Shown one piece after another: positions 1 through 64,000 of a DNA stretch of 64,000 bases (position 1 is its first letter; each line of letters begins with the position of its first letter). The DNA comes from Bradyrhizobium sp. WSM3983. Its GTDB lineage: Bacteria; Pseudomonadota; Alphaproteobacteria; Rhizobiales; Xanthobacteraceae. The notes beneath the pieces are model-generated. The model searched no databases, was not told the DNA's origin, and worked only from the letters and a program-made list of their open reading frames with translations. The stretch spans positions 1-64,000 of the forward strand of contig NZ_AXAY01000022.1 of assembly GCF_000473045.1 (NCBI RefSeq), in the 5' to 3' direction. The position numbers and the translations under genes were made by a program.

Positions 1-25
1 CAGTCTTGCGAACACGAAACCGCAT
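1..25 (-). CDS. 5' end of an unidentified gene running off the left edge
   Basis: An ATG at 25-23 on the minus strand is preceded by a near-ideal ribosome binding site, GGAGGT, six bases upstream. Only eight codons are inside the window (MRFRVRKT), so no function can be assigned. The call rests on the Shine-Dalgarno sequence plus start codon, and on the gene-free repeat region behind it that would serve as its upstream region. Confidence 0.4.
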
Positions 26-123
26 GGCGGACCTCCGTGATGCCCCGGATCGGCGGAGGTTAGGCCAGTTTTGCGACGGGCGGAAGGTGAGGAGGGTTAC
101 GGATGCGTGAGGTGGATCTTTAC

Positions 124-396
124 CACCTCTCCCCGCATGCGGCAGGGCAATCGCATATGACTCGTTGCGGCGACCTGTGCGCACGCCTCGTCCTTCGAGA
201 CGGCGCTTACGCGCCTCCTCAGGATGAGGCTAACCAGCGTCAGTGCCCCTTTGAAACTGCTGCCGCATACTCCGCGAAACTGCTGCCGCATACTCCGCCC
301 TCATCCTGAGGAGCCCGCCCAAAGCGGGCGTCTCGAAGGATGGCCGCAGGGACAAGTTTTCACATGCGATTGCCCTGCTGCATGCGGGGAGAGGCG
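124..396. repeat. Nested inverted repeats with a 23-bp tandem repeat at the centre
   Basis: The region 26-406 has no convincing gene. The outer arms (124-160 and 361-396) are about 36 bp and nearly perfect complements. The inner arms (185-230 and 299-346) are complementary in their 'cctcatcctgaggag' and 'cttcgaga' blocks. Between them a 23-bp unit beginning gaaactgctg is repeated exactly twice (253-275 and 276-298). The inner type recurs at 33239-33347. It looks like a composite intergenic palindromic element. Confidence 0.75.
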
Positions 397-406
397 AAGA
401 CAGAAG

Positions 407-1519
<1,113 letters not shown>

Positions 1520-1666
1520 GCGGGGGATCCGGAGATGGAGGGATGGAAGCGATTGCATGAAGTTTAGTGAGCCGATGGCGAATTGCCAGTTGCGCAGGCG
1601 GCATGGCCGCCCGCGGCGCCATGCATTGCCAATGCGGGTTTGACGGGAGGCCGAGACGACAGCGGG

Positions 1667-2737
1667 CTAGTCCACCAGCGTGAACTGCAACAGCAGGGTG
1701 CGCTGGAGCAACGAAAAATTATCGTCCGACACCATCGTCAGCACGGTCTCGCCGCCCGACGTGACATGGGCGTCGATGCCTTCCATGTTGTCGATCTCGT
1801 GGCCGAGATCGGCCTCGAACAGCACCGGGCCGTCGACGACAGCGCCGGGCGCGATTGCCTTCAACGGGATCGAGCGGATGCGGATGTTGATGCCGGTGAA
1901 CCAGGAGAATTTGCGTTCGAGGATCAGGAGTTCACCGGACGGCAGCAGCACGGCGTCGCTGATGAACTGCTTGTCGGTGCGCTTGATGCTGAACTGGCCG
2001 GGCGACGGGCCGCCGATCAGGAAGCCGATCAGATTGCCATCGGCATCGAAGCCGCCTTCGGACATGGCGATCAAGGTGCCCGCGAGCGGCTGTCCCATCA
2101 TGTCCTTGGGCACGAACACCAGCGCCTCGAGCCCCTTGTTGTAGGGCAGCTTGCGTAACCCCGGCGGCGTCGGCACCACCTCGCCGCGGGCGCGGGTGCC
2201 GCCTTTGGCGAAATCGAAGCGCATGATCTGGTTGACGCGCTCGAGCCCGACATAAACAAGCGAGCCGTCGCGCGCGAGCGACTCGGTGTCGTACCAGAGC
2301 CGCTTCTCCGTGATCGGCCGCCCCTCGGCGTTCAGCATCGGCGCCGCCTCGACATCGTCGAGCCCGACCATCTTGCTGCCGGAATAGCGGATAGCGCCGG
2401 TGAACCAGGTGCCCTGGTCGGACAGCGCGAGAAAGCGCTCGCCCTTGTCATCGAGGAAGCGAATGCCCGACAGGCCGCCAAAGCCGCGATGCGGCGAGGT
2501 CAGCACCAGGCCGCTGCGATATTGCAACGAGCCGAAACGCCTGCGCGAGCGATCGCGCGGCTCGAAATCGGGGATCGGCCGCGCGTTGACTTCGATGCTG
2601 ACGGCTTCGGTGACGGCGTGCTCGGCCTGCGCCGGTTTTGGCGCGGCCTGCGCTTGCGCGAGCCGATCAGTCAAGAGAGTGGAAAATCCCGCCGCCGCGT
2701 GGCCAAGAAAGCTGCGGCGGGATTGGCTGGTGCTCAC
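1667..2737 (-). CDS. Tat-exported esterase-like/phytase-like protein
   Basis: This 356-residue protein has a twin-arginine signal ([17 protein letters not shown], residues 6-22), so it is probably exported folded to the periplasm. The rest is a beta-propeller-like repeat protein of the 'esterase-like activity of phytase' family, with blocks such as [26 protein letters not shown] and NMEGIDAH. Its substrate is unproven; phosphate ester hydrolysis is only suggested by the family name. Its start overlaps the end of cobT by 4 bp (ATGA), so the two are probably co-transcribed. No metal-binding signature can be assigned by eye. Confidence 0.75.
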
Positions 2738-4638
2738 GAATGCAATTTGCGTCGCGGGCGATGGGCCGGTTGCGTGGGCGCCGTGTTGGTCTCGCTGAAG
2801 AGTTCGGCGAGCTTTTCGGTGATGGCGCCGCCGAGCTCTTCGGCGTCCACGATCGTCACCGCGCGGCGGTAGTAGCGCGTCACGTCATGGCCGATGCCGA
2901 TCGCGATCAGCTCGACCGGCGAGCGGGTCTCGATCTCCTCGATGATGTGGCGCAGGTGCCGCTCGAGATAGTTGCCGGGGTTGACCGACAGCGTGGAATC
3001 GTCGACCGGCGCACCGTCCGAGATCATCATCAGGATCTTGCGCTGCTCGGGCCGGCCGAGCAGGCGCTTGTGCGCCCAGTCGAGCGCCTCGCCGTCGATG
3101 TTCTCCTTCAGCAAACCCTCGCGCATCATCAGGCCAAGGTTTTTCCGCGCACGGCGCCAGGGGGCATCGGCGGATTTGTAGATGATGTGGCGGAGATCGT
3201 TGAGACGGCCGGGATTGGCCGGCTTGCCGGCGGCAAGCCACGCTTCACGCGATTGCCCCCCCTTCCAGGCGCGCGTGGTGAAACCCAAAATCTCGACCTT
3301 GACGCCGCAACGCTCCAGCGTGCGCGCCAGAATGTCGGCGCAGGTGGCGGCAACCGTGATCGGGCGGCCGCGCATCGAGCCGGAATTGTCGAGCAGCAGC
3401 GTCACCACGGTGTCGCGGAACGTCGCCTCCTTCTCGTGCATGAAGGACAGCGGGTGATAGGGATCAGTCACCACGCGCGAGAGGCGCGCCGGATCCAGGA
3501 TGCCCTCTTCGAGGTCGAACTCCCAGGCGCGGTTCTGCTGCGCCATCAGCCGCCGCTGCAGCCGGTTGGCGAGACGGGCGACGATGCCCTGCAGATGCGC
3601 GAGCTGCTTGTCGAGATAGGCGCGCAGGCGCTCCAGCTCGTCATGGTCGCAGAGATCTTCAGCGGAGATGACCTCGTCGAATTTCGGCGCGAAGGCGTGA
3701 TATTCCGGCCCGCGCGGCTCGTTCTTGCCGTGCGCGTTCGGACGCGTCGCCTCGCCCGGCGTCTCGTCGTCGCCGAGCTCGCCGTCGTCGAACGTGTCAG
3801 ACGTGGAGGCCTGCGCGCTTTCCATCGCGCTGTCGCTCATCTCCTCGCTCGAGGCCTGCGCCTGGTCGGCGCTCATCTCCTGGGCGGCGTCGGAGTCGGG
3901 CGAGCCCTCGGCGCCGGACTGATCGTTGTCGCCGTCCTGGTTCTCGTCGTTGTCCTCATTGTCTTCGCTGTCGGCGCTGCGCTCGTCGCCGAGCTCGAGC
4001 GCGGTCAGCAGATCATGCACGGCGTCGCCGAACCTGGTCTGGTCCTCGACGAGGTTATCAAGCCGGTCGAGCCGCTTGCCGATCTTGTCTTCGAGGATGG
4101 GACGCCAGAGATCGACCATCTTTTTCGCGGCCGTGGGGGGCGCCATGCCGGTCAGGCGCTCGCGCACCAGCATCGCCAAAGCATCGGCGAGCGGCGCGTC
4201 GGCACGGTCGGTGATCTCGTCGAACTTGCCGCGATGGAAGTGATCATCGAGCATCGCGGTGAGGTTCTTGGCGACGCCCGCCATGCGGCGCGCGCCGATC
4301 GCCTCGACGCGGGCCTGCTCGACCGCCTCGAACACGCCGCGCGCCTGCGGATTGCCCGGCATCAGCTTGCGATGCAGTTTTGCGTCGTGACAGGCGATCT
4401 TGAGCGCGATCGAGTCGGCGTGGCCGCGCACGATCGCCGCATCGCGCCTGGTCATTTTTCGCGCCGGCTCCGGCAGCCGCGCCTTGCCGGGCGCGAGGCC
4501 CGGGCGCTCGGCCGCGAAGGAGACATCGAGCTCAGGCGTCTTCGCGATCGCCTTCAGGCAGGACGCCACCGAGCGCTTGAACGGCTCGGTCGGGGCTTCC
4601 TTGGTGTTGCGGAATTTGGAGTTGGAGGGCGTGCTCAT
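2734..4638 (-). CDS. cobT: Cobaltochelatase subunit CobT
   Basis: CobT is the metal-binding/VWA subunit of the aerobic CobN-CobS-CobT cobaltochelatase, which inserts Co(II) into hydrogenobyrinic acid a,c-diamide during vitamin B12 synthesis. The 634-residue product has an N-terminal helical domain, a very acidic, low-complexity segment at about residues 218-298 (runs of D, E and S), and a C-terminal von Willebrand A domain with MIDAS motif DNSGSMRG near residue 413. The start at MSTPSNSKF is chosen because upstream codons read into the intergenic palindrome. cobS lies upstream on the same strand, separated by a repeat. cobN is not in the window. Confidence 0.93.
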
Positions 4639-4650
4639 CTCGATCTCACC

Positions 4651-4772
4651 GTCGTCCCCGCGAAGGCGGGGACCCATAGCCACCGACGGTTGGTGCGTCA
4701 GGGAAAACTATCAGCGTCGCTTCAATCGGGACGTCACGCGGTATGGGTCCCGGCATTCGCCGGGACGACCCA
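4651..4772. repeat. Palindromic repeat pair between cobS and cobT
   Basis: The left arm begins gtcgtccccgcgaaggcgg and the right arm ends cattcgccgggacgac. Each arm is itself a hairpin and the two are inverted relative to each other. The same family appears at 37784-37907, at 60342-60470 (degenerate) and as a single hairpin at 53340. It lies in the transcribed gap of the cobS-cobT unit and could affect RNA stability between the two subunits. Confidence 0.85.
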
Positions 4773-4782
4773 CCGAGACAGA

Positions 4783-5781
4783 TCAGCTGAGCGCCACGTT
4801 GACTGCCGATTCCGGCAGCTCCGCATTGAAGCAGCGCTGGTAGAACTCGGCGACCAGAGGACGCTCGAGCTCGTCGCACTTGTTGAGGAAAGTGACGCGG
4901 AACGCAAAGCCGATATCGCCGAAGATGTCAGCGTTCTCAGCCCAGGTGATCACCGTGCGCGGGCTCATCACCGTCGACAGATCGCCATTGGCGAAGGCGT
5001 TGCGGGTGAGATCGGCAAGACGAACCATCTTGTTGACGATGTCGCGGCCCTCGGGCGTGCGATAGTGCTTGGCCTTCGCCAGCACGATCTCCACTTCCTC
5101 GTCGTGGCTGAGGTAGTTGAGCGTGGTGACGATCGACCAGCGATCCATCTGGCCCTGGTTGATCTGCTGGGTGCCGTGATAGAGACCCGAGGTGTCGCCG
5201 AGGCCGACCGTGTTCGCAGTCGAGAACATGCGGAACGCCGGGTGCGGCTTGATCACCTTGTTCTGGTCGAGCAACGTCAGCCGACCGGAGACCTCCAGCA
5301 CGCGCTGGATCACGAACATCACGTCCGGGCGGCCGGCGTCGTATTCGTCGAACACCAGCGCGACGTTGTTCTGGAGCGCCCAGGGCAGGATGCCATCGCG
5401 GAATTCGGTGACCTGCTTGCCGTCGCGGACCACGATCGAGTCCTTGCCGACGAGGTCGATACGGCTGATGTGGCTGTCGAGGTTGACGCGCACGCAGGGC
5501 CAATTCAGGCGGGCGGCGACCTGCTCGATATGGGTGGATTTACCGGTGCCGTGATAGCCGGTCACCATCACGCGACGATTGCGGGCGAAGCCGGCGAGAA
5601 TGGCAAGGGTGGTGGCGCGGTCGAAGCGGTAGTCGGAATCGACTTCAGGGACGTGAGGATCGACTTCGGAATAGGCCGGCACTTCGAGATCGCTGTCGAT
5701 CCCGAACACCTGGCGCACCGACACCTTCATGTCGGGCATACCGGAAACTTCCTCAACTTTGGACATCGCGGCGGTCGTCAT
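4783..5781 (-). CDS. cobS: Cobaltochelatase subunit CobS
   Basis: CobS is the AAA+ ATPase partner of CobT in aerobic cobaltochelatase; it forms a ring that powers cobalt insertion by CobN. The protein is 332 residues with Walker [10 protein letters not shown] near residues 72-80, Walker [13 protein letters not shown], and sensor/arginine regions typical of the MoxR-like AAA family. The start [11 protein letters not shown] at 5781 is favoured by a GGAGG-type ribosome binding site directly upstream; an upstream in-frame ATG at 5898 lacks one. cobT follows on the same strand after an inverted-repeat element. Confidence 0.95.
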
Positions 5782-6077
5782 CAATCCTCCGAGGCCACGG
5801 GCGATCCCGAGACCAGTTATTTGCACGTTGGCTGCGGCTGGGTGCGACTGCAAACCTATCAGAGACGACGGGCCGGAAGAAGCCCGTGCGCCAATCAAAG
5901 TTCCGCTGTCTTTTCATTTAGATAAGCAAGGAACGCGATTTTTGGAAGGCTGCCCTGCAAATCTCGCCCAAATTTCGCGCCGGAGAGGCGCTCTGCCCAA
6001 GCGAATGGCACTTTCTTCGGCTCTTCCTACTTATGTAGGGTCTGAACCCGATTGCCCCAGCCCGCTACAGAGACCAC

Positions 6078-6737
6078 GTGACGTCCTTCCTTGATCCCCT
6101 GATATCCTTCGTCTCAGTCCATGCGTGGCTGGCCTATCTGACCCTGTTCCTCGCAGCGCTTCTCGAAGCCGTCCCGGTGGTGGGATCGGTGATCCCTGGC
6201 TCGACCATCATCCTGGCGCTGAGCGCGCTGGTTCCGGGCGGGGACCTGAAGCTGCAATGGGTGTTGCTGGCGGCGGCCGTCGGCGCCGTGCTGGGCGACG
6301 GCTCGGCCTACTGGCTCGGGCACCGACAGCAGCGCGAAATCCTCAACACCTGGCCCCTGACCAATTATCCGCGCGTGGTCGAGGAGAGCGAAACCTTCTT
6401 CAACCGCTTCGGCACCTGGGCCGTGTTCTTCGCCCGCTTCGTGCCGCCGATCCGCGCCTTCGTGCCGGTCACGGCCGGTGCACTAGGGATGCCGCCGGCG
6501 AAGTTCTACGCGGTCAACATTCCGGCGATCCTGGTCTGGGCGCCAGCCCATGTACTGCCGGGCGTGCTGGCGGTGTCGGCCCTGCACGAATATGCCGGGC
6601 TGCCGCACCATGGGCACCCATACAAGCACATGTGGATTTTGACTGTCGTCGGCGTGGCGATCGTGCTGGGCGTGGCGGTGTGGCTTTATCGCCGGCGGAA
6701 TGGTGGCGGCGTCGCGGAGGCGAAGCCGCGGGGTTAA
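6078..6737 (+). CDS. DedA family inner-membrane protein
   Basis: This 219-residue polytopic membrane protein of the DedA/SNARE-associated family has members linked to undecaprenyl phosphate or lipid flipping and to envelope homeostasis. The family marks are VPVVGSVIPGSTIILALSAL near residues 29-48 and the downstream ARFVPPIRAFVPVTAGALGM, containing the conserved Arg/Pro residues. Four to five hydrophobic segments are visible. The start is GTG at 6078. It stands alone in a gap between divergent cobS and a downstream repeat, and its substrate here is unknown. Confidence 0.85.
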   Translation: MTSFLDPLISFVSVHAWLAYLTLFLAALLEAVPVVGSVIPGSTIILALSALVPGGDLKLQWVLLAAAVGAVLGDGSAYWLGHRQQREILNTWPLTNYPRVVEESETFFNRFGTWAVFFARFVPPIRAFVPVTAGALGMPPAKFYAVNIPAILVWAPAHVLPGVLAVSALHEYAGLPHHGHPYKHMWILTVVGVAIVLGVAVWLYRRRNGGGVAEAKPRG

Positions 6738-6767
6738 TTGACCTTGGATGCGAACGCGACGGAGGTG

Positions 6768-6890
6768 CGCTCCCTCTCCCGCTTGCGGGAGAGGGTTGGG
6801 GAGAGGGTCTCACGGCAATCGAGAACCCCCAAGAGGAGAAAGCCCTCACCCGGCGCTTCGCGCCGACCTCTCCCGCAAGCGGGAGAGGTT
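6768..6890. repeat. Inverted intergenic repeat, 'ctctcccgcttgcgggagag' type
   Basis: The left arm is a palindrome around cccgcttgcggg and the right arm a palindrome around cccgcaagcggg, with ccctcacccggcgcttcgcg between them. It directly abuts the stop codon of the HTH-citrate synthase. A close copy is at 16420-16545. Its position between two convergent genes fits a transcription-end role, but there is no T-run. Confidence 0.85.
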
Positions 6891-8106
6891 AAGAACCCCC
6901 CGTCCTCCGCCCCGGCGCAGGTCCCACATACCTTGCCCGCGGCCGGATCAGCTTGCCGAACTGCAATTGCTCGCTCGCATGTGCGATCCAGCCGACGCTG
7001 CGGGCCATGGCGAACAATGCGAGCTCGCTGCCGGGCGGCAGGCGCAGCGCATGCACGAGCACGGCGAGCACATAATCGATATTGACGAACTCTCCGGTCG
7101 CCTCCGCGATGCGCTCGGGCACCTCACGGGTGAATTTGCGCGGCGCGCCGGCGCGCGCCAAGGCATTCAGCAGCGATTGCGCACGGGGATCGCCGTGCTT
7201 GTAGACGCCGTGGCCAAAGCCCGGAAAGCGCTCGCCCAGCGCAACGCGCTCGCGCACCATCGGCTCGACGTCGCGGTCGATTAGCGTCTTGACCAGTTGC
7301 GAGGCCAGCACGCCGGCGCCGCCGTGTTTCGGTCCCTTCAGCGCGGCGAGGCCAGCGATGACGGAGTCGTAGAGATTGAGCCCGGTCGAGGCCGCGCAGC
7401 GCGCGGTGAAAGTCGAGGCGTTCAATTCATGATCGGCCAGCAGCACCAGCGCGCGGCGGATAAGATCGGGCGCATGCTTGTTGTCGCCTGCCCAGGCCCG
7501 CGCGATCTGCTGATGCAGCGGCTCAGGCGACGGGTCGGCATTGAGCATGGTCGCGACCAGCAGCCGGACGATGCGTCCGCCGACCATCGCGCGGCCATCG
7601 GGGGCGCGCGTGAAGGCTCGCGAATCTGCGCTGGTCGCAAGCGCTAGCACCGCGATGGCGCGATCGATCGGAGCTGCGCGGTGCGTGGCTTCCGCAATCG
7701 CACGCATCTCGTCGGAGATTTTTGGCTGATTGTCCGGCGCGAAGGGATCGACGTCGGAGACATCCCAGAGCAGCGTCGCGGTGTGCTCCAGCGTGTCGTT
7801 CTCGGCGAGATCGACGCAATTGACGCCGCGGTAGATCGCGCCCTCCTCGGTGATGGTGGAGATCTCCGTATCCATGACAGGCAGATCGGCATCGAAGCTG
7901 CGCAGGCCGCGCGGCTCCGGCGACGGCACCCGGCGCTCCTTCAGGGCGCGGACGTCCTCGGCGCGATAGCGATTCTTGCGCGAATCCGGCGTCGGCTCGG
8001 AGCGGATCAGGCCGCGGCTGACATAGGCGTAGAGCGTGGCCGGCGAGATCGCGAGCTCGGCGGCGGCTTCCCGGGCGGAGAGGTAGAGACCTTCCGAATT
8101 TTTCAT
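6889..8106 (-). CDS. Citrate synthase family protein with N-terminal helix-turn-helix domain
   Basis: The 405-residue product combines two parts. Residues 1-60 resemble a MerR/excisionase-type winged helix (LSAREAAAELAISPATLYAYVSR). The remainder is a citrate/methylcitrate synthase fold. The catalytic pattern is largely kept: His in GPKHGGA, His in GFGHGVY, Asp in VNIDYVLAVL, and a C-terminal RPRARYVG arginine. The usual Arg after the second His is Gly here (GFGHGVY rather than GFGHRVY). The start MKNSEGLYL is preferred over an ATG 18 bp upstream. It is divergent from a second citrate synthase homologue with an 81-bp gap, and could be an enzyme, an autoregulator, or both. Confidence 0.85.
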   Translation of the reverse strand: MKNSEGLYLSAREAAAELAISPATLYAYVSRGLIRSEPTPDSRKNRYRAEDVRALKERRVPSPEPRGLRSFDADLPVMDTEISTITEEGAIYRGVNCVDLAENDTLEHTATLLWDVSDVDPFAPDNQPKISDEMRAIAEATHRAAPIDRAIAVLALATSADSRAFTRAPDGRAMVGGRIVRLLVATMLNADPSPEPLHQQIARAWAGDNKHAPDLIRRALVLLADHELNASTFTARCAASTGLNLYDSVIAGLAALKGPKHGGAGVLASQLVKTLIDRDVEPMVRERVALGERFPGFGHGVYKHGDPRAQSLLNALARAGAPRKFTREVPERIAEATGEFVNIDYVLAVLVHALRLPPGSELALFAMARSVGWIAHASEQLQFGKLIRPRARYVGPAPGRRTGGS

Positions 8107-8187
8107 ATTGATTGATATAATCAAGATTGATCAAGCTGTCGAGAGGCCTGATTTTCTCCTGGTGCAGTGCAAAGGGAGATTTGGGCC

Positions 8188-9282
8188 ATGAACATCCACC
8201 TCACCAAAAGCCAGATCGGGCTGGACGGCGTTCCCGCGGCCGAAACCGTGCTGAGCCATGTCGACGGCGAGCGCGGCGAATTGATCATCGCCGGCGAGCA
8301 TGTCGGCCGCCTCGCCGCCAAATCGAGCTTTGAGGGCGTCACCGCCCGGCTCTGGAACGGCGCCAGCAAGAGCAGCTTAAGCGAAGCCAATGTCCGGGCG
8401 AGCCTGGGTGCGGCGCGCGAACGTGCCTTCGCGCGGCTGCCGGATTTGCTGCCCGGGACAAGCGGCATGGGCATCATCGACGGGTTTCGCGCGGCGGTCG
8501 CGGGCTTGCGCGCCGAGCACGGGCTGGAGCACGAAGCGACCATTGTCGGCGCGTTTCCGGTGATCGCGGGCGCGCTGGTCCGGCGCGCGAAAGGGCTCGA
8601 TCCGGTCGCGCCCGATCCGACCGTGAGCCATGCCGCCGATACGCTGCGCATGCTGCATGGGCGCGCGCCGGCAGCGCGCGAGGTCGCTGCGTTAGATGCC
8701 TATCTCGTCACCGCCAGCGACCACGGCATGAACGCCTCGACCTTCACCGCGCGCGTGGTGGCCTCGACGCAGGCCGATCTGTTCGCCGCCGTCACCGCCG
8801 GCTATTGCGCGCTCACCGGTCCCCTGCATGGCGGCGCGCCGGAGCCGGTGCTGGAAATGCTCGATGCGATCGGCTCGCGCGAACGGATCCAACCCTGGGT
8901 GGATGCGGCGCTGGCGCGCGGCGAGCGGATGATGGGCTTTGGCCATCGCGTCTATCGCGTCCGCGATCCGCGTGCCGATGTGCTCAAGACCGCGGTCGAG
9001 GCGCTCGCCTCCAACGGCACCGACCTGCCGTTTGCCGGCGAGGTCGAGGCCTATATTCGTGGCGCCCTGCGCAAGAAGAATCCGGAGCGGCCGCTGGAGA
9101 CAAACGTGGAGTTCTTTACCGCGATCCTGCTCGATGCGCTGGCGATCCCGAGGCAGGCCTTCACGCCGATCTTCGCGGTCGCCCGCGCAGCAGGCTGGAC
9201 CGCGCATGCGCGCGAGCAGCAGCGGACCGGGCGATTGATCCGGCCGAGTTCGTCGTATGTGGGAGCGATGCCGGAGGTGTGA
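8188..9282 (+). CDS. Citrate synthase-like protein with altered active site
   Basis: This 364-residue citrate/methylcitrate synthase homologue (condensation of acetyl- or propionyl-CoA with oxaloacetate in the family) keeps His214 in GPLHGGA and His253 in GFGHRVYR. At the catalytic aspartate position it has Glu308 (NVEFF instead of NVDFY), and the C-terminal RPR.RYVG motif reads RPSSSYVG. The start at 8188 has an AAGGGAG ribosome site nine bases upstream; a GTG at 8167 is less likely. It is divergent from the HTH-citrate synthase. The family is certain; catalytic competence as citrate synthase is doubtful. Confidence 0.85.
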   Translation: MNIHLTKSQIGLDGVPAAETVLSHVDGERGELIIAGEHVGRLAAKSSFEGVTARLWNGASKSSLSEANVRASLGAARERAFARLPDLLPGTSGMGIIDGFRAAVAGLRAEHGLEHEATIVGAFPVIAGALVRRAKGLDPVAPDPTVSHAADTLRMLHGRAPAAREVAALDAYLVTASDHGMNASTFTARVVASTQADLFAAVTAGYCALTGPLHGGAPEPVLEMLDAIGSRERIQPWVDAALARGERMMGFGHRVYRVRDPRADVLKTAVEALASNGTDLPFAGEVEAYIRGALRKKNPERPLETNVEFFTAILLDALAIPRQAFTPIFAVARAAGWTAHAREQQRTGRLIRPSSSYVGAMPEV

Positions 9283-9314
9283 GTCGTAGTGGGGATGTTG
9301 CCGCGAGTCCGAAA

Positions 9315-9411
9315 TCGTAGGGTGGGCAAAGGCGCGCTTGCGCCGTGCCCACCATCGATCCGAAACTGCAACAGAAGTGGTGGGCACGCTTCGCTTTGCC
9401 CACCCTACGAT
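9315..9411. repeat. Inverted repeat, 'cgtagggtgggcaaag' type
   Basis: The left arm cgtagggtgggcaaaggcg and the right arm gctttgcccaccctacg are complementary around a central gtgcccacc/ggtgggcac pair. It lies between the convergent citrate synthase-like and J-domain genes. It looks like a dispersed intergenic palindrome, with no coding potential. Confidence 0.8.
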
Positions 9412-9461
9412 ACAGTGATCGCGGCAAAGGCAGGGACGACACCAGAGAATGCCGCGAGGCC

Positions 9462-10100
9462 TTAGGCCTCCCGCACCACCGTCTTCAGATAATTATACGC
9501 CTTGATGATCTCGATCAGACGGTCTTCGGTGGAGCGGTCGCCGCCATTGGCGTCGGGGTGGTGCTGCTTCACCAGCGCCTTGTACTTGCTCTTGACGTCG
9601 GCGAGCGTGGCACTCGGACCGAGGCCCATCACCTGGAGCGCCTTGCGCTCGGCGTTCATCACCTTGCGCGTTTCGACCTTGGGCTGGGCGGCCTCAGGAC
9701 CCTTCCGCCAGCCGGTGCGGCCGTTGAGCTCCTGGAACATGCTGAACGGATCGAAGGCGCCGTCGATCTCGGCTTCCGCACCCTTCTTGACGCCGCCGTT
9801 GGCCCCCATCTTCCAGGTCGGACGATGGCCGGTCAGCGCATCCTTCTGATAGCGCGCGACCGCATCGGCGTTCATGCCGGAGAAGAAATTGTAGTTCTGA
9901 TTGTACTCACGCACGTGGTCCAGGCAGAAGTGCCAGTACTCGCGCTGGTTATCACGGCCCTTGGGCGCGCGGTGCGCGCCCTTGTTCTGACACCCGGTCC
10001 ATTCGCAGGCGACCACAGTGTCGCGCGGCTTCACCTCGGGCTGCTTGCCCCGCGGCTTCACGCGGATGGAGTCGAAGAACTTTGATGAATCGATCGGCAT
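9462..10100 (-). CDS. J-domain (DnaJ-like) protein with C-terminal J domain
   Basis: This 212-residue protein has its J domain at the C-terminus (about residues 150-212), with the HPD motif in KQHHPDANGG needed to stimulate DnaK. The N-terminal part holds a cysteine/histidine-containing conserved region (CEWTGCQNKGAHRAP, FCLDHVREYNQNYNFFSGM), which may bind a metal. It lacks the G/F and zinc-finger regions of true DnaJ, so it is a specialised co-chaperone whose client is unknown. It is divergent from a BolA gene, a pairing that hints at shared iron or stress control. Confidence 0.9.
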   Translation of the reverse strand: MPIDSSKFFDSIRVKPRGKQPEVKPRDTVVACEWTGCQNKGAHRAPKGRDNQREYWHFCLDHVREYNQNYNFFSGMNADAVARYQKDALTGHRPTWKMGANGGVKKGAEAEIDGAFDPFSMFQELNGRTGWRKGPEAAQPKVETRKVMNAERKALQVMGLGPSATLADVKSKYKALVKQHHPDANGGDRSTEDRLIEIIKAYNYLKTVVREA

Positions 10101-10248
10101 GGCTGACTTTGACTACGCAATGCAAAAACCTTCAAGTCTTGACATTGCAATTAGCTGACTACCCGTAGCCGAAGTTTCATTTCGGCGGTTTTAGAACGGC
10201 CGCCAGAGGCGGCCTATGGCAATTGACGGAGCGCGATCGCAGGATTTA

Positions 10249-10533
10249 ATGGCACTCATGGTTATGAAAGACACTATCAGCAACAAGTTGCAGGAAGCTT
10301 TCAGCCCGGAAAGCCTCGAGGTCGTCGACGAGTCCCATTTGCATGAGGGCCACGCCGGCCATCGGCCAAGCGGCGAGACGCACTTCCGTGTGTATATCGT
10401 GTCGCAGGCCTTCAAAGGGAAGAGCCGGATCGACCGTCACCGCATGATAAATGCGGCGCTGGCGGCGGAACTCTCCGGCAGCGTGCATGCACTGGCGATC
10501 CGCGCGCAGGCGCCGGGGGAAGGTGGGAGTTAG
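10249..10533 (+). CDS. BolA family protein
   Basis: BolA proteins partner with monothiol glutaredoxins in iron-sulfur/iron signalling and can act on morphology or biofilm genes. The roughly 95-residue product contains the family core: EAFSPESLEVVDESHLHEGHAGH, then SGETHFRVYIVSQAF, then SRIDRHRMINAAL, including the conserved His residues. Several in-frame starts exist (10216, 10249, 10258, 10264). 10249 follows an AGGA box, whereas the family pattern (MxxxDTIxNKL) would also fit 10264. It is divergent from the J-domain gene, and a palindromic repeat follows. Confidence 0.85.
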   Translation: MALMVMKDTISNKLQEAFSPESLEVVDESHLHEGHAGHRPSGETHFRVYIVSQAFKGKSRIDRHRMINAALAAELSGSVHALAIRAQAPGEGGS

Positions 10534-10546
10534 CTCCCAATCGCCC

Positions 10547-10646
10547 GTCATGCCCGCGAAGGCGGGCATCCAGTACTCCGAGACCGCGCGGCTAGAAGCG
10601 ATCTGCCACGGCGTACTGGATCGCCCGCCTTCGCGGGCGATGACAC
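10547..10646. repeat. Inverted repeat between bolA and the CNNM/CBS gene
   Basis: The arms gtcatgcccgcgaaggcggg and cccgccttcgcgggcgatgac flank complementary ccagtac/gtactgg blocks. This resembles the REP-like elements at 4651 and 37784 but has a different arm sequence. It sits between convergent genes, ending a few bases before the CNNM/CBS stop codon. Confidence 0.85.
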
Positions 10647-10652
10647 CGTGCG

Positions 10653-11957
10653 TCAAAACGACGTTCCGGCCCGGCGCGGCTTGGCCTCTTCCAGCTCCGC
10701 GTCGCGCGGGACCGGTGAAATACGGAGCGCGGTGATGCGGTTGCGCTCGCGGCGGAGAACGCGGAAGCGGAAGCCGTGGAACGTAAAGCTCTGGCCGCGG
10801 TCGGGGATCGAGCGGGCCTCGTGAATGACGAGGCCGGCAACCGTGGTTGCCTCTTCGTCGGGCAGGCGCCAGTCCATGGCGCGGTTGAGGTCGCGGATCG
10901 GCACCGAGCCGTCGACCACGACGGAGCCGTCCGGCTGGGCGCGCACGCCGGCGACCACGACATCGTGCTCGTCGGAGATGTCACCGACGATCTCTTCCAG
11001 AATGTCTTCCAGCGTCACGAGACCTTCAACTTCGCCATACTCGTCGACCACGAGCGCGAAATGGGTTTTGCGTCGGCGGAACGCCTTGAGCTGCTCGGAG
11101 ACGGGGCGCATCTCCGGCACGAACCACGGCGGCAGCGCGATAGTGGAAACGTCGATGCGCGAGGTGTCGCCGTCGGCGGCGCGGATCGCGCGCAGCAGGT
11201 CCTTGGCGTGGAGCACGCCGATGATGTTTTCCGGCTTCTCGCGCCAGAGCGGGATGCGGGTGTATTCGGTCGCCAGCACCTCACGCACCAGCTCATCCGC
11301 CGGCAAATCGGCGTTGATCATGATCATCTCGGTGCGATGGATCATGACGTCAGAGACCTGAAGCTCGCGCAGGTCCAGGAGGCCGCCGAGCATGTCGCGG
11401 TCCTGCTTCTCGACCTTGCCCTCGTGGTGCAACAGGTCGACCGCGCCGCGCAGGCGCTCGGTCGGCGACAGGATCGCCTGGTGCTCGCCGGCGAGGCCGA
11501 ACAGGCGCATCAACAGCCGCACGATAACTTCGACTATCCGCAGCAGCGGCCCCAGCACGTACATGGTCAACCGCATCGGGCGCGCGACAGCGAGCGCCAT
11601 CCGGTCCGGCGCGTTGATGGCGATGGTCTTGGGCAGAACTTCCGCGAAGATCACGACCAGCGCCGTCATCACGCCGGTGGCATAGAGCACGCCGACATCG
11701 CCGAACCACGCGGTGAAGATGCTGGTGGCCAGTGCCGAAGCGCTGATATTGGCGATGTTGTTGCCGAGCAGCAGCGCGCCGATCAGGCGCTCGCGCATGT
11801 CGAGCAGTTGCGAGACTACGTCAGCGTCGCGGTTACCCTGCCTGGAGAGCCGCAGCATGCTGGCGCGCGAGGCGCCGGTCAGCGCGGTCTCGCTCGCGGC
11901 GAAGAAGCCGGATACGAGCAGGCAGATAAGGACGATGGTGAAGCCGAGCCAGTCCAT
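10653..11957 (-). CDS. CNNM-domain/CBS-domain membrane protein (hemolysin C/CorC family)
   Basis: This 434-residue inner-membrane protein starts MDWLGFTIVLICLLVSGFFAASETAL, the classic DUF21/CNNM transmembrane module with the SETAL motif (residues 1-190). It continues with a CBS pair (about 205-330) and a C-terminal CorC/HlyC domain containing FALVVDEYGEVEGLVTLEDILEE. Relatives are implicated in magnesium or cobalt efflux and homeostasis; the old name hemolysin is misleading. It is transcribed toward bolA and preceded by aroB on the same strand, about 90 bp away across a shared repeat sequence. Confidence 0.9.
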   Translation of the reverse strand: MDWLGFTIVLICLLVSGFFAASETALTGASRASMLRLSRQGNRDADVVSQLLDMRERLIGALLLGNNIANISASALATSIFTAWFGDVGVLYATGVMTALVVIFAEVLPKTIAINAPDRMALAVARPMRLTMYVLGPLLRIVEVIVRLLMRLFGLAGEHQAILSPTERLRGAVDLLHHEGKVEKQDRDMLGGLLDLRELQVSDVMIHRTEMIMINADLPADELVREVLATEYTRIPLWREKPENIIGVLHAKDLLRAIRAADGDTSRIDVSTIALPPWFVPEMRPVSEQLKAFRRRKTHFALVVDEYGEVEGLVTLEDILEEIVGDISDEHDVVVAGVRAQPDGSVVVDGSVPIRDLNRAMDWRLPDEEATTVAGLVIHEARSIPDRGQSFTFHGFRFRVLRRERNRITALRISPVPRDAELEEAKPRRAGTSF

Positions 11958-11976
11958 GAGACACTCTGGTTTCTAG

Positions 11977-12032
11977 TTTTGACGCGTTTTCTTGACGCGA
12001 ACCGGTATCCACTTCGCTCGAAAACGCTTTAG
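11977..12032. repeat. Dispersed repeat copy 1 (gcgttttcttgacgcgaacc)
   Basis: A block of about 45 bp containing ttcttgacgcgaaccggta and tccacttcgctcgaaa is repeated almost exactly at 23085-23135. Both copies lie just upstream of minus-strand membrane-protein genes. The block carries internal tcttgacgcga / tcgctcgaaa sequence but no strong hairpin. Confidence 0.8.
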
Positions 12033-12049
12033 CGCCATTCAGCCGCGTT

Positions 12050-13198
12050 TCAGGCCCTTTGCGCGAGCTTCTCTTTCAAAAAGTCGCGCACAGGAAGAGG
12101 CTCCACGTCTTTCGCGATGACGGCACGCCCCACGGCCTCCAGCAGGATGAAGGTGAGCTTGCCGCGCTTGACCTTCTTGTCCTGCGCCATCAGCGCCATC
12201 AACGCGTCGGCATCCGCGAGGCCTTCCTGCGCAAAGCCGGCGATGTCCTGCAGGCGGGTCGGAAGACCTGCCTCGATGAGGTGATGTTCGACGCGGGCCG
12301 CATCGGCCTCGCCGATCATACCGAGCTTCGCCGAGAACTGCGCCGCCAGGGTCATGCCGATCGAAACGCCCTCGCCGTGGAACAGGCGATCGGAGAAGCC
12401 GGTTGCGGCTTCCAGTGCGTGACCGAAGGTGTGGCCGAGATTGAGCAGCGCGCGCTCGCCGGTCTCGCGCTCGTCGCGCGAGACGACGCCCGCCTTGGCG
12501 CGGCAGGAGGTCGCGATGGCGTGCTCACGCGCTGAGCCGCCCTTGAAGATGTCCGCGTGGTTCTTCTCCAGCCAGGCGAAGAAGGCCTCGTCGCCGAGCA
12601 CGCCGTATTTGGCGACCTCGGCATAGCCGGCGCGGAATTGCCGCGGCGACAGCGTGTCGAGCACAGCGGTGTCAGCGATGACCAGCACCGGCTGGTGGAA
12701 GGCGCCGAGCAGATTCTTGCCCTGCGGCGAGTTGATGCCGGTCTTGCCGCCGACGCTGGAATCGACCTGCGCCAGCAGCGAGGTCGGCACCTGCACGAAA
12801 TCGACACCGCGGCGCAGGATCGCGGCAGCAAAGCCGGCGAGATCGCCGACCACGCCGCCACCAAGCGCGATGACGAGATCGTTGCGCTCGATCTTTGCGG
12901 CAATCAGGGCTTCGCTGACCTTTTCGAGGCCGGCATAGGTTTTGGAGATTTCGCCTTCCTCGACGACGACGCGCGCGGTCGGAATGCCAGCGGCTGCAAG
13001 CGAGGCTTCAGCGGGCTCGAGCCAGTATTTCGCGACGGTGCGGTCGGTGACGATCGCCGTGCGCACGCCGGGGCGCAACGCGGCGACCCGCTCGCCGAGC
13101 GAGGACAGCACGCCGCGGCCGATGACGATGTCGTAGGCGCGGTCGCCGAGTGCGACGTCGACGTTGACGGGGTCGGAATGCTTCAGGGGCGCAGTCAT
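12050..13198 (-). CDS. aroB: 3-dehydroquinate synthase
   Basis: AroB converts DAHP to 3-dehydroquinate, the second step of the shikimate pathway, with NAD+ and a divalent metal. The 382-residue length is normal. Visible motifs are the NAD-binding ALGGGVVGDLAGFAAAILRRG, the substrate loop VPTSLLAQVDSSVGGKTGIN, and the metal ligands in LNLGHTFGHALEA (two His). The ATG overlaps the aroK stop codon by 4 bp (ATGA), so aroK-aroB are translationally coupled, as in many Gram-negatives. Confidence 0.97.
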   Translation of the reverse strand: MTAPLKHSDPVNVDVALGDRAYDIVIGRGVLSSLGERVAALRPGVRTAIVTDRTVAKYWLEPAEASLAAAGIPTARVVVEEGEISKTYAGLEKVSEALIAAKIERNDLVIALGGGVVGDLAGFAAAILRRGVDFVQVPTSLLAQVDSSVGGKTGINSPQGKNLLGAFHQPVLVIADTAVLDTLSPRQFRAGYAEVAKYGVLGDEAFFAWLEKNHADIFKGGSAREHAIATSCRAKAGVVSRDERETGERALLNLGHTFGHALEAATGFSDRLFHGEGVSIGMTLAAQFSAKLGMIGEADAARVEHHLIEAGLPTRLQDIAGFAQEGLADADALMALMAQDKKVKRGKLTFILLEAVGRAVIAKDVEPLPVRDFLKEKLAQRA

Positions 13199-13806
13199 CG
13201 AACGGCACTCGCGAGGTCGGCTGGTGGTTGGCCGCAGAGATACGCATGCAGCGTCTCGATGGTCTCATCGACGATTCTGTCGTGCGGCACATCGCGCGAG
13301 GCGATGGTGAGATCGGCATTGCCGTAGACCGGCTCGCGCTCGGTGAGCAGGCGCGTCACGGTTCCTTCGGGATCGGCAGTCTGCAGCAGCGGCCGGTCGG
13401 CGCGGCGCCGGACGCGGCGCATGATCACGTCGTGGTCGGCCTTGAGCCAGATCGAGATCGCTTTCGCCGCGATGCGGCTGCGCGTCTCCTCGCGCATGAA
13501 GGCGCCGCCGCCGGTCGCCAGCACCACCGGTCCGCCGTCGAGCAGGCGTGCGATCACCCGCGCCTCGCCGTCGCGGAAATGCGGCTCGCCATGGCGCTCG
13601 AATATTTCTGGTATGGTCATGCCGGCTGCCGCCTCGATCTCGGTGTCGGCGTCGATGAACGGCAGCTTGAGCCGCGCCGCGATGCGGCGGCCGATGGTCG
13701 ACTTGCCGACGCCCATCATGCCGACCAGCACGATCGAACGCGCGCCCAGCGCCGACAGGATGTCGGCCTCAGGGCTCGCTTGTGCTGGCAACACGGCGTC
13801 GGACAT
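13195..13806 (-). CDS. aroK: Shikimate kinase
   Basis: AroK phosphorylates shikimate at the 3-hydroxyl using ATP, in the cytoplasm. The protein is 203 residues with Walker A GMMGVGKSTIGRRIA (about residues 33-47), substrate-binding DADTEIE, the GGGAFM motif, and the lid Arg region RRRADRPLL. An N-terminal extension of about 25 residues is common in rhizobial AroK. It is first in the aroK-aroB pair and divergent from a small membrane protein and xerD. Confidence 0.96.
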   Translation of the reverse strand: MSDAVLPAQASPEADILSALGARSIVLVGMMGVGKSTIGRRIAARLKLPFIDADTEIEAAAGMTIPEIFERHGEPHFRDGEARVIARLLDGGPVVLATGGGAFMREETRSRIAAKAISIWLKADHDVIMRRVRRRADRPLLQTADPEGTVTRLLTEREPVYGNADLTIASRDVPHDRIVDETIETLHAYLCGQPPADLASAVR

Positions 13807-13964
13807 TGGACCTTGCTCTGGATCTCACTCAATTTGCCGCCAAAGACGGCATCCAGGCCACCTATACGACCCCCTCGGGGCCCTCGCCAGAGGACTCTTG
13901 CCACGAAACGGCGAACATGTTGGATGATTTCATTGGTTAATTTGGACGCCCGAGACCTTTCCCG

Positions 13965-14111
13965 ATGCCCAGCCTGTTCCGCTTCCTGACGGTCGTCGCC
14001 GTGATCGCCGGCATCGTCTATGGCGCGGTTTTCGCGCTGGCCAACTTCGTCAATCCGAAGTCGCGGGAAATGACGGTGACGATCCCACCGGATAAGTTTC
14101 TCAAGAAATAG
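13965..14111 (+). CDS. Conserved small single-pass membrane protein (48 aa)
   Basis: A 48-codon gene starts ATG at 13965 (MPSLFRFLTVVAVIAGIVYG...) and ends TAG at 14109-14111. It encodes one hydrophobic helix (about residues 7-28) followed by a short charged tail ending DKFLKK. It is 17 bp upstream of xerD on the same strand. Such mini-proteins upstream of xerD recur in Bradyrhizobium relatives as far as I recall, but no function is known. The frame is clean, the helix convincing and the spacing operon-like. Confidence 0.7.
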   Translation: MPSLFRFLTVVAVIAGIVYGAVFALANFVNPKSREMTVTIPPDKFLKK

Positions 14112-14128
14112 GAGCTAGCCTCCGGGGC

Positions 14129-15109
14129 ATGCGCAAACCGTCCGCCAGCAAGTCCTCAGATACCAATACCAAGCTCACCGGCCTGTTCCTCGACATGCTC
14201 GCGGCGGAACAGGGTGCCGGCCTCAACACGCTCGACGCCTACCGCCGCGACCTCACCGATTTCTCCGAGTTTCTCGGCCGTGTCGGCCACACATTTGCGG
14301 ACGCCGAAACGCAAGTCCTGCGCGACTATCTTGGCGATCTCGACGCGCGCGGCTTCAAATCCTCCAGCGTCGCGCGGCGGCTGTCGGCGATGCGGCACCT
14401 GTTCCGCTTTCTCCTGAACGAGCGCATCAGAGCCGAAGATCCCGCGGCGATCCTGTCCGGGCCCAAGCGCGGCCGCGGCCTGCCAAAGGTGCTGTCGATC
14501 GCCGATGTCGACCGCATGCTCCGCCGCGCCAAGGAGACGAGCGAGGCAGCAGATGCTTCGCCCTCGCAGCGGCTGCGCGCTTTGCGGCTCTATTGCCTGC
14601 TCGAGGTGCTCTACGCCACGGGCCTGCGTGTCTCCGAGCTGGTGTCGCTGCCGCGCACGGCGGCAAAACGCGATGCCCGCATGATCGTGGTGCGCGGCAA
14701 GGGCGACAAGGAACGCCTAGTGCCGCTGAACGAGGCCTCGCGACAGGCGATGGCGGATTATCTCGCGGCGACGGAAGCGGCGAAGGGCGAGAATAAGAAT
14801 AGGGGCAGCGTCGCCGCCACGAAATGGCTGTTCCCCTCGTTCGGCGAGAGCGGACATCTGACGCGGCAGCATTTTGCCCGCGACTTGAAGGAGCTCGCGG
14901 TCGCCTCGGGGCTTCAAGCCCAGTTGGTCTCCCCGCACGTGCTGCGGCACGCGTTTGCCAGCCACCTGCTGCACAACGGCGCCGATTTGCGCATCGTGCA
15001 GACCCTGCTCGGCCATACCGACATCTCGACGACCCAGATCTATACCCATGTGGTCGAGGAGCGCCTGAAGAGCCTGGTGCGCGACCTGCACCCGCTGGCG
15101 GAAAAGTGA
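14129..15109 (+). CDS. xerD: Site-specific tyrosine recombinase XerD
   Basis: XerD acts with XerC at dif to resolve chromosome dimers. The 326-residue protein has the SAM-like core-binding N-domain (residues 12-105) and a catalytic domain with the full active-site set: Arg in ATGLRVSEL, Lys in VRGKGDKERL, His-x-x-Arg in SPHVLRHAFASHLL, His in LLGHTDISTTQIYTHV and the nucleophilic Tyr. The length and core-gene context argue for the housekeeping recombinase rather than a mobile-element integrase. Confidence 0.93.
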   Translation: MRKPSASKSSDTNTKLTGLFLDMLAAEQGAGLNTLDAYRRDLTDFSEFLGRVGHTFADAETQVLRDYLGDLDARGFKSSSVARRLSAMRHLFRFLLNERIRAEDPAAILSGPKRGRGLPKVLSIADVDRMLRRAKETSEAADASPSQRLRALRLYCLLEVLYATGLRVSELVSLPRTAAKRDARMIVVRGKGDKERLVPLNEASRQAMADYLAATEAAKGENKNRGSVAATKWLFPSFGESGHLTRQHFARDLKELAVASGLQAQLVSPHVLRHAFASHLLHNGADLRIVQTLLGHTDISTTQIYTHVVEERLKSLVRDLHPLAEK

Positions 15110-15114
15110 GGAGG

Positions 15115-15240
15115 TCTCGTGCCCCGGACGCGGCGCAGCGTGAAACGGTGCGACGCAGAGCCGGGGCCCATGCCGCTTGCTGGGTCCCGGCTCTGCGCAG
15201 CAGCGCTATAGAAGCGCTGCAGCGCGTCCGGGACACGAGA
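15115..15240. repeat. Inverted repeat downstream of xerD; rest of the 15110-15427 gap is unassigned
   Basis: Outer arms ctcgtgccccggacgcg and cgcgtccgggacacgag flank inner arms gcagagccggggccca and tgggtcccggctctgc, forming a long cruciform-capable element. Between 15241 and 15427 I see no gene or clear signal beyond the promoter region expected for accA. Confidence 0.8.
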
Positions 15241-15427
15241 TCCTTAATCGGGACGACAACCGAAACCGCCTTGACTTCGGCCACATCTCCGCAGAAAGAG
15301 CCGTGGCCTCATTCGTGATTTGGCGCGCTCCCGGGAGGGCACAGATCAACCCCTTGAAGAAGCTACACTTCTTTCCGAGAAGCCAACCTCGTTTCGCTCT
15401 CTCGCCCCGCCCCTCTATATTGAGTTG

Positions 15428-16390
15428 ATGCCAGACCAGATGCGCAGCTATCTCGACTTCGAAAAGCCTGTCGCCGAGCTTGACTCCAAGGTCGACGAGC
15501 TCAGGACGTTAGCTGCCTCCGGCACCGACATCGCGGAGGAAATCGGCCGGATCGAAGACAAGGCGGCGCAGGCGCTGGCCGACCTCTATCAGAACCTGAC
15601 GCCGTGGCAGAAGACGCTGGTGGCGCGGCATCCGCAGCGGCCGCATTTCAACGACTTCATCAAGGGCCTGATCACCGAATTCACCCCGCTCGCGGGCGAC
15701 CGCAAGTTCGGCGAGGACGAGGCGCTGGTCGCGGGCTTCGGCCGTTTCCGCGGCGAAGCCATCTGCGTGATGGGCCAGGAAAAGGGCGATTCCACCGAGA
15801 GTCGCATCAAGCACAATTTCGGCATGGCGCGGCCGGAGGGCTATCGCAAATGCGTGCGGCTGATGGAGATGGCCGAGCGGTTCGGCCTGCCCGTGCTGTC
15901 GCTCGCCGATTCCGCCGGCGCCTACCCCGGCATCGGAGCCGAGGAGCGCGGCCAGGCAGAAGCCATCGCGCGCTCGACCGATGCCTGCATGGCGCTGACC
16001 GTGCCGAACGTCGCCATCATCACCGGCGAGGGCATGTCGGGCGGCGCCATCGCCATCACCACCGCCAACAAGGTGTTGATGCTGGAGCACGCAATCTACA
16101 GCGTGATCTCGCCCGAGGCCGCCTCCTCCATCCTCTGGCGCGACGGCAGCAAGGCGCAGGAAGCCGCCAACAGCATGAAGATCACCGCCCAGGACATGCT
16201 CCGCTTCGGGGTGATCGACAGCATTTTGAAGGAGCCGGTCGGCGGCGCCCATCGCGACCCCGCCGCCATGATCGCCACCACGGGCGATGCCATCGCCAAG
16301 GCCTTCGATGAGATGCGCGGCCTGGACGGCGACGCCATCCGCAAGCAGCGCCGGCAGAAATTCCTCGATATCGGCCGGAAACTGGGCTGA
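15428..16390 (+). CDS. accA: Acetyl-CoA carboxylase carboxyltransferase subunit alpha
   Basis: AccA with AccD transfers the carboxyl group from carboxybiotin to acetyl-CoA, giving malonyl-CoA for fatty acid synthesis. The 320 residues match the normal length. The start MPDQMRSYLDFEKPVAELD is typical; longer in-frame extension upstream is non-homologous. Core motifs are visible: ADSAGAYPGIGAEERGQ, ITGEGMSGGAIAI and ISPEAASSILWRD. The gene appears monocistronic, with accD elsewhere. Confidence 0.97.
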   Translation: MPDQMRSYLDFEKPVAELDSKVDELRTLAASGTDIAEEIGRIEDKAAQALADLYQNLTPWQKTLVARHPQRPHFNDFIKGLITEFTPLAGDRKFGEDEALVAGFGRFRGEAICVMGQEKGDSTESRIKHNFGMARPEGYRKCVRLMEMAERFGLPVLSLADSAGAYPGIGAEERGQAEAIARSTDACMALTVPNVAIITGEGMSGGAIAITTANKVLMLEHAIYSVISPEAASSILWRDGSKAQEAANSMKITAQDMLRFGVIDSILKEPVGGAHRDPAAMIATTGDAIAKAFDEMRGLDGDAIRKQRRQKFLDIGRKLG

Positions 16391-16419
16391 TTCGGACGGA
16401 TTTGGGCCGCACCACCGGT

Positions 16420-16545
16420 GCGCTCTCTCCCCCGCTTGCGGGGGAGGGCTGGGGAGAGGGTGTCTCAACAACGGGACACTCCCCCAGAGGATAGAACCCT
16501 CACCCGGCGCTTCGCGCCGACCTCTCCCGCAAGCGGGAGAGGTGA
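16420..16545. repeat. Inverted repeat, second copy of the 6768 type; in the 16391-16802 gap
   Basis: Arms ctctcccccgcttgcggggg and cctctcccgcaagcgggaga share the ccctcacccggcgcttcgcg centre with the copy at 6768-6890. The remaining gap to 16802 includes a T-rich stretch at 16569-16580 (cccttttttt) after the repeat, which could end accA transcription. I see no gene there. Confidence 0.85.
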
Positions 16546-16802
16546 AGAGGCCCCGGTAACCCCGCATTAACCCTTTTTTTGCCCAAATCAGCGATCTCAG
16601 TCCTGATTCGGCTGCAAAGCCCAATTGAGTCCCAAGTTCCGACCCAGTTTAAGTCTCTGTTGACCACGCCGCCTCGCCAACGGGCTCGTGATCCCCGGTC
16701 GGGTTGCGACCCCTCGGTGCGGAGGTTAGAATTTTAATCAATGGCTTCAGGGCATAAGCGCTGGGGCTTGGTCTGAATTAAGTCCGGAGTTCCGGTCAGG
16801 CC

Positions 16803-18371
16803 ATGCTCCAAAGATCGGGGTTCGCGCTCCTTGCCCGGCACGTTGTGGGGTCCATCTTGAATTCTCGTTCGCTTGCCCGTGCGCTTTTGGCTTCGGTCGC
16901 GCTTGCCGCCAGCATTGTGCTGGCCGGCTGCGACACCGACCAGGTCTCGCTCGCGACCAACGCCAAGGCCAACCAGCCGGTCTCGCCAAAGCTCGTCGCC
17001 GCGATGGGCGAGAAGGACATGGATCTGCAATCGCCGATCCTGATCCGCCTGTTCAAGCAGGAAGCCGAGCTCGAGATCTGGAAGCAGACCCGCTCCGGAC
17101 AGTTCGCGCTGCTCAAGACCTACCCGATCTGCCGCTGGTCGGGCGATCTCGGCCCGAAGGTGCGCGAAGGCGACCGCCAGGCGCCGGAAGGATTCTACTC
17201 GATCAACCCGAGCCAGATGAATCCGCAGTCGGCCTATTACCTGTCGTTCAACACCGGCTTCCCCAACGCGTTCGACAAGGCGCTCGGCCGCACCGGCTCG
17301 CAGCTGATGGTGCACGGCGATTGCTCGTCGCGCGGCTGCTACGCGATGACGGACGAGCAGATCGCGGAGATCTATTCGTTGGGGCGCGAGTCGTTCTTCG
17401 GCGGCCAGAAGGCGTTCCAGTTCCAGGCGTATCCTTTCAAGATGACGCCGGTGAACATGGCCAAGCACCGCAACAATCCGAACATGGCCTTCTGGAAGAT
17501 GATCAAGGAAGGCTATGATCATTTCGAGGTGACACGACAGGAGCCGAAGGTCGACTTCTGCGAGAAGAAGTATGTGTTCGACGCCGCCAAGGCACCCGAT
17601 GCCAAGCGGGATCCCGTGTTCGACGCTTCGGCGAAGTGCCCGGCCTATGTCATCCCCGAAGACATCGCCAGCGCCGTGCGCGAGAAAGAGCAGCGCGACG
17701 AAGCCGAGTACAACAAGCTCGTCGCCAAGGGCACGCCGGTGGCACGCATGAACACCGGCATCGACGGCGGCATGAACAAGGTCTTCGCTTCCAAGATTCC
17801 GGAAGGCTCGACCGGCCTGTCGGAGGGCGCCGAAGGCAATACGCTGCAGATGCTGGCGATGTCGAAGGCGCCGGGCACCATCCCCGGCACCGTCAACCCG
17901 CCGAAACCGAATCTCGAGCCCGCCGCGACCGCGCCGCGGGAAGAGCCGGTCGTTGCGGTCGCGGCACCCGCGACCAACACCCGCGTCGCCTCGGCCGAGA
18001 AATCAGGCGGCTTCTTCTCCAACCTCGGCCGCAAGATGGGCCTCGGCAGCGCCGACACCACAGCGACCACGTCGCCGCCGCAAGCAACCGCGTCGGTGAC
18101 CCCGGCGCCCGCCACGCCGAGCACGGCCTCCAGGCTGAAGGCCGCAGTGACGCGCTTCGTGCCGGGCCACCACGATGCCTCGAAGGACAAGCCGGCAGTT
18201 GGCACCAAATCCGCCGAGCCGGCCAAGCCCGCCGAGACCAAGGTCGCGGCAACGCGGCCCGCGCTAAAACCGTCGGTGAACGATGGTGCGGGTGACGGCA
18301 CGCAGATGGCCGGTGCGGCACCGGTGGTGTCGTCGAACTCGTTCGACAGCCGGTTTGGCGCGGTCAAGTAG
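16803..18371 (+). CDS. L,D-transpeptidase (YafK-type) lipoprotein
   Basis: The 522-residue protein has a lipobox (SIVLAGC, Cys43), so it is probably a lipid-anchored periplasmic murein L,D-transpeptidase or hydrolase. The catalytic motif HGDCSSRGCYAM near residues 168-180 matches the YkuD/YafK H-x-D/S-x-x-R-G-C pattern. The Ala/Pro/Thr-rich C-terminal half (about 355-500) is low complexity and may span the peptidoglycan. ATG 16803 gives a long pre-lipobox segment; an in-frame TTG at 16857, preceded by GGGG, would give a more typical 24-residue signal. It may crosslink murein or attach or release outer-membrane lipoproteins; the sequence cannot decide. Confidence 0.8.
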   Translation: MLQRSGFALLARHVVGSILNSRSLARALLASVALAASIVLAGCDTDQVSLATNAKANQPVSPKLVAAMGEKDMDLQSPILIRLFKQEAELEIWKQTRSGQFALLKTYPICRWSGDLGPKVREGDRQAPEGFYSINPSQMNPQSAYYLSFNTGFPNAFDKALGRTGSQLMVHGDCSSRGCYAMTDEQIAEIYSLGRESFFGGQKAFQFQAYPFKMTPVNMAKHRNNPNMAFWKMIKEGYDHFEVTRQEPKVDFCEKKYVFDAAKAPDAKRDPVFDASAKCPAYVIPEDIASAVREKEQRDEAEYNKLVAKGTPVARMNTGIDGGMNKVFASKIPEGSTGLSEGAEGNTLQMLAMSKAPGTIPGTVNPPKPNLEPAATAPREEPVVAVAAPATNTRVASAEKSGGFFSNLGRKMGLGSADTTATTSPPQATASVTPAPATPSTASRLKAAVTRFVPGHHDASKDKPAVGTKSAEPAKPAETKVAATRPALKPSVNDGAGDGTQMAGAAPVVSSNSFDSRFGAVK

Positions 18372-18393
18372 GCGAGCGTTCCGCCTGCAACTC

Positions 18394-19089
18394 CTACGGC
18401 GCCAGATAGCGCATCAGCTCCGGATTGCCCCTCACCTCGCCCGCCGCGCCTTGCAGCGCGACTCTTCCGCGATCGAGCACGTAGGCATAATCCGCGACGC
18501 GGAGTGCGAGGTCGAGGTGCTGCTCGACGATGATGACGGCGATATTCCTGGCGAGCTCGATCAGGCGCTCGGTGATCTCCTCGATCACGCCGATCCAGAC
18601 GCCTTCGGTCGGCTCGTCCAGCAGCAGCAATTTCGGATCGCCCAGCATGGCGCGCCCGATGGCGAGCATCTTGCGCTCGCCGCCGGACAGCGTGCCGGCG
18701 GGCTGGTCGAGGCGCTGGCCGAGTTTCGGGAAGATGGCCAGCACGCGGTCGACCGCGGTGGCGTCCTTGTTGAACAGCGAGCCGACCGCGAGATTGTCGC
18801 GCACCGACAGGCGCGCGAACACCGAGTGCTCCTGCGGCACGTAGCCGATGCCGGCGCGAACACGCTCCTCAGGCCGCCTGCGGCTGATATCGCGTCCGTC
18901 GAAGCCGACCTCACCCCTCCACGTCGGCAGCTCGCCGACGATGGTCTTCATCAGCGTGGTCTTGCCGGCGCCGTTGCGCCCGAGCACCGCGACCCCGCCG
19001 CGCCAGGGAATGCCGAGGTTGACGTCGAACAGGACCTGGCTGCGGCCATAGCCGGCGTCGAGATGCTTGATGTCCAAAAATTCAGGCAC
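18394..19089 (-). CDS. ABC transporter ATP-binding protein, LivF type
   Basis: This is the second ATPase of a branched-chain amino acid/amide-type (HAAT family) importer. The 231 residues carry Walker A GRNGAGKTT, signature LSGGERKM, Walker B LLLLDEPTEGV and the H-loop His in IVEQHLDL. It overlaps the upstream livG-like gene by 8 bp and is last in the minus-strand operon that includes an amidase. The DEPTEGVWIGVIEEI stretch is typical of the UrtE/FmdF-like subgroup, fitting an amide or urea-like substrate. Confidence 0.9.
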   Translation of the reverse strand: MPEFLDIKHLDAGYGRSQVLFDVNLGIPWRGGVAVLGRNGAGKTTLMKTIVGELPTWRGEVGFDGRDISRRRPEERVRAGIGYVPQEHSVFARLSVRDNLAVGSLFNKDATAVDRVLAIFPKLGQRLDQPAGTLSGGERKMLAIGRAMLGDPKLLLLDEPTEGVWIGVIEEITERLIELARNIAVIIVEQHLDLALRVADYAYVLDRGRVALQGAAGEVRGNPELMRYLAP

Positions 19090-19813
19090 GGCGCAGATAA
19101 ATCTCCTGGACGGATTTGTTGGCCTGGATCTCGGACACGGTGCCAGATGCCAGCACCTTGCCCTGGTCGAGCACGGTCAACCGATCGCAGATGTCGCGGA
19201 TGAAATCGAGGTCGTGCTCGACGATGACGAGCGAGCAATGTTTTTTGATCGGCTGCAGCAATTCGCCGGTGACGCGGCGCTCCTCCAGGCTCATGCCGCC
19301 GGTCGGCTCGTCGAGCAAAAGGAGCTTGGGTTTGCCCGCGAGCGCCATCGCGATCTCCAGCCATTGCTGCTGGCCATGCGACAGAGCGGCCGCCGCATCA
19401 AAGGCGCGCTCGGCAAGACGGAATTGCGTCAGCATGGTCATGACCTGATCATGCAGCAGCCCGCGCGTGCACGAAAAAACGAGGTCGAGCAGCGAGGACT
19501 GCGCCTGCAGCGCGAGCAGGATGTTGTCGTACAGCGTCAACGACGGCAGCACGCTCGTGATCTGGAATTTCAGGCTCATGCCGGCCCGAGCACGCTCGGT
19601 CGGCGTGAACGAGGTGATGTCGGCATTGACGAAGCTCACCTTGCCTTGCGTGGGCACCTCGGCGCCGGCGATGCACTTCATCAGCGTGCTCTTGCCGGAG
19701 CCGTTCGGGCCGATCAGACCGTGAAACTCGTTCTCGCCGACGGTCAGCGCGGCGCCGTCGAGCGCAGTGAGCTTGCCGAATATTTTTGAGATGCCCGCGG
19801 CCTCAAGGAGCAT
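19082..19813 (-). CDS. ABC transporter ATP-binding protein, LivG type
   Basis: This is the first ATPase of the importer: 243 residues from the start MLLEAAGISKIFG, which has an AGGAGA ribosome site and overlaps the end of the livM-like gene by 11 bp. Walker A GPNGSGKST, a signature region reading ALSHGQQQWLEI instead of LSGGQ, Walker B LLLLDEPTGG and switch His in VIVEHDLDF are visible. The LSHGQ variant is common in LivG/UrtD proteins. A longer in-frame start at 19873 lies inside livM and is unlikely. Confidence 0.9.
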   Translation of the reverse strand: MLLEAAGISKIFGKLTALDGAALTVGENEFHGLIGPNGSGKSTLMKCIAGAEVPTQGKVSFVNADITSFTPTERARAGMSLKFQITSVLPSLTLYDNILLALQAQSSLLDLVFSCTRGLLHDQVMTMLTQFRLAERAFDAAAALSHGQQQWLEIAMALAGKPKLLLLDEPTGGMSLEERRVTGELLQPIKKHCSLVIVEHDLDFIRDICDRLTVLDQGKVLASGTVSEIQANKSVQEIYLRRA

Positions 19814-20879
19814 TTTGCTTCTCCTTGCGTGTAGCACCGAAGCTGCCGACGCGCTCGCGTTCGCCGAGGACAAAACTGATCAGGCCGAGCGGCCGGAACA
19901 GGATCACGAGCAGCAGCAACAATCCCAAAATGATCGGCCAGATGTCGCGATAATTGTCCGACAGCCAGAAGCTGACGCCCTCGACGATGACGGCGCCGAT
20001 GACGGCGCCAATCAGCGTGCCGGAGCCGCCGAACAGCACGTAGAGCACGACCTGCGTCGAGACGACGACGCCGACCATGTTGGGCCACACAAAGCCCTCG
20101 TGGAAGGCATAGAGACTGCCGGCAAGGCCGGCGATGGCGCCGCCGATCGCAAAGATGATCGCCTTGAGGTGCTGCGCCTTGTAGCCGAAGAAGGCGATGC
20201 GCTGCTCGTTCTCACGCAAGCCTGCCAGCGCGAGGCCAAACTGCGAGCGCACCAGGAAGCGGCAGAGCAGGTAGACGACGACGAGGATGCCGAGCACGAG
20301 ATAGTAGAACGCCGGCCCCTCAGAGAATTCGTAGCCACCGAGCGTCATCGACGAGATCGAGGGAATGCCGTTCTGGCCGCCGAGATAATACCAGCCGCGC
20401 GCCAGCCGATCGGCGGCGTAGGAGCCGGTGAGCGTGCCGAGCGACACGAAGATCACGCTGGAGGGATGCCGGCCCAGCAGCAGGAAACCGCCGAGCAGGA
20501 GCGCGAATGTGAGGCCGATAATGGTGCCCGCAGGGAGCACCAGGAGGATGTTGGTGATGTCCAGATCGCGCGCGAGCAGCGCGACGCCGTAGCCGGCCGA
20601 GCCGAAGAACAGGGCCTGGCCAAAGCTCATGATGCCGGCATAGCCCCACACCAGATCGAACGACAGCGCAAACAACGCAAGGATGATCACGCGCGTTGCG
20701 AACACCGTGAGGTAATCCTGCAGCACCAGCGGCGCGAGAAGCGCGGCGATAAGCACCACGCCCTCAACGATCGGCAGGACTTTTCGCACCGACGATCGCT
20801 TGATCGGTGCGCTTTCCGTCACCGAAACGTCTGTCTCATCCCCGACGTCGGCGTGGACGGCCTGTTTAGCTGCACCCAT
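19803..20879 (-). CDS. ABC transporter permease, LivM type
   Basis: This 358-residue inner-membrane permease has about eight to nine hydrophobic segments. Family landmarks are LVWGYAGIMSFGQALFFGSAGYG and the cytoplasmic coupling segment FGLALAGLRENEQRIAFFGY. A charged N-terminal tail (residues 1-28) precedes the first helix. It follows the binding-protein gene after a 77-bp gap that carries a perfect 11-bp stem hairpin, and couples to the livG-like gene by overlap. Confidence 0.92.
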   Translation of the reverse strand: MGAAKQAVHADVGDETDVSVTESAPIKRSSVRKVLPIVEGVVLIAALLAPLVLQDYLTVFATRVIILALFALSFDLVWGYAGIMSFGQALFFGSAGYGVALLARDLDITNILLVLPAGTIIGLTFALLLGGFLLLGRHPSSVIFVSLGTLTGSYAADRLARGWYYLGGQNGIPSISSMTLGGYEFSEGPAFYYLVLGILVVVYLLCRFLVRSQFGLALAGLRENEQRIAFFGYKAQHLKAIIFAIGGAIAGLAGSLYAFHEGFVWPNMVGVVVSTQVVLYVLFGGSGTLIGAVIGAVIVEGVSFWLSDNYRDIWPIILGLLLLLVILFRPLGLISFVLGERERVGSFGATRKEKQNAP

Positions 20880-20922
20880 GGATTTCAGTATTCCGAGTTA
20901 AAGCACCTTGTGGCGGTGTCTG

Positions 20923-20947
20923 CACCTCTCCCCAACGGGGAGAGGTG
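20923..20947. promoter_or_regulatory. Intercistronic hairpin between binding protein and livM genes
   Basis: A perfect stem, cacctctcccc / ggggagaggtg with a 3-base loop, lies 9 bp downstream of the binding-protein stop codon on the minus strand. No T-run follows in the operon direction, so it is more likely an RNA-stabilising or processing stem than a full terminator. It could keep binding-protein mRNA in excess over the membrane components. Confidence 0.65.
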
Positions 20948-20956
20948 AAGAAAGTC

Positions 20957-22171
20957 TCAGCATTCCTTGGGGTCGACGAGACCGTCGCTGCGTCCGACGA
21001 TCTCGTAGTTCCCGGCCTTGGCGACCGCGGTGTACATCTTCATCTTGCAGTGCCGCTTGCCCGGCACCATCTCGGCCGGTCCACCCGGCCCTTCCGCGAT
21101 CTTGGCGTGGTCGAGCGCGGCGGCAACCGAGTCGCGGTCGATCTTGCCGGCTTCCTTGACGGCCGCTTCCCACAGCTTGAGGCCACGATAGGTGCCGGTC
21201 GCGGCACTGCCGGCAGCGAACAGGAAGTTGCCCGGAAAATCCTTCTCGTAGGCCGCCTGGATCTTGGCGTCGAACGGGTTCTCCTTGGTTAGCACCTTGA
21301 AATAGTCGAGACAGCTCGCGAGGCCCTCGATCTCGGCGGCCTGGTTGATGTTGAGCGTGTTCTCGTCATAGTAGACGCAGGCCAAGCGGCCGCCGTTCTT
21401 GAGGAAGCCGGCTTCATAGAGCTGCTTGAAGAACGGGCCGACACCCGGCGGGATGACGGTGTTGAAGACGACGTCGACCTTGTTGGAGATGATGCGGTTG
21501 ACGGTCGCGGAGAAATCGACCTGGTCGAGCGGGTAATACTCCTCGAACACGACCTCGCCGCCATTGGCTTCGATCACCTTGCGGGCATAGACGTTGAGCG
21601 TGTGCGGCCAGACATAATTGGCGCTCGGCAATGCGAATTTCTTGCCGCCGTTCTTGATCAGCCAGGGGATGAATTCGTCACACTGCTGCGCCGGCGTCGG
21701 CCCGGTGCAGAACAGATAGGGCGTGCACTCCTTGCCTTCGTAGAGCTGCGGATAGATGTAGAGCGTCTTGCCGCGCGCCACGATCGGGTCCTTGATCGCG
21801 TTGCGCATCGACGAGGTGATGCCACCGAGCACCATGTCGACCTTGTCGCGCTGGATCAGTTTTCGCACGTTGCCGACCGCGACGGATTCGTTCGATGCGG
21901 TGTCCTCGATGTAGAGCTCGAGCGGCCGGCCGAGCAGACCGCCCGAGGCGTTGATCTCCTTGATCACCATCTTGGCGACATTGGCGTCGGCATTGCCGGC
22001 GTAGGCGATCGGACCGGTGAGATCGGTGGCGATGCCGACCTTGATCGGGGCTTCGGCCGCGTTGGCCCAGGGCGCGGGGACCACCCAGCTGCCGACCCCG
22101 GTTGCGACCGCACCGGATGCGAACGCGAAATTGGACAGCAAGCGGCGGCGTGAGAGTTGGCGATCGAACAT
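20957..22171 (-). CDS. ABC transporter periplasmic substrate-binding protein (Leu/Ile/Val-binding fold), Tat-type signal
   Basis: This 404-residue type I periplasmic binding protein has an N-terminal signal SRRRLLSNFAFASGAVATG of twin-arginine character. The mature part starts with IKVGIATDLTGPIAYAG, the ligand-lobe opening of the LivJ/UrtA/FmdD group. The length and motifs (LYIEDTASNESVAVGNVRKL, PQLYEGKECTPYLFCTG) are closest in style to urea/short-amide binding proteins. The start MFDRQLSRRR is 4 bp after the livH-like stop. The ligand is an inference from the amidase in the operon. Confidence 0.88.
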   Translation of the reverse strand: MFDRQLSRRRLLSNFAFASGAVATGVGSWVVPAPWANAAEAPIKVGIATDLTGPIAYAGNADANVAKMVIKEINASGGLLGRPLELYIEDTASNESVAVGNVRKLIQRDKVDMVLGGITSSMRNAIKDPIVARGKTLYIYPQLYEGKECTPYLFCTGPTPAQQCDEFIPWLIKNGGKKFALPSANYVWPHTLNVYARKVIEANGGEVVFEEYYPLDQVDFSATVNRIISNKVDVVFNTVIPPGVGPFFKQLYEAGFLKNGGRLACVYYDENTLNINQAAEIEGLASCLDYFKVLTKENPFDAKIQAAYEKDFPGNFLFAAGSAATGTYRGLKLWEAAVKEAGKIDRDSVAAALDHAKIAEGPGGPAEMVPGKRHCKMKMYTAVAKAGNYEIVGRSDGLVDPKEC

Positions 22172-22175
22172 GTGA

Positions 22176-23033
22176 TTAAACCCCTTTTCCAGCGATGAGG
22201 CCCTGCGGCCGGAATTTGATGAAGGCAATGGCGAGAACGAAAACGAGGACATCGGCGACCACGGGCGCCATGACCCAGGGCAGCGCCGCGCTGAGCGTGC
22301 CGATCACACCGGCGCCGGCGACCGGGCCGATGAAGGAGCCGACACCGCCGACCATGACGGCGACAAAGCCCTGGATCAGGAAGCGGATGCCGAGATCGGC
22401 GTAGAGGCTGAACACCGGCACAATCAGTGCGCCGGCAAGGCCGGCGAGCGCCGACCCAAAGGCAAACGTGGCGCCGTACATCAGGGGCGTGGAGATGCCC
22501 GATGCGCGCGCCAGCGACGGATTCTCCAGCGTCGCGCGCATGCGTAGACCAAAGCTCGTGCGCGACAGCAGGAGATAGCAGCCCACCATCACCAGCAACG
22601 TGATGACAATGATGGTGAAGCGCCACGCCGAAATGTGCATGGAGCCGATATCGATCGAGCCGCCGATCGGCTCGGGCACCGTGAGATAGAAGCCGCCGAT
22701 CAGGCCGCGCACGGATTCGCGGATGATCAGGCCGAGCGCGTAGGTGCCAAGCATCGCCACGATCGGCGCGGCGTAGAAGCGGCGGATGATCAGCGCCTCC
22801 AGCACGAAGCCGAGCGCGCCGACCAGGAACGGCGCTGCGACCATGCCGGTCCAGATCGGCAGGCCCTTGGCGTAAGCGAGATAGGTGATGTAGGCCCCGA
22901 GCAGGACGAACTCGCCCTGCGCGAAGTTGAAGATGCCCATCATGCTCGCAATGATCCCGAGCCCCAGCACGATCAGGACGATGATCGCGCCAAAGCTCAG
23001 GATTTCGAACGCCGCGACGAACGCGTTAGTCAT
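22176..23033 (-). CDS. ABC transporter permease, LivH type
   Basis: This 285-residue permease has about eight membrane segments. The N-terminal LGLGIIASMMGIFNFAQGEFVLLGAY and the coupling motif FGLRMRATLENPSLARASGI are diagnostic of LivH/UrtB. It is the first membrane component after the amidase gene in the operon and is followed at 4 bp by the binding-protein gene. A strong hairpin (23048-23072) and a dispersed repeat lie in the 138-bp gap upstream. Confidence 0.92.
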   Translation of the reverse strand: MTNAFVAAFEILSFGAIIVLIVLGLGIIASMMGIFNFAQGEFVLLGAYITYLAYAKGLPIWTGMVAAPFLVGALGFVLEALIIRRFYAAPIVAMLGTYALGLIIRESVRGLIGGFYLTVPEPIGGSIDIGSMHISAWRFTIIVITLLVMVGCYLLLSRTSFGLRMRATLENPSLARASGISTPLMYGATFAFGSALAGLAGALIVPVFSLYADLGIRFLIQGFVAVMVGGVGSFIGPVAGAGVIGTLSAALPWVMAPVVADVLVFVLAIAFIKFRPQGLIAGKGV

Positions 23034-23047
23034 GCGGCAGAGCCCTT

Positions 23048-23072
23048 CCCGTTCCGATGGAATCGGAACGGG
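23048..23072. promoter_or_regulatory. Intercistronic hairpin between amidase and livH genes
   Basis: A perfect 11-bp stem, cccgttccgat / atcggaacggg with loop gga, extends imperfectly outward with gagccc/gggctc. It lies in the operon direction between amidase (ends 23172) and livH (starts 23033) and lacks a following T-run, suggesting mRNA segmentation rather than full termination. Confidence 0.65.
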
Positions 23073-23080
23073 GCTCTGGA

Positions 23081-23135
23081 TTCTCGTTTTGATGCGTTTT
23101 CTTGACGCGAACCGGTATCCACTTCGCTCGAAATC
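23081..23135. repeat. Dispersed repeat copy 2 (gcgttttcttgacgcgaacc)
   Basis: This is nearly identical over about 45 bp to 11977-12032 (gatgcg for gacgcg and aaatcgcc for aaaacgc are the main differences). It sits next to the hairpin at 23048. Both copies are downstream of one minus-strand gene and upstream of a membrane-protein gene. Confidence 0.8.
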
Positions 23136-23171
23136 GCCCTGCTGTTCCGTCCGCCTGCATCAATGCCTCGC

Positions 23172-24686
23172 TCACATCTTCTTCCAGTCGCCGATCTGCT
23201 CGAAAGCGTGCGCGGCGCGGTAGATGGTGGATTCCTCGAACATGCGGCCGACCAGCATCAGGCCGACCGGCAGGCCGTCGACCATGCCACAGGGCAGCGA
23301 CATCGCGGGATGATGGGTGATGTCGAACGGCGCGGTGTTGGAGATCATCTCCAGCGCGCGGGCGACGTAGTCTTCGCGGCTAGCCGTCGGCTCCGGCAGC
23401 TTGGTCGCCTTCATCGGCGTCGTCGGCAGCAAGAGCAGATCGTAATCCTTGAAAGCCTTGTCATAGGCTGCGGTCAGGCGCCGCGAGATATTGAGCGCCT
23501 TGCCGTAGTAGCGGGGACCAAAAGTGTTGTTGATATAGGTGCCCAGCATCAAAAACAGCTTTGTGGTCTCGGACAGCGAATCGGCCTGACGCCGCCAGCC
23601 GCGATGGAAGTCCATCAGCGTGGTCGAGTAGAGATCGGCGCGGCTAAGACCATAACCGTCGCCGTACATCATGGTCTGGGTCATGCCCTCGGTGCCGATC
23701 GGCGTCCAGATCGCGGGGCCGGCGAGGTGCATCGGGATCGAGACGATCTCGACGGTGGCGCCGAGATCCTTGAAACGCTTGGCGGCCTCGCGAACGCTTT
23801 CGTTGACGGCGGCCTCGGCATTCGCCTGCTCGAAGCCTTCCTTCAGCATGCCGATCTTCATGCCTTTCACGCCCTGGCCGAGCGCCTTGGTGTATTCTTC
23901 GATCTTCGGCGCCTTGATGCGGGGATCGTAGCCGTCATCGCCGGCGAGCACTTCGAGCAGCAGCGCGTTGTCGGCGACGGTCGCCGTCATCGGGCCGGTG
24001 TGATCGACGAAAATCTCGATCGGCATGATGCCGGTGTAGGGCACCAGGCCCCAGGTCGGCTTCATGCCGTAGGTGCCGCAGAACGAGGACGGCATGCGGA
24101 TCGAGCCGCCCTGGTCGCCGCCGATCGCCATGTCGACTTCACCCAGCGCAACGACGACACCGCTGCCCGAGGACGAGCCGCCGGCCGAATATCCCATCTT
24201 GTGGGGATTATGGACGGCTCCCACCGCGTTGGTGTGGCTGCCGCCGGACATGCAGAAGGATTCGCAATGCACCTTGCCGGCGATCTCGGCACCGGCATCG
24301 AGCATGCGGGTGACGATGGTGGCGTCGAAATCGGGGACGTAACCTTCGAGCGTTGTCGAACCGTTCATCATGGGCACGCCGGCGAGCATGATGTTGTCTT
24401 TCAGAGCGACGGTCTTGCCCTTGAGCTTGCCGCTGGGAGCGCCCTTCACGGTCGATTTGCGGTACCACGCGTTGCGCGGATTCTCCTCGGGTGAGGGGCG
24501 ATAGCCGGGCGTGCGCGGATATTTCACCTCCGGCACCTCGTCCGGCATCGCGCCGACGAGATTGTAGGCATCGATCGAGCCCTGCATCAGGCCACGGAAC
24601 GAGGCGACGTCGGCGTCGGTCAGCGCGAGGCCGCACTGCTCGGCGACGCTGCGGAGTTGGGCTGGTGTGGGAAGGACAACTGTCAC
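23172..24686 (-). CDS. Amidase (amidase signature family)
   Basis: This amide hydrolase uses the Ser-cisSer-Lys triad: Lys in TVALKDNIM, and the two serines in the signature GGSSSGSGVVVALG followed by GGDQGGSIRMP. The product from GTG 24686 is 504 residues, normal for the family; this start is supported by AGGAGA six bases upstream, while an ATG at 24770 is not. There is no signal peptide, so it acts in the cytoplasm. It is the second gene of an operon with an AmiC-like protein and a complete HAAT-type importer, implying hydrolysis of the imported amide to acid plus ammonia. The exact substrate is unknown. Confidence 0.92.
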   Translation of the reverse strand: MTVVLPTPAQLRSVAEQCGLALTDADVASFRGLMQGSIDAYNLVGAMPDEVPEVKYPRTPGYRPSPEENPRNAWYRKSTVKGAPSGKLKGKTVALKDNIMLAGVPMMNGSTTLEGYVPDFDATIVTRMLDAGAEIAGKVHCESFCMSGGSHTNAVGAVHNPHKMGYSAGGSSSGSGVVVALGEVDMAIGGDQGGSIRMPSSFCGTYGMKPTWGLVPYTGIMPIEIFVDHTGPMTATVADNALLLEVLAGDDGYDPRIKAPKIEEYTKALGQGVKGMKIGMLKEGFEQANAEAAVNESVREAAKRFKDLGATVEIVSIPMHLAGPAIWTPIGTEGMTQTMMYGDGYGLSRADLYSTTLMDFHRGWRRQADSLSETTKLFLMLGTYINNTFGPRYYGKALNISRRLTAAYDKAFKDYDLLLLPTTPMKATKLPEPTASREDYVARALEMISNTAPFDITHHPAMSLPCGMVDGLPVGLMLVGRMFEESTIYRAAHAFEQIGDWKKM

Positions 24687-24777
24687 GGCGCTCTCCTGAA
24701 GTTTCTTGGAACGAACGTTGGGCGCGGCCGCCCCGGCACGACGCACGCACCATCGGCCTCGCCGAAACATTCAAAAC

Positions 24778-24790
24778 GGAAATATTTTCC
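24778..24790. promoter_or_regulatory. AT-rich near-palindrome upstream of the amidase gene
   Basis: ggaaatattttcc is a near-perfect dyad in an unusually AT-rich stretch (24770-24812) in a GC-rich genome, about 90 bp before the amidase GTG and 50 bp past the AmiC-like stop. It resembles the TTGAAAATATT-type sequence in the MarR/AmiC divergent region at 26110-26131, suggesting a second operator or promoter for the downstream part of the operon. This is inference from composition and similarity. Confidence 0.4.
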
Positions 24791-24840
24791 TTTTCAAGTA
24801 TTATTTTACGTTTGCGCGTGTCCGGATTGTCGCTGGTGTC

Positions 24841-26100
24841 TCAGACCGGCTTGATCAGCTTGAAGTCGAGGCCATCGGCCTCGGCGAGATACATCTGCAT
24901 CCGGGCGTGACCGTTGCGAACGACGACTGGGCCCCGCGCGCCGCCGTAAACGATGTTGCGCCCCGCCGCGAGCATCGGCCCCATCGCCAACGAACCGGCC
25001 TTGTTCGCGACGGCTTCAAGGAAGCGCAGGCCCTCATAGCTGGACTGGCCGACCGAGCCGATCGGCGCGGCGTTCGGTCCGAACATCTGGCGATAACGGC
25101 TCTGGAAATCATCATTGGCGCGCGAACCGACACCGGGGAAATAGCCGGAGGCACAGAACATGTTCTCGCTGTTGTCGGCGCCGATGCCGAGCAGCACGGT
25201 CTCATCCATCGCACCGGCCAGCCGCAGCGTCGTCGCGGCGAGACCGCACTCGCCGAAGGCGCGGTTGAAGGTGATGCTGTCGGTGCCGATCAGAGAGATC
25301 AGGACGACGTCCGGTCTTGCCGCCCGTATGCGCTCCAGATGCGACTCGTGGTTGTCCTCGCCGAGAGGGACGAACTCCTCGCCGACGACGCGTCCGCCGG
25401 TTTCCTTGATGTAGCGCTTCACCGCGCGATGCGATTGCCACGGCCAGACATAGTCGCTGCCGATCAGGTACCAGCGCGCTGCTTTCTTGACGTCGGCCAG
25501 CCAGTGGATCGAAGGGCGGCTCTGCCAGCGCGGCGTTTCGCCGATCGCCATCACGCCCGGCGTCAGCTCGCCGCCCTCGTAGACGGGCGTGTAGATGTAG
25601 GGAATGCGATGACACGTGGTGACGTCGCGCAGGCCGACGCGGACCGCGCTGGTATGCAGCCCGACGATCAGGTCGACCTCATCGAAGGCAATGGCCTGCT
25701 CGGCGCGGTTCAAGATCTCGTCGAGCGGCCCGCCGGCGTCGTAAATCGACAGCTCGATCTCACGTCCAAGGATGCCGTCGCGCTTGTTGATTTCGGCGAC
25801 CGCGAGCTGCGCGCTGTTGGTCGCGCACGGACCCCAGACCCCAGGCGAGCCGGTGCAGCAGATGAAGCCTCCGATGCGAAGCTTGTTCGTGCCGCGACGT
25901 TTGAAGAAGGCATGGTCGCCCGGCGACAGCGCAGCATCAGCCGCCGATGACGACAGATTCCTGAGCAGCATCGACGGCGGCAATGCCGGGCCGCCGTGAG
26001 CCGGGAAGTTTACCGTCGCGCGCACGCCGACTCCTGTCTGGTCCCAGACCTGAAAGCACATTGAGCAGGCGGCCGCGGCTTCCGCCCTTTTGTTGGGCAA
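24841..26100 (-). CDS. AmiC/UrtA-like amide-binding protein, first gene of the amide operon
   Basis: This type I periplasmic-binding-fold protein (419 residues from the ATG at 26100) resembles AmiC/FmdD-type proteins: LRIGGFICCTGSPGVWGPCATNSAQLAVAEIN opens the fold, with IPYIYTPVYEGGELTPGVMAIGETP and WYLIGSDYVWPWQSHRAVKRYI inside. There is no convincing signal peptide before the fold; the first roughly 70 residues look non-homologous and a later start is possible. It could therefore be a cytoplasmic sensor like Pseudomonas AmiC rather than a second transport receptor. It is divergent from a MarR regulator. Confidence 0.75.
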   Translation of the reverse strand: MPNKRAEAAAACSMCFQVWDQTGVGVRATVNFPAHGGPALPPSMLLRNLSSSAADAALSPGDHAFFKRRGTNKLRIGGFICCTGSPGVWGPCATNSAQLAVAEINKRDGILGREIELSIYDAGGPLDEILNRAEQAIAFDEVDLIVGLHTSAVRVGLRDVTTCHRIPYIYTPVYEGGELTPGVMAIGETPRWQSRPSIHWLADVKKAARWYLIGSDYVWPWQSHRAVKRYIKETGGRVVGEEFVPLGEDNHESHLERIRAARPDVVLISLIGTDSITFNRAFGECGLAATTLRLAGAMDETVLLGIGADNSENMFCASGYFPGVGSRANDDFQSRYRQMFGPNAAPIGSVGQSSYEGLRFLEAVANKAGSLAMGPMLAAGRNIVYGGARGPVVVRNGHARMQMYLAEADGLDFKLIKPV

Positions 26101-26119
26101 TGATCCTATTTTGAAAATA

Positions 26120-26131
26120 TTGAATATTCAA
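26120..26131. promoter_or_regulatory. Palindrome TTGAATATTCAA in the divergent marR / amiC-like promoter
   Basis: A perfect 12-bp palindrome lies 20 bp upstream of the AmiC-like start and about 73 bp before the MarR start, in an AT-rich pocket of a GC-rich genome. MarR-family proteins typically bind such palindromes and control the divergent operon, so this is a plausible operator. No binding data can be inferred. Confidence 0.55.
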
Positions 26132-26204
26132 GAATTGAAGTGCATATAGAAGCAGCATTGATTGCAAGACATTCACTCATTTGGGTCAAGACGAAGTCTT
26201 AGCC

Positions 26205-26639
26205 GTGGCAAAATCGAACGCTCCAATCACCGAACACCTCGCTTATCTGCTCGCGCAAGCCAACCGGGAGATCAACCGGCAGCTGGAACTGCGGTTGAGC
26301 AAGGAGAGGGTTCCCGTCGAGCAATGGCGCATCCTGAAAGTGCTGTCGGACGGCGATGGCCATTCGATGGGCGAGCTTGCGGATGCCGTGCTGCTCAACC
26401 ACCCAACGCTGACCAAGATGATCGACCGCATGGTCTCCGACACGCTGGTCTATCGCGTGCAGGATCCCAACGACCGCCGCAAGGTGCTGATGTTCATCTC
26501 CGACCGCGGCAAGGTGCTGTGCAAGAAGCTCAACTCGCTCGCGGTCGACCAGGAAGAGCACATCCTGGAGAGCTACGGCGACAAATCGACGAGCGAGCTG
26601 AAGCGGCTGCTGGAGAGCTTGATCGACAGTTCGAATTGA
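26205..26639 (+). CDS. MarR family transcriptional regulator (divergent from the amide operon)
   Basis: This is a 144-residue winged-helix regulator. The DNA-binding core reads VEQWRILKVLSDGDGHSMGELADAVLLNHPTLTKMIDRMV, followed by the wing with DPNDRRKVLMFIS, the typical D-x-R-D-R-R MarR wing. Helices at both ends would form the dimer interface. GTG 26205 is chosen over TTG 26181; neither has a strong ribosome site. Its divergence from the AmiC-like/amidase/ABC operon, with a palindrome between, suggests it represses that operon until amide or a product binds. Confidence 0.88.
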   Translation: MAKSNAPITEHLAYLLAQANREINRQLELRLSKERVPVEQWRILKVLSDGDGHSMGELADAVLLNHPTLTKMIDRMVSDTLVYRVQDPNDRRKVLMFISDRGKVLCKKLNSLAVDQEEHILESYGDKSTSELKRLLESLIDSSN

Positions 26640-26910
26640 AATCGAGATCGAGAGTCGGGCCGCGTGCCAGGCACGATGCAAAGGCATTCGAGCACCGTCT
26701 CAAAGCGCTTCCACTCGATCGGCGACTGACGTAGACTGCCGTCCAGCCGCCATCGGGTCGTGCCGAAGGCCCGCCAGTTCATTAGCGGCAATTTGCCCAC
26801 GGCGGGCTCGCAATCCTTGCTCGATATATTTTTGAGCTGACGCTTTTTCATCGCGCCGTGTGGACAGCATACACTGCATTCATCACTCGCTTCCCGAGGG
26901 GAGAAGTCGC

Positions 26911-27246
26911 ATGCATTTCTGTATGACAGGACAGTACACGCCCAAATCGCTCAACAGCATCATGGAGAATCCCAAGACCAATCGCTACGAAGCGGCCAAG
27001 ACTCTGATCGAAGCCGCGGGAGGCAAATTGGTTTCGATGTACAGCACCGCTGCCGAAGGTCCTGGCGTGCTGGTCATCTTCGACGTGCCTGACCCCAGTG
27101 CAGCGCCGGCGATCTCCGGTACCGTGGTGGCATCCGGTGCCATCCACCATGTGAACCTCATGCGTCTATGGACGCAGGACGAAATTATGCAGGTTCGGCA
27201 AAAGGCAATCGAGCTGCGCGGCAAGTACGTGCCGCCCGGCGGCTAA
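26911..27246 (+). CDS. GYD domain-containing protein
   Basis: This 111-residue cytoplasmic protein of the GYD (alpha/beta ferredoxin-like) family starts MHFCMTGQYTPKSL at 26911, with a GGGGAGAAG ribosome site; an upstream ATG at 26860 lacks support. The GYD family is small, often beside regulators or metabolic operons, and has no fixed biochemical role. Conserved features here are the opening beta-strand, the G-G-K-L hairpin region and the VASGAIHHVNLMRLWT strand. It lies between the amide-cluster regulator and secA. Confidence 0.75.
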   Translation: MHFCMTGQYTPKSLNSIMENPKTNRYEAAKTLIEAAGGKLVSMYSTAAEGPGVLVIFDVPDPSAAPAISGTVVASGAIHHVNLMRLWTQDEIMQVRQKAIELRGKYVPPGG

Positions 27247-27278
27247 CGGCCGCGCATATACTCGAGCAGCAGCGGCGT

Positions 27279-27305
27279 GGGTGCTCCGGCCAAGCCGGGG
27301 CACCC
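27279..27305. terminator. Hairpin between the convergent GYD gene and secA
   Basis: The stem gggtgctccgg / ccggggcaccc with loop ccaag (one mismatch) lies between the convergent stop codons at 27246 and 27333. There is no long T-run on either strand, so termination would depend on stem strength or Rho. Confidence 0.45.
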
Positions 27306-27332
27306 CTGCGGGAAGGGCGTACCGGCCCTTGG

Positions 27333-30173
<2,841 letters not shown>

Positions 30174-30526
30174 GCCTAGTTCCTGTGTTCGCGATTTAAC
30201 CGCGTTGCAGCCGAAAGGTTGTCACCCGCTTGCCTATCAACACACCGTGACGCCTGATGGCGTCAGAGCCCGGACTGCGGGGGTCATCCGCCATATGGGT
30301 GGGAATTGGGCAAGTCAGGGTTCAACGGCCAAAAACGCAGCAAAATAAACGCCATCGCCATGGTCGCGACCGGGCAGAGATATGGCCCGGTCAGGGCCTT
30401 GTCAACGGCGGCCGCATTGCGGCTAATTCATCATTTTGACAGACTTTTCGCGTTGCCAAGCCCCCCTGAATTGGGCGAGTGTCCGCCCCGCTCGAGCAGC
30501 CCCCTGCTTCAACAAAAGGATTTTCC
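30174..30526. other. 353-bp divergent promoter region between secA and the parvulin gene
   Basis: No gene is convincing here. A perfect stem tgacgcc-tgat-ggcgtca lies at 30248-30265, in the secA leader on the minus strand or an untranslated zone on the plus strand. The 30300-30360 part is A-rich compared with its surroundings. Both start codons need their promoters here, but I cannot place -35/-10 boxes with confidence. Confidence 0.5.
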
Positions 30527-31441
30527 ATGACCACCTCGTTCCCGGTAACCACCGGCCTGCGTTTCCGCCATGCGTCTGCCCTGGCTGGAGGCCTGGCCCT
30601 GGCGCTGACCCTGGCGTTCGCGGGCCCGCTCCGGGCCGCCGACGATCCGGTCCTGGCGAAGGTCAATGGCGCCGAAATCAAGAAGAGCGACGTCGCAATG
30701 GCCGAGGAGGAACTCGGACCGAGCCTCGCCCAGATGGACCCGGCGACCAAGGACGAGAACGTCCTGTCGTTCCTGATCGACATGAAAATCGTCTCCAAGG
30801 CCGCCGAGGACAAGAAGGTCGCCGACGGCGAGGAATTCAAGAAGCGGATGGCGTTCGCCCGCAACCGCCTGCTGATGGACAGCCTGCTGGCCCAGGAAGG
30901 CAAGGCCGGCACCACCGACGACGCCATGAAGAAGGTCTATGAGGAGGCCTCCAAGCAGATCACCGGCGAGCAGGAAGTGCGCGCCCGCCACATCCTGGTC
31001 GAGACCGAGGACGAGGCCAAGGCGGTGAAGGCCGAGCTCGACAAGGGCGCCGATTTCGCCGAGCTCGCCAAGAAGAAGTCCAAGGATCCGGGCTCCGCCG
31101 ACGGCGGCGACCTCGGCTTCTTTACCAAGGAACAGATGGTGCCTGAATTCTCGGCCGTCGCGTTCACGCTCGAGCCGGGCAAGATCTCCGATCCGGTGAA
31201 GTCGCAGTTCGGCTGGCACATCATCAAGGTCGAAGAAAAGCGTAACCGCAAGGCGCCGGACTTCGAGCAGGTCAAGGCCCAGATCGAGCAGTACGTCACT
31301 CGTAAGGCCCAGGCCGACTACGTCGCCAAGCTGCGTGCCGAAGCCAAGGTCGAGCGGACGGACCAGCCGGCGGCAGACGCCAAGCCGGCCGATGCGGCGA
31401 AGCCCTCCGACAGCAAGATGGCTCCTCCGGCCAAGAAGTAA
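30527..31441 (+). CDS. Periplasmic peptidyl-prolyl cis-trans isomerase (parvulin/PpiC type)
   Basis: The 304-residue protein has a Sec signal peptide (residues 1-38, hydrophobic ALAGGLALALTLAFAGPLRA, cleavage after LRA). A SurA-like N-domain follows, then one parvulin domain (about residues 145-235) with RARHILVE, SKDPGSADGGDLGFF and SQFGWHIIKV. It assists folding of exported or outer-membrane proteins. The Ala/Pro/Lys C-terminal tail is low complexity. The start at 30527 follows a TTTTCC leader without a strong ribosome site. It is divergent from secA, a logical pairing for export. Confidence 0.92.
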   Translation: MTTSFPVTTGLRFRHASALAGGLALALTLAFAGPLRAADDPVLAKVNGAEIKKSDVAMAEEELGPSLAQMDPATKDENVLSFLIDMKIVSKAAEDKKVADGEEFKKRMAFARNRLLMDSLLAQEGKAGTTDDAMKKVYEEASKQITGEQEVRARHILVETEDEAKAVKAELDKGADFAELAKKKSKDPGSADGGDLGFFTKEQMVPEFSAVAFTLEPGKISDPVKSQFGWHIIKVEEKRNRKAPDFEQVKAQIEQYVTRKAQADYVAKLRAEAKVERTDQPAADAKPADAAKPSDSKMAPPAKK

Positions 31442-31487
31442 AAATCTGCTGTCACTTCGGTGACGCCAAGAGTATCTAAGCATCGCA

Positions 31488-31541
31488 ATGGCCGGGCCTA
31501 AAGTGCGCAGCACGTCTTCGCACTGGAGGCCCGGCCATCTG
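31488..31541. repeat. Long hairpin between the parvulin gene and argJ
   Basis: Arms atggccgggcct and aggcccggccat flank inner arms agtgcg and cgcact, giving an 18-bp interrupted stem. It lies 46 bp after the isomerase stop codon and 30 bp before argJ. It might be a terminator without a T-run, or another dispersed palindrome; ggccggg also occurs near 36750. Confidence 0.7.
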
Positions 31542-31571
31542 CGTATCCAGACCTCACCAAGGCCCCCCGCG

Positions 31572-32813
31572 ATGTCCTCAACCGTCTCCCCGCTCGCCCC
31601 GAAGAACGTTCCCGACATGCCCGTGATCGCGGGCGTCCGTCTCGCGACGGCCGAGGCCGGCATCCGCTACAAGAATCGCACCGACGTGCTGCTGGCGATC
31701 ATGGACAAGGGCACCGCGGTGGCCGGCGTCTTCACAAAGTCGAAATGCCCGTCCGCGCCGGTCGAATGGTGCCGCGCCAGGTTGAAGGGCGGCAAGGCCC
31801 GCGCGCTGGTCGTCAATTCCGGCAATGCCAACGCCTTCACCGGCAAGACCGGCCGCGGCTCGACCGCACTGACCGCGAAGATCGCGGCCAAGGCCGTCGG
31901 CTGCAGCGAGGGCGAGATCTTCCTGGCCTCGACCGGCGTGATCGGCGAGCCGCTGGATGCGACCAAGTTCGACGGCGTGCTGGGACGCCTTGCCGAGACC
32001 GCAGAAGCCGGCGATTACCTCGCCGCCGCCAAGGCGATCATGACCACCGACACCTTCCCCAAGGTCGCGACCGCGACCGTCAAGCTCGGCAAGGCCAAGG
32101 TCACCATCAACGGCATGGCCAAGGGCGCCGGCATGATCGCCCCAGACATGGCGACGATGCTGTCCTTCATCTTCACCGACGCGCCGATCGCGCCCGCTGC
32201 GCTCCAGGCGCTGCTCAAGGCCGGCGTCGAGGACACTTTTAATGCGGTCACAATCGACGGCGACACCTCGACCTCGGACACGCTGCTGGCATTTGCGACG
32301 GGTGCCGCTGCCGAGCACGGTGCACCAAAGATCAGCCGAGCCAGCGATCCGCGCCTGAAGGCCTTCACCAAGGCCTTCAACCAAGTGCTCGCCAATCTCT
32401 CCGAGCAGGTCGCCCGCGACGGCGAAGGCGCGCGCAAGCTGGTCGAGATCACCGTCGAGGGCGCCAAGACCAAAGCCTCGGCACGCAAGATCGCGATGTC
32501 GATTGCCAACTCGCCGCTGGTGAAAACCGCAATCGCAGGCGAGGACGCCAATTGGGGCCGCGTGGTGATGGCCGTGGGCAAGGCCGGCGAGCCGGCCGAT
32601 CGCGACAAGCTGTCGATCTCCTTCAACGGCATCCGCGTCGCCAAGAGCGGCGCGCGCGATCCGTCCTACGACGAGGCGCAGGTGTCGGAAGCGATGAAAG
32701 CTCCGGAGATCGCGATCAAGGTCTCGCTCGGCCTCGGCAAGGGTCGCGACCGCGTGCTGACCTGCGACCTCACCAAGGAATATGTCGCGATCAACGGGGA
32801 CTACAGGTCTTAA
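31572..32813 (+). CDS. argJ: Bifunctional glutamate N-acetyltransferase / amino-acid acetyltransferase
   Basis: ArgJ moves the acetyl group from N-acetylornithine to glutamate in the cyclic arginine pathway. The 413 residues from [13 protein letters not shown] match the family. The self-cleavage site is visible as [14 protein letters not shown], where the catalytic Thr of the beta chain is in the MATML motif; other marks are [12 protein letters not shown] and GEDANWGR near the C-terminus. mutT follows after 9 bp, so they are probably co-transcribed. Confidence 0.96.
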
Positions 32814-32822
32814 GCGGAGCCG

Positions 32823-33233
32823 ATGACCGACCTCAAACTGACACTGGTGGTGGCGTGCGCGCTCGTCGACGCCGACAAGCGCGTTCTGATCGCGCAGCGT
32901 CCCGAGGGCAGGACGCTCGCGGGCCTCTGGGAATTTCCCGGCGGCAAGTGTGAACCCGAAGAGCGGCCGGAGCAGAGCCTGATCCGCGAGCTCAACGAGG
33001 AGCTCGGCATCACCGTCGCCGAGCCCTGCCTGGCGCCGCTGACCTTCGCGAGCTACGGCTACGAGACCTTTCATCTCTTGATGCCGCTCTATATCTGCCG
33101 CCGCTGGGAAGGGATCGTCGAAGCCCGCGAAGGCCAGACGCTAGCTTGGGTCCGCGCCAACAAGCTGCGCGACTATCCGATGCCGCCCGCGGACATTCCG
33201 CTGATCCCGCATTTGATTGATTTGCTGATGTGA
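32823..33233 (+). CDS. mutT: 8-oxo-dGTP diphosphatase MutT (Nudix)
   Basis: MutT removes oxidised dGTP from the nucleotide pool. The 136-residue Nudix hydrolase carries the box G-x5-E-x7-REL-x-EE-x-GI, seen as GGKCEPEERPE followed by RELNEELGI at about residues 39-62. WEFPGGK precedes it, as in MutT proper. It is 9 bp downstream of argJ, a common alphaproteobacterial pairing. Other Nudix substrates remain possible. Confidence 0.88.
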   Translation: MTDLKLTLVVACALVDADKRVLIAQRPEGRTLAGLWEFPGGKCEPEERPEQSLIRELNEELGITVAEPCLAPLTFASYGYETFHLLMPLYICRRWEGIVEAREGQTLAWVRANKLRDYPMPPADIPLIPHLIDLLM

Positions 33234-33238
33234 GGCCG

Positions 33239-33347
33239 GGCCTCATCCTGAGGAGCCGCGAAGCGGCGTCTCGAAGGATGGCCACATGGCACTAGCCGGG
33301 CCTCAATGGTTCGAGACGGCGCTGACGCGCCCCCTTACCATGAGGAT
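33239..33347. repeat. Inverted repeat, 'cctcatcctgaggag' type
   Basis: The left unit gcctcatcctgaggagccgcgaagcggcgtctcgaaggatggcc and the right unit around ggttcgagacggcgctgacgcg are inverted relatives. The same family forms the inner arms of 124-396. It fills the gap between the convergent mutT and methyltransferase genes. Confidence 0.8.
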
Positions 33348-34195
33348 TACTCTTTCCCCGCCTTCTTCACCGCCTCCGCCAGGCTCGCTTTGGCCGAACC
33401 GGGCTTCAGCGGCTGCTGCTGGCTTGCATGCGGGGCCCAGCCGGAGAGCCAGACGATGTCGAAGGTCGCGCGAATGCGGCCGTCGGCATCGGCAAAGCGC
33501 TCGGCGTAGATTTCAGCCATGCGCAGCAGCGTCGCGCGCCGGCTCGGCGCACGCCGCCGCTCGATCAGCACATTGGCCGCGCCCATGCGGCGGATATCGT
33601 GCATCAGCGCGAACGCGTTGCCATAGCGTACCACGACGCGATCGACGTCGGTGACGGGCAGCGCAAAGCCTGCCCGCTGCAACAGTGCGCCGATGTCGCG
33701 CAGATCGGCGAACGGCGCCACGCGCGGCGACACGCCGCCTTCGCGTTCAGCTTCAGCCGCGGCAAAGGCCTGGCGTAACTCGGTCAGGCTGTCGCCGCCG
33801 ATCATCGCGGCGAGCAGCAGCCCGTCCGGCTTCAACGCGCGGCGAACCTGCGCGAGCACGCCGGGAAGATCGTTGACGAATTGCAGCGCCAGCGCGGAAA
33901 CGACAAGATCGAGGCTTTCCGGCGCGAACGGCAATTTCTCCGCACCCGCGTCATCGAGCGCGATCCGTTGGATGGAAGGCAGCCGCGCCCGCAGCCCCGC
34001 GAGCCCCTCACCGGGCGTCCAGAGATCGGCCGGCGCATGAAACTCGCGCATCACCGCAGCCAGCCGCTCGGACATGTCCTCGGCGACCCGATCGAGCAGA
34101 AAGGAGGCCGGCCCCTGCGCCTGCGCACGCTGCTGCCGCGCATGCAGCAATGCACGATCGAACAAGGCGGGTGGGGTCTGCGGGTTCTGAGCCAT
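33347..34195 (-). CDS. SAM-dependent methyltransferase (NDUFAF5/BioC-like)
   Basis: This 282-residue class I methyltransferase has DLVVSALALQFVNDLPGVL and LKPDGLLLAAMIGGDSL, the post-motif I and motif III regions of the family that includes mitochondrial NDUFAF5, which works on complex I subunit NDUFS7. Motif I is degenerate, with no clean GxGxG. The start MAQNPQTPPALFDRAL is typical for these proteins; an ATG at 34240 is a poor alternative. It is divergent from comF by 64 bp. The substrate is unproven. Confidence 0.82.
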   Translation of the reverse strand: MAQNPQTPPALFDRALLHARQQRAQAQGPASFLLDRVAEDMSERLAAVMREFHAPADLWTPGEGLAGLRARLPSIQRIALDDAGAEKLPFAPESLDLVVSALALQFVNDLPGVLAQVRRALKPDGLLLAAMIGGDSLTELRQAFAAAEAEREGGVSPRVAPFADLRDIGALLQRAGFALPVTDVDRVVVRYGNAFALMHDIRRMGAANVLIERRRAPSRRATLLRMAEIYAERFADADGRIRATFDIVWLSGWAPHASQQQPLKPGSAKASLAEAVKKAGKE

Positions 34196-34259
34196 GCTGC
34201 TGGTTACGCCGATCACGACGGTTCTGGCAATCCGGTGCATGCGGCGCTAGCCTCCCCTC

Positions 34260-35057
34260 ATGGACGCCAACGCCGCACCCACCCGTTTCATCGCTGCACC
34301 CTTCCGTGCCGCATGGACGGCCGGCCGCCACGTGCTGTCGCGTGCGGCGCGGCTTGCGCTCGACATTGCGCTGCCGACGCTGTGCGTGTCCTGCCGCGAG
34401 CCGGTCGATGGTGAAGGCGTGTGCGCGGCCTGCTGGTCGCGGCTGTCCTTCATCGAGCGGCCTTACTGCCCGCGGCTCGGCATTCCCTTCGTCTATGATC
34501 CCGGCCCCGACATGCTGTCGATGGAGGCGATCGCGAGCCCGCCGGCCTACCAGCGGGCACGCGCGGCGGTGCGCTATGACGATGTCGCGCGCACGCTGGT
34601 GCATGCGCTGAAATACCAGGACCGCACCGATCTGGCGCCCGCCATGGGCCGCTGGATGGCGCGCGCGGGCGGCGAGCTGCTCGCCGGCGCCGACATGCTG
34701 GTGCCAGTGCCCCTGCATTGGCGCCGGGCCTGGCGCCGCCGCTACAACCAGTCCGGCGCGCTGGCGCACATCATTGCGCGGCAGAGCGGGGTCAGGGTGC
34801 GCGGCGAGGTGCTGCGCCGGGTGCGCGCCACCGAGCAGCAGATCGGCCTGTCACGGGCCCAGCGCGCCACCAATGTGCAGGGGGCATTCCAGGTATCCCC
34901 CGACCGTCAGGCCGAGGTTCAGGGCCGGCGCATCATCCTTGTCGATGACGTCCTGACCTCGGGTGCGACGCTGGATGCCTGCGCACGCGCTTTGCTTCGC
35001 GCCAAGGCGGCCCAGGTCGACGTGCTGGTCTTTGCCCGGGTTGTCGAGAGCCGCTAA
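34260..35057 (+). CDS. comF: ComF family protein (double zinc ribbon plus phosphoribosyltransferase fold)
   Basis: The 265 residues comprise an N-terminal zinc-ribbon (CVSCREPVDGEGVCAACW, near residues 41-58) and a C-terminal PRTase domain with the PRPP loop IILVDDVLTSGAT near residue 227. ComF/GntX proteins are needed for DNA uptake in naturally competent bacteria; in most Proteobacteria the role is unknown. It is followed by grxC, the nitrilase and the DUF1178 gene on the same strand, the common alphaproteobacterial order. Confidence 0.9.
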   Translation: MDANAAPTRFIAAPFRAAWTAGRHVLSRAARLALDIALPTLCVSCREPVDGEGVCAACWSRLSFIERPYCPRLGIPFVYDPGPDMLSMEAIASPPAYQRARAAVRYDDVARTLVHALKYQDRTDLAPAMGRWMARAGGELLAGADMLVPVPLHWRRAWRRRYNQSGALAHIIARQSGVRVRGEVLRRVRATEQQIGLSRAQRATNVQGAFQVSPDRQAEVQGRRIILVDDVLTSGATLDACARALLRAKAAQVDVLVFARVVESR

Positions 35058-35104
35058 ACTCCCATATAATTCAATAAATTCATGACATGAGAGCGCTGGA
35101 CGCC

Positions 35105-35380
35105 ATGAACGCTGCTGTCGAGATCTACACCAGGCCGGGATGCGGCTATTGTTCCGCGGCTCGGTCGCTGCTGACCCGCAAGAAGGCTAGCTTCACGGAA
35201 TTCGACGTCGCCAAGAACCCGTCCTGGCGCGAGGAGATGTACGACCGCGCCGGCGAGAGCTCGACCTTCCCGCAGATCTGGATCGGCGGAACCCATATCG
35301 GCGGCTGCGACGACCTCTACGCGCTCGATCGCGAAGGCAAGCTCGACGGCCTGCTCGAAAGCATCAAGGCGGTCTCATGA
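35105..35380 (+). CDS. grxC: Glutaredoxin 3
   Basis: This 91-residue dithiol glutaredoxin reduces disulfides or mixed glutathione disulfides in the cytoplasm. The active site CGYC is at about residues 13-16, with the cis-Pro motif STFPQIWIGG and the GSH-binding GGCDDL. The start MNAAVEIYTRPG is chosen over an ATG 18 bp upstream. Its stop overlaps the next start (ATGA), so it is translationally coupled to the nitrilase. Confidence 0.95.
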   Translation: MNAAVEIYTRPGCGYCSAARSLLTRKKASFTEFDVAKNPSWREEMYDRAGESSTFPQIWIGGTHIGGCDDLYALDREGKLDGLLESIKAVS

Positions 35381-36255
35381 GCGACAACAGGACCTTCACC
35401 GCCGCCATGGTGCAGATGCGCACCGGGCTGATGCCCGAGCCGAGCCTCGCACAGGCAACAAAACTGATCCGGGAGGCGGCTGCCAAGGGCGCCGACTACG
35501 TGCAGACGCCCGAAGTCAGCAATATGATGCAGGTGAACCGCAAGGCGCTGTTCGAGCATCTCCAGAGCGAAGAGGACGACGCCTCGCTGAAGGCGTATCG
35601 CGCGCTCGCGGCCGAGCTGAAGATCCACATCCATGTCGGCTCGCTGGCGCTGCGCTTCTCGCCGGAGAAGGCGGTCAACCGCTCCTTCCTGATCGGGCCC
35701 GAGGGCCAAGTGCTCGCGAGCTACGACAAGATCCACATGTTCGACATCGAGCTGCCGGACGGCGAGAGCTATCGCGAATCCGCCAACTACCAGCCGGGCG
35801 AGACCGCCGTGATCTCCGACCTGCCCTGGGGCCGCGTTGGCTTGACGATCTGCTACGACGTGCGCTTTCCCGCGCTCTATCGCGCACTGGCCGAGAGCGG
35901 CGCCTCTTTCATCACGGTGCCGTCGGCCTTCACCCGCAAGACCGGCGAGGCGCACTGGCACATCCTGCTACGGTCGCGCGCGATCGAGACCGGCTGCTTC
36001 ATCTTCGCGGCTGCCCAGGCAGGCACCCACGAGAACAAGCGCGAGACCTATGGTCACTCGCTGATCATCGACCCCTGGGGCGAGATCCTCGCCGAGGGCG
36101 ATGTCGAGCCCGGCGTCATCGTGGCCAAGATCGACCCGGCCAAGGTCGAGACCGCACGCCGCGCGATCCCCTCGCTCCAGCACGGCCGCCGCTTCGGCGT
36201 CTCCGATCCCAAGGCTGGGCCGGACCATCTGCATCTGGTGCGGGGATCGGCATGA
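35377..36255 (+). CDS. Carbon-nitrogen hydrolase family protein (Nit1/Nit2-like)
   Basis: This 292-residue cytoplasmic nitrilase-superfamily enzyme has a complete Glu-Lys-Cys triad: Glu in TPEVSNM (about residue 48), Lys in YDKIHMFDIEL (about 114) and Cys in ICYDVRFP (about 156). Close relatives act as deaminated-glutathione or omega-amidases; linkage to grxC supports a glutathione-related repair role. It overlaps grxC and the DUF1178 gene by 4 bp each, giving a tight three-gene unit. Confidence 0.9.
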   Translation: MSDNRTFTAAMVQMRTGLMPEPSLAQATKLIREAAAKGADYVQTPEVSNMMQVNRKALFEHLQSEEDDASLKAYRALAAELKIHIHVGSLALRFSPEKAVNRSFLIGPEGQVLASYDKIHMFDIELPDGESYRESANYQPGETAVISDLPWGRVGLTICYDVRFPALYRALAESGASFITVPSAFTRKTGEAHWHILLRSRAIETGCFIFAAAQAGTHENKRETYGHSLIIDPWGEILAEGDVEPGVIVAKIDPAKVETARRAIPSLQHGRRFGVSDPKAGPDHLHLVRGSA

Positions 36256-36734
36256 TCCGCTACGCGCTCCATTGCGACCGCGACCACCAATTCGAGAGCT
36301 GGTTCCAGAGTTCGTCGGCTTACGATTCGCAGGTGAAGCGCAAGCTCGTGACCTGCCCGATCTGCGGCTCCGCCAAGGTCGACAAGGCGATCATGGCGCC
36401 GCGCATCGTCGGCAAGAAGGGGCGCGGACCCGCAACGTCCCCGCCGGAGCCGACGACGACGCCCGCGCCCGAGGCTGCGCAGCCTGGATCCACTTCGCTG
36501 ATGATGGCGCAGGAGCGCGAGCTCCGTACCAAGCTGAAGGAGCTGCGCGACCACATCGTGAAGAATGCCGACAATGTCGGCGAGCGCTTTGCGAACGAAG
36601 CCCGCGCGATGCACTACGGCGACAAGGAGCACCGCCCGATCTACGGCGAGGCCTCGCCCGACGAGGCCAAGTCGCTGATCGACGAGGGCATCGAGGTGTC
36701 GCCGCTGCCGACACTGCCGGAAGACCGGAACTGA
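36252..36734 (+). CDS. DUF1178 family protein
   Basis: This 160-residue protein has an N-terminal zinc-ribbon-like segment, with Cys in LHCDRDH and the pair CPICGSAKV, and a variable Pro/Thr/Glu-rich linker at about residues 60-80. A conserved C-terminal half contains GERFANEARAMHYGDKE and YGEASPDEAKSLIDEGI. No function is established. Its start overlaps the nitrilase stop codon, and this grxC-nitrilase-DUF1178 order is frequent in Rhizobiales. Confidence 0.88.
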   Translation: MIRYALHCDRDHQFESWFQSSSAYDSQVKRKLVTCPICGSAKVDKAIMAPRIVGKKGRGPATSPPEPTTTPAPEAAQPGSTSLMMAQERELRTKLKELRDHIVKNADNVGERFANEARAMHYGDKEHRPIYGEASPDEAKSLIDEGIEVSPLPTLPEDRN

Positions 36735-36780
36735 GGCTCTCTCTTCTCGTCATGGCCGGGCTTGACGGCGGTTGAGAAAG

Positions 36781-37680
36781 TCAGAAGCCCACCAGCACCG
36801 CGACGCCGACCACGATCAGCACGATGCCCACGATTTCCCGCGGCGCGATTGGCTGCTTGAACGAGTAATACGCCACGCCCTGCGCGAACAACACCTCGAT
36901 TAGTGCCAGCGTGCGGACATTGGCCGCCGCGGTCAGCGCAAACGCCAGAAACCAGAACTGTGAGGAGAAGGCGCCCATGAAGCCGGCGAACAACGACGGC
37001 TTCCACAGGCCAAGGATCGCCTGGAGCACTTTCGGGGCGCGCCAGAGCAGATAATTCGACAGGATCGCCGTCTGCACGAACAGGCCCAGCACCAGTGTGA
37101 AGGAGGCCGCCGTCACGAAGGATACGTTCGGCACGTTGATGATGGCACCGCGGAAGCCGACTGCGGACAGCGCGAACGCCGCGGCCGCTACAAGCCCCAG
37201 GATGGTCGGCTTCAACTCCGCAAAGCTCTTCTCGCCACCAGGCCGAAGCGCCGTGACGACGACGCCGACGGTCGCGATCACGATCGCCAGCACCTTCAGC
37301 CATGTCAGGTGGTCGCCGAGGAAGACGAAGCCGAAGATGGCGGTCTGGATTGCCTCGGTCTTGAGATAGGCCGTCGTCACCACGAAAGAGCGGTCGTTCA
37401 TCGCGAGCAGCATCAACCCGGTGGCAACGATCTGGCTGAGCGCGCCCAGCAGCAGCCACGGCCAGAACGCAGACGGCGGCAAGCTCAAATGATCGCCGGA
37501 GGCGACCAGCACGGCGCCTAAAAACAGCAGCGAGAACGGGAAGCCGAACAGGAAGCGGATATTGGTCGCGCCCCAGGTCCCCAGTGGCTTGGTGAGCGAT
37601 CGCTGCATCGCATTGCGCGCGACCTGGCCGAGCGCAGCAATGACGGTGAAGGGAATCCAGAGGCTGGTGACGGTGAGCAT
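36781..37680 (-). CDS. EamA/DMT family transporter
   Basis: This protein of about 299 residues has ten predicted membrane helices in two EamA repeats; SFVVTTAYLKTEAIQTAIFGFVFLGD and TLALIEVLFAQGVAYYSF are the repeat-end motifs. It is probably an exporter of a small metabolite, with no basis to name the substrate. The start MLTVTSLWIPFTVIAALGQ at 37680 begins directly at the first helix; an ATG at 37749 would add 23 hydrophilic residues and neither has a good ribosome site. It is convergent with the DUF1178 gene. Confidence 0.85.
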   Translation of the reverse strand: MLTVTSLWIPFTVIAALGQVARNAMQRSLTKPLGTWGATNIRFLFGFPFSLLFLGAVLVASGDHLSLPPSAFWPWLLLGALSQIVATGLMLLAMNDRSFVVTTAYLKTEAIQTAIFGFVFLGDHLTWLKVLAIVIATVGVVVTALRPGGEKSFAELKPTILGLVAAAAFALSAVGFRGAIINVPNVSFVTAASFTLVLGLFVQTAILSNYLLWRAPKVLQAILGLWKPSLFAGFMGAFSSQFWFLAFALTAAANVRTLALIEVLFAQGVAYYSFKQPIAPREIVGIVLIVVGVAVLVGF

Positions 37681-37783
37681 GGGAGGGGACTGCTGCGGGA
37701 ATGTTGACGCAACCTGGCGATGGCGTGGCGGCAGGTCAATCATGCTCACGTCATAGGAGCGATGCTCGCGCTACAGACACCCC

Positions 37784-37907
37784 TGTCGTCCCGGCGAAGG
37801 CCGGGACCCATAACCACCGGATTTGATTTAGCGAAGACTTGGGGTGATCAGGTTCGCGCTACAACTGCCACTGGGAGTATGGGTCCCGGCCTTCGCCGGG
37901 ACGACAT
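37784..37907. repeat. Palindromic repeat pair upstream of the DMT gene
   Basis: Arms tgtcgtcccggcgaaggcc and ggccttcgccgggacgaca flank complementary gggacccata and tatgggtccc. It is the best-preserved copy of the family at 4651-4772. It lies between the DMT gene and ubiG, both on the minus strand. Confidence 0.88.
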
Positions 37908-37937
37908 CGGAAATGTGGATGCAGCGCGGCCCTTTCC

Positions 37938-38711
37938 TCACACCATCCCTTCCGCCACCACCATGTAGTTCACGTCCATGTCCGACGAGAGGGTCCATTT
38001 GTCGGCGAAGGGGGAGTAGACGACGCCGGTTTGCTCGGTGATGACGAGGCGGTTGTCGAGGAGATATTTGGTCAGCTCGTCGGGGGTGACGAACTTGTTC
38101 CATTCGTGGGTGCCGCGCGGCAGCCAGCGCAGGACGTATTCAGCGCCGACGATGGCGAGCGCAAAACTCTTCCAATTGCGGTTGAGGGTAGACACGATCA
38201 TCAGGCCGTTCGGCTTCAGCATCGAGGCGCAGCGCTTCAGGAAGACGCCGACGTCGACGACGTGCTCGACCACTTCCATCGCCAGCACGATGTCAAAACG
38301 CTCGCGCGGATCGATCTCCTCCACCGTGGTGCAACGGTAGTCGATCGACAGATGGCTCTTGTCGGCATGCAGCTTCGCCGCCGCAATGTTGCTGGCCGAG
38401 GGATCGACGCCGATGACCTGCGCGCCGAGACGCGACAAGGGCTCGCACAAAAGGCCAGCGCCGCAGCCGATGTCGAGCACGCGCAGGCCGCCGAGGCAGT
38501 TGAGGCTGCGCAAATTGCGCTCGAACTTGCGGCAGGCGGAGTCGCGGATATAGCCGAGCCGCAGCGGATTGATCCGATGCAGCGGCGCCATCTTGCCCTT
38601 GGGGTCCCACCACTCCGCCGAGAGCTTTGAGAATTTCGCGATCTCGGCGGCATCGACGGTCGAGCCCGGCGGGGGGCTTGCGGTTGCGGAAGTATCTTGC
38701 TGCATGCTCAT
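37938..38711 (-). CDS. ubiG: Ubiquinone biosynthesis O-methyltransferase UbiG
   Basis: UbiG carries out both O-methylations of ubiquinone synthesis. The 257-residue SAM methyltransferase has motif I VLDIGCGAGLLCEPL near residues 76-90, the family start FSKLSAEWWDPKGKMAPLHRINPLRLGYI, and the PRGTHEWNKFVTPDEL segment of the membrane-associating region. It usually neighbours lysC in alphaproteobacteria, as here (divergent, with a PH-domain gene between). Confidence 0.95.
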   Translation of the reverse strand: MSMQQDTSATASPPPGSTVDAAEIAKFSKLSAEWWDPKGKMAPLHRINPLRLGYIRDSACRKFERNLRSLNCLGGLRVLDIGCGAGLLCEPLSRLGAQVIGVDPSASNIAAAKLHADKSHLSIDYRCTTVEEIDPRERFDIVLAMEVVEHVVDVGVFLKRCASMLKPNGLMIVSTLNRNWKSFALAIVGAEYVLRWLPRGTHEWNKFVTPDELTKYLLDNRLVITEQTGVVYSPFADKWTLSSDMDVNYMVVAEGMV

Positions 38712-38725
38712 GGTGACGCGGCGCT

Positions 38726-39193
38726 CTATCGCGCGGTGATCGAATTACGGAAAGCCAGCGGCGAGGCGATCGTCTTAATTTTCTCGAAACCCTTCCCAAC
38801 ACCGCGAATCGTCACATCGCCGTAATTGAGAATACGTCCAGGAATCGACTGATCGACGTCGACACTCTCCACCTTGTCGAGGCTCATTTCGAAGGTCTTC
38901 CGGGTAATAAAACCGGTCTTGTGGACGACCCGCAGATTGGTCACATCGGTCTCTGTGGTCCAGCGATGGAACCAAGCCTTTACGGTCAAATACAGGGCTG
39001 CCAGAGCCGCCAGGCCGGAGCCGACGAGACACAGCAGCACGAACCCTTCAACGATGGTTTGCCGGGACAGGACAAACAGGGCAAGAGCCACGATCCAGGC
39101 CAGAATTGCCGGGACATAGAAGATCCAGTGCGCATTGGTCGAATACAGCACCCGCTCGCCGGGCTGCAGAATCTCGTCAATATAGCGCGCCAT
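38726..39193 (-). CDS. PH domain-containing membrane protein (YdbS-like)
   Basis: The 155-residue protein has two membrane helices (about residues 25-70: IFYVPAILAWIVALALFVL and the following VLLCLVGSGLAALAALYL) and a C-terminal bacterial PH domain with TTETDVTNLRVVHKTGF and ESVDVDQSIPGRILNYGDV. Function is unknown; such proteins are found on the inner membrane. Its start is 151 bp from lysC on the opposite strand, and it is upstream of ubiG on the same strand. Confidence 0.85.
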   Translation of the reverse strand: MARYIDEILQPGERVLYSTNAHWIFYVPAILAWIVALALFVLSRQTIVEGFVLLCLVGSGLAALAALYLTVKAWFHRWTTETDVTNLRVVHKTGFITRKTFEMSLDKVESVDVDQSIPGRILNYGDVTIRGVGKGFEKIKTIASPLAFRNSITAR

Positions 39194-39344
39194 AACCTCG
39201 ATTAACCCATTGCCCGGATTGGGCCCCGCAGGAACCCGCTTGCCCCCGGCTCCGCCCCTCTGTATACGCGCGGTCGGTATGCCCTAGGCATCCGTCCAGC
39301 GCGGGTCACCATACTGATCCTTATAGGGGAATGCACGCGTCGTC

Positions 39345-40601
39345 ATGAGCCGCCTCGTGATGAAATTCGGCGGCACATCCGTCGCCAATATCGACCGTAT
39401 CCGCAACGTCGCACGCCATGTGAAGCGTGAGGTCGACGCCGGCCACGAGGTCGCCGTGGTCGTCTCGGCGATGTCGGGCAAGACCAACGAACTGGTGGCC
39501 TGGTGCACCGAGGCCTCGCCGATGCACGACGCGCGCGAATACGACGCCGTCGTCGCCTCCGGCGAACAGGTGACCTCGGGCTTGCTGGCCATCGTGCTCC
39601 AGGGCATGGGTATCCAGGCCCGCTCCTGGCAGGGCTGGCAGATCCCGATCAAGACCAGCGACGCCCATGCCTCGGCCCGGATCGAGGACATCGACGGCAG
39701 CGAGATCGTTACCCGCTTTAGGGATCGCAAGGAGGTCGCGGTCATCGCCGGCTTCCAGGGCATCGATCCCAAGGCCAACCGCATCACCACGCTCGGCCGC
39801 GGCGGTTCCGATACCTCGGCCGTGGCGATCGCGGCCGCCGTCAAGGCCGACCGCTGCGACATCTACACCGACGTCGACGGCGTCTACACCACCGACCCGC
39901 GAATCGTGCCGAAGGCCAAAAGGCTCGACAAGATCGCGTTCGAAGACATGCTGGAACTGGCCTCCCAGGGCGCCAAAGTGCTCCAGGTGCGCTCGGTGGA
40001 ACTCGGCATGGTCCACAACATGCCGATCTTCGTCCGCTCGAGCTTCGACAAGCCCGAGGATATCGACCCGCATGCCAACCAGCCGCCCGGTACGCTGATC
40101 TGCGGCGAGGAGGAGATCATGGAAAGCCACGTCGTCACCGGCATCGCCTTTTCAAAGGACGAGGCCCAGATCTCGGTGCGCCAGATCGAGGACAAGCCCG
40201 GCGTGGCCGCGTCGATCTTCGGCCCGCTCGCGGATGCCAATATCAACGTCGACATGATCGTTCAGAACGTTTCCGAAGACGGCAAGACCACCGACCTCAC
40301 CTTTACGGTGCCGGCGGCCGACTACAACCGCGCCAAGGACACGATTACCGCCGCCAAGGCCACGATCGGCTATGCCCGGCTTGATACCGCGACCGACGTC
40401 GCCAAGATCTCGGTGATCGGCAGCGGCATGCGCAGCCATGCCGGCGTCGCCGCCCAGGCGTTTTCGGCGCTCGCCGGACGAAATATCAATATCCGGGCCA
40501 TTACAACCTCCGAGATCAAATTCTCGGTTTTGATCGACACCGCCTATACCGAGCTTGCGGTGCGCACCCTGCATACGCTCTACGGCCTCGATCAGACTTA
40601 G
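39345..40601 (+). CDS. lysC: Aspartate kinase
   Basis: LysC phosphorylates aspartate, the first step of the Lys/Thr/Met pathway. The 418-residue protein has KFGGTSVANIDRIRNVA at the N-terminus (ATP/aspartate site), ITTLGRGGSDTSAVA, and two C-terminal ACT domains (about residues 265-418) for allosteric inhibition. There is a standard ATG after a short AT-rich leader. It is followed by a strong hairpin and then ptsP. Confidence 0.97.
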   Translation: MSRLVMKFGGTSVANIDRIRNVARHVKREVDAGHEVAVVVSAMSGKTNELVAWCTEASPMHDAREYDAVVASGEQVTSGLLAIVLQGMGIQARSWQGWQIPIKTSDAHASARIEDIDGSEIVTRFRDRKEVAVIAGFQGIDPKANRITTLGRGGSDTSAVAIAAAVKADRCDIYTDVDGVYTTDPRIVPKAKRLDKIAFEDMLELASQGAKVLQVRSVELGMVHNMPIFVRSSFDKPEDIDPHANQPPGTLICGEEEIMESHVVTGIAFSKDEAQISVRQIEDKPGVAASIFGPLADANINVDMIVQNVSEDGKTTDLTFTVPAADYNRAKDTITAAKATIGYARLDTATDVAKISVIGSGMRSHAGVAAQAFSALAGRNINIRAITTSEIKFSVLIDTAYTELAVRTLHTLYGLDQT

Positions 40602-40627
40602 ACTAATTTTCTCTTAGCGGTCGCAGC

Positions 40628-40657
40628 AAACGCGAAGGTGTACACACCTTCGCGTTT
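40628..40657. terminator. Strong 30-bp hairpin downstream of lysC
   Basis: A 14-bp perfect stem aaacgcgaaggtgt / acaccttcgcgttt with a 2-base loop lies 27 bp after the lysC stop codon. A T-tract follows loosely (ggcaggcgttttgcttgg), so intrinsic termination of lysC is plausible. The remaining bases to 40889 have no gene and must carry the ptsP promoter. Confidence 0.7.
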
Positions 40658-40889
40658 GGCAGGCGTTTTGCTTGGCAAAACAAGCCTCAATTCGCTATAC
40701 GGCGAACAGGGTGGGCTGCCGCAGACTGTGTCCCAGTTCAGGCGGCGCTGATTCGGCGCAAGCGCGAAATCTCGAGTAGATTTGGGTTTGTGCCTGCGCC
40801 GGACAAACAATTTGGTTGTTTTTCTGGAATTTTAGGCCAGCCGCCGGCCAATATCGCCGGGTCGGGCAGACGGAGGAGATTGACGGTTC

Positions 40890-43157
40890 ATGCGGAGCGC
40901 GTCGGGAGGTCCCCGCGTCTTGTTGAGACGGCTCCGCGAAACCATGGCGGAGCAGGTCTCGGCCCAGGAGCGGCTGGACAAGATCGTGGTGCTGATCGCC
41001 GCCAACATGGTGGCCGAGGTGTGCTCGGTCTATGTGCTGCGCATCGACAACACCCTCGAGCTCTACGCCACCGAAGGCCTCAACCGCGAGGCCGTGCACC
41101 ATACCGTGCTGAGCGCCCATGAGGGCCTGGTCGGCCTCGTCGCCAGCGAGGCGACGCCGCTCAACCTGAACGACGCCCAGAGCCACCCGGCTTTCTCGTT
41201 CCGCCCCGAGACTGGTGAAGAAATCTACCACTCCTTCCTCGGCGTGCCGATCCTGCGCGCCGGCAACACGCTCGGCGTGCTGGTGGTGCAGAACCGCGCC
41301 AAGCGCACTTATGTCGAGGAGGAACTCGAGGCGCTGCAGACCACCGCCATGGTGCTGGCCGAGCTGATCGCGTCGGGCGAATTATCCGCGCTCGCCCAGC
41401 CCGGCCTGGAGCCTGCCGCGCGCCATTCCACCCAGAAGGCCGGCGCGATCCTCTCGGAAGGCATCGCGCTCGGCCACGTCGTGCTGCACGAGCCGCGCGT
41501 CGTCATCAAGGACTACATCGCCGAGGATCTGCCGAAGGAGATCAAGCGGCTCGACACCGCGCTCGCCAAGCTGCGCTCGGATCTCGATCGCATGCTGGAG
41601 CGCGGCGACGTCGCCGAGGGCGGCGAGCACCGCGACGTGCTCGAAGCCTACCGCATGTTCGCCAACGACCAGGGCTGGTCGCACAAGCTGCACGAGGCGG
41701 TCGCCACCGGCCTCACGGCGGAAGCCGCCGTCGAGCGCGTCCAGTCCGACACCCGCGCCCGCATGCTGCGCGTGACCGATCCTTATCTGCGCGACCGGCT
41801 GCACGATCTCGAGGACCTCGGCTACCGCCTGATGCGGCAGCTGGTCGGCCAGGACCATGCGCCCTCGCGCGAGCAGATGCCCGACAACGCCATCGTCATC
41901 GCGCGCGCGATGGGACCGGCGGCGCTGCTCGACTACGACCGCAAGCGCCTGCGCGGCATCGTGCTGGAGGAAGGCACCGCCAACTCCCACGTCTCGATCG
42001 TGGCGCGTGCGCTCGGCATTCCCGCCGTCGGCGAAGTGCCGAACGCGCCCGGCATCGCCGACCCCGGCGACGCCATCATCGTCGACGGCACCTCGGGCGC
42101 GATCTATGTGCGGCCCTCGCAGGAAGTCGAGGCCGCCTATGCCGAGCGTGTGCGCTTCCGCGCCCGCCGCCAGGCGCAGTATCTGGCACTGCGTGACCGC
42201 CCTTGCGTCACCAAGGACGGCCAGAAGGTCGAACTCCTGATCAATGCGGGCCTTGCCATCGACCTGCCGCATATCGAGGACACCGGCAGCGCCGGCATCG
42301 GCCTGTTCCGCACCGAGCTGCAATTCATGGTTGGCCAGAGCCTGCCGCGCACCAGCGACCAGCTCGCGCTCTACCGCGCCGTGCTGGATGCCGCGGGCCA
42401 GAAGCCCGTCACCTTCCGCACCCTCGACATCGGCGGCGACAAGGCGCTGCCCTATATGGAGACGGTGATCGAGGAGAATCCCGCGCTCGGCTGGCGCGCG
42501 ATCCGGCTCGGGCTCGACCGTCCCGGCCTGTTGCGCGGCCAGATCCGTGCGCTGCTCCGCGCCGGCGGCGGCCGTGCGCTACGCATCATGTTCCCGATGA
42601 TCTCGGAGGTCGCCGAGTTCGATTCGGCCAAGGCGTTGGTCGAGCGCGAGCTGACTTATCTGCGTCAGCACGGCCATACGCTGCCGGAGCGCATCGACAT
42701 CGGCACCATGGTCGAGGTGCCGGCGCTGCTCTATCAGATGGACGAGCTTCTGAAGAAGGTCGACTTCATCTCGGTCGGCTCCAACGATCTGTTCCAGTTC
42801 CTGTTCGCGGTCGATCGCGGCAATGCCAAGGTCTCCGAACGTTTCGACACGATGTCGACGCCGATCCTGCGCGCGCTGCGCGACATCGCGCAAAAATCGC
42901 AGGCCGCGAAGAAATCGCTGTCGCTGTGCGGCGAGATGGCCTCGAAGCCGATCGGCGCGCTGGCGCTGATCGCGATGGGCTATCGCTCGCTGTCGCTGTC
43001 GGCGACCGCGCTCGGCCCGGTCAAGGCGATGGTGATCGATCTCGACGCCAAGAAGGCCGAAGCGATGCTCGGCCCGCTGCTGGATGCGCCTGCGGGGAGC
43101 GTCTCGATCCGGCAGAAGCTGACGGAATTTGCCGAGGCCGAAGGCCTGGCGTTGTAG
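40890..43157 (+). CDS. ptsP: Phosphoenolpyruvate-protein phosphotransferase PtsP (EI-Ntr) with GAF domain
   Basis: PtsP starts the nitrogen PTS phosphorelay (PtsP-NPr-PtsN), which signals nitrogen, carbon and potassium status. The 755 residues hold an N-terminal GAF domain (about residues 20-165), the EI N-domain with the phospho-His site GTANSHVSIVARALG, and the PEP-binding barrel with FRTLDIGGDKALPYME, SVGSNDLFQF and the acid/base Cys in SLCGEMASKP. The start codon is ATG at 40890. It is followed by prfA at 57 bp, the usual order in Rhizobiales. Confidence 0.95.
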   Translation: MRSASGGPRVLLRRLRETMAEQVSAQERLDKIVVLIAANMVAEVCSVYVLRIDNTLELYATEGLNREAVHHTVLSAHEGLVGLVASEATPLNLNDAQSHPAFSFRPETGEEIYHSFLGVPILRAGNTLGVLVVQNRAKRTYVEEELEALQTTAMVLAELIASGELSALAQPGLEPAARHSTQKAGAILSEGIALGHVVLHEPRVVIKDYIAEDLPKEIKRLDTALAKLRSDLDRMLERGDVAEGGEHRDVLEAYRMFANDQGWSHKLHEAVATGLTAEAAVERVQSDTRARMLRVTDPYLRDRLHDLEDLGYRLMRQLVGQDHAPSREQMPDNAIVIARAMGPAALLDYDRKRLRGIVLEEGTANSHVSIVARALGIPAVGEVPNAPGIADPGDAIIVDGTSGAIYVRPSQEVEAAYAERVRFRARRQAQYLALRDRPCVTKDGQKVELLINAGLAIDLPHIEDTGSAGIGLFRTELQFMVGQSLPRTSDQLALYRAVLDAAGQKPVTFRTLDIGGDKALPYMETVIEENPALGWRAIRLGLDRPGLLRGQIRALLRAGGGRALRIMFPMISEVAEFDSAKALVERELTYLRQHGHTLPERIDIGTMVEVPALLYQMDELLKKVDFISVGSNDLFQFLFAVDRGNAKVSERFDTMSTPILRALRDIAQKSQAAKKSLSLCGEMASKPIGALALIAMGYRSLSLSATALGPVKAMVIDLDAKKAEAMLGPLLDAPAGSVSIRQKLTEFAEAEGLAL

Positions 43158-43214
43158 CGGGCCTGCCGCTCGTCTTTGCCGCCTCGCCTCCCTCCGCCTT
43201 TTGAGACCAAACCG

Positions 43215-44300
43215 ATGTCGTCACTCCCTGAAGCCAAACTGGACGTCCTGCTCGCGCATCACGCCTCGCTCGAAGCCGAATCGCTGGGACAACTCTCCTC
43301 CGAGCGCTACGTGCAGGTCACGCGCGAGCTCGCCGAGATCAACCCGCTGATCGAGGCGGTGAAGACTTATCGTGCCGCCGTGAAGGAGCTCGCCGACACC
43401 GAGGCGCTGATCGCCGATCCGGCGACCGACGCCGAGATGCGCAGCATGGCGGAAGCCGAGCGCGACGAGCTCAATCCGAAGATCGAGGATCTCGTCCAGA
43501 AGATTCGCGTGGCGCTGCTGCCCAAGGACGCCATGGACGACCGCAACGTCGTGCTGGAAATCCGCGCCGGCACCGGCGGCGACGAAGCCTCGCTATTCGC
43601 CGGCGATCTGTTCCGGATGTACGAGCGCTTTGCGAGCTTGCAGGGCTGGAAGGTCGAGGTGATCTCGGCGAGCGAGGGCACGGTCGGGGGCTTCAAGGAA
43701 ATCATCGCGGAAGTTCAGGGCCGGGGTGCGTTCTCGAAGCTGAAATTCGAATCCGGCGTGCATCGGGTGCAGCGCGTGCCTGACACCGAGACGCAGGGGC
43801 GCATCCATACATCGGCCGCCACCGTCGCCGTGATGCCGGAGGTCGAGGAGGTCGACGTCGAGATCAAGAACGACGATCTGCGGATCGAGACCATGCGCGC
43901 GCAAGGCGCGGGCGGCCAGCACGTCAACAAGACGGAATCGGCGATTCGTATCACCCACATCCCGACCGGCATCGTGGTGATGATGCAGGACAGCCGCTCG
44001 CAGCACAAGAACCGCGCCTCCGCCATGAACATCCTGCGCTCGCGCATCTATGACGCCGAACAGCAGCGCGTCGATGCCGCGCGCTCGGCCGAGCGCAAGG
44101 AGAAGGTCGGCTCCGGCGACCGCAGCGAGCGCATCCGTACCTATAATTTCCCACAAGGCCGCGTCACCGACCACCGCATCAATCTGACGCTCTACAAGCT
44201 GCCGCAGGTGATCGCCGGCGAAGCGCTCGGCGAATTGACCGATGCGCTGACGACCGAGCACCAGGCCGCACAGCTCGCCGCGCAGGGCGCGGCGGCGTAA
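43215..44300 (+). CDS. prfA: Peptide chain release factor 1
   Basis: RF1 releases polypeptides at UAA/UAG codons. The 361-residue protein has the GGQ motif in [19 protein letters not shown] (about residue 235), the class I PxT-type codon-recognition region in domain 2, and the C-terminal [18 protein letters not shown]. The start [13 protein letters not shown] is preferred to an upstream ATG. In most Alphaproteobacteria prmC, the methyltransferase that modifies GGQ, follows directly; here it lies about 6.8 kb further on. Confidence 0.97.
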
Positions 44301-44322
44301 GTGGCCGCGCCTGACACGGCGC

Positions 44323-44817
44323 TCAGGCTTCGCTTGAGGCGCGGAATGACTTCAAGAGCCGGCTCAACGCCGGGCTCGCAGCGCGGCGAAGTTCTTCAAG
44401 GTTCTTCCGCGAGAGCGCCTGGAGCTTCTGCTCACCCTTCTTCGTCAGCTTGAGATGAACACGCCGGGCGTCGTCGGGGTCGGCAACGCGACTGACCAGC
44501 CCGAGCTTCGCGAGCCGGTTCATCAGCTCAACAGCGGAGTGAGGTCGGATCAGCAGGAACTTGGCGACGTCGCCGACTGTTGCGGGGCCTGGACGGACAA
44601 AACCCTTGATGCCCAACAGCGCCTGATGCTGCGTCGGCGTCAAGCCCTGCTGTGCTGCGGCCGCCTCGCTGAAGGCCAGAAAGTTCCGGATTTGATAGCG
44701 GAATTGCGCCAGCGCGGCATAGTCGGAGTCACGCATCGTGCGGCTATTTGAACGCTGGGCCGGCATCGCCGCCGCGGACCGCCGCGCCTTCTTTGCCTGA
44801 ACCATGCCTTGAACCAT
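44323..44817 (-). CDS. MarR family transcriptional regulator
   Basis: This winged-helix regulator of about 165 residues is convergent with prfA. The core is TVGDVAKFLLIRPHSAVELMNRLAKLGLVSRV plus the wing DPDDARRVHLKLT. The N-terminus is uncertain: two tandem 12-bp copies of atggttcaaggc (44806-44817 region) give starts at 44817 and 44805, and MRDSDYAAL at 44736 is also possible. Linkage to the liv operon at 45798 suggests a regulatory tie, but an alpha-CTD-like gene lies between. Confidence 0.8.
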   Translation of the reverse strand: MVQGMVQAKKARRSAAAMPAQRSNSRTMRDSDYAALAQFRYQIRNFLAFSEAAAAQQGLTPTQHQALLGIKGFVRPGPATVGDVAKFLLIRPHSAVELMNRLAKLGLVSRVADPDDARRVHLKLTKKGEQKLQALSRKNLEELRRAASPALSRLLKSFRASSEA

Positions 44818-44931
44818 GCCTTGCCGCCTTCGAGCTTGCCACCCGGCGACGCGGGCAGCCCAGCCAAAAGTAGCAAGCAGCAGCGGCCGGACCAACCGGC
44901 CGGGACTTCGGATACACAGCTATCCGGCCGC

Positions 44932-45579
44932 CTATTCGAAGCTGGACAGCAGGATTTTCACCAGAATGACCTGAAACGCGATCGGGATGCGGACGCTCTT
45001 CCGCCGGATCGATCGCTGCAGCGCACCGGCGATCTCCGCACTGGTCAAGGCGCCGGCCGATGCGTTCGCAATCAGCTCCGCCCACATCTGCGACAGCGAG
45101 CCGCCGGGCGGAAGCACCGGCTTGATGGTCACACCGCAACCCTGCGCCCAGTCGACGATCTCCCGCATCGTATGCGGCCCGCAGTTGCGGGCGGTCGCCA
45201 GGCGCTCGGCGGTCAACACGCGCAGCAGCTCGCGCGAGGGCGACCAAGTCCCCATCGGCGGCTGCTCGCCGGTGAGCTCGACCGCGAGCTCCTTCAGGAC
45301 ATTCTGGGCCCGCACGCTCAGTCTCTTCATCGGCACCGGAGCGCACTTGGCCTGAACGGCGCCGACGGCCGGTCCGCGCTCGCCGGCCGGCCGATTGCGC
45401 GACTCGGGCGTGCGGGAGGCCTCGCCGGACTGCGGCGTCGCGCGCTGGTCGTCGCCCTCCGCGGGCCACGCCACCTCAGGCCGCTCCGCCTGCTGCGGCC
45501 ATGATCGTCGCTTCCGGACACCTGCCACTGTCGCCTGCCGCGCTATCTCTCTCGCCGAACCCGCCGGCCTCGTACTCAC
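44932..45579 (-). CDS. Free-standing RNA polymerase alpha-CTD-like protein
   Basis: This 215-residue product (GTG start at 45579) is divergent from the second liv operon. Residues 84-152 resemble the helix-hairpin-helix of RNA polymerase alpha-subunit C-terminal domains: MKRLSVRAQNVLK matches the alpha-CTD opening (Arg90 and Asn93 at the DNA-contact positions of E. coli R265 and N268), and LATARNCGPHTMREI matches the LLKxRNxGxKSLxEI element. There is no alpha N-terminal (assembly) domain, so it is not RpoA. Residues 1-83 are Arg/Pro/Ala-rich and probably disordered; a later start at Met84 (45330) would keep the domain. Function is unknown; DNA binding is inferred. Confidence 0.65.
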   Translation of the reverse strand: MSTRPAGSAREIARQATVAGVRKRRSWPQQAERPEVAWPAEGDDQRATPQSGEASRTPESRNRPAGERGPAVGAVQAKCAPVPMKRLSVRAQNVLKELAVELTGEQPPMGTWSPSRELLRVLTAERLATARNCGPHTMREIVDWAQGCGVTIKPVLPPGGSLSQMWAELIANASAGALTSAEIAGALQRSIRRKSVRIPIAFQVILVKILLSSFE

Positions 45580-45591
45580 AAAGACTAATAT

Positions 45592-45608
45592 ATATCGTGA
45601 TCCGATAT
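45592..45608. promoter_or_regulatory. Palindrome ATATCG-N5-CGATAT in a divergent promoter
   Basis: A perfect 6+6 bp inverted repeat with spacer tgatc lies 12 bp upstream of the alpha-CTD-like gene start and about 190 bp before the second liv operon. The surrounding 45580-45660 sequence is AT-rich compared with its neighbours. It looks like a dimer-binding operator; the cognate regulator (adjacent MarR, alpha-CTD-like protein or another) is not known. Confidence 0.6.
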
Positions 45609-45797
45609 GTTTTCACGACATAATTTTCGTCGTTCGACCAAAGGCGAAATTGACAGAAGGCCTTCACAAGCAATGCTTACGTCCAAGAGCTACACGCGGA
45701 TGTGACGTGCCCGGCGCGGGCAGGCCTTTAAGGCCGGCCGCCGCCGGACGAGTCGTGTTTTGCCTGCAAACAAGAACGATGTTCGGAGGAAACGACC

Positions 45798-47132
45798 ATG
45801 ACTGACGATCTCATCCGCCGCGGCCTCTCGCGCCGTGGCCTGCTCCAGACCACAGCGGGCCTCATCGGCGGCTCGGTGCTGCCGGCGATGCCGGCGTTTG
45901 CCGAGGACAAGCCCGCGATCGGCTCCTATCCCGCGGGCGTGTCGGGTTCCACCGCCTTCATCGGAATCTCCGTGCCGCGCACCGGCACCTATGCCGTGCA
46001 GGGCGAGGACGAGCTCAAGGGCTACCAGCTTGCGATCGAGCACATCAATGAAGGCCACGAGCTGATCAAGAAGATCTCGCCGAAAACCAGCAAGGGCGTG
46101 CTCGGCAAGGAGCTGAAATTCGGCGTCGCAGATTCCGCGGCCAAGCCGAACGAGGCGGTGCAGGCGCAACAGCGCTTCATCAGCGAGAACAAGGCGATCA
46201 TGATCACCGGCGGCACCTCGAGCGCGGTTGCGGTCGCGCTGAACAAGCTCGCCCAGCGCGAGCACGTGCTGTTCGTGTGCGGCATCTCGGGCTCGAACGA
46301 CACCACCGGCAAGGACTGTGTGCGCTATGGCGTGCGCCAAAACTTCTTCGGCCAGACCGCCGCGGCCGCGATCGGCCCGGTGATGGTGCGGGAGTTCGGC
46401 AAGGGCAAGAAGGCTGCGTATCTCACCCCGGACTACACCTACGGTCACACCGTGACCAAGTCGATGCAGGACTTCCTCGCGAGCGCCGGCTGGACCACCG
46501 TGACCAACCAGGTCGCCCCGCTCGGCGCGCCCGATTATTCCTCGTATCTGCTGAACGTCGCGAACTCCGGCGCCGACGTGCTCATCAACGTCAATTGGGG
46601 CCACGATGCCGTGCTCTCGACCCAGCAGGCCAAGCAGTTCGGCGTGCTCGACAAGATGAAGCTGGTCGTTCCCTACCAGGTGCCTTTCATCGCGCGCGAG
46701 ACCGGCGGCCTGATGCAGGGCGTCTACGCCGCGACCGACTATTGGTGGACGATCGAAGACAAGTTCCCGCTTGCCAAGATGTTCAACGAGGCCTTCGAGA
46801 AGAAGTACGGCTACAAGCCGGAATGGGGCGCCGAGAACGCCTATGTCAGCTTCGCGCACTGGGCCCATATGTGCGAGGAGGCCGGCAGCTTCAATCCGCC
46901 CGACGTGATCAAGGCCTATGAGAAGGGCGAAACGATCCCCTCCCTGGTCGGCGACGTGCATTACCGGCCCGAGGATCACCAGTGCATTCGCCCGGTGATC
47001 GTCGTGAAGGGCAAGCAGCAGAAGGACATGAAGAACAAGGAAGACTGGTACGACGTCGTGGAGATCGTCCCGGGTGAAGGCCTGATGCAGAAGCCGGACG
47101 CGTTCGGCTGCCATCTCGGCGACTACACCTGA
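45798..47132 (+). CDS. ABC transporter substrate-binding protein with Tat signal (second liv operon)
   Basis: This 444-residue type I binding protein has an unusual long signal, SRRGLLQTTAGLIGGSVLPAMPAFA, with twin arginine (residues 10-34). The mature domain starts near TAFIGISVPRTGTYAVQGEDELKGYQLAIEHIN. Later marks are TGGTSSAVAVALNKLAQREHVLFVCGISGSNDTTGKDC and DVLINVNWGHDAVLS. The best-fitting family is branched-chain amino acid or amide binding; the ligand is unknown. A ribosome site GGAGGAAACGACC precedes the ATG. A strong terminator separates it from livH. Confidence 0.9.
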   Translation: MTDDLIRRGLSRRGLLQTTAGLIGGSVLPAMPAFAEDKPAIGSYPAGVSGSTAFIGISVPRTGTYAVQGEDELKGYQLAIEHINEGHELIKKISPKTSKGVLGKELKFGVADSAAKPNEAVQAQQRFISENKAIMITGGTSSAVAVALNKLAQREHVLFVCGISGSNDTTGKDCVRYGVRQNFFGQTAAAAIGPVMVREFGKGKKAAYLTPDYTYGHTVTKSMQDFLASAGWTTVTNQVAPLGAPDYSSYLLNVANSGADVLINVNWGHDAVLSTQQAKQFGVLDKMKLVVPYQVPFIARETGGLMQGVYAATDYWWTIEDKFPLAKMFNEAFEKKYGYKPEWGAENAYVSFAHWAHMCEEAGSFNPPDVIKAYEKGETIPSLVGDVHYRPEDHQCIRPVIVVKGKQQKDMKNKEDWYDVVEIVPGEGLMQKPDAFGCHLGDYT

Positions 47133-47148
47133 GTCTGTGCTAACCCCT

Positions 47149-47193
47149 GTGACGCCGTAGGCCTTACTCTGGACCTGCGGCGTCACCTTTTTT
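47149..47193 (+). terminator. Intrinsic terminator between binding protein and livH
   Basis: The stem gtgacgccgtagg / cctgcggcgtcac (one bulge) is followed by cttttttt at 47187-47193, the strongest Rho-independent terminator in the window. It lies 17 bp after the binding-protein stop and 34 bp before livH. It probably makes most transcripts end after the binding protein and lets a minority read into the permease genes. Confidence 0.85.
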
Positions 47194-47226
47194 GACGCCA
47201 TCGCGCGTCACAACAGCGATCGTTGC

Positions 47227-48102
47227 ATGATTAGTTGGCCCAATCTCGTTTCGCAGCTTTTCAACGGGCTCGCGCTCGGCGCCCTGCTTGCGCTGATCAG
47301 CTCCGGCCTGACCATCATTTACGGCACGCTCGGCGTGCTCAACCTCGCGCATGGCGCGATGTTCATGATCGGCGGCTATGCCGGCTTCGTCACCTACCAG
47401 TACACCGAATCGTTCATCCTCGCCGTCATCGCGGGCTCACTGTTCGTGATGCTGCTCGGCGTCGTGATGGAGCGAACCATCATTCGCCATTTCTATCATC
47501 GCCCGCACGAGGACCAGCTGCTGGTCACCTTCGGGCTCGGCATCTGCTTCGTTGAGATCATCCGGCTGATCTTCTCCAGCCAGTCGCAGCTGGTGCCGCC
47601 GCCAGCGATATTCCAGGGCATCACCAATCTCGGCTTCATGTTCTATCCGACCTACCGCCTCGCCGTGGTCGGCATCGTCGCGATCGCGCTCGGCGCGCTG
47701 TTCATCATCCTCTACCGCACCCGGCTCGGCATGATCGTGCGCGCCGGCATCGAGGATTCGGTGATGGTCGATTCGCTCGGCATCAACGTCTACCGCGTCT
47801 TCATGGTCGTGTTCGGCATCGGCGCAATGGCCGCCGGCTTTGCCGGCATCGTCAACGCGCCGGTGGTCTCGCTGACACCGGGCATCGGTGACGACATCCT
47901 GGTCCAGACCTTCGTGGTGGTGGTGATCGGCGGCGTCGGCTCGTTCCCCGGCGCGATCCTCGGCGGCCTGATCGCCGGCGAGATCATCAGCGTCACCTCC
48001 ATGTTCAACCCCGGCTATGCCTATGTGATGCTGTTTGCGGCGATGACGCTCGTGCTCGTGGTGCGACCGCATGGCCTGCTCGGCGTCCAGGGCCGCGAAT
48101 AA
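47227..48102 (+). CDS. ABC transporter permease, LivH type
   Basis: This 291-residue permease has about eight membrane segments. Diagnostic sequences are SSGLTIIYGTLGVLNLAHGAMFMIGGY and the cytoplasmic loop TRLGMIVRAGIEDSVMVDSLGI. The start is ATG at 47227. It follows the terminator at 47149 and precedes the LivM-LivG fusion by 11 bp, so the permease and ATPase genes form one transcription unit. Confidence 0.92.
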   Translation: MISWPNLVSQLFNGLALGALLALISSGLTIIYGTLGVLNLAHGAMFMIGGYAGFVTYQYTESFILAVIAGSLFVMLLGVVMERTIIRHFYHRPHEDQLLVTFGLGICFVEIIRLIFSSQSQLVPPPAIFQGITNLGFMFYPTYRLAVVGIVAIALGALFIILYRTRLGMIVRAGIEDSVMVDSLGINVYRVFMVVFGIGAMAAGFAGIVNAPVVSLTPGIGDDILVQTFVVVVIGGVGSFPGAILGGLIAGEIISVTSMFNPGYAYVMLFAAMTLVLVVRPHGLLGVQGRE

Positions 48103-48113
48103 GTGAATCCCTG

Positions 48114-49955
48114 ATGCTCAAGCAACGCCCGTTCCTGATCGAGACACTGACGGCCATCGGCCTGATCGTGGCTCCCTTCGTGCTGCCTCATCTCGGCTTC
48201 GCGCCGAACACGGTGAACCGAATCCTGGTCTGGGGTTTATTCGGCCTCGGCTTCGACATCCTGTTCGGCTTCACCGGGCTGCTGTCGTTCGGCCAGTCAG
48301 CCTTCTACGGCACCGGTGGCTTCGTTGCCGCGTACCTCCTGACCCGCGCCGGCTTCAGCAACGTGCTGGGCGCGCTGGTCATCGGCATGATCGCAGCGGC
48401 TGCGACCGGCTATCTGGTCGGCCTGATCGCACTGCGCCGCACCGGCATCTACTTCGCCATGATCACGGTGGCGATCGCGGAAGTGTTCTTCTTCGTCGAG
48501 TTCAATCCGCTCTCCGACTTCACCGGCGGCGAGAACGGCCTGCCGGGCGTGCCGGCCCCGAGCTTCAATCTGGGCTTCACCACCATCCATTTCACCGATG
48601 GCTGGTCGCTCTATCAGTTCATCGCGCTGTGCTATTTCATCGGCGTCATCATCGCGCTGAGGATCGTGCGTTCGCCGGTCGGCGCGATTCTCAGCGCAAT
48701 CCGGGACAATCCGCTGCGTGCCACCGCGGTCGGCCACAACATCCACGGCTACAAGCTGACTGCCTTCGTGATCGCCGCCGCTTACGCGGGCTTTGCCGGC
48801 GGCCTGCTGGGCGTGCTCCAGGCCTTCATGCCACCCGATGCCTTCACCTTCGACACATCCGGCCAGCTCGTGATGCAGACCGCGATTGGCGGCCGAGGCA
48901 CGTTGTTCGGCCCGCTGGTGGGCGCAACCGTCTGGCTCTTCCTGCAGGATTTCCTCCAGTCCGCGCTTGGTCTGGGAGCGGCCTGGAAGCTCGTGCTCGG
49001 CGTGGTGTTCGTGCTGCTGGTCTGCTTCCTCCGCGGCGGTATCGTCGGCGGCCTCGTCGATCTCTATGGCCTCGTCTCCGGCAAGCGGGCCCGGAAGGCT
49101 GCGGAGACGGAGGAGGCTGAGGTCGAAACGCCACAGCAAGCGCCGCCTGCACCAATGCAGGCCAAGCAGGTCGAGCATCCCGCCTATTCCGGACCGATCC
49201 TGAAAGCCACCGGTCTCACCAAGCGCTACGGCGGCCTCGTCGCCAACAGCGACATCGATTTCAGCGTCAATCAGGGCGAGCTGCGCGGCATCATCGGTCC
49301 CAACGGCGCCGGAAAGTCGACCTTTTTCAAGATGCTGACCTGCGAGATCCCGCCAACCTCGGGCCAGATCATGTTCGCGGGACGCGATATCACCGGCTTG
49401 AAGATCACCGAAGTCTGCCAGCTCGGGCTGACCAAGAGCTACCAGGTCAACCAGCTCTTCACTGGTCTCACGGTACGGCAGAACCTGAGGATTGCGGCCC
49501 TCGCGGAATTGCGGGGAAAATTCCGGCTCGACCTGTTCCGCTCGCTCTCCGGCGTCAAGGGTCTGACGGAGCAGGTGGAGCACACGCTGGCGCTGGTCAA
49601 TTTGACCCGCCGCGCCGACACGCCCGTGTCCGAGCTCGCTTATGGCGAGAAGCGCAGGCTGGAGATCGGGCTGGCGCTTGCCACCTCGCCGCGCCTGCTG
49701 CTGCTCGACGAGCCGCTCGCCGGCATGAGCCCGCGCGAGCGGGTCGAGACCGTCAAGCTGCTCAAATCGATCGCGCGCGGCCGCACCATGATCATCATCG
49801 ACCACGACATGGATTCGCTGTTCGAGCTGGTCGAGCGCGTGACGGTGCTGCAGGAGGGCCGCGTGCTGGTCTCCGGCACGCCTGAGGAAATCAAGACCAA
49901 CGCCGCAGTGCAGGAAGCCTATCTCGGCGGCGTGCACGGAGAGATCGCCGCATGA
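48114..49955 (+). CDS. Fused ABC permease (LivM) and ATP-binding protein (LivG)
   Basis: This single 613-residue polypeptide contains two subunits normally separate. Residues 1-320 are a LivM-type permease (FGLGFDILFGFTGLLSFGQSAFYG, AILSAIRDNPLRATAVG). Residues 325-362 are a Glu/Ala/Pro-rich linker. Residues 363-613 are a LivG-type ATPase with Walker A GPNGAGKST, signature-equivalent ELAYGEKRRLEIG, Walker B LLLLDEPLAG and switch IIIDHDMD. The DNA is in one continuous frame, so the fusion is genuine or an extremely clean single-base event. It overlaps livF by 4 bp. Confidence 0.92.
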   Translation: MLKQRPFLIETLTAIGLIVAPFVLPHLGFAPNTVNRILVWGLFGLGFDILFGFTGLLSFGQSAFYGTGGFVAAYLLTRAGFSNVLGALVIGMIAAAATGYLVGLIALRRTGIYFAMITVAIAEVFFFVEFNPLSDFTGGENGLPGVPAPSFNLGFTTIHFTDGWSLYQFIALCYFIGVIIALRIVRSPVGAILSAIRDNPLRATAVGHNIHGYKLTAFVIAAAYAGFAGGLLGVLQAFMPPDAFTFDTSGQLVMQTAIGGRGTLFGPLVGATVWLFLQDFLQSALGLGAAWKLVLGVVFVLLVCFLRGGIVGGLVDLYGLVSGKRARKAAETEEAEVETPQQAPPAPMQAKQVEHPAYSGPILKATGLTKRYGGLVANSDIDFSVNQGELRGIIGPNGAGKSTFFKMLTCEIPPTSGQIMFAGRDITGLKITEVCQLGLTKSYQVNQLFTGLTVRQNLRIAALAELRGKFRLDLFRSLSGVKGLTEQVEHTLALVNLTRRADTPVSELAYGEKRRLEIGLALATSPRLLLLDEPLAGMSPRERVETVKLLKSIARGRTMIIIDHDMDSLFELVERVTVLQEGRVLVSGTPEEIKTNAAVQEAYLGGVHGEIAA

Positions 49956-50650
49956 GTCTCATCGAGGTCAACGGCCTGAACAGCTATTACGGGGACTCCC
50001 ACATCCTGTTCGACGTCGCCATGCATGTCGAACGTCACGAGGTGGTGGCGCTGCTCGGCCGCAACGGCGCCGGCAAGAGCACCACGCTGAAGAGCCTGAT
50101 GGGCGTCGTGACGCCGCGCAGCGGCAGCGTGAAGTTCGACGGCATCGATATCGCCGGCCGCAGGAGTCACAAGATCGCGCAGGCCGGGATGCAGCTCGTG
50201 CACGAGGAGCGGCGCATCTTCGGCAGCCTGTCGGTGGAGGAAAACATCGTCCTCGCCGGCATCACCGCGCCAAAGCACTGGCCGCTCGGGCGCATCTATG
50301 AGATGTTTCCACGACTGAAGGAGCGGCGCGGCAATCGCGGCACCGAGCTCTCCGGCGGCGAGCAGCAGATGCTCGCCATCGCACGGGCGCTGGTGCGCGA
50401 TCCCAAGATCGTGCTGCTGGACGAGCCGTTCGAGGGACTCGCCCCCGTCATCGTTCACGATCTCGTCAAGGCCTGCCGCGAGCTCGCGGCCGCCGGCCAG
50501 ACCATCGTGCTGGTCGAGCAGAATCTTGCGGCAACGCTGGCGCTGGCGACGCGGATCTACATCATCAACAACGGCCACATCGTCCACGAGGGTCCGGCGC
50601 AGGAGCTCAAGGTCCAGCCGGAGCTGCTCCAGCGGTATCTCGGCGTCTAA
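49952..50650 (+). CDS. ABC transporter ATP-binding protein, LivF type
   Basis: This 232-residue ATPase has Walker A GRNGAGKSTT, signature LSGGEQQM, Walker B IVLLDEPFEG and switch VLVEQNL. It is the last gene of the second importer, with a start overlapping the fusion gene stop (ATGA). Its stop is convergent and overlaps the HIT gene end by 4 bp. Confidence 0.92.
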   Translation: MSLIEVNGLNSYYGDSHILFDVAMHVERHEVVALLGRNGAGKSTTLKSLMGVVTPRSGSVKFDGIDIAGRRSHKIAQAGMQLVHEERRIFGSLSVEENIVLAGITAPKHWPLGRIYEMFPRLKERRGNRGTELSGGEQQMLAIARALVRDPKIVLLDEPFEGLAPVIVHDLVKACRELAAAGQTIVLVEQNLAATLALATRIYIINNGHIVHEGPAQELKVQPELLQRYLGV

Positions 50651-51072
50651 CCACCAAGCGCCGCGATCATCCGCCTGGCGTGATCGGCGAGCACGGCCAT
50701 GTCCTCCTTGCGCGTCTGCGCCGGCAGCAGATCGACGCCGGCCCTGACCGGCATGACATGCATGTGCAGGTGAAAGACCACCTGCCCGCTGGCGGGCTCG
50801 CTGAACTGCTGCAGGATAATGCCCTCCGCGTCGAACGCCTTCATCGCCGCGACCGCGATCCGCTTGGCGGTCCGGGTGACCCCGGCGAGATCGTCGTCCG
50901 CAATGTCGAGAATGCCGCGCGCCGGTGCCCTCGGAATCACCAGCGTATGCCCGGGCGAGCGTGGCATGATGTCCAGGAAGGCGAAGCTGCGGTCGTCCCT
51001 GAACACCTCGAAGCAGGGAATCTCGCCGCGAAGGATCTTCGCGAAGACGTTCTGATCGTCATAGGCCGTCAT
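50647..51072 (-). CDS. HIT family protein (histidine triad nucleotide-binding)
   Basis: The 141-residue HIT-superfamily protein has the triad H-x-H-x-H seen as FHLHMHVMP at about residues 99-107, and the FLDIMPRSPGHTLVIPR opening strand. HIT proteins hydrolyse AMP-lysine or nucleotide phosphoramidates; the natural substrate is unknown. It is divergent from prmC, with about 80 bp between, and convergent with livF. Confidence 0.93.
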   Translation of the reverse strand: MTAYDDQNVFAKILRGEIPCFEVFRDDRSFAFLDIMPRSPGHTLVIPRAPARGILDIADDDLAGVTRTAKRIAVAAMKAFDAEGIILQQFSEPASGQVVFHLHMHVMPVRAGVDLLPAQTRKEDMAVLADHARRMIAALGG

Positions 51073-51150
51073 GGCTCCCTCCTTCGCTGCGCAATACGAT
51101 CAAACGCACTCCTTTCCGTTGACGCAAGCAAGGCCGCCGATCTATCCACG

Positions 51151-52059
51151 ATGCCAGGCAGGATGGTTCCATTGGCGACAGGGTTCGATTCCGGACACAG
51201 CATCGAGAGTGCGCGGCGCGCGCTCGCGGCGCGGCTGCAATCGGCCGGCATCGAAGAGCCGTCTCTCGATGCGCGCCTGCTCGTCGGCGCGGCGCTGGGG
51301 CTCGATCTGACCGGCTTGATCACGCAAGCGGCACGATATCTCGCGCCCGAGGAGGCTATACGGCTCGAAGCATATGCGCAGCGAAGGCTCGCGCATGAGC
51401 CGGTCGCCCGCATTCTCGGCATGCGGGAATTCTGGGGCCTGCCGTTCCGCCTGTCCGAGGCGACGCTGGTGCCGCGACCGGACACCGAGACCGTGGTGGA
51501 ACTGGCGCTCGAGATTTTTCGCGAACGCACGATCACGGGACGGCGCCCGCGCATTGCCGACATCGGCACAGGATCAGGCGCGATCCTGCTCGCACTGCTG
51601 CACGAGATTCCCGAGGCGTTCGGCGTCGGCACCGATCTCAGCCTTACCGCACTCGGCACCGCCAGGGGCAATGCCGCGGCGCTCGGCCTTGCCGGCCGCG
51701 CCGCGTTCGTCGCCTGCTCCTATGCTTCGGCCCTTCAGGGCCCGTTCGATCTGATTGTGTCGAACCCGCCTTATATTCCCGCGGGTGAAATTCCGAAATT
51801 GAGCATCGAGGTGCGCGAGCACGATCCGCATCTGGCGCTCGACGGCGGCAATGACGGCTATGACGCCTATCGTGCCCTGATCCCACAAGCAGCCGAACGG
51901 CTTGTGCCCGGCGGCGCTTTGGTCGTCGAGGCGGGACAGGGGCAGGCCGCAGATATTGAAACCTTGATGACGGCCGCCGCGTTAACGGTGGACCGGCCGC
52001 CCAGATCTGACCTCGGGGGCATTCCGAGGGCCGTCTCGGCCCGAAAAATGCCCCCATAA
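51151..52059 (+). CDS. prmC: Peptide chain release factor N5-glutamine methyltransferase
   Basis: PrmC methylates the GGQ glutamine of release factors RF1/RF2. The 302-residue protein (ATG 51151, or ATG 51163 with AGGCAGG just before) carries the helical N-domain (SLDARLLVGAALGLD), motif I IADIGTGSGAILLALL and the catalytic NPPY within SNPPYIPAGEI. It sits about 6.8 kb from its usual partner prfA. Longer frames upstream read antisense to the HIT gene and are not real. Confidence 0.92.
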   Translation: MPGRMVPLATGFDSGHSIESARRALAARLQSAGIEEPSLDARLLVGAALGLDLTGLITQAARYLAPEEAIRLEAYAQRRLAHEPVARILGMREFWGLPFRLSEATLVPRPDTETVVELALEIFRERTITGRRPRIADIGTGSGAILLALLHEIPEAFGVGTDLSLTALGTARGNAAALGLAGRAAFVACSYASALQGPFDLIVSNPPYIPAGEIPKLSIEVREHDPHLALDGGNDGYDAYRALIPQAAERLVPGGALVVEAGQGQAADIETLMTAAALTVDRPPRSDLGGIPRAVSARKMPP

Positions 52060-52520
52060 AAGCCGGATTGGGCGCCAAAAACCTCTTGGAATATCCCTTG
52101 GGAACGACTACCTTCTGATCAGCACATCGGTGTCGGCCCCGTAGACTAACGGGCGAAAGCCGGGCTCTCAGGCGAGAGCTTCACTGATTTAGGTTCCAAG
52201 CCGCAGGTCCTGTTAAGCGCGATGGCCCATTGAGGTACGCTGCTTTCCGACCGCAACGTGAACGAAAGCCTGATATTGCGCTTGAATACTTACGCAACAA
52301 AGCAGGGCTTGTTTCGGCAGGCGATATGAATGGGTTCGCTGGCAATGAATGCTGGCGGGTGGGGAACGCGTCCTTGTTGAACGCGACGGTCGACGAACAT
52401 CGGCAGGGTTCAATCCGCTCTTGCGCGCGGTGCGCGCGAGAGATGTGAACCGCTGTCATCAGGTCACTCCTAGCAATCAGTAATGCGTGCAACCTTTAGG
52501 GCTGGAATTAAAGGCAGGAC
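52060..52520. other. 461-bp gap with successive small hairpins (possible structured RNA)
   Basis: Between prmC and the DUF4167 gene I see no convincing gene. At 52135-52182 three small stems follow one another: cccgt-agacta-acggg, ggc-gaaa-gcc (a GNRA-type tetraloop) and gctctc-aggc-gagagc. This is denser than expected by chance and could be a leader or small RNA, but I cannot match it to a known family. A weak ribosome site (AAAGGCAGG) precedes the DUF4167 start. Confidence 0.4.
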
Positions 52521-53309
52521 ATGAGAAACGGTCAGAACAAGCAGCGGATGCGCAACCGCAACAACAATAATAATAACAACAACAATAACCGGCGCGGCCA
52601 GAACCCGATGACCCGGGTCTTCGAATCGAACGGCCCCGACATCAAGATCCGCGGCACCGCCTCGCACATTGCCGAAAAATATCTTCAGCTTGCGCGTGAC
52701 GCCCGCTCCTCCGGCGACCCGGTTGCTGCTGAAAACTACTACCAGCATGCCGAGCACTATTTCCGCCTGATCGCGGCGGCCCAGGAACAGTTCCGCCAGA
52801 ACCAGCAACCGCGCGGCGATGAGCCGATCAGCACCAGCAGCGGTGACGACGGCGAGGATGACGGCGAGAATTTCTCGAATTTCGGCCAGGAGCCGGGCTT
52901 CGTTCCGCAGCCGCCGCCGCAGCAGCAGCCCTTCGTGCGTGACGGTCAGCGCGATCACCAGCGTGACTATCAGCAGCGCGACAACCAACAGCCCTATCAG
53001 CGCGATCAGCAGCAGCCGCGTGAGCACCGCGAACGCGACCACCGTCCGCAGCCGCAGTATAATCAGCAGCCGCAACCGCCGAACCAGCCGCAGCCCGTCG
53101 TTGCCGACGCCGGCAACGTCGATCGCCTGCCGTCCTTCATCACCGGCGCGCAGCCGCAGACGAACGGCGCCCCTGGCGGCTTCGAAGCTGGCAATGGCGG
53201 TGGTGGCGAGCGTTTTCCGCGGCGGCGCCGCCGGCCGCATAGCGGCCCGCGCCCCGAGCGCGAGGCGGCTCCGGCCGCTTCCGGCGACGATCTCGCTCCG
53301 GGCGAGTAA
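52521..53309 (+). CDS. DUF4167 domain-containing protein
   Basis: The 262-residue basic, low-complexity protein opens with an Asn/Arg-rich stretch containing about ten consecutive Asn. The conserved DUF4167 core follows (about residues 24-95: MTRVFESNGPDIKIRGTAS, YLQLARDARSSGDPVAAENYYQHAEHYFRLI). The Gln/Arg/Pro-rich C-terminus (residues 130-262) looks disordered. Its place next to prmC is conserved in Rhizobiales. RNA or ribosome association is plausible from composition but unproven. Confidence 0.88.
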   Translation: MRNGQNKQRMRNRNNNNNNNNNNRRGQNPMTRVFESNGPDIKIRGTASHIAEKYLQLARDARSSGDPVAAENYYQHAEHYFRLIAAAQEQFRQNQQPRGDEPISTSSGDDGEDDGENFSNFGQEPGFVPQPPPQQQPFVRDGQRDHQRDYQQRDNQQPYQRDQQQPREHRERDHRPQPQYNQQPQPPNQPQPVVADAGNVDRLPSFITGAQPQTNGAPGGFEAGNGGGGERFPRRRRRPHSGPRPEREAAPAASGDDLAPGE

Positions 53310-53339
53310 GCCGCACATCTTCTGATATTCATGGACTGC

Positions 53340-53371
53340 ATCGTCCCGGCTTCGCCGGGACGATTTGTTTT
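53340..53371. terminator. Terminator hairpin between convergent genes
   Basis: A stem tcgtcccggc-ttc-gccgggacga followed by tttgtttt gives a clear intrinsic terminator for the DUF4167 gene; on the minus strand it overlaps the end of the methyltransferase gene at 53371. Its arm sequence matches the REP-like family at 4651 and 37784, so one repeat unit doubles as a terminator. Confidence 0.8.
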
Positions 53372-54114
53372 CAGGTCCGCCTCACCGTCGTCGAGGACGG
53401 CACCAGCACCGGCTTCAACGAGGGAATCAGCCGCGCCCGTTCGCGCTTGGCGGGGATCGCGCGATAGACCTGCTTGGTCGCTTCGACGATGTGGACGCCG
53501 GCAAAGGGCAGCGACAGCGCAGCGCCAGCGCGCTCCCACATCTGCGCCGATTTCAGCACCCAGCGGCCCGCATAGGGCGGCATGAACAAGGCCTCGCCCC
53601 AGCCGGTCGGCGTGAACCAGGTCTGGCGCAACAGATCCGTGATCTGCGAGCGCGAATAGGGGCGACCGTGGCCGAACGGCGTGTTGTCGCTGCGCGTCCA
53701 CACACCACGCCGATTCGGGATCACGGCCATGACGCGGCCGGACGGCGACAGCACCCGCCAGATCTCCCGCAGCAGCGCGGCCGGATCGTCCGACATCTCG
53801 AGCGCATGGACCAGCAGGATGCGGTCGACCGCGGCGTCGGGAAGCGGCAGCGAGAATTCATCCACCAGCGAAGCCAGCGCCGGACGCCCCGTGGGCCATT
53901 TCAAGACGCCTTGGGCCGCCGGCATGAAGGCGATGCAGCGCTCCGCGTCCTCGCGGAACAATCCGAGATAGGGCGTCGGATAGCCGATGCCGAGCACGCG
54001 CTGGCCCTCGGCATTCGGCCAACGCTCCCTGATGCCGCGATTGATCATCTGCCGCGCCACAATCCCGAGGCGACGGGAATAAAACTCGCGAAGGTCGACG
54101 ACGTCGATGGTCAT
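53371..54114 (-). CDS. Class I SAM-dependent methyltransferase
   Basis: The 247-residue protein has RVLGIGYPTPYLGLF (motif I region, with GIGYP in place of GxGxG), LPDAAVDRILLVHALEMSDDPAALLREIWRVLSPSGRVMAVIPNRRG (post-I to III), and an Arg-rich C-terminus. Such proteins occur beside gloB in Rhizobiales. The substrate is unknown. It is divergent from gloB by 108 bp. Confidence 0.85.
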   Translation of the reverse strand: MTIDVVDLREFYSRRLGIVARQMINRGIRERWPNAEGQRVLGIGYPTPYLGLFREDAERCIAFMPAAQGVLKWPTGRPALASLVDEFSLPLPDAAVDRILLVHALEMSDDPAALLREIWRVLSPSGRVMAVIPNRRGVWTRSDNTPFGHGRPYSRSQITDLLRQTWFTPTGWGEALFMPPYAGRWVLKSAQMWERAGAALSLPFAGVHIVEATKQVYRAIPAKRERARLIPSLKPVLVPSSTTVRRT

Positions 54115-54222
54115 GACGGCAATGTAACATGCACAAGGCGGCGGCCGCGCGCTGAATATTGCATTGCCTGCGCAACGTTAACGCCATATTTGTCTGACGG
54201 GGCTGAGCCCGATGGAGATGTC

Positions 54223-54990
54223 ATGGCCGCCGAAATTCGTACTTTCACCTGTTTAAACGACAATTTCGGTTATCTGATCCACGATGTGGAAACCAAGGCA
54301 ACCGCCTCGATCGACGCACCGGAAGCCGGCCCCATCATCAAGGCACTGGAGCGGGAGGGCTGGCAGCTCACCGACATCCTGATCACCCATCATCATGGCG
54401 ATCATGTCGGCGGGGTCGCCGAACTCAAGCAGAAATACAATTGCCGCGTCGTCGCGCCGCATGACAAGACGACGAAGATTGCTGATGTCGATCTGCGCGT
54501 CGCTAACGGCGACGTGATCAAGGTCGGCACGCTGCTGGGGCGCGTGCTGGAGACACCCGGCCACACGCTCGACCACATCTCCTATGTGTTCGATACCGAG
54601 AAGACGCTGTTCGCCGCTGACACGCTGTTCTCGATCGGCTGTGGCCGCGTATTCGAGGGCACCTACCCGATGATGTGGGATTCGTTGTTGAAGCTGCGGG
54701 CGCTACCCGACGACTTCAAGCTCTATTGCGGCCACGAATACACGGCGTCCAACGTCAAATTCGCGCTGACCGTCGATCCCGACAATGCGGCGCTCCAGGC
54801 GCGCGCGGCCGAAGTGACGAGGCTGCGGGCGGAGAACAAGCCGACCATTCCCTCACTGCTTGGTGATGAGAAGCGAGCAAACGTGTTCCTGCGCGCTGAT
54901 GAACCGTCGGTCGCAGCCAGGCTACACATGAAGGGCGCGGATGCCGCCGCAGTGTTCGGCGAGCTGCGCGAGCGCAAAAACAAATCCTGA
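54223..54990 (+). CDS. gloB: Hydroxyacylglutathione hydrolase (glyoxalase II)
   Basis: GloB hydrolyses S-D-lactoylglutathione to lactate and glutathione, completing methylglyoxal detoxification. The 255-residue metallo-beta-lactamase-fold enzyme shows the metal motif THHHGDHVGG, the downstream ligands TPGHTLDHISY, FAADTLFSIGCGRVFEG and YCGHEYTASN, and a C-terminal domain. The start MAAEIRTFTCLNDNFGY is clear; the longer frame upstream is antisense to the methyltransferase gene. Confidence 0.95.
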   Translation: MAAEIRTFTCLNDNFGYLIHDVETKATASIDAPEAGPIIKALEREGWQLTDILITHHHGDHVGGVAELKQKYNCRVVAPHDKTTKIADVDLRVANGDVIKVGTLLGRVLETPGHTLDHISYVFDTEKTLFAADTLFSIGCGRVFEGTYPMMWDSLLKLRALPDDFKLYCGHEYTASNVKFALTVDPDNAALQARAAEVTRLRAENKPTIPSLLGDEKRANVFLRADEPSVAARLHMKGADAAAVFGELRERKNKS

Positions 54991-55027
54991 AGTACAAGTC
55001 CTCACGACCAAGTCCTGACGGGGATCG

Positions 55028-55450
55028 ATGCCGACCGCAGCCGAGATCATCGCACGCCTTGAACTCCGCCCGCACCCGGAGGGCGGCCATTATCGAGAGA
55101 CCTTTCGCGACCAGACCACCGATGCCAATGGCCGCTCGCGCTCGACCCTCATCTACTTCCTGCTCGCGCGCGGCGAGCGCTCGCACTGGCATCGCATCGA
55201 CGCGGTCGAGACCTGGCACTATTATGCCGGCAGCCCGTTGACCCTGCGCATCGCACATGACGGCTGCTCCCAGCACGAGGTGCGGCTCGGCACGGACCTT
55301 GTGGGCGGCGAGCGACCGCAGGCGATCGTGCCGGCGGATGCGTGGCAAATGGCGGAGACCACCGGCGAGTGGACACTGGTCGGCTGCACCGTGGCACCCG
55401 CCTTCGAGTTCGCAAAATTCGACCTCGCGCCGAAAGGCTGGGAGCCGTAG
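55028..55450 (+). CDS. Cupin (DUF985) family protein
   Basis: This 140-residue cupin has the opening AAEIIARLELRPHPEGGHYRETFRD, the repeated beta-barrel core with SHWHRIDAVETWHYYAGSPL (metal-ligand histidines) and WTLVGCTVAPAFEFAKFDLA. DUF985 proteins are small cytoplasmic cupins of unknown biochemical role. It lies 37 bp after gloB on the same strand, so co-transcription is likely. Confidence 0.85.
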   Translation: MPTAAEIIARLELRPHPEGGHYRETFRDQTTDANGRSRSTLIYFLLARGERSHWHRIDAVETWHYYAGSPLTLRIAHDGCSQHEVRLGTDLVGGERPQAIVPADAWQMAETTGEWTLVGCTVAPAFEFAKFDLAPKGWEP

Positions 55451-55561
55451 CGATTATCATTCCGGGACCGCCCGAAAAGGACTGGGCCAAGAATCTTTCT
55501 CATCACCGTTGACGCGGATAAATGGATTCCGGATTCGCGCTCCACGCGCCCGGGACGACAG

Positions 55562-56431
55562 TCACCGCTTCCGGAGCACCATGTCCTTTGCCGCGATCAG
55601 GCCGCCGCCGGCGATCAGGATCGCGGCAATCGCGATGTTGGCGCTGGCTTTGGCAAAACCGGCGGCGATGAGAAAACCGGTCGACAAGAGCGGCGTCGCA
55701 TAGGAGGCGGCGCCGAGCACGCGGATATCGCCGCGCTTCATGCCGATGTCCCAGGCATAGAAGGCAGCGCCGACAGGGCCGATGCCGAGCCCGAGCACGG
55801 CGAGCCATTGTAACGTCGTCTCGGGCCACACCGTGGTTTCAAGCAGACCATGCATCAGCGCGGCAAGCACTGATGTGGCGAGGCAGAAGCCCGCGACCGC
55901 ATCGGTCGGCACCGCCTTCAATCGCCGCGATAGCACCGAATAGGTCGCCCAGACGAAGGCGGCGATGAAGGCTGCGATCAATCCGGGCACCGCGCCCGGT
56001 GCGAAGCCAGAGGTATTGCCGGCAAACAACAGCACGGTGCCGACGAGGCCGAGCACGGCGCCGATGATATGGTGCACGGCGAGCCGCTCGCCCGGCAGGA
56101 ACGACGAGAACAGCACGATCAGTAGCGGCCACATGTAATTCAGAAGGCCGGCTTCGGCCGGCGGCGCGAAGCGCAGCGCGAGGAAATAGAGCGCGTGATA
56201 GCCGAACAGGCCACCGACGCCGACGAGCCACACGACGAGCGGCTGACGCAGGCTCTTCGCCACGTCGCCCCGGCCGATCCAGGTGAGCAGGCCGACGAGA
56301 CCGCCGATCGCAAAGGTCATCGCAGCGAGCTGGAACGCCGGGATCTTTCCGGTCACCACCGTCATCACCGACAGCAATGACCACATCAGGATCGCGGTCA
56401 GTCCGATCAGTGTGGCTGTGCGCGGGGTCAT
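55562..56431 (-). CDS. EamA/DMT family transporter
   Basis: The 289-residue protein has ten hydrophobic segments in two EamA repeats, with the internal PAEAGLLNYMWPLLIVLFSSFLPGE and GDIRVLGAASYATPLLSTGFLI motifs. It is probably an exporter of a metabolite or amino acid, with no basis to name it. It lies between the cupin gene (convergent) and phbB on the same strand, with a hairpin (56457) between. Confidence 0.88.
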   Translation of the reverse strand: MTPRTATLIGLTAILMWSLLSVMTVVTGKIPAFQLAAMTFAIGGLVGLLTWIGRGDVAKSLRQPLVVWLVGVGGLFGYHALYFLALRFAPPAEAGLLNYMWPLLIVLFSSFLPGERLAVHHIIGAVLGLVGTVLLFAGNTSGFAPGAVPGLIAAFIAAFVWATYSVLSRRLKAVPTDAVAGFCLATSVLAALMHGLLETTVWPETTLQWLAVLGLGIGPVGAAFYAWDIGMKRGDIRVLGAASYATPLLSTGFLIAAGFAKASANIAIAAILIAGGGLIAAKDMVLRKR

Positions 56432-56456
56432 GGATCAAAAGGCTCTGAGGACGATG

Positions 56457-56479
56457 ATGCCCGGCACGAGGCCGGGCAT
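56457..56479 (-). terminator. Hairpin downstream of phbB
   Basis: The stem atgcccggc-acgag-gccgggcat has perfect 9-bp complementarity and lies 68 bp after the phbB stop, before the DMT start. No long T-run follows on the minus strand (CATCATCGTCC), so a Rho-assisted or weak terminator is likely. Confidence 0.5.
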
Positions 56480-56546
56480 TTGCGTCTTCACTATCGCCTT
56501 GTCGCGCCCGAAGCTACAGGCTTTTGGCTCAAGGGCTGCTGCCCCG

Positions 56547-57272
56547 TCAGACCTGGTACTGACCACCATTGATGGTCATCGTCGATCCCGTGATGAAGCC
56601 GGCCTCGTCGGCCGCGAGGAACACGACCGCGCGCGCAATCTCCTCTGGCTCGCCGAGCCTGTTGACCGGGATCTGCGGGATCACGTTCTTCTCCAGAACG
56701 TCCTTCGGCACCGCCTGCACCATTTCGGTGTTGATGTAACCGGGGCAGATCGCATTGACGGTGATGCCGCCCTTGGCATTCTCGAGCGCGAGCGCCTTGG
56801 TGAAGCCGATGTCACCGGCTTTCGCCGCGGAATAGTTGACCTGGCCGAACTGGCCCTTCTGGCCGTTGATCGACGAGATCGAGATGATGCGGCCGAACTT
56901 GCGTGCGCGCATGCCTTCGATGACCTGGCGCGTCATGTTGAACAGCGAACCGAGATTGGTGTTGATCACGGCATTCCACTGCTCGAGCGTCATCTTGTGG
57001 AAGGCGGTGTCGCGGGTGATGCCGGCATTGTTGACGAGCACCTCGATCGGCCCGAGTTCGGCCTCGACCTTCTTCACGCCTTCGGCGCAGGCATCGAAGC
57101 TGCTGACGTCCCATTTGTAGACGGCGATGCCGGTCTCGGCCTTGAACTTCTCCGCCGCCGCATCATTGCCGGCATAGCTCGCCGCGACGTTATAGCCTGC
57201 CGCTTTCAGCGCCTTGCTGATGGCAGCGCCGATGCCCCGCGTACCACCCGTCACCAATGCCACTCGTGCCAT
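56547..57272 (-). CDS. phbB: Acetoacetyl-CoA reductase
   Basis: PhbB reduces acetoacetyl-CoA to (R)-3-hydroxybutyryl-CoA with NADPH, the second step of polyhydroxybutyrate synthesis. The 241-residue short-chain dehydrogenase shows the nucleotide motif VTGGTRGIGAAISKAL, catalytic Ser in ISISSINGQKG and YSAAKAG with the Tyr-x3-Lys pair, and the C-terminal GSTMTINGGQYQV typical of PhbB. It is separated from phbA by 241 bp containing a terminator hairpin, so it may have its own promoter. Confidence 0.95.
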   Translation of the reverse strand: MARVALVTGGTRGIGAAISKALKAAGYNVAASYAGNDAAAEKFKAETGIAVYKWDVSSFDACAEGVKKVEAELGPIEVLVNNAGITRDTAFHKMTLEQWNAVINTNLGSLFNMTRQVIEGMRARKFGRIISISSINGQKGQFGQVNYSAAKAGDIGFTKALALENAKGGITVNAICPGYINTEMVQAVPKDVLEKNVIPQIPVNRLGEPEEIARAVVFLAADEAGFITGSTMTINGGQYQV

Positions 57273-57361
57273 TTCGCATTCCTTCCCTTGGACTCTTCGG
57301 ACGTTTCTGCGTGATCGTTTTAGTGGTGGATTATGCGGTTGGTTTGACGGACATCAAGAAC

Positions 57362-57390
57362 AAAACGCCCGGCGTTGAGCCGGGCGTTTG
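57362..57390 (-). terminator. Terminator between phbA and phbB
   Basis: The stem aaacgcccggc-gttga-gccgggcgttt is perfect over 11 bp and followed on the minus strand by TTTTGTT, giving a clear intrinsic terminator downstream of phbA. It lies 124 bp after the phbA stop and 90 bp before phbB. Confidence 0.85.
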
Positions 57391-57513
57391 TATTTAGTCG
57401 AGGCTCGCGCGGTTGCGAAGAATATTTGATTTGCAACCGCTGCCTTTTTAGTCGCGTGCAACGCACTCATTCAAGTGTGCAGCGCACGCGCAAGTGACAC
57501 GCGTCGGCTATCT

Positions 57514-58692
57514 TCAGTCGCGCGCCAGACACATCGCGATACCCATGCCGCCACCGATGCACAGCGTGGCGAGGCCCTTCTTCGAATCACGCTTTTGCAT
57601 TTCGTGCAGCAGCGTCACCAGCACGCGCGCGCCGGAGGCGCCGACCGGATGGCCGATCGCGATCGCACCACCGTTGACGTTGACCTTGGAGGTGTCCCAG
57701 CCGAGGTCCTTGTTGACGGCGCAGGCCTGCGCCGCAAAGGCTTCGTTGGCCTCGATCAGGTCGAGATCGCCGACGCTCCAGCCGGCCTTCTTCAGTGCGG
57801 CGCGCGAGGCCGGGATCGGGCCAGAGCCCATGATCTTCGGATCGACGCCGGCCTGGGCCCAGGACACGATGCGCGCGATCGGCGTCTTGCCTTCCTTGGC
57901 GGCCTGCTTGGCGGTCATCAACACCACGGCGGCAGCGCCGTCATTGATGCCGGAGGCCGAACCTGCAGTGACCGTGCCATCCTTTTCGAAGGCGGGACGA
58001 AGCTTCGCCATCGCGTCGAGCGTTGCGCCGTGACGCGGATATTCGTCATCGCTGACGACGATGTCGCCCTTGCGCGTCTTGATGGTGACAGGGACGATCT
58101 CGTCCTTGAACTTGCCTGCCTTCTGAGCCGCCTCGGCCTTCTGCTGCGAAGCGACCGCGAATTCGTCCTGCTGGGCACGGGTGATCTGCCACTGCCGTGC
58201 GACGTTCTCGGCGGTGTTACCCATGTGGTAGCCGTTGAAGGCATCCCACAGGCCGTCCTTGATCATGGTGTCGACGAATTCGACTGGGCCCATCTTGACG
58301 CCGCCGCGCAGGTACTGGGCGTGCGGAGCCATGCTCATGGATTCCTGGCCACCGGCGACCACGATCTCGGAATCGCCGTTGAGCAGCGCCTGATAGCCGA
58401 GCGCGACCGTGCGCAGGCCCGAACCGCAGAGCTGGTTCACGCCCCAGGCCGGGCTCTCCACGGGAATGCCGGCCATGATCGAGGCTTGGCGGGCCGGGTT
58501 CTGGCCCTGAGCCGCGGTCAGGATCTGACCCATGATGACCTCCGAGACCCGGCCGGGCTCGATGCCACCACGTTCCAGCGCGGCCTTGATGGCGATGGCG
58601 CCGAGATCGTGGGCGGGAAGGGTCGCGAACGCTCCGTTGAAGCTTCCGACCGGGGTGCGGGCGGCGCTGACGATGACGACATCGTCTGACAT
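57514..58692 (-). CDS. phbA: Acetyl-CoA acetyltransferase (beta-ketothiolase)
   Basis: PhbA condenses two acetyl-CoA to acetoacetyl-CoA. The 392-residue thiolase has the nucleophilic Cys in [11 protein letters not shown] (about residue 89), the His in [12 protein letters not shown] (about 348) and the second Cys in [14 protein letters not shown] (about 378). ATG 58692 lies six bases after AGGAG; ATG 58698 is too close to the ribosome site. It is divergent from phaR, with about 300 bp between. Confidence 0.95.
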
Positions 58693-58994
58693 GGGCATCT
58701 CCTGGTGTTGAATGGGGGCAGGCGGGGCTGGGGAAACGGCTCGCCAGTCTCGAACAGCATCCTGTTAACGTCGTTGAGGCATGTCAATCGGCGGGTGACC
58801 GAATTCATGCCGCAGCGCATTCAAAATAGCGTTCTTGGCGATTTCGCAAGCAGGTTTTTGCTGTGCAATTAACCGTGCCGCACAAAACGGTAGCGTGACC
58901 CCTTTGAAAATGCTTATTTTGTTGCGTTGCGTACTCTTCCCGCCCTGCGGTATTGCCGCAGGTTCCCGTTCTCAGCGTTTGCAAGTGAGAGCCC
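58693..58994. promoter_or_regulatory. phbA/phaR divergent region with TGC-rich dyad at 58945-58961
   Basis: The 302-bp divergent gap has a perfect inverted repeat CTGCGG-tattg-CCGCAG about 34 bp before the phaR ATG. Several TGC-rich stretches lie nearby (gcaagcaggtttttgctgtgc near 58846, ttgcgttgcg near 58922). PhaR of Paracoccus is known to bind TGC-rich sequences and to repress its own promoter, so this dyad is a plausible autoregulatory site. No binding is proved here. Confidence 0.5.
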
Positions 58995-59588
58995 ATGGCG
59001 AAATCAGACCAACCCACCACCATCAAGAAATACGCGAACCGCCGGCTCTATAACACCGGAACGAGCACCTACGTGACGCTGGAAGACCTCGCTGCCATGG
59101 TCAAGGACGGCGAAGATTTCCTGGTCTACGACGCCAAGTCCGGCGACGACATCACCCGCTCCGTGCTCGCCCAGATCATCTTCGAGCAGGAGAACAAGGC
59201 CGGCCAGAACCTGCTGCCGACCACCTTCCTGCGCCAGCTCATCCGCTTCTACGGCGACAGCATGCAGATGGTGGTGCCGAAATATCTGGAGCAGTCGATC
59301 GCGACGCTGACCCAGGAGCAGGAGAAGTTTCGCAAGCAGATCGCCAACACGCTCTCCGGTACGCCCTTTGCTCCGCTGGAAGAACAGGTCCGCCGCAACA
59401 TGGAGCTGTTCCAGCAGACCTTCTCGATGTTCAAGCCGTTCGTTCCGCCGACGGGTCGCCCGGCAACAGCCGAGCCGGAGGCCGATGCCGGTGCCGAGCC
59501 GGCCAAGGACACCAACATCGACGATCTGCGCCAGCAGATGAAGGAGATGCAGGAACGCCTCGAAAAGATGTCGAAGAAGGACGAGTAA
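58995..59588 (+). CDS. phaR: Polyhydroxyalkanoate synthesis repressor PhaR
   Basis: PhaR senses PHA granules and represses phasin genes and itself when no polymer is present. The 197-residue protein has the conserved DNA/PHA-binding N-domain (residues 8-75: IKKYANRRLYNTGTSTYVTLEDLAAMV, FLVYDAKSGDDITRSVLAQII) and an Ala/Glu-rich C-terminal coil. The start is ATG at 58995. phbA is divergent, and no phasin gene is in the window. Confidence 0.95.
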   Translation: MAKSDQPTTIKKYANRRLYNTGTSTYVTLEDLAAMVKDGEDFLVYDAKSGDDITRSVLAQIIFEQENKAGQNLLPTTFLRQLIRFYGDSMQMVVPKYLEQSIATLTQEQEKFRKQIANTLSGTPFAPLEEQVRRNMELFQQTFSMFKPFVPPTGRPATAEPEADAGAEPAKDTNIDDLRQQMKEMQERLEKMSKKDE

Positions 59589-59692
59589 GTCTCTCGTCCG
59601 CACCGGCGCGTCCGCCTGCCGCGGGCGCGCAAACGACCAATTGATCGCAGCATCGCCACGTCGCCGCCATCCCGGTCAAGGCCGGAGCCGCC

Positions 59693-60313
59693 ATGTCTGA
59701 CCGAACCACGCACTGGCAGAACGTCTACGCCACCAAGGGCGAGACCGAGGTCAGTTGGTTTCAGGATAGTCCGGCGATCTCATTGGAGATGATTCGTGCG
59801 GCCAGGCCGGGTCGTGCTGCGGCCATCATCGATATCGGCGGCGGCGCGTCGCGATTGGTCGATGCACTACTTCAAGACGGATACCGCAATCTCGCCGTGC
59901 TGGACCTTTCCGCTAACGCGCTCGACGCGGCGAAGAGACGAATCGGCGCGGCCGCCTCGACGGTCGACTGGATCGTCGCCGACGCCACCACATGGCGGCC
60001 GGCAAAGACCTGGGGCGTCTGGCACGATCGCGCCGCGTTTCACTTCCTGACCGATCCGCTCGACAGGGCGGCCTACGTCGAACGCTTGCGGTCGGCGGTT
60101 ATGCCGGGCGGGCAGGTGATCATCGCGACATTCGCGCCCGATGGCCCGGAGAGATGCAGCGGCCTGCCGGTGCAGCGGCACGACAGCGCCAGCCTTTCGG
60201 CGGAGCTCGGGCCGGAGTTCGAGCTGGTCGAGACACGCAACGAGACTCACCACACGCCGTGGCATTCGACGCAGGCATTTCAATTCAGCCGGTTTCGGCG
60301 ACGGGGCTCATAG
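59693..60313 (+). CDS. Class I SAM-dependent methyltransferase
   Basis: This 206-residue methyltransferase has the opening THWQNVYATKGETEVSWFQ, motif I IIDIGGGASRLVDALL, and LRSAVMPGGQVIIATFAPDGPERCSGLPVQRHDS. It belongs to a small-molecule methyltransferase group (thiopurine/tellurite-type or uncharacterised). The substrate is unknown. It follows phaR by about 100 bp on the same strand. Confidence 0.85.
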   Translation: MSDRTTHWQNVYATKGETEVSWFQDSPAISLEMIRAARPGRAAAIIDIGGGASRLVDALLQDGYRNLAVLDLSANALDAAKRRIGAAASTVDWIVADATTWRPAKTWGVWHDRAAFHFLTDPLDRAAYVERLRSAVMPGGQVIIATFAPDGPERCSGLPVQRHDSASLSAELGPEFELVETRNETHHTPWHSTQAFQFSRFRRRGS

Positions 60314-60341
60314 GAGACGGCGTGCGCATGCCACATTCTCG

Positions 60342-60470
60342 GTGTCGTCCTGGCGGAAGCCAGGACCATACCGCGTGATCCACCCGTAGTGCTCGGTGAC
60401 AGTACCGGACAACAAGTCTTCGCCAAACATCTCCCTGGGGTAATGGGTCCGCTTTCGCCAGGACGACATC
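60342..60470. repeat. Degenerate palindromic repeat pair
   Basis: gtgtcgtcctggcggaagccaggaccata and tgggtccgctttcgccaggacgacat are partly complementary arms of the family at 4651 and 37784, about 75 bp apart with scattered mismatches. It lies between the methyltransferase and the ends of the aminotransferase pseudogene. Confidence 0.7.
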
Positions 60471-60476
60471 AGCCCC

Positions 60477-61125
60477 CTAAGCCGCCAGCTTCACCGCATG
60501 GGCAAAGTCCCAATAGAGCTTGCGCGCCTTGGTATAGAGCGGGCCCGGCTTCAGCTCGCGCGCGTCGATGCGAATCACCGGCGCGACTTTGGCGAAATTG
60601 CCGGTGGAGAAGATCTCGTCGGCGGCGAGGAAATCGGCATAGCGCAGCGTCTTCTCGACCACGGTGACGCCGTCGGCACGGAGCAGGCTGATGACGCGCT
60701 GGCGCGTGATGCCGTTGAGGAAGGTGCCGCATCGGCGCCTCGTAGATGCACAGGCACCAATTGGTGGTTTCAGGATCGAACAGCACGCCCCCGCCCGAGC
60801 CGTTCTGCGCCCAGTACATCGGACGAACATAGAGCTCGGCATTCGCCGCGAAGCGCGCGATGCCCTCGTTCGCGAGCGCCAGCCAGGTGCCGGCATCGAC
60901 CACCGGCTTCAGGCCAAAATTGATCGCGGACTGATTGGCCCGGGCGACGTGTCGGTCGAGATCGGGCGCGACGCCTTCGAATGCGCGCGCACCGTCGAAC
61001 ACCACCGAGCCGAGCCAGGCCGCATGCGTGCGCGGCCCCATAATCGGCACATTGCCGTCATGCCATTTGCCTTCGAAGAAGGTCCAGCTCGGCGAATATT
61101 CGATCGGCTTCTTGATCTCGGCCAT
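60477..61125 (-). pseudogene. Branched-chain aminotransferase (IlvE-type) with internal deletion and frameshift
   Basis: The first 132 codons (MAEIKKPIEYSPSWTFFEG ... WCLCIYEAPM) are the N-terminal half of a fold-type IV branched-chain aminotransferase. At about 60729 the frame jumps: the next homologous segment (GTFLNGITRQRVISLL ... HAVKLAA) is encoded in another frame through the stop at 60477. Between the two, a normal protein has about 70 more residues, including the PLP-binding lysine and the E-G-A/S-x-N motif; they are absent. The sequence reads ATG-C-GGC-ACC at the junction, as if by a short-homology deletion. The product would be inactive. A sequencing or assembly error is possible but would have to delete about 200 bp. 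Confidence 0.88.
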
Positions 61126-61275
61126 GACCGGCCTCCCCTCGAAAAATATCCGGGCACTATTGTCCCAATTTCTAAACGATTTGCTGAGGCGAAGCACCAA
61201 CTCTCCCCTCCAGGGAGGTTTAGACAACATCGCGACCAAACCGGCTATAGTGTGGGGCACGTCACGGAGTTCCCC

Positions 61276-62211
61276 ATGCCGCTCGATCCGCTCGCAAAGC
61301 GCTTGTTGACCATGATGGCCGCGGCTGCGCCGCAGGCGCGGAGCCGGCCGAGCGTGGAAGCGCGGCGGCAATCGCTGGCGAAGCTGATGCAGTTCGCGCG
61401 TGTCGAGGCGCCGGATGTAACGGCGTCCGACGGCACGCTGCCCGGCCCCGGTGGCGATCTGCCCTATCGGCTCTATTCGCCCGCGTCTGCCGGCGAGCGC
61501 GCGCCGGGCTTCGTGTTCTTTCATGGCGGCGGGCTCGTGGCCGGCAGCATTGCGACGCACGACCGCATCGCGGCTGCGCTCGCGCATGCGACCGGCTGCC
61601 GTCTCGTTTCGGTCGACTACCGCCTCGCGCCCGAGAACAAATTTCCTGCTGCTGTCGACGATGCGATCGCGGCGACTGAATGGGTCGCGCGCGAAGCATC
61701 CTCACTCGGCATCGACGCCGAGCGGCTGGTTGTCGGCGGCGATTCCGCCGGGGCGACGCTGGCTGCGATCGTATGCCAGGAGGCGGCGCGGAGCGCAGGC
61801 CTCTCCATCGTCGCACAATGCCTGATCTGCCCGGTGCTGGATTTCGAGGAGACCTCGCCCTCGCGCGCGGCCTTCGCCGAGGGTCATCTGATCGATTGCG
61901 CCACCATCGAGGCCGATCTGTCCGATTACCTGCCCGAGGGCCTGGATGCCGCCGATCCCCGCATCTCGCCGCTGCGCGCGACGCGGCTCTCAGGCCTGCC
62001 GACCGCGATCATCCATACCGCCGAATTCGACCCGATGCGCGACGAGGGCAATGCCTATGCGCGCAAGCTGCTCGCCGCTGGCGTCGCGGTCGAGCACGTC
62101 TGCCACGACGGCATGGTTCACAATTTTCACGCCATGGGCGCGATCCTGCCGCAGGCGCAGCTCGTGCTGTCGCAGATCGGCGAGCAGGTCAGGCGCGCGG
62201 TGGAGAAATAA
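61276..62211 (+). CDS. Alpha/beta hydrolase, HSL-type (GDSAG) esterase
   Basis: This 311-residue esterase of the hormone-sensitive-lipase family has the oxyanion motif FHGGGLVAGS (about residues 81-90), the nucleophile GDSAGATLAAI (about 155-165), the acid Asp in EFDPMRDEG and His in DGMVHNFHAM. There is no signal peptide, so it acts in the cytoplasm. The start ATG at 61276 has GGAG upstream; the longer in-frame reading upstream is antisense to the aminotransferase pseudogene. It probably cleaves short-chain esters; the substrate is unknown. Confidence 0.92.
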   Translation: MPLDPLAKRLLTMMAAAAPQARSRPSVEARRQSLAKLMQFARVEAPDVTASDGTLPGPGGDLPYRLYSPASAGERAPGFVFFHGGGLVAGSIATHDRIAAALAHATGCRLVSVDYRLAPENKFPAAVDDAIAATEWVAREASSLGIDAERLVVGGDSAGATLAAIVCQEAARSAGLSIVAQCLICPVLDFEETSPSRAAFAEGHLIDCATIEADLSDYLPEGLDAADPRISPLRATRLSGLPTAIIHTAEFDPMRDEGNAYARKLLAAGVAVEHVCHDGMVHNFHAMGAILPQAQLVLSQIGEQVRRAVEK

Positions 62212-62220
62212 AGGCGCGAA

Positions 62221-62466
62221 TCACACGCGCGCGTCAAGCACGGCCCTGGCCGCCACGATATAGTCGGGCCAATGCGCATCCGCATAGCACTCGGCCTGCC
62301 GTGCGCAAGTCACGTCGGGTGCGTGCGCGGCGGCAATCATGCGCGCGAAACGTTCTTCGGCAACTGTCGCATCCCCAACGGCGGGCGCCGGTGCAGCGGC
62401 CACGGCGGTCGGAGCCACGGCGAGCCCCGCCATTCCAGCGAGCAGGATGCGGCGTGACGTGTTCAT
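62221..62466 (-). CDS. Small exported hypothetical protein with twin-arginine-like signal
   Basis: The 81-residue product begins MNTSRRILLAGMAGLAVAPTAVAAAPA, a signal peptide with Arg-Arg followed by a hydrophobic stretch, and has two Cys in VTCARQAECYADAHW. The ATG at 62466 has a GGAGGA ribosome site about nine bases upstream, a strong start. It is convergent with the esterase gene. I do not recognise the family; exported small protein is the only safe statement. Confidence 0.7.
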   Translation of the reverse strand: MNTSRRILLAGMAGLAVAPTAVAAAPAPAVGDATVAEERFARMIAAAHAPDVTCARQAECYADAHWPDYIVAARAVLDARV

Positions 62467-62648
62467 GGCTGTCGTCCTCCATTGTCCGGCCTGCACTGTG
62501 GCCGGCGAGTGTGTCAGTGCGATCACGGCAGGGTAACCGCGGACATCCGCATCGTCCATTGCCCGCGGATAGACCTTGACCACACGAACGATCACGTTCC
62601 ATCTAGCGAGCGGTTCCATCATTAGAGCGCCACGCGTCGGATTGTCAC

Positions 62649-63554
62649 GTGTCCCACCGCAGCCCAACGTCCGCCTCGGTCTTGCGCGCTGTCGCGATCG
62701 GACTGCTTTGTCTGACGATTCCGGCGGGCGCCGCCCACGCCACCGATGATGAGGAGGACACACCGGCAAAGCCCGTCGTCCCGAACATCTACCTCGATCT
62801 CCGCACGACCTATGCCACGATCCCCGCGGGCACGCTCGGGCTCGGCTTCGGCAACACCTCACTCTCGGCCGCGTTTGAAGCACTGGCGGCACAACGCGGC
62901 GCGATGTTGCAGAACGGCTTGCCTGCCGCGAAATCGATAGCCGTCGATCTGCCGCTGACCGTGGACGTCAGCGATCGCGTGTCGCTCTATGGCGGTGTAT
63001 CAGGCTCGACGACGGATATCGGCGGCGGCTGGTCGACATTCGACATCACCAGCTGGAACATCGGCGTACAGGCCGACCTCCACCAGCAGAACGGCGGCAG
63101 GATCCCGACGATCACGCTGCAATCCACGCTGACCCAATCGGTGCCGAACGAACAGGGCATGACGAATTCGTTCAACCACGTCCTGGAGTTCGACTACGCC
63201 CTGGATGAAGACGAAACGCGCGGCTGGATTGCCGGCGTGCAATATACCCGCACCGACGTCGCCAGCCTGATTGCCCGGATCAGGCCGAACACGATCCTCT
63301 ACGCCGGCGGCTATTACCAATGGCCGAGCAACTGGAAATTCACCGGGCGCCTTGGCGTGCAGTCATTCGGCGGTGGACAACTCGCGGGCCGGACGCTGGC
63401 GGAGCCGTTCACCCAGCCGATCCTGCGCCTCGACCTCGACCGCATGGATGACAACGACAACCGTCTGTTTGGCATCACCGCACAGATCGCGTGGATGCCG
63501 AAACCGTCCTACCAGGTGACGTTGCGCACGCCGCTTTACGCCGTGCGCAACTAG
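62649..63554 (+). CDS. Hypothetical secreted or outer-membrane beta-rich protein
   Basis: The 301-residue protein begins at GTG 62649 and has a signal peptide (RAVAIGLLCLTIPAGAAHA, cleavage near residue 31). The mature part alternates short hydrophobic and polar stretches (RVSLYGGVSGSTTDIGGG, WNIGVQADLHQQNGG, TILYAGGYYQWPSNWKFTGRLGVQSFGGG) as in beta-barrels or porin-like proteins, but the C-terminal residue is Asn rather than the usual Phe. I do not recognise the family. The gene is divergent from the small exported protein by 182 bp. Confidence 0.65.
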   Translation: MSHRSPTSASVLRAVAIGLLCLTIPAGAAHATDDEEDTPAKPVVPNIYLDLRTTYATIPAGTLGLGFGNTSLSAAFEALAAQRGAMLQNGLPAAKSIAVDLPLTVDVSDRVSLYGGVSGSTTDIGGGWSTFDITSWNIGVQADLHQQNGGRIPTITLQSTLTQSVPNEQGMTNSFNHVLEFDYALDEDETRGWIAGVQYTRTDVASLIARIRPNTILYAGGYYQWPSNWKFTGRLGVQSFGGGQLAGRTLAEPFTQPILRLDLDRMDDNDNRLFGITAQIAWMPKPSYQVTLRTPLYAVRN

Positions 63555-63561
63555 CCGCCGG

Positions 63562-64000
63562 CTACTCCGGCACCGGCACGTCGAAAGTGTTGAGCGTGAC
63601 CGAGACCATGCAATAGACGCCGACGAGATAGGACAGCTCGGCCGCGCCGTGCTCGCCGAATTCCTTCACTGCAGCCCGATAGGTCAGCTCGGGCAGCACG
63701 CCGCCGCTCACGAGCGCAGACGCCATATCGTAGGCGACCGCTTCCTGCTTGGTGAGATCCACCGGCCGCTGTCCGGCGACGATGGTCGCGAGCTTCTCGT
63801 CGGAGAGACCGCGCTGCTCGGCCACCAGCACATGGGCATAGAGCTCGTAACCGGAGCGGAAATGCGAGCCGGTGACAAGGATCGCCACCTCGCGCACCGG
63901 CGCCGGCAGCAGCGGGTTCGATGCGATCGCCTTGACCAGCTCCCACACCGGCCCGCCGAAGCGTGGCTCGCGGATCCAGGGATTCCAGGGCCCCAGCAGC
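63562..64000 (-). CDS. Carboxymuconolactone decarboxylase-like protein, 5' end beyond the window
   Basis: The frame stays open to the right edge (LLGPWNPWIREPRFGGPVWELVKAIAS ...), so the gene starts outside the window; a GTG at 63948 is only an internal codon. The visible 146 residues match the carboxymuconolactone decarboxylase/AhpD-like fold (PVREVAILVTGSHFRSGYELYAHVLVAEQRGLS). There is no Cys-x-x-Cys, so a decarboxylase-type rather than peroxidase role is likelier. It is convergent with the beta-rich secreted protein gene, 7 bp apart. Confidence 0.8.
   Translation of the reverse strand, partial: LLGPWNPWIREPRFGGPVWELVKAIASNPLLPAPVREVAILVTGSHFRSGYELYAHVLVAEQRGLSDEKLATIVAGQRPVDLTKQEAVAYDMASALVSGGVLPELTYRAAVKEFGEHGAAELSYLVGVYCMVSVTLNTFDVPVPE

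Follow-up and report, generated by a model that had tools for sequence, protein, structure and literature searches.

A detached protein resembling the RNA polymerase alpha C-terminal domain, a MarR-family regulator and a conserved box beside a liv-type importer of Bradyrhizobium

What could the C-terminal domain of the RNA polymerase alpha subunit (alpha-CTD) do when it is encoded apart from the enzyme? In bacteria, both activators and UP elements use this domain as a main contact to recruit the polymerase. In a stretch of 64,000 nucleotides from Bradyrhizobium sp. WSM3983, hereafter the window, a gene divergent from a liv-type importer (aCTDL, for alpha-CTD-like) encodes a protein that resembles it, with a perfect palindrome just upstream. 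A sequence-only reading of the locus had drawn attention to the protein and had taken the palindrome as its operator. We therefore asked whether the likeness holds, which DNA element accompanies the protein, and what it might do there. The features of the region are collected in Table 1.

Table 1. Features of the aCTDL region (window positions) and of four other free-standing alpha-CTD proteins (positions in their own stretches)
Feature	Position	Strand	Basis or remark
MarR-family regulator gene (marR)	44323..44805	-	directly downstream of aCTDL; start chosen among several
aCTDL	44932..45579	-	215 codons, GTG start; codon 12 is the start in most homologues
Conserved C-terminal helical segment (...SIRRKSVRIPIAFQVILVKILLSSFE)	44935..45117	-	residues 155-215
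Alpha-CTD-like helix-hairpin-helix domain	45118..45333	-	residues ~83-154; ~12-residue insert after helix 1
N-terminal arm, fast-evolving, probably disordered	45334..45579	-	pLDDT ~30
Putative aCTDL-marR promoter GTGAAA-18-TATATT	45587..45616	-	9/12; shuffles mean 0.1
Palindrome ATATCG-N5-CGATAT, read as MarR operator	45592..45608		in spacer of putative aCTDL promoter, touches its -10
Asymmetric conserved box CGACCAAAGGCGAAATTGACA	45635..45655	+	contains putative liv -35 TTGACA (45650-45655)
Tentative liv -10 ATGCTT, 17-bp spacer	45673..45678	+	weak, by eye; absent from promoter scan
Periplasmic substrate-binding protein (SBP), Peripla_BP_6	45798..47132	+	Pfam
livH-type permease	47227..48102	+	gene order, relative's annotation
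livM-livG fused permease/ATPase	48114..49955	+	gene order, relative's annotation
livF-type ATPase	49952..50650	+	gene order, relative's annotation
Free-standing alpha-CTD proteins	L134 6002-6613; L141 2934-3536; L142 5561-6115; L144 5510-5983	-	Pfam

The protein and its likeness to the alpha-CTD

The open reading frame of 215 codons starting at GTG was present as described, together with the residues singled out in it (Arg90, Asn93 and Arg131-Asn-Cys-Gly134, the R-N-x-G segment). Codon 12 (45546-45544) is ATA in the window and ATG in most relatives, and when 28 loci were aligned with the window, three of them, L025, L027 and L028, showed indels between the GTG and this codon. On these grounds the ancestral start was probably the internal ATG, and the window strain may be alone in starting at the GTG; in one annotated relative the start was likewise placed further in. 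Measured from this codon, the palindrome lies 45 bp upstream.

A scan of genome contigs yielded 28 loci encoding aCTDL at 72-90% identity, 27 of them labelled Bradyrhizobium or Bradyrhizobiaceae and one Frankia. Locus L005 (JAUEPE010000014.1), labelled Frankia sp. RB7, carries Bradyrhizobium-like sequence with an SBP 99% identical to that of the window, and its record name looks wrong. The C-terminal 133 residues showed a mean column identity of 94% (28 rows), the domain was 86-96% identical to that of the window over L002-L028, and the N-terminal arm of about 80 residues changes fast. For the conserved part, the median dN was 0.055 and the median dS 0.49, with a dN/dS of 0.11 (120 pairs among 16 chosen sequences); aCTDL is a real protein under purifying selection. 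In the full collection of 101 loci many are redundant, leaving 72 distinct reading frames, and removal of 12 duplicates left the 89 loci on which the counts of gene order given below are based.

The likeness to the alpha-CTD is remote. When the window protein was compared with Pfam (as a 214-residue query), RNA_pol_A_CTD was the sole family found, at 14.4 bits (E 0.032) against a cut-off of 23.8, and no NCBIfam family was matched. The profile check proposed with the sequence-only reading thus had a borderline outcome. The window protein itself fell short; among relatives, gauged by E value, the family was matched by 22 of 23 (best E 6.8e-4) and, with a best E of 3.3e-4, by 16 of 20 diverse members. 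It was also the only Pfam family matched by most members. A profile of 83 aCTDL domains (47 kept by the program), built without the 12 duplicates, the broken or partial copies (L029, L073, L092, L095 and L096) and L076, which the anchor pattern missed, was compared with one of 31 RpoA CTDs. It aligned over 49 columns with a score of 22.3 (E 0.0027, with a probability of only 11%), above the reversed profile (11.3) and above every one of 200 column shuffles (maximum, 19.56); the 35% identity over these columns is that between aCTDL and the CTD of the genome's own RpoA. Pfam gave nothing but RNA_pol_A_CTD in the protein, so the N-terminal assembly domain of RpoA is absent, and the only PF03118 match at E 0.001 in the genome was another frame, of 380 residues, read as rpoA. 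The description of the protein as an alpha-CTD-like helix-hairpin-helix lacking the assembly domain is thereby borne out, at a distance.

The pattern of conserved residues points the same way. As in PF03118, the first helix reads L-S-x-R-A-x-N-x-L-K and an N-x-G turn is followed by T..E-I. Equivalents of R265, N268, L270, K271, N294, G296 and E302 were invariant in all 20 diverse members, and the position of S299 was invariably Thr. Among these, R265 and N268 are named as DNA-contact residues of the alpha-CTD (PMC11434276). Unlike the alpha-CTD of PF03118, aCTDL carries the insert after helix 1 and additional conserved C-terminal helices, to which no family could be assigned (residues 155-215); K298 is not conserved, most members having His, Gln or Arg there, and the acidic 261 position is mostly not kept. 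In E. coli, the 261 determinant contacts sigma, and its loss in aCTDL would speak against a sigma contact made through it.

The structure models were poor: the full-length one could not be used, and an AlphaFold model with six helices was of low confidence (pLDDT 64). With the latter, Foldseek returned nothing at E <=0.001 (best E 0.99). Of the rows listed by VIA-align, four cover nothing but the N-terminal domain (residues 1-73 of the model), and three of these, spanning 50-56 residues, were read as polymerase alpha chains: 8igr_G (Z 4.7, 53 residues, 2.4 A), 9dvt_A (Z 4.1) and 8hvr_K (Z 4.0), all with Z in the chance range for this low-pLDDT model. The entries 8hvr and 9dvt contain polymerase alpha chains, and we read 8igr_G, from a transcription activation complex, as another. 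The fourth row was a DNA-mimic protein (3w1o_A, Z 3.5). Matches of the C-terminal half to Cre and to helical repeats were at chance level and were dismissed, and PDB sequence searches gave chance matches only. Taken together, homology of the domain to the alpha-CTD is likely, not proven.

Other free-standing RNA_pol_A_CTD proteins were found in L134, L141, L142 and L144. These are also short (157-203 aa), come from Pseudomonadota and carry an alpha-CTD domain over the Pfam cut-off, under which the window protein remains, with no other family at cut-off and no PHROGs family at E 0.01. Their stretches contained no match to the aCTDL, MarR or liv queries, no palindrome and no box. L134 reads as prophage-like, lying near genes that look like those for phage packaging. 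A phage origin of aCTDL itself was considered and dismissed (a PHROGs match in 1 of 23 members only, E 0.13); among viral contigs, 16 stretches matched a pattern and no aCTDL relative was confirmed.

A conserved module and its distribution

The gene order around aCTDL was highly conserved. The sequence-only reading had placed a MarR gene merely near aCTDL, which understates the case: in 88 of the 89 loci marR comes directly after aCTDL in the same orientation, and the exception, L090, stops at its contig end. The window MarR carries a MarR_2 domain (48.3 bits against a cut-off of 27, E 1.1e-12). On the other side, the liv-type ABC importer is complete, with its SBP assigned by Pfam and its two permeases and two ATPases by gene order and a relative's annotation. 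As had been noted for the window, aCTDL is divergent from this importer; the SBP gene was so placed in 87 loci (exceptions, L094 and L096), and the full arrangement of aCTDL and then marR, divergent from SBP-livH-livMG-livF, was found in 86.

The module is patchily distributed. aCTDL was present in 49 of 146 Bradyrhizobium genomes and in 6 of 29 genomes of a second genus of Xanthobacteraceae, where the order is also kept, protein identity is 37-45% and prfA was not among the module neighbors in the stretches fetched. A draw across the family gave 9 of 248 genomes, from 2 of 47 genera; in draws across the order (5 of 347) and the phylum (3 of 398), aCTDL was found solely in Bradyrhizobium, with at most 7-8 candidates scored per genome, so that a relative that is rare or distant could have escaped notice. 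An SBP orthologue (at least 80% identity) occurred in 47 of the 146 genomes, every one of which carried aCTDL. The two aCTDL genomes lacking it were G989 (L094), from which the importer is gone in what looks like a deletion, and G994, in which aCTDL is reduced to a remnant. A more distant SBP paralogue was found in six genomes at 48-49% identity; around operons with such a paralogue (47-49% identity) the 11-12 kb fetched contained no aCTDL, MarR of this kind, palindrome or box. MarR itself was matched (E 1e-20) in all 49 aCTDL genomes and in seven others. B. japonicum also carries a copy of the module on its conjugative plasmid pS11L-1, where aCTDL is called a "hypothetical protein". After the plasmid module (L156, NZ_CP126014.1 316130-330771) come another SBP gene and one for a molybdopterin-dependent oxidoreductase, which may hint at the substrate.

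The components differ in their conservation. Identity to the window MarR was 60-89% over L002-L029, with many values at about 60-65 or 80-89, and SBP identity was mostly above 94%, as if marR had been replaced or were evolving fast. In five cases (L029, G1060, G1062, G1006 and G1017) aCTDL was broken by stops or frameshifts beside intact SBP and MarR genes, which suggests that aCTDL may be dispensable, unless the broken copies are assembly errors. Separately, the SBP gene was split across frames or partly missing in L011, G1057 (L054) and G1018 (L079), with aCTDL intact.

Two conserved elements in the divergent region

The perfect palindrome was confirmed 12 bp upstream of the GTG. A scan of 45480-45820 found a single promoter-like site, the putative aCTDL-marR promoter in whose spacer the palindrome lies, and no liv promoter. 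In the 8.79-Mb genome the exact palindrome occurs twice, and the backwards control pattern not at all. Conservation near homologues, suggested as a check, proved complete: the palindrome lies upstream of aCTDL in all 89 loci (72 exact, 14 with one mismatch and 3 with two, out of 12 positions).

The palindrome does not, for all that, behave as an operator belonging to aCTDL. We collected 11 loci with MarR and no aCTDL, 7 from genomes without aCTDL and 4 paralogues in aCTDL genomes. In seven of the 11 (L145, L149 and L151-L155) the palindrome stands immediately before marR with no more than one mismatch; it is missing from L146, L147 and L150, and the sole copy in L148 is far off. The earlier proposal was thus rejected, and because the element is kept at MarR genes whether or not aCTDL is present, it is best read as a site of this MarR, perhaps also of related regulators. 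Nor is it special to the module. Of the 146 Bradyrhizobium genomes, 94 had a perfect copy somewhere, among them 48 of the 49 aCTDL carriers and 46 of the 97 genomes that lack the gene, compared with 7 genomes for the backwards control, so other regulators probably use such a site. Six loci (L087, L088, L090, L091, L100 and L103) have a copy over the importer -10 region and another, sometimes degenerate, toward aCTDL; in L083 both copies are on the aCTDL side. At another locus, L153 (3681-6030), this palindrome accompanies a MarR paralogue that is divergent from a gene resembling, by eye, a CLC-type chloride channel with CBS domains. Sites of this kind may mark out a broader MarR regulon.

The element that accompanies aCTDL was a different one, of which the sequence-only reading made no mention. 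Between the palindrome and the importer lies an asymmetric box, with the consensus CGAC(C/G)AAAG-...-A(A/T)TTGAC on the importer strand and 1.19 bits of information per position, compared with 0.27 upstream and 0.34 downstream (15 chosen loci). It was found at 99 of the 101 aCTDL loci and at none of 55 other sequences, including all 11 MarR-only loci, a count that is descriptive only, since the pattern was drawn from the loci themselves and widened after they had been viewed. The two loci missed by the widened pattern were L008, a one-base variant by eye, and L096, a remnant.

A genome-wide pattern, fixed before the search although some of its source loci came from these very genomes, matched in 57 of the 146 Bradyrhizobium genomes. 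The box was on the locus in 46 of the 49 aCTDL genomes, the exceptions being variants (G978 and G1012) and the remnant of G994. Matches elsewhere in aCTDL genomes were limited to one each in G000, G1062 and G978. Of the 46 genomes, 43 had a single match; G000 and G1062 had their additional one, and G983 has two aCTDL loci. Ten of the 97 genomes without aCTDL had a match somewhere, none with this MarR or the SBP paralogue, and the box read backwards as a control gave 8 matches in 7 genomes. The association gave a Fisher p of 2e-24, a value that ignores relatedness and comes from a pattern drawn from such loci. A strict helical phasing of palindrome and box was rejected, as spacings of 23, 24, 36, 37, 39, 43, 46, 48 and 70 do not fit it. 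At the level of sequence, then, the box goes with aCTDL and the importer, and the palindrome goes with the MarR gene.

The TTGAC of the box stands 17-18 bp before weak -10 candidates, and the box would accordingly reach from about -35 to about -50 in the importer promoter. The polymerase's own alpha-CTD, which binds at UP-element positions, would sit there.

A possible relay and its alternatives

A detached alpha-CTD-like protein, a box that is mostly single per genome and a MarR operator on the protein's own promoter together suggest a relay from MarR through aCTDL to liv. MarR would sense a ligand and, by binding the palindrome, repress aCTDL-marR; at some loci it would also repress the importer core promoter. 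With ligand present, MarR would leave the palindrome and aCTDL would be made. aCTDL would then bind the box at about -35 to -50, in the place where the polymerase's own alpha-CTD would sit, and activate the importer. From the arrangement of these elements we infer both the binding of aCTDL to the box and the repression of aCTDL-marR by MarR through the palindrome. We prefer activation, the weaker inference, to repression: at loci where both promoters carry a palindrome, MarR would shut down the two divergent units together. The broken aCTDL copies beside intact importers speak against the relay, as does the mostly lost 261 position. We hold it a tentative possibility that aCTDL, with its alpha-CTD-like domain and C-terminal helical segment, is a dedicated promoter-specific factor within such a relay; the fuller proposal of an alpha-CTD acting in trans, in which the detached DNA-binding domain of the polymerase serves as a single-target activator read by MarR through a box over the importer -35, is more doubtful.

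In one unlikely alternative, the domain would be a general binder of DNA or RNA, of helix-hairpin-helix type, that only resembles the alpha-CTD, and the box would be simply the conserved promoter of the importer. The sub-threshold Pfam score and the low-confidence structure model would fit this. So would the fact that box, aCTDL and importer are co-inherited, which makes binding of aCTDL to the box inseparable from promoter descent; the box may be merely the -35 region of the importer promoter or a site of another factor. Against it, the alpha-CTD is the sole Pfam family for most members in both samples (22/23 and 16/20), the profile score exceeds all 200 shuffles, and three of the four listed structural rows confined to the domain were read as polymerase alpha chains.

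A slightly less likely reading makes aCTDL a brake, an anti-activator that binds the box, excludes the polymerase's own alpha-CTD and lowers importer transcription, as negative feedback when ligand is plentiful. The box does cover the place of the proximal alpha-CTD, and a domain without the assembly domain could compete for it but could not carry the enzyme. At the six loci with a palindrome over the importer -10 (L087, L088, L090, L091, L100 and L103), however, repression by MarR would fall on importer and brake alike, which is not a coherent scheme. Improbable also, and the least favored of the readings, is a role as partner or co-repressor of MarR, with aCTDL contacting MarR or nearby DNA to stabilize the repressed divergent region instead of acting at the box alone. 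The position of aCTDL directly upstream of marR and co-directional with it (88/89 loci) speaks for such a pairing, and the strongly conserved basic and hydrophobic C-terminal segment could be a partner surface; yet MarR genes without aCTDL keep the palindrome, the palindrome-box spacing varies from 23 to 70, and the identities of MarR (60-89%, L002-L029) and of the aCTDL domain (86-96%, L002-L028) are unlike those of a tight pair.

The relay through aCTDL to the importer remains our preferred, if tentative, reading. It resembles MarR repressors that act on their own promoter and on that of a divergent transporter, in that the palindrome lies over the promoter of marR's own unit; it departs from them in that aCTDL separates the operator from marR and that the importer promoter has a second box. 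Among the open-access papers searched, judged by title and the opening of the abstract, we found none on a stand-alone alpha-CTD regulator, which does not prove absence. In our view a known domain would here be wired into a regulatory role that is new, free-standing alpha-CTD proteins of other context already occurring. If a detached alpha-CTD does work as a one-promoter factor, it would show how parts of the polymerase become regulators, and one protein, a 21-bp box and a MarR switch would offer a simple system in which to test the alpha-CTD without the enzyme.
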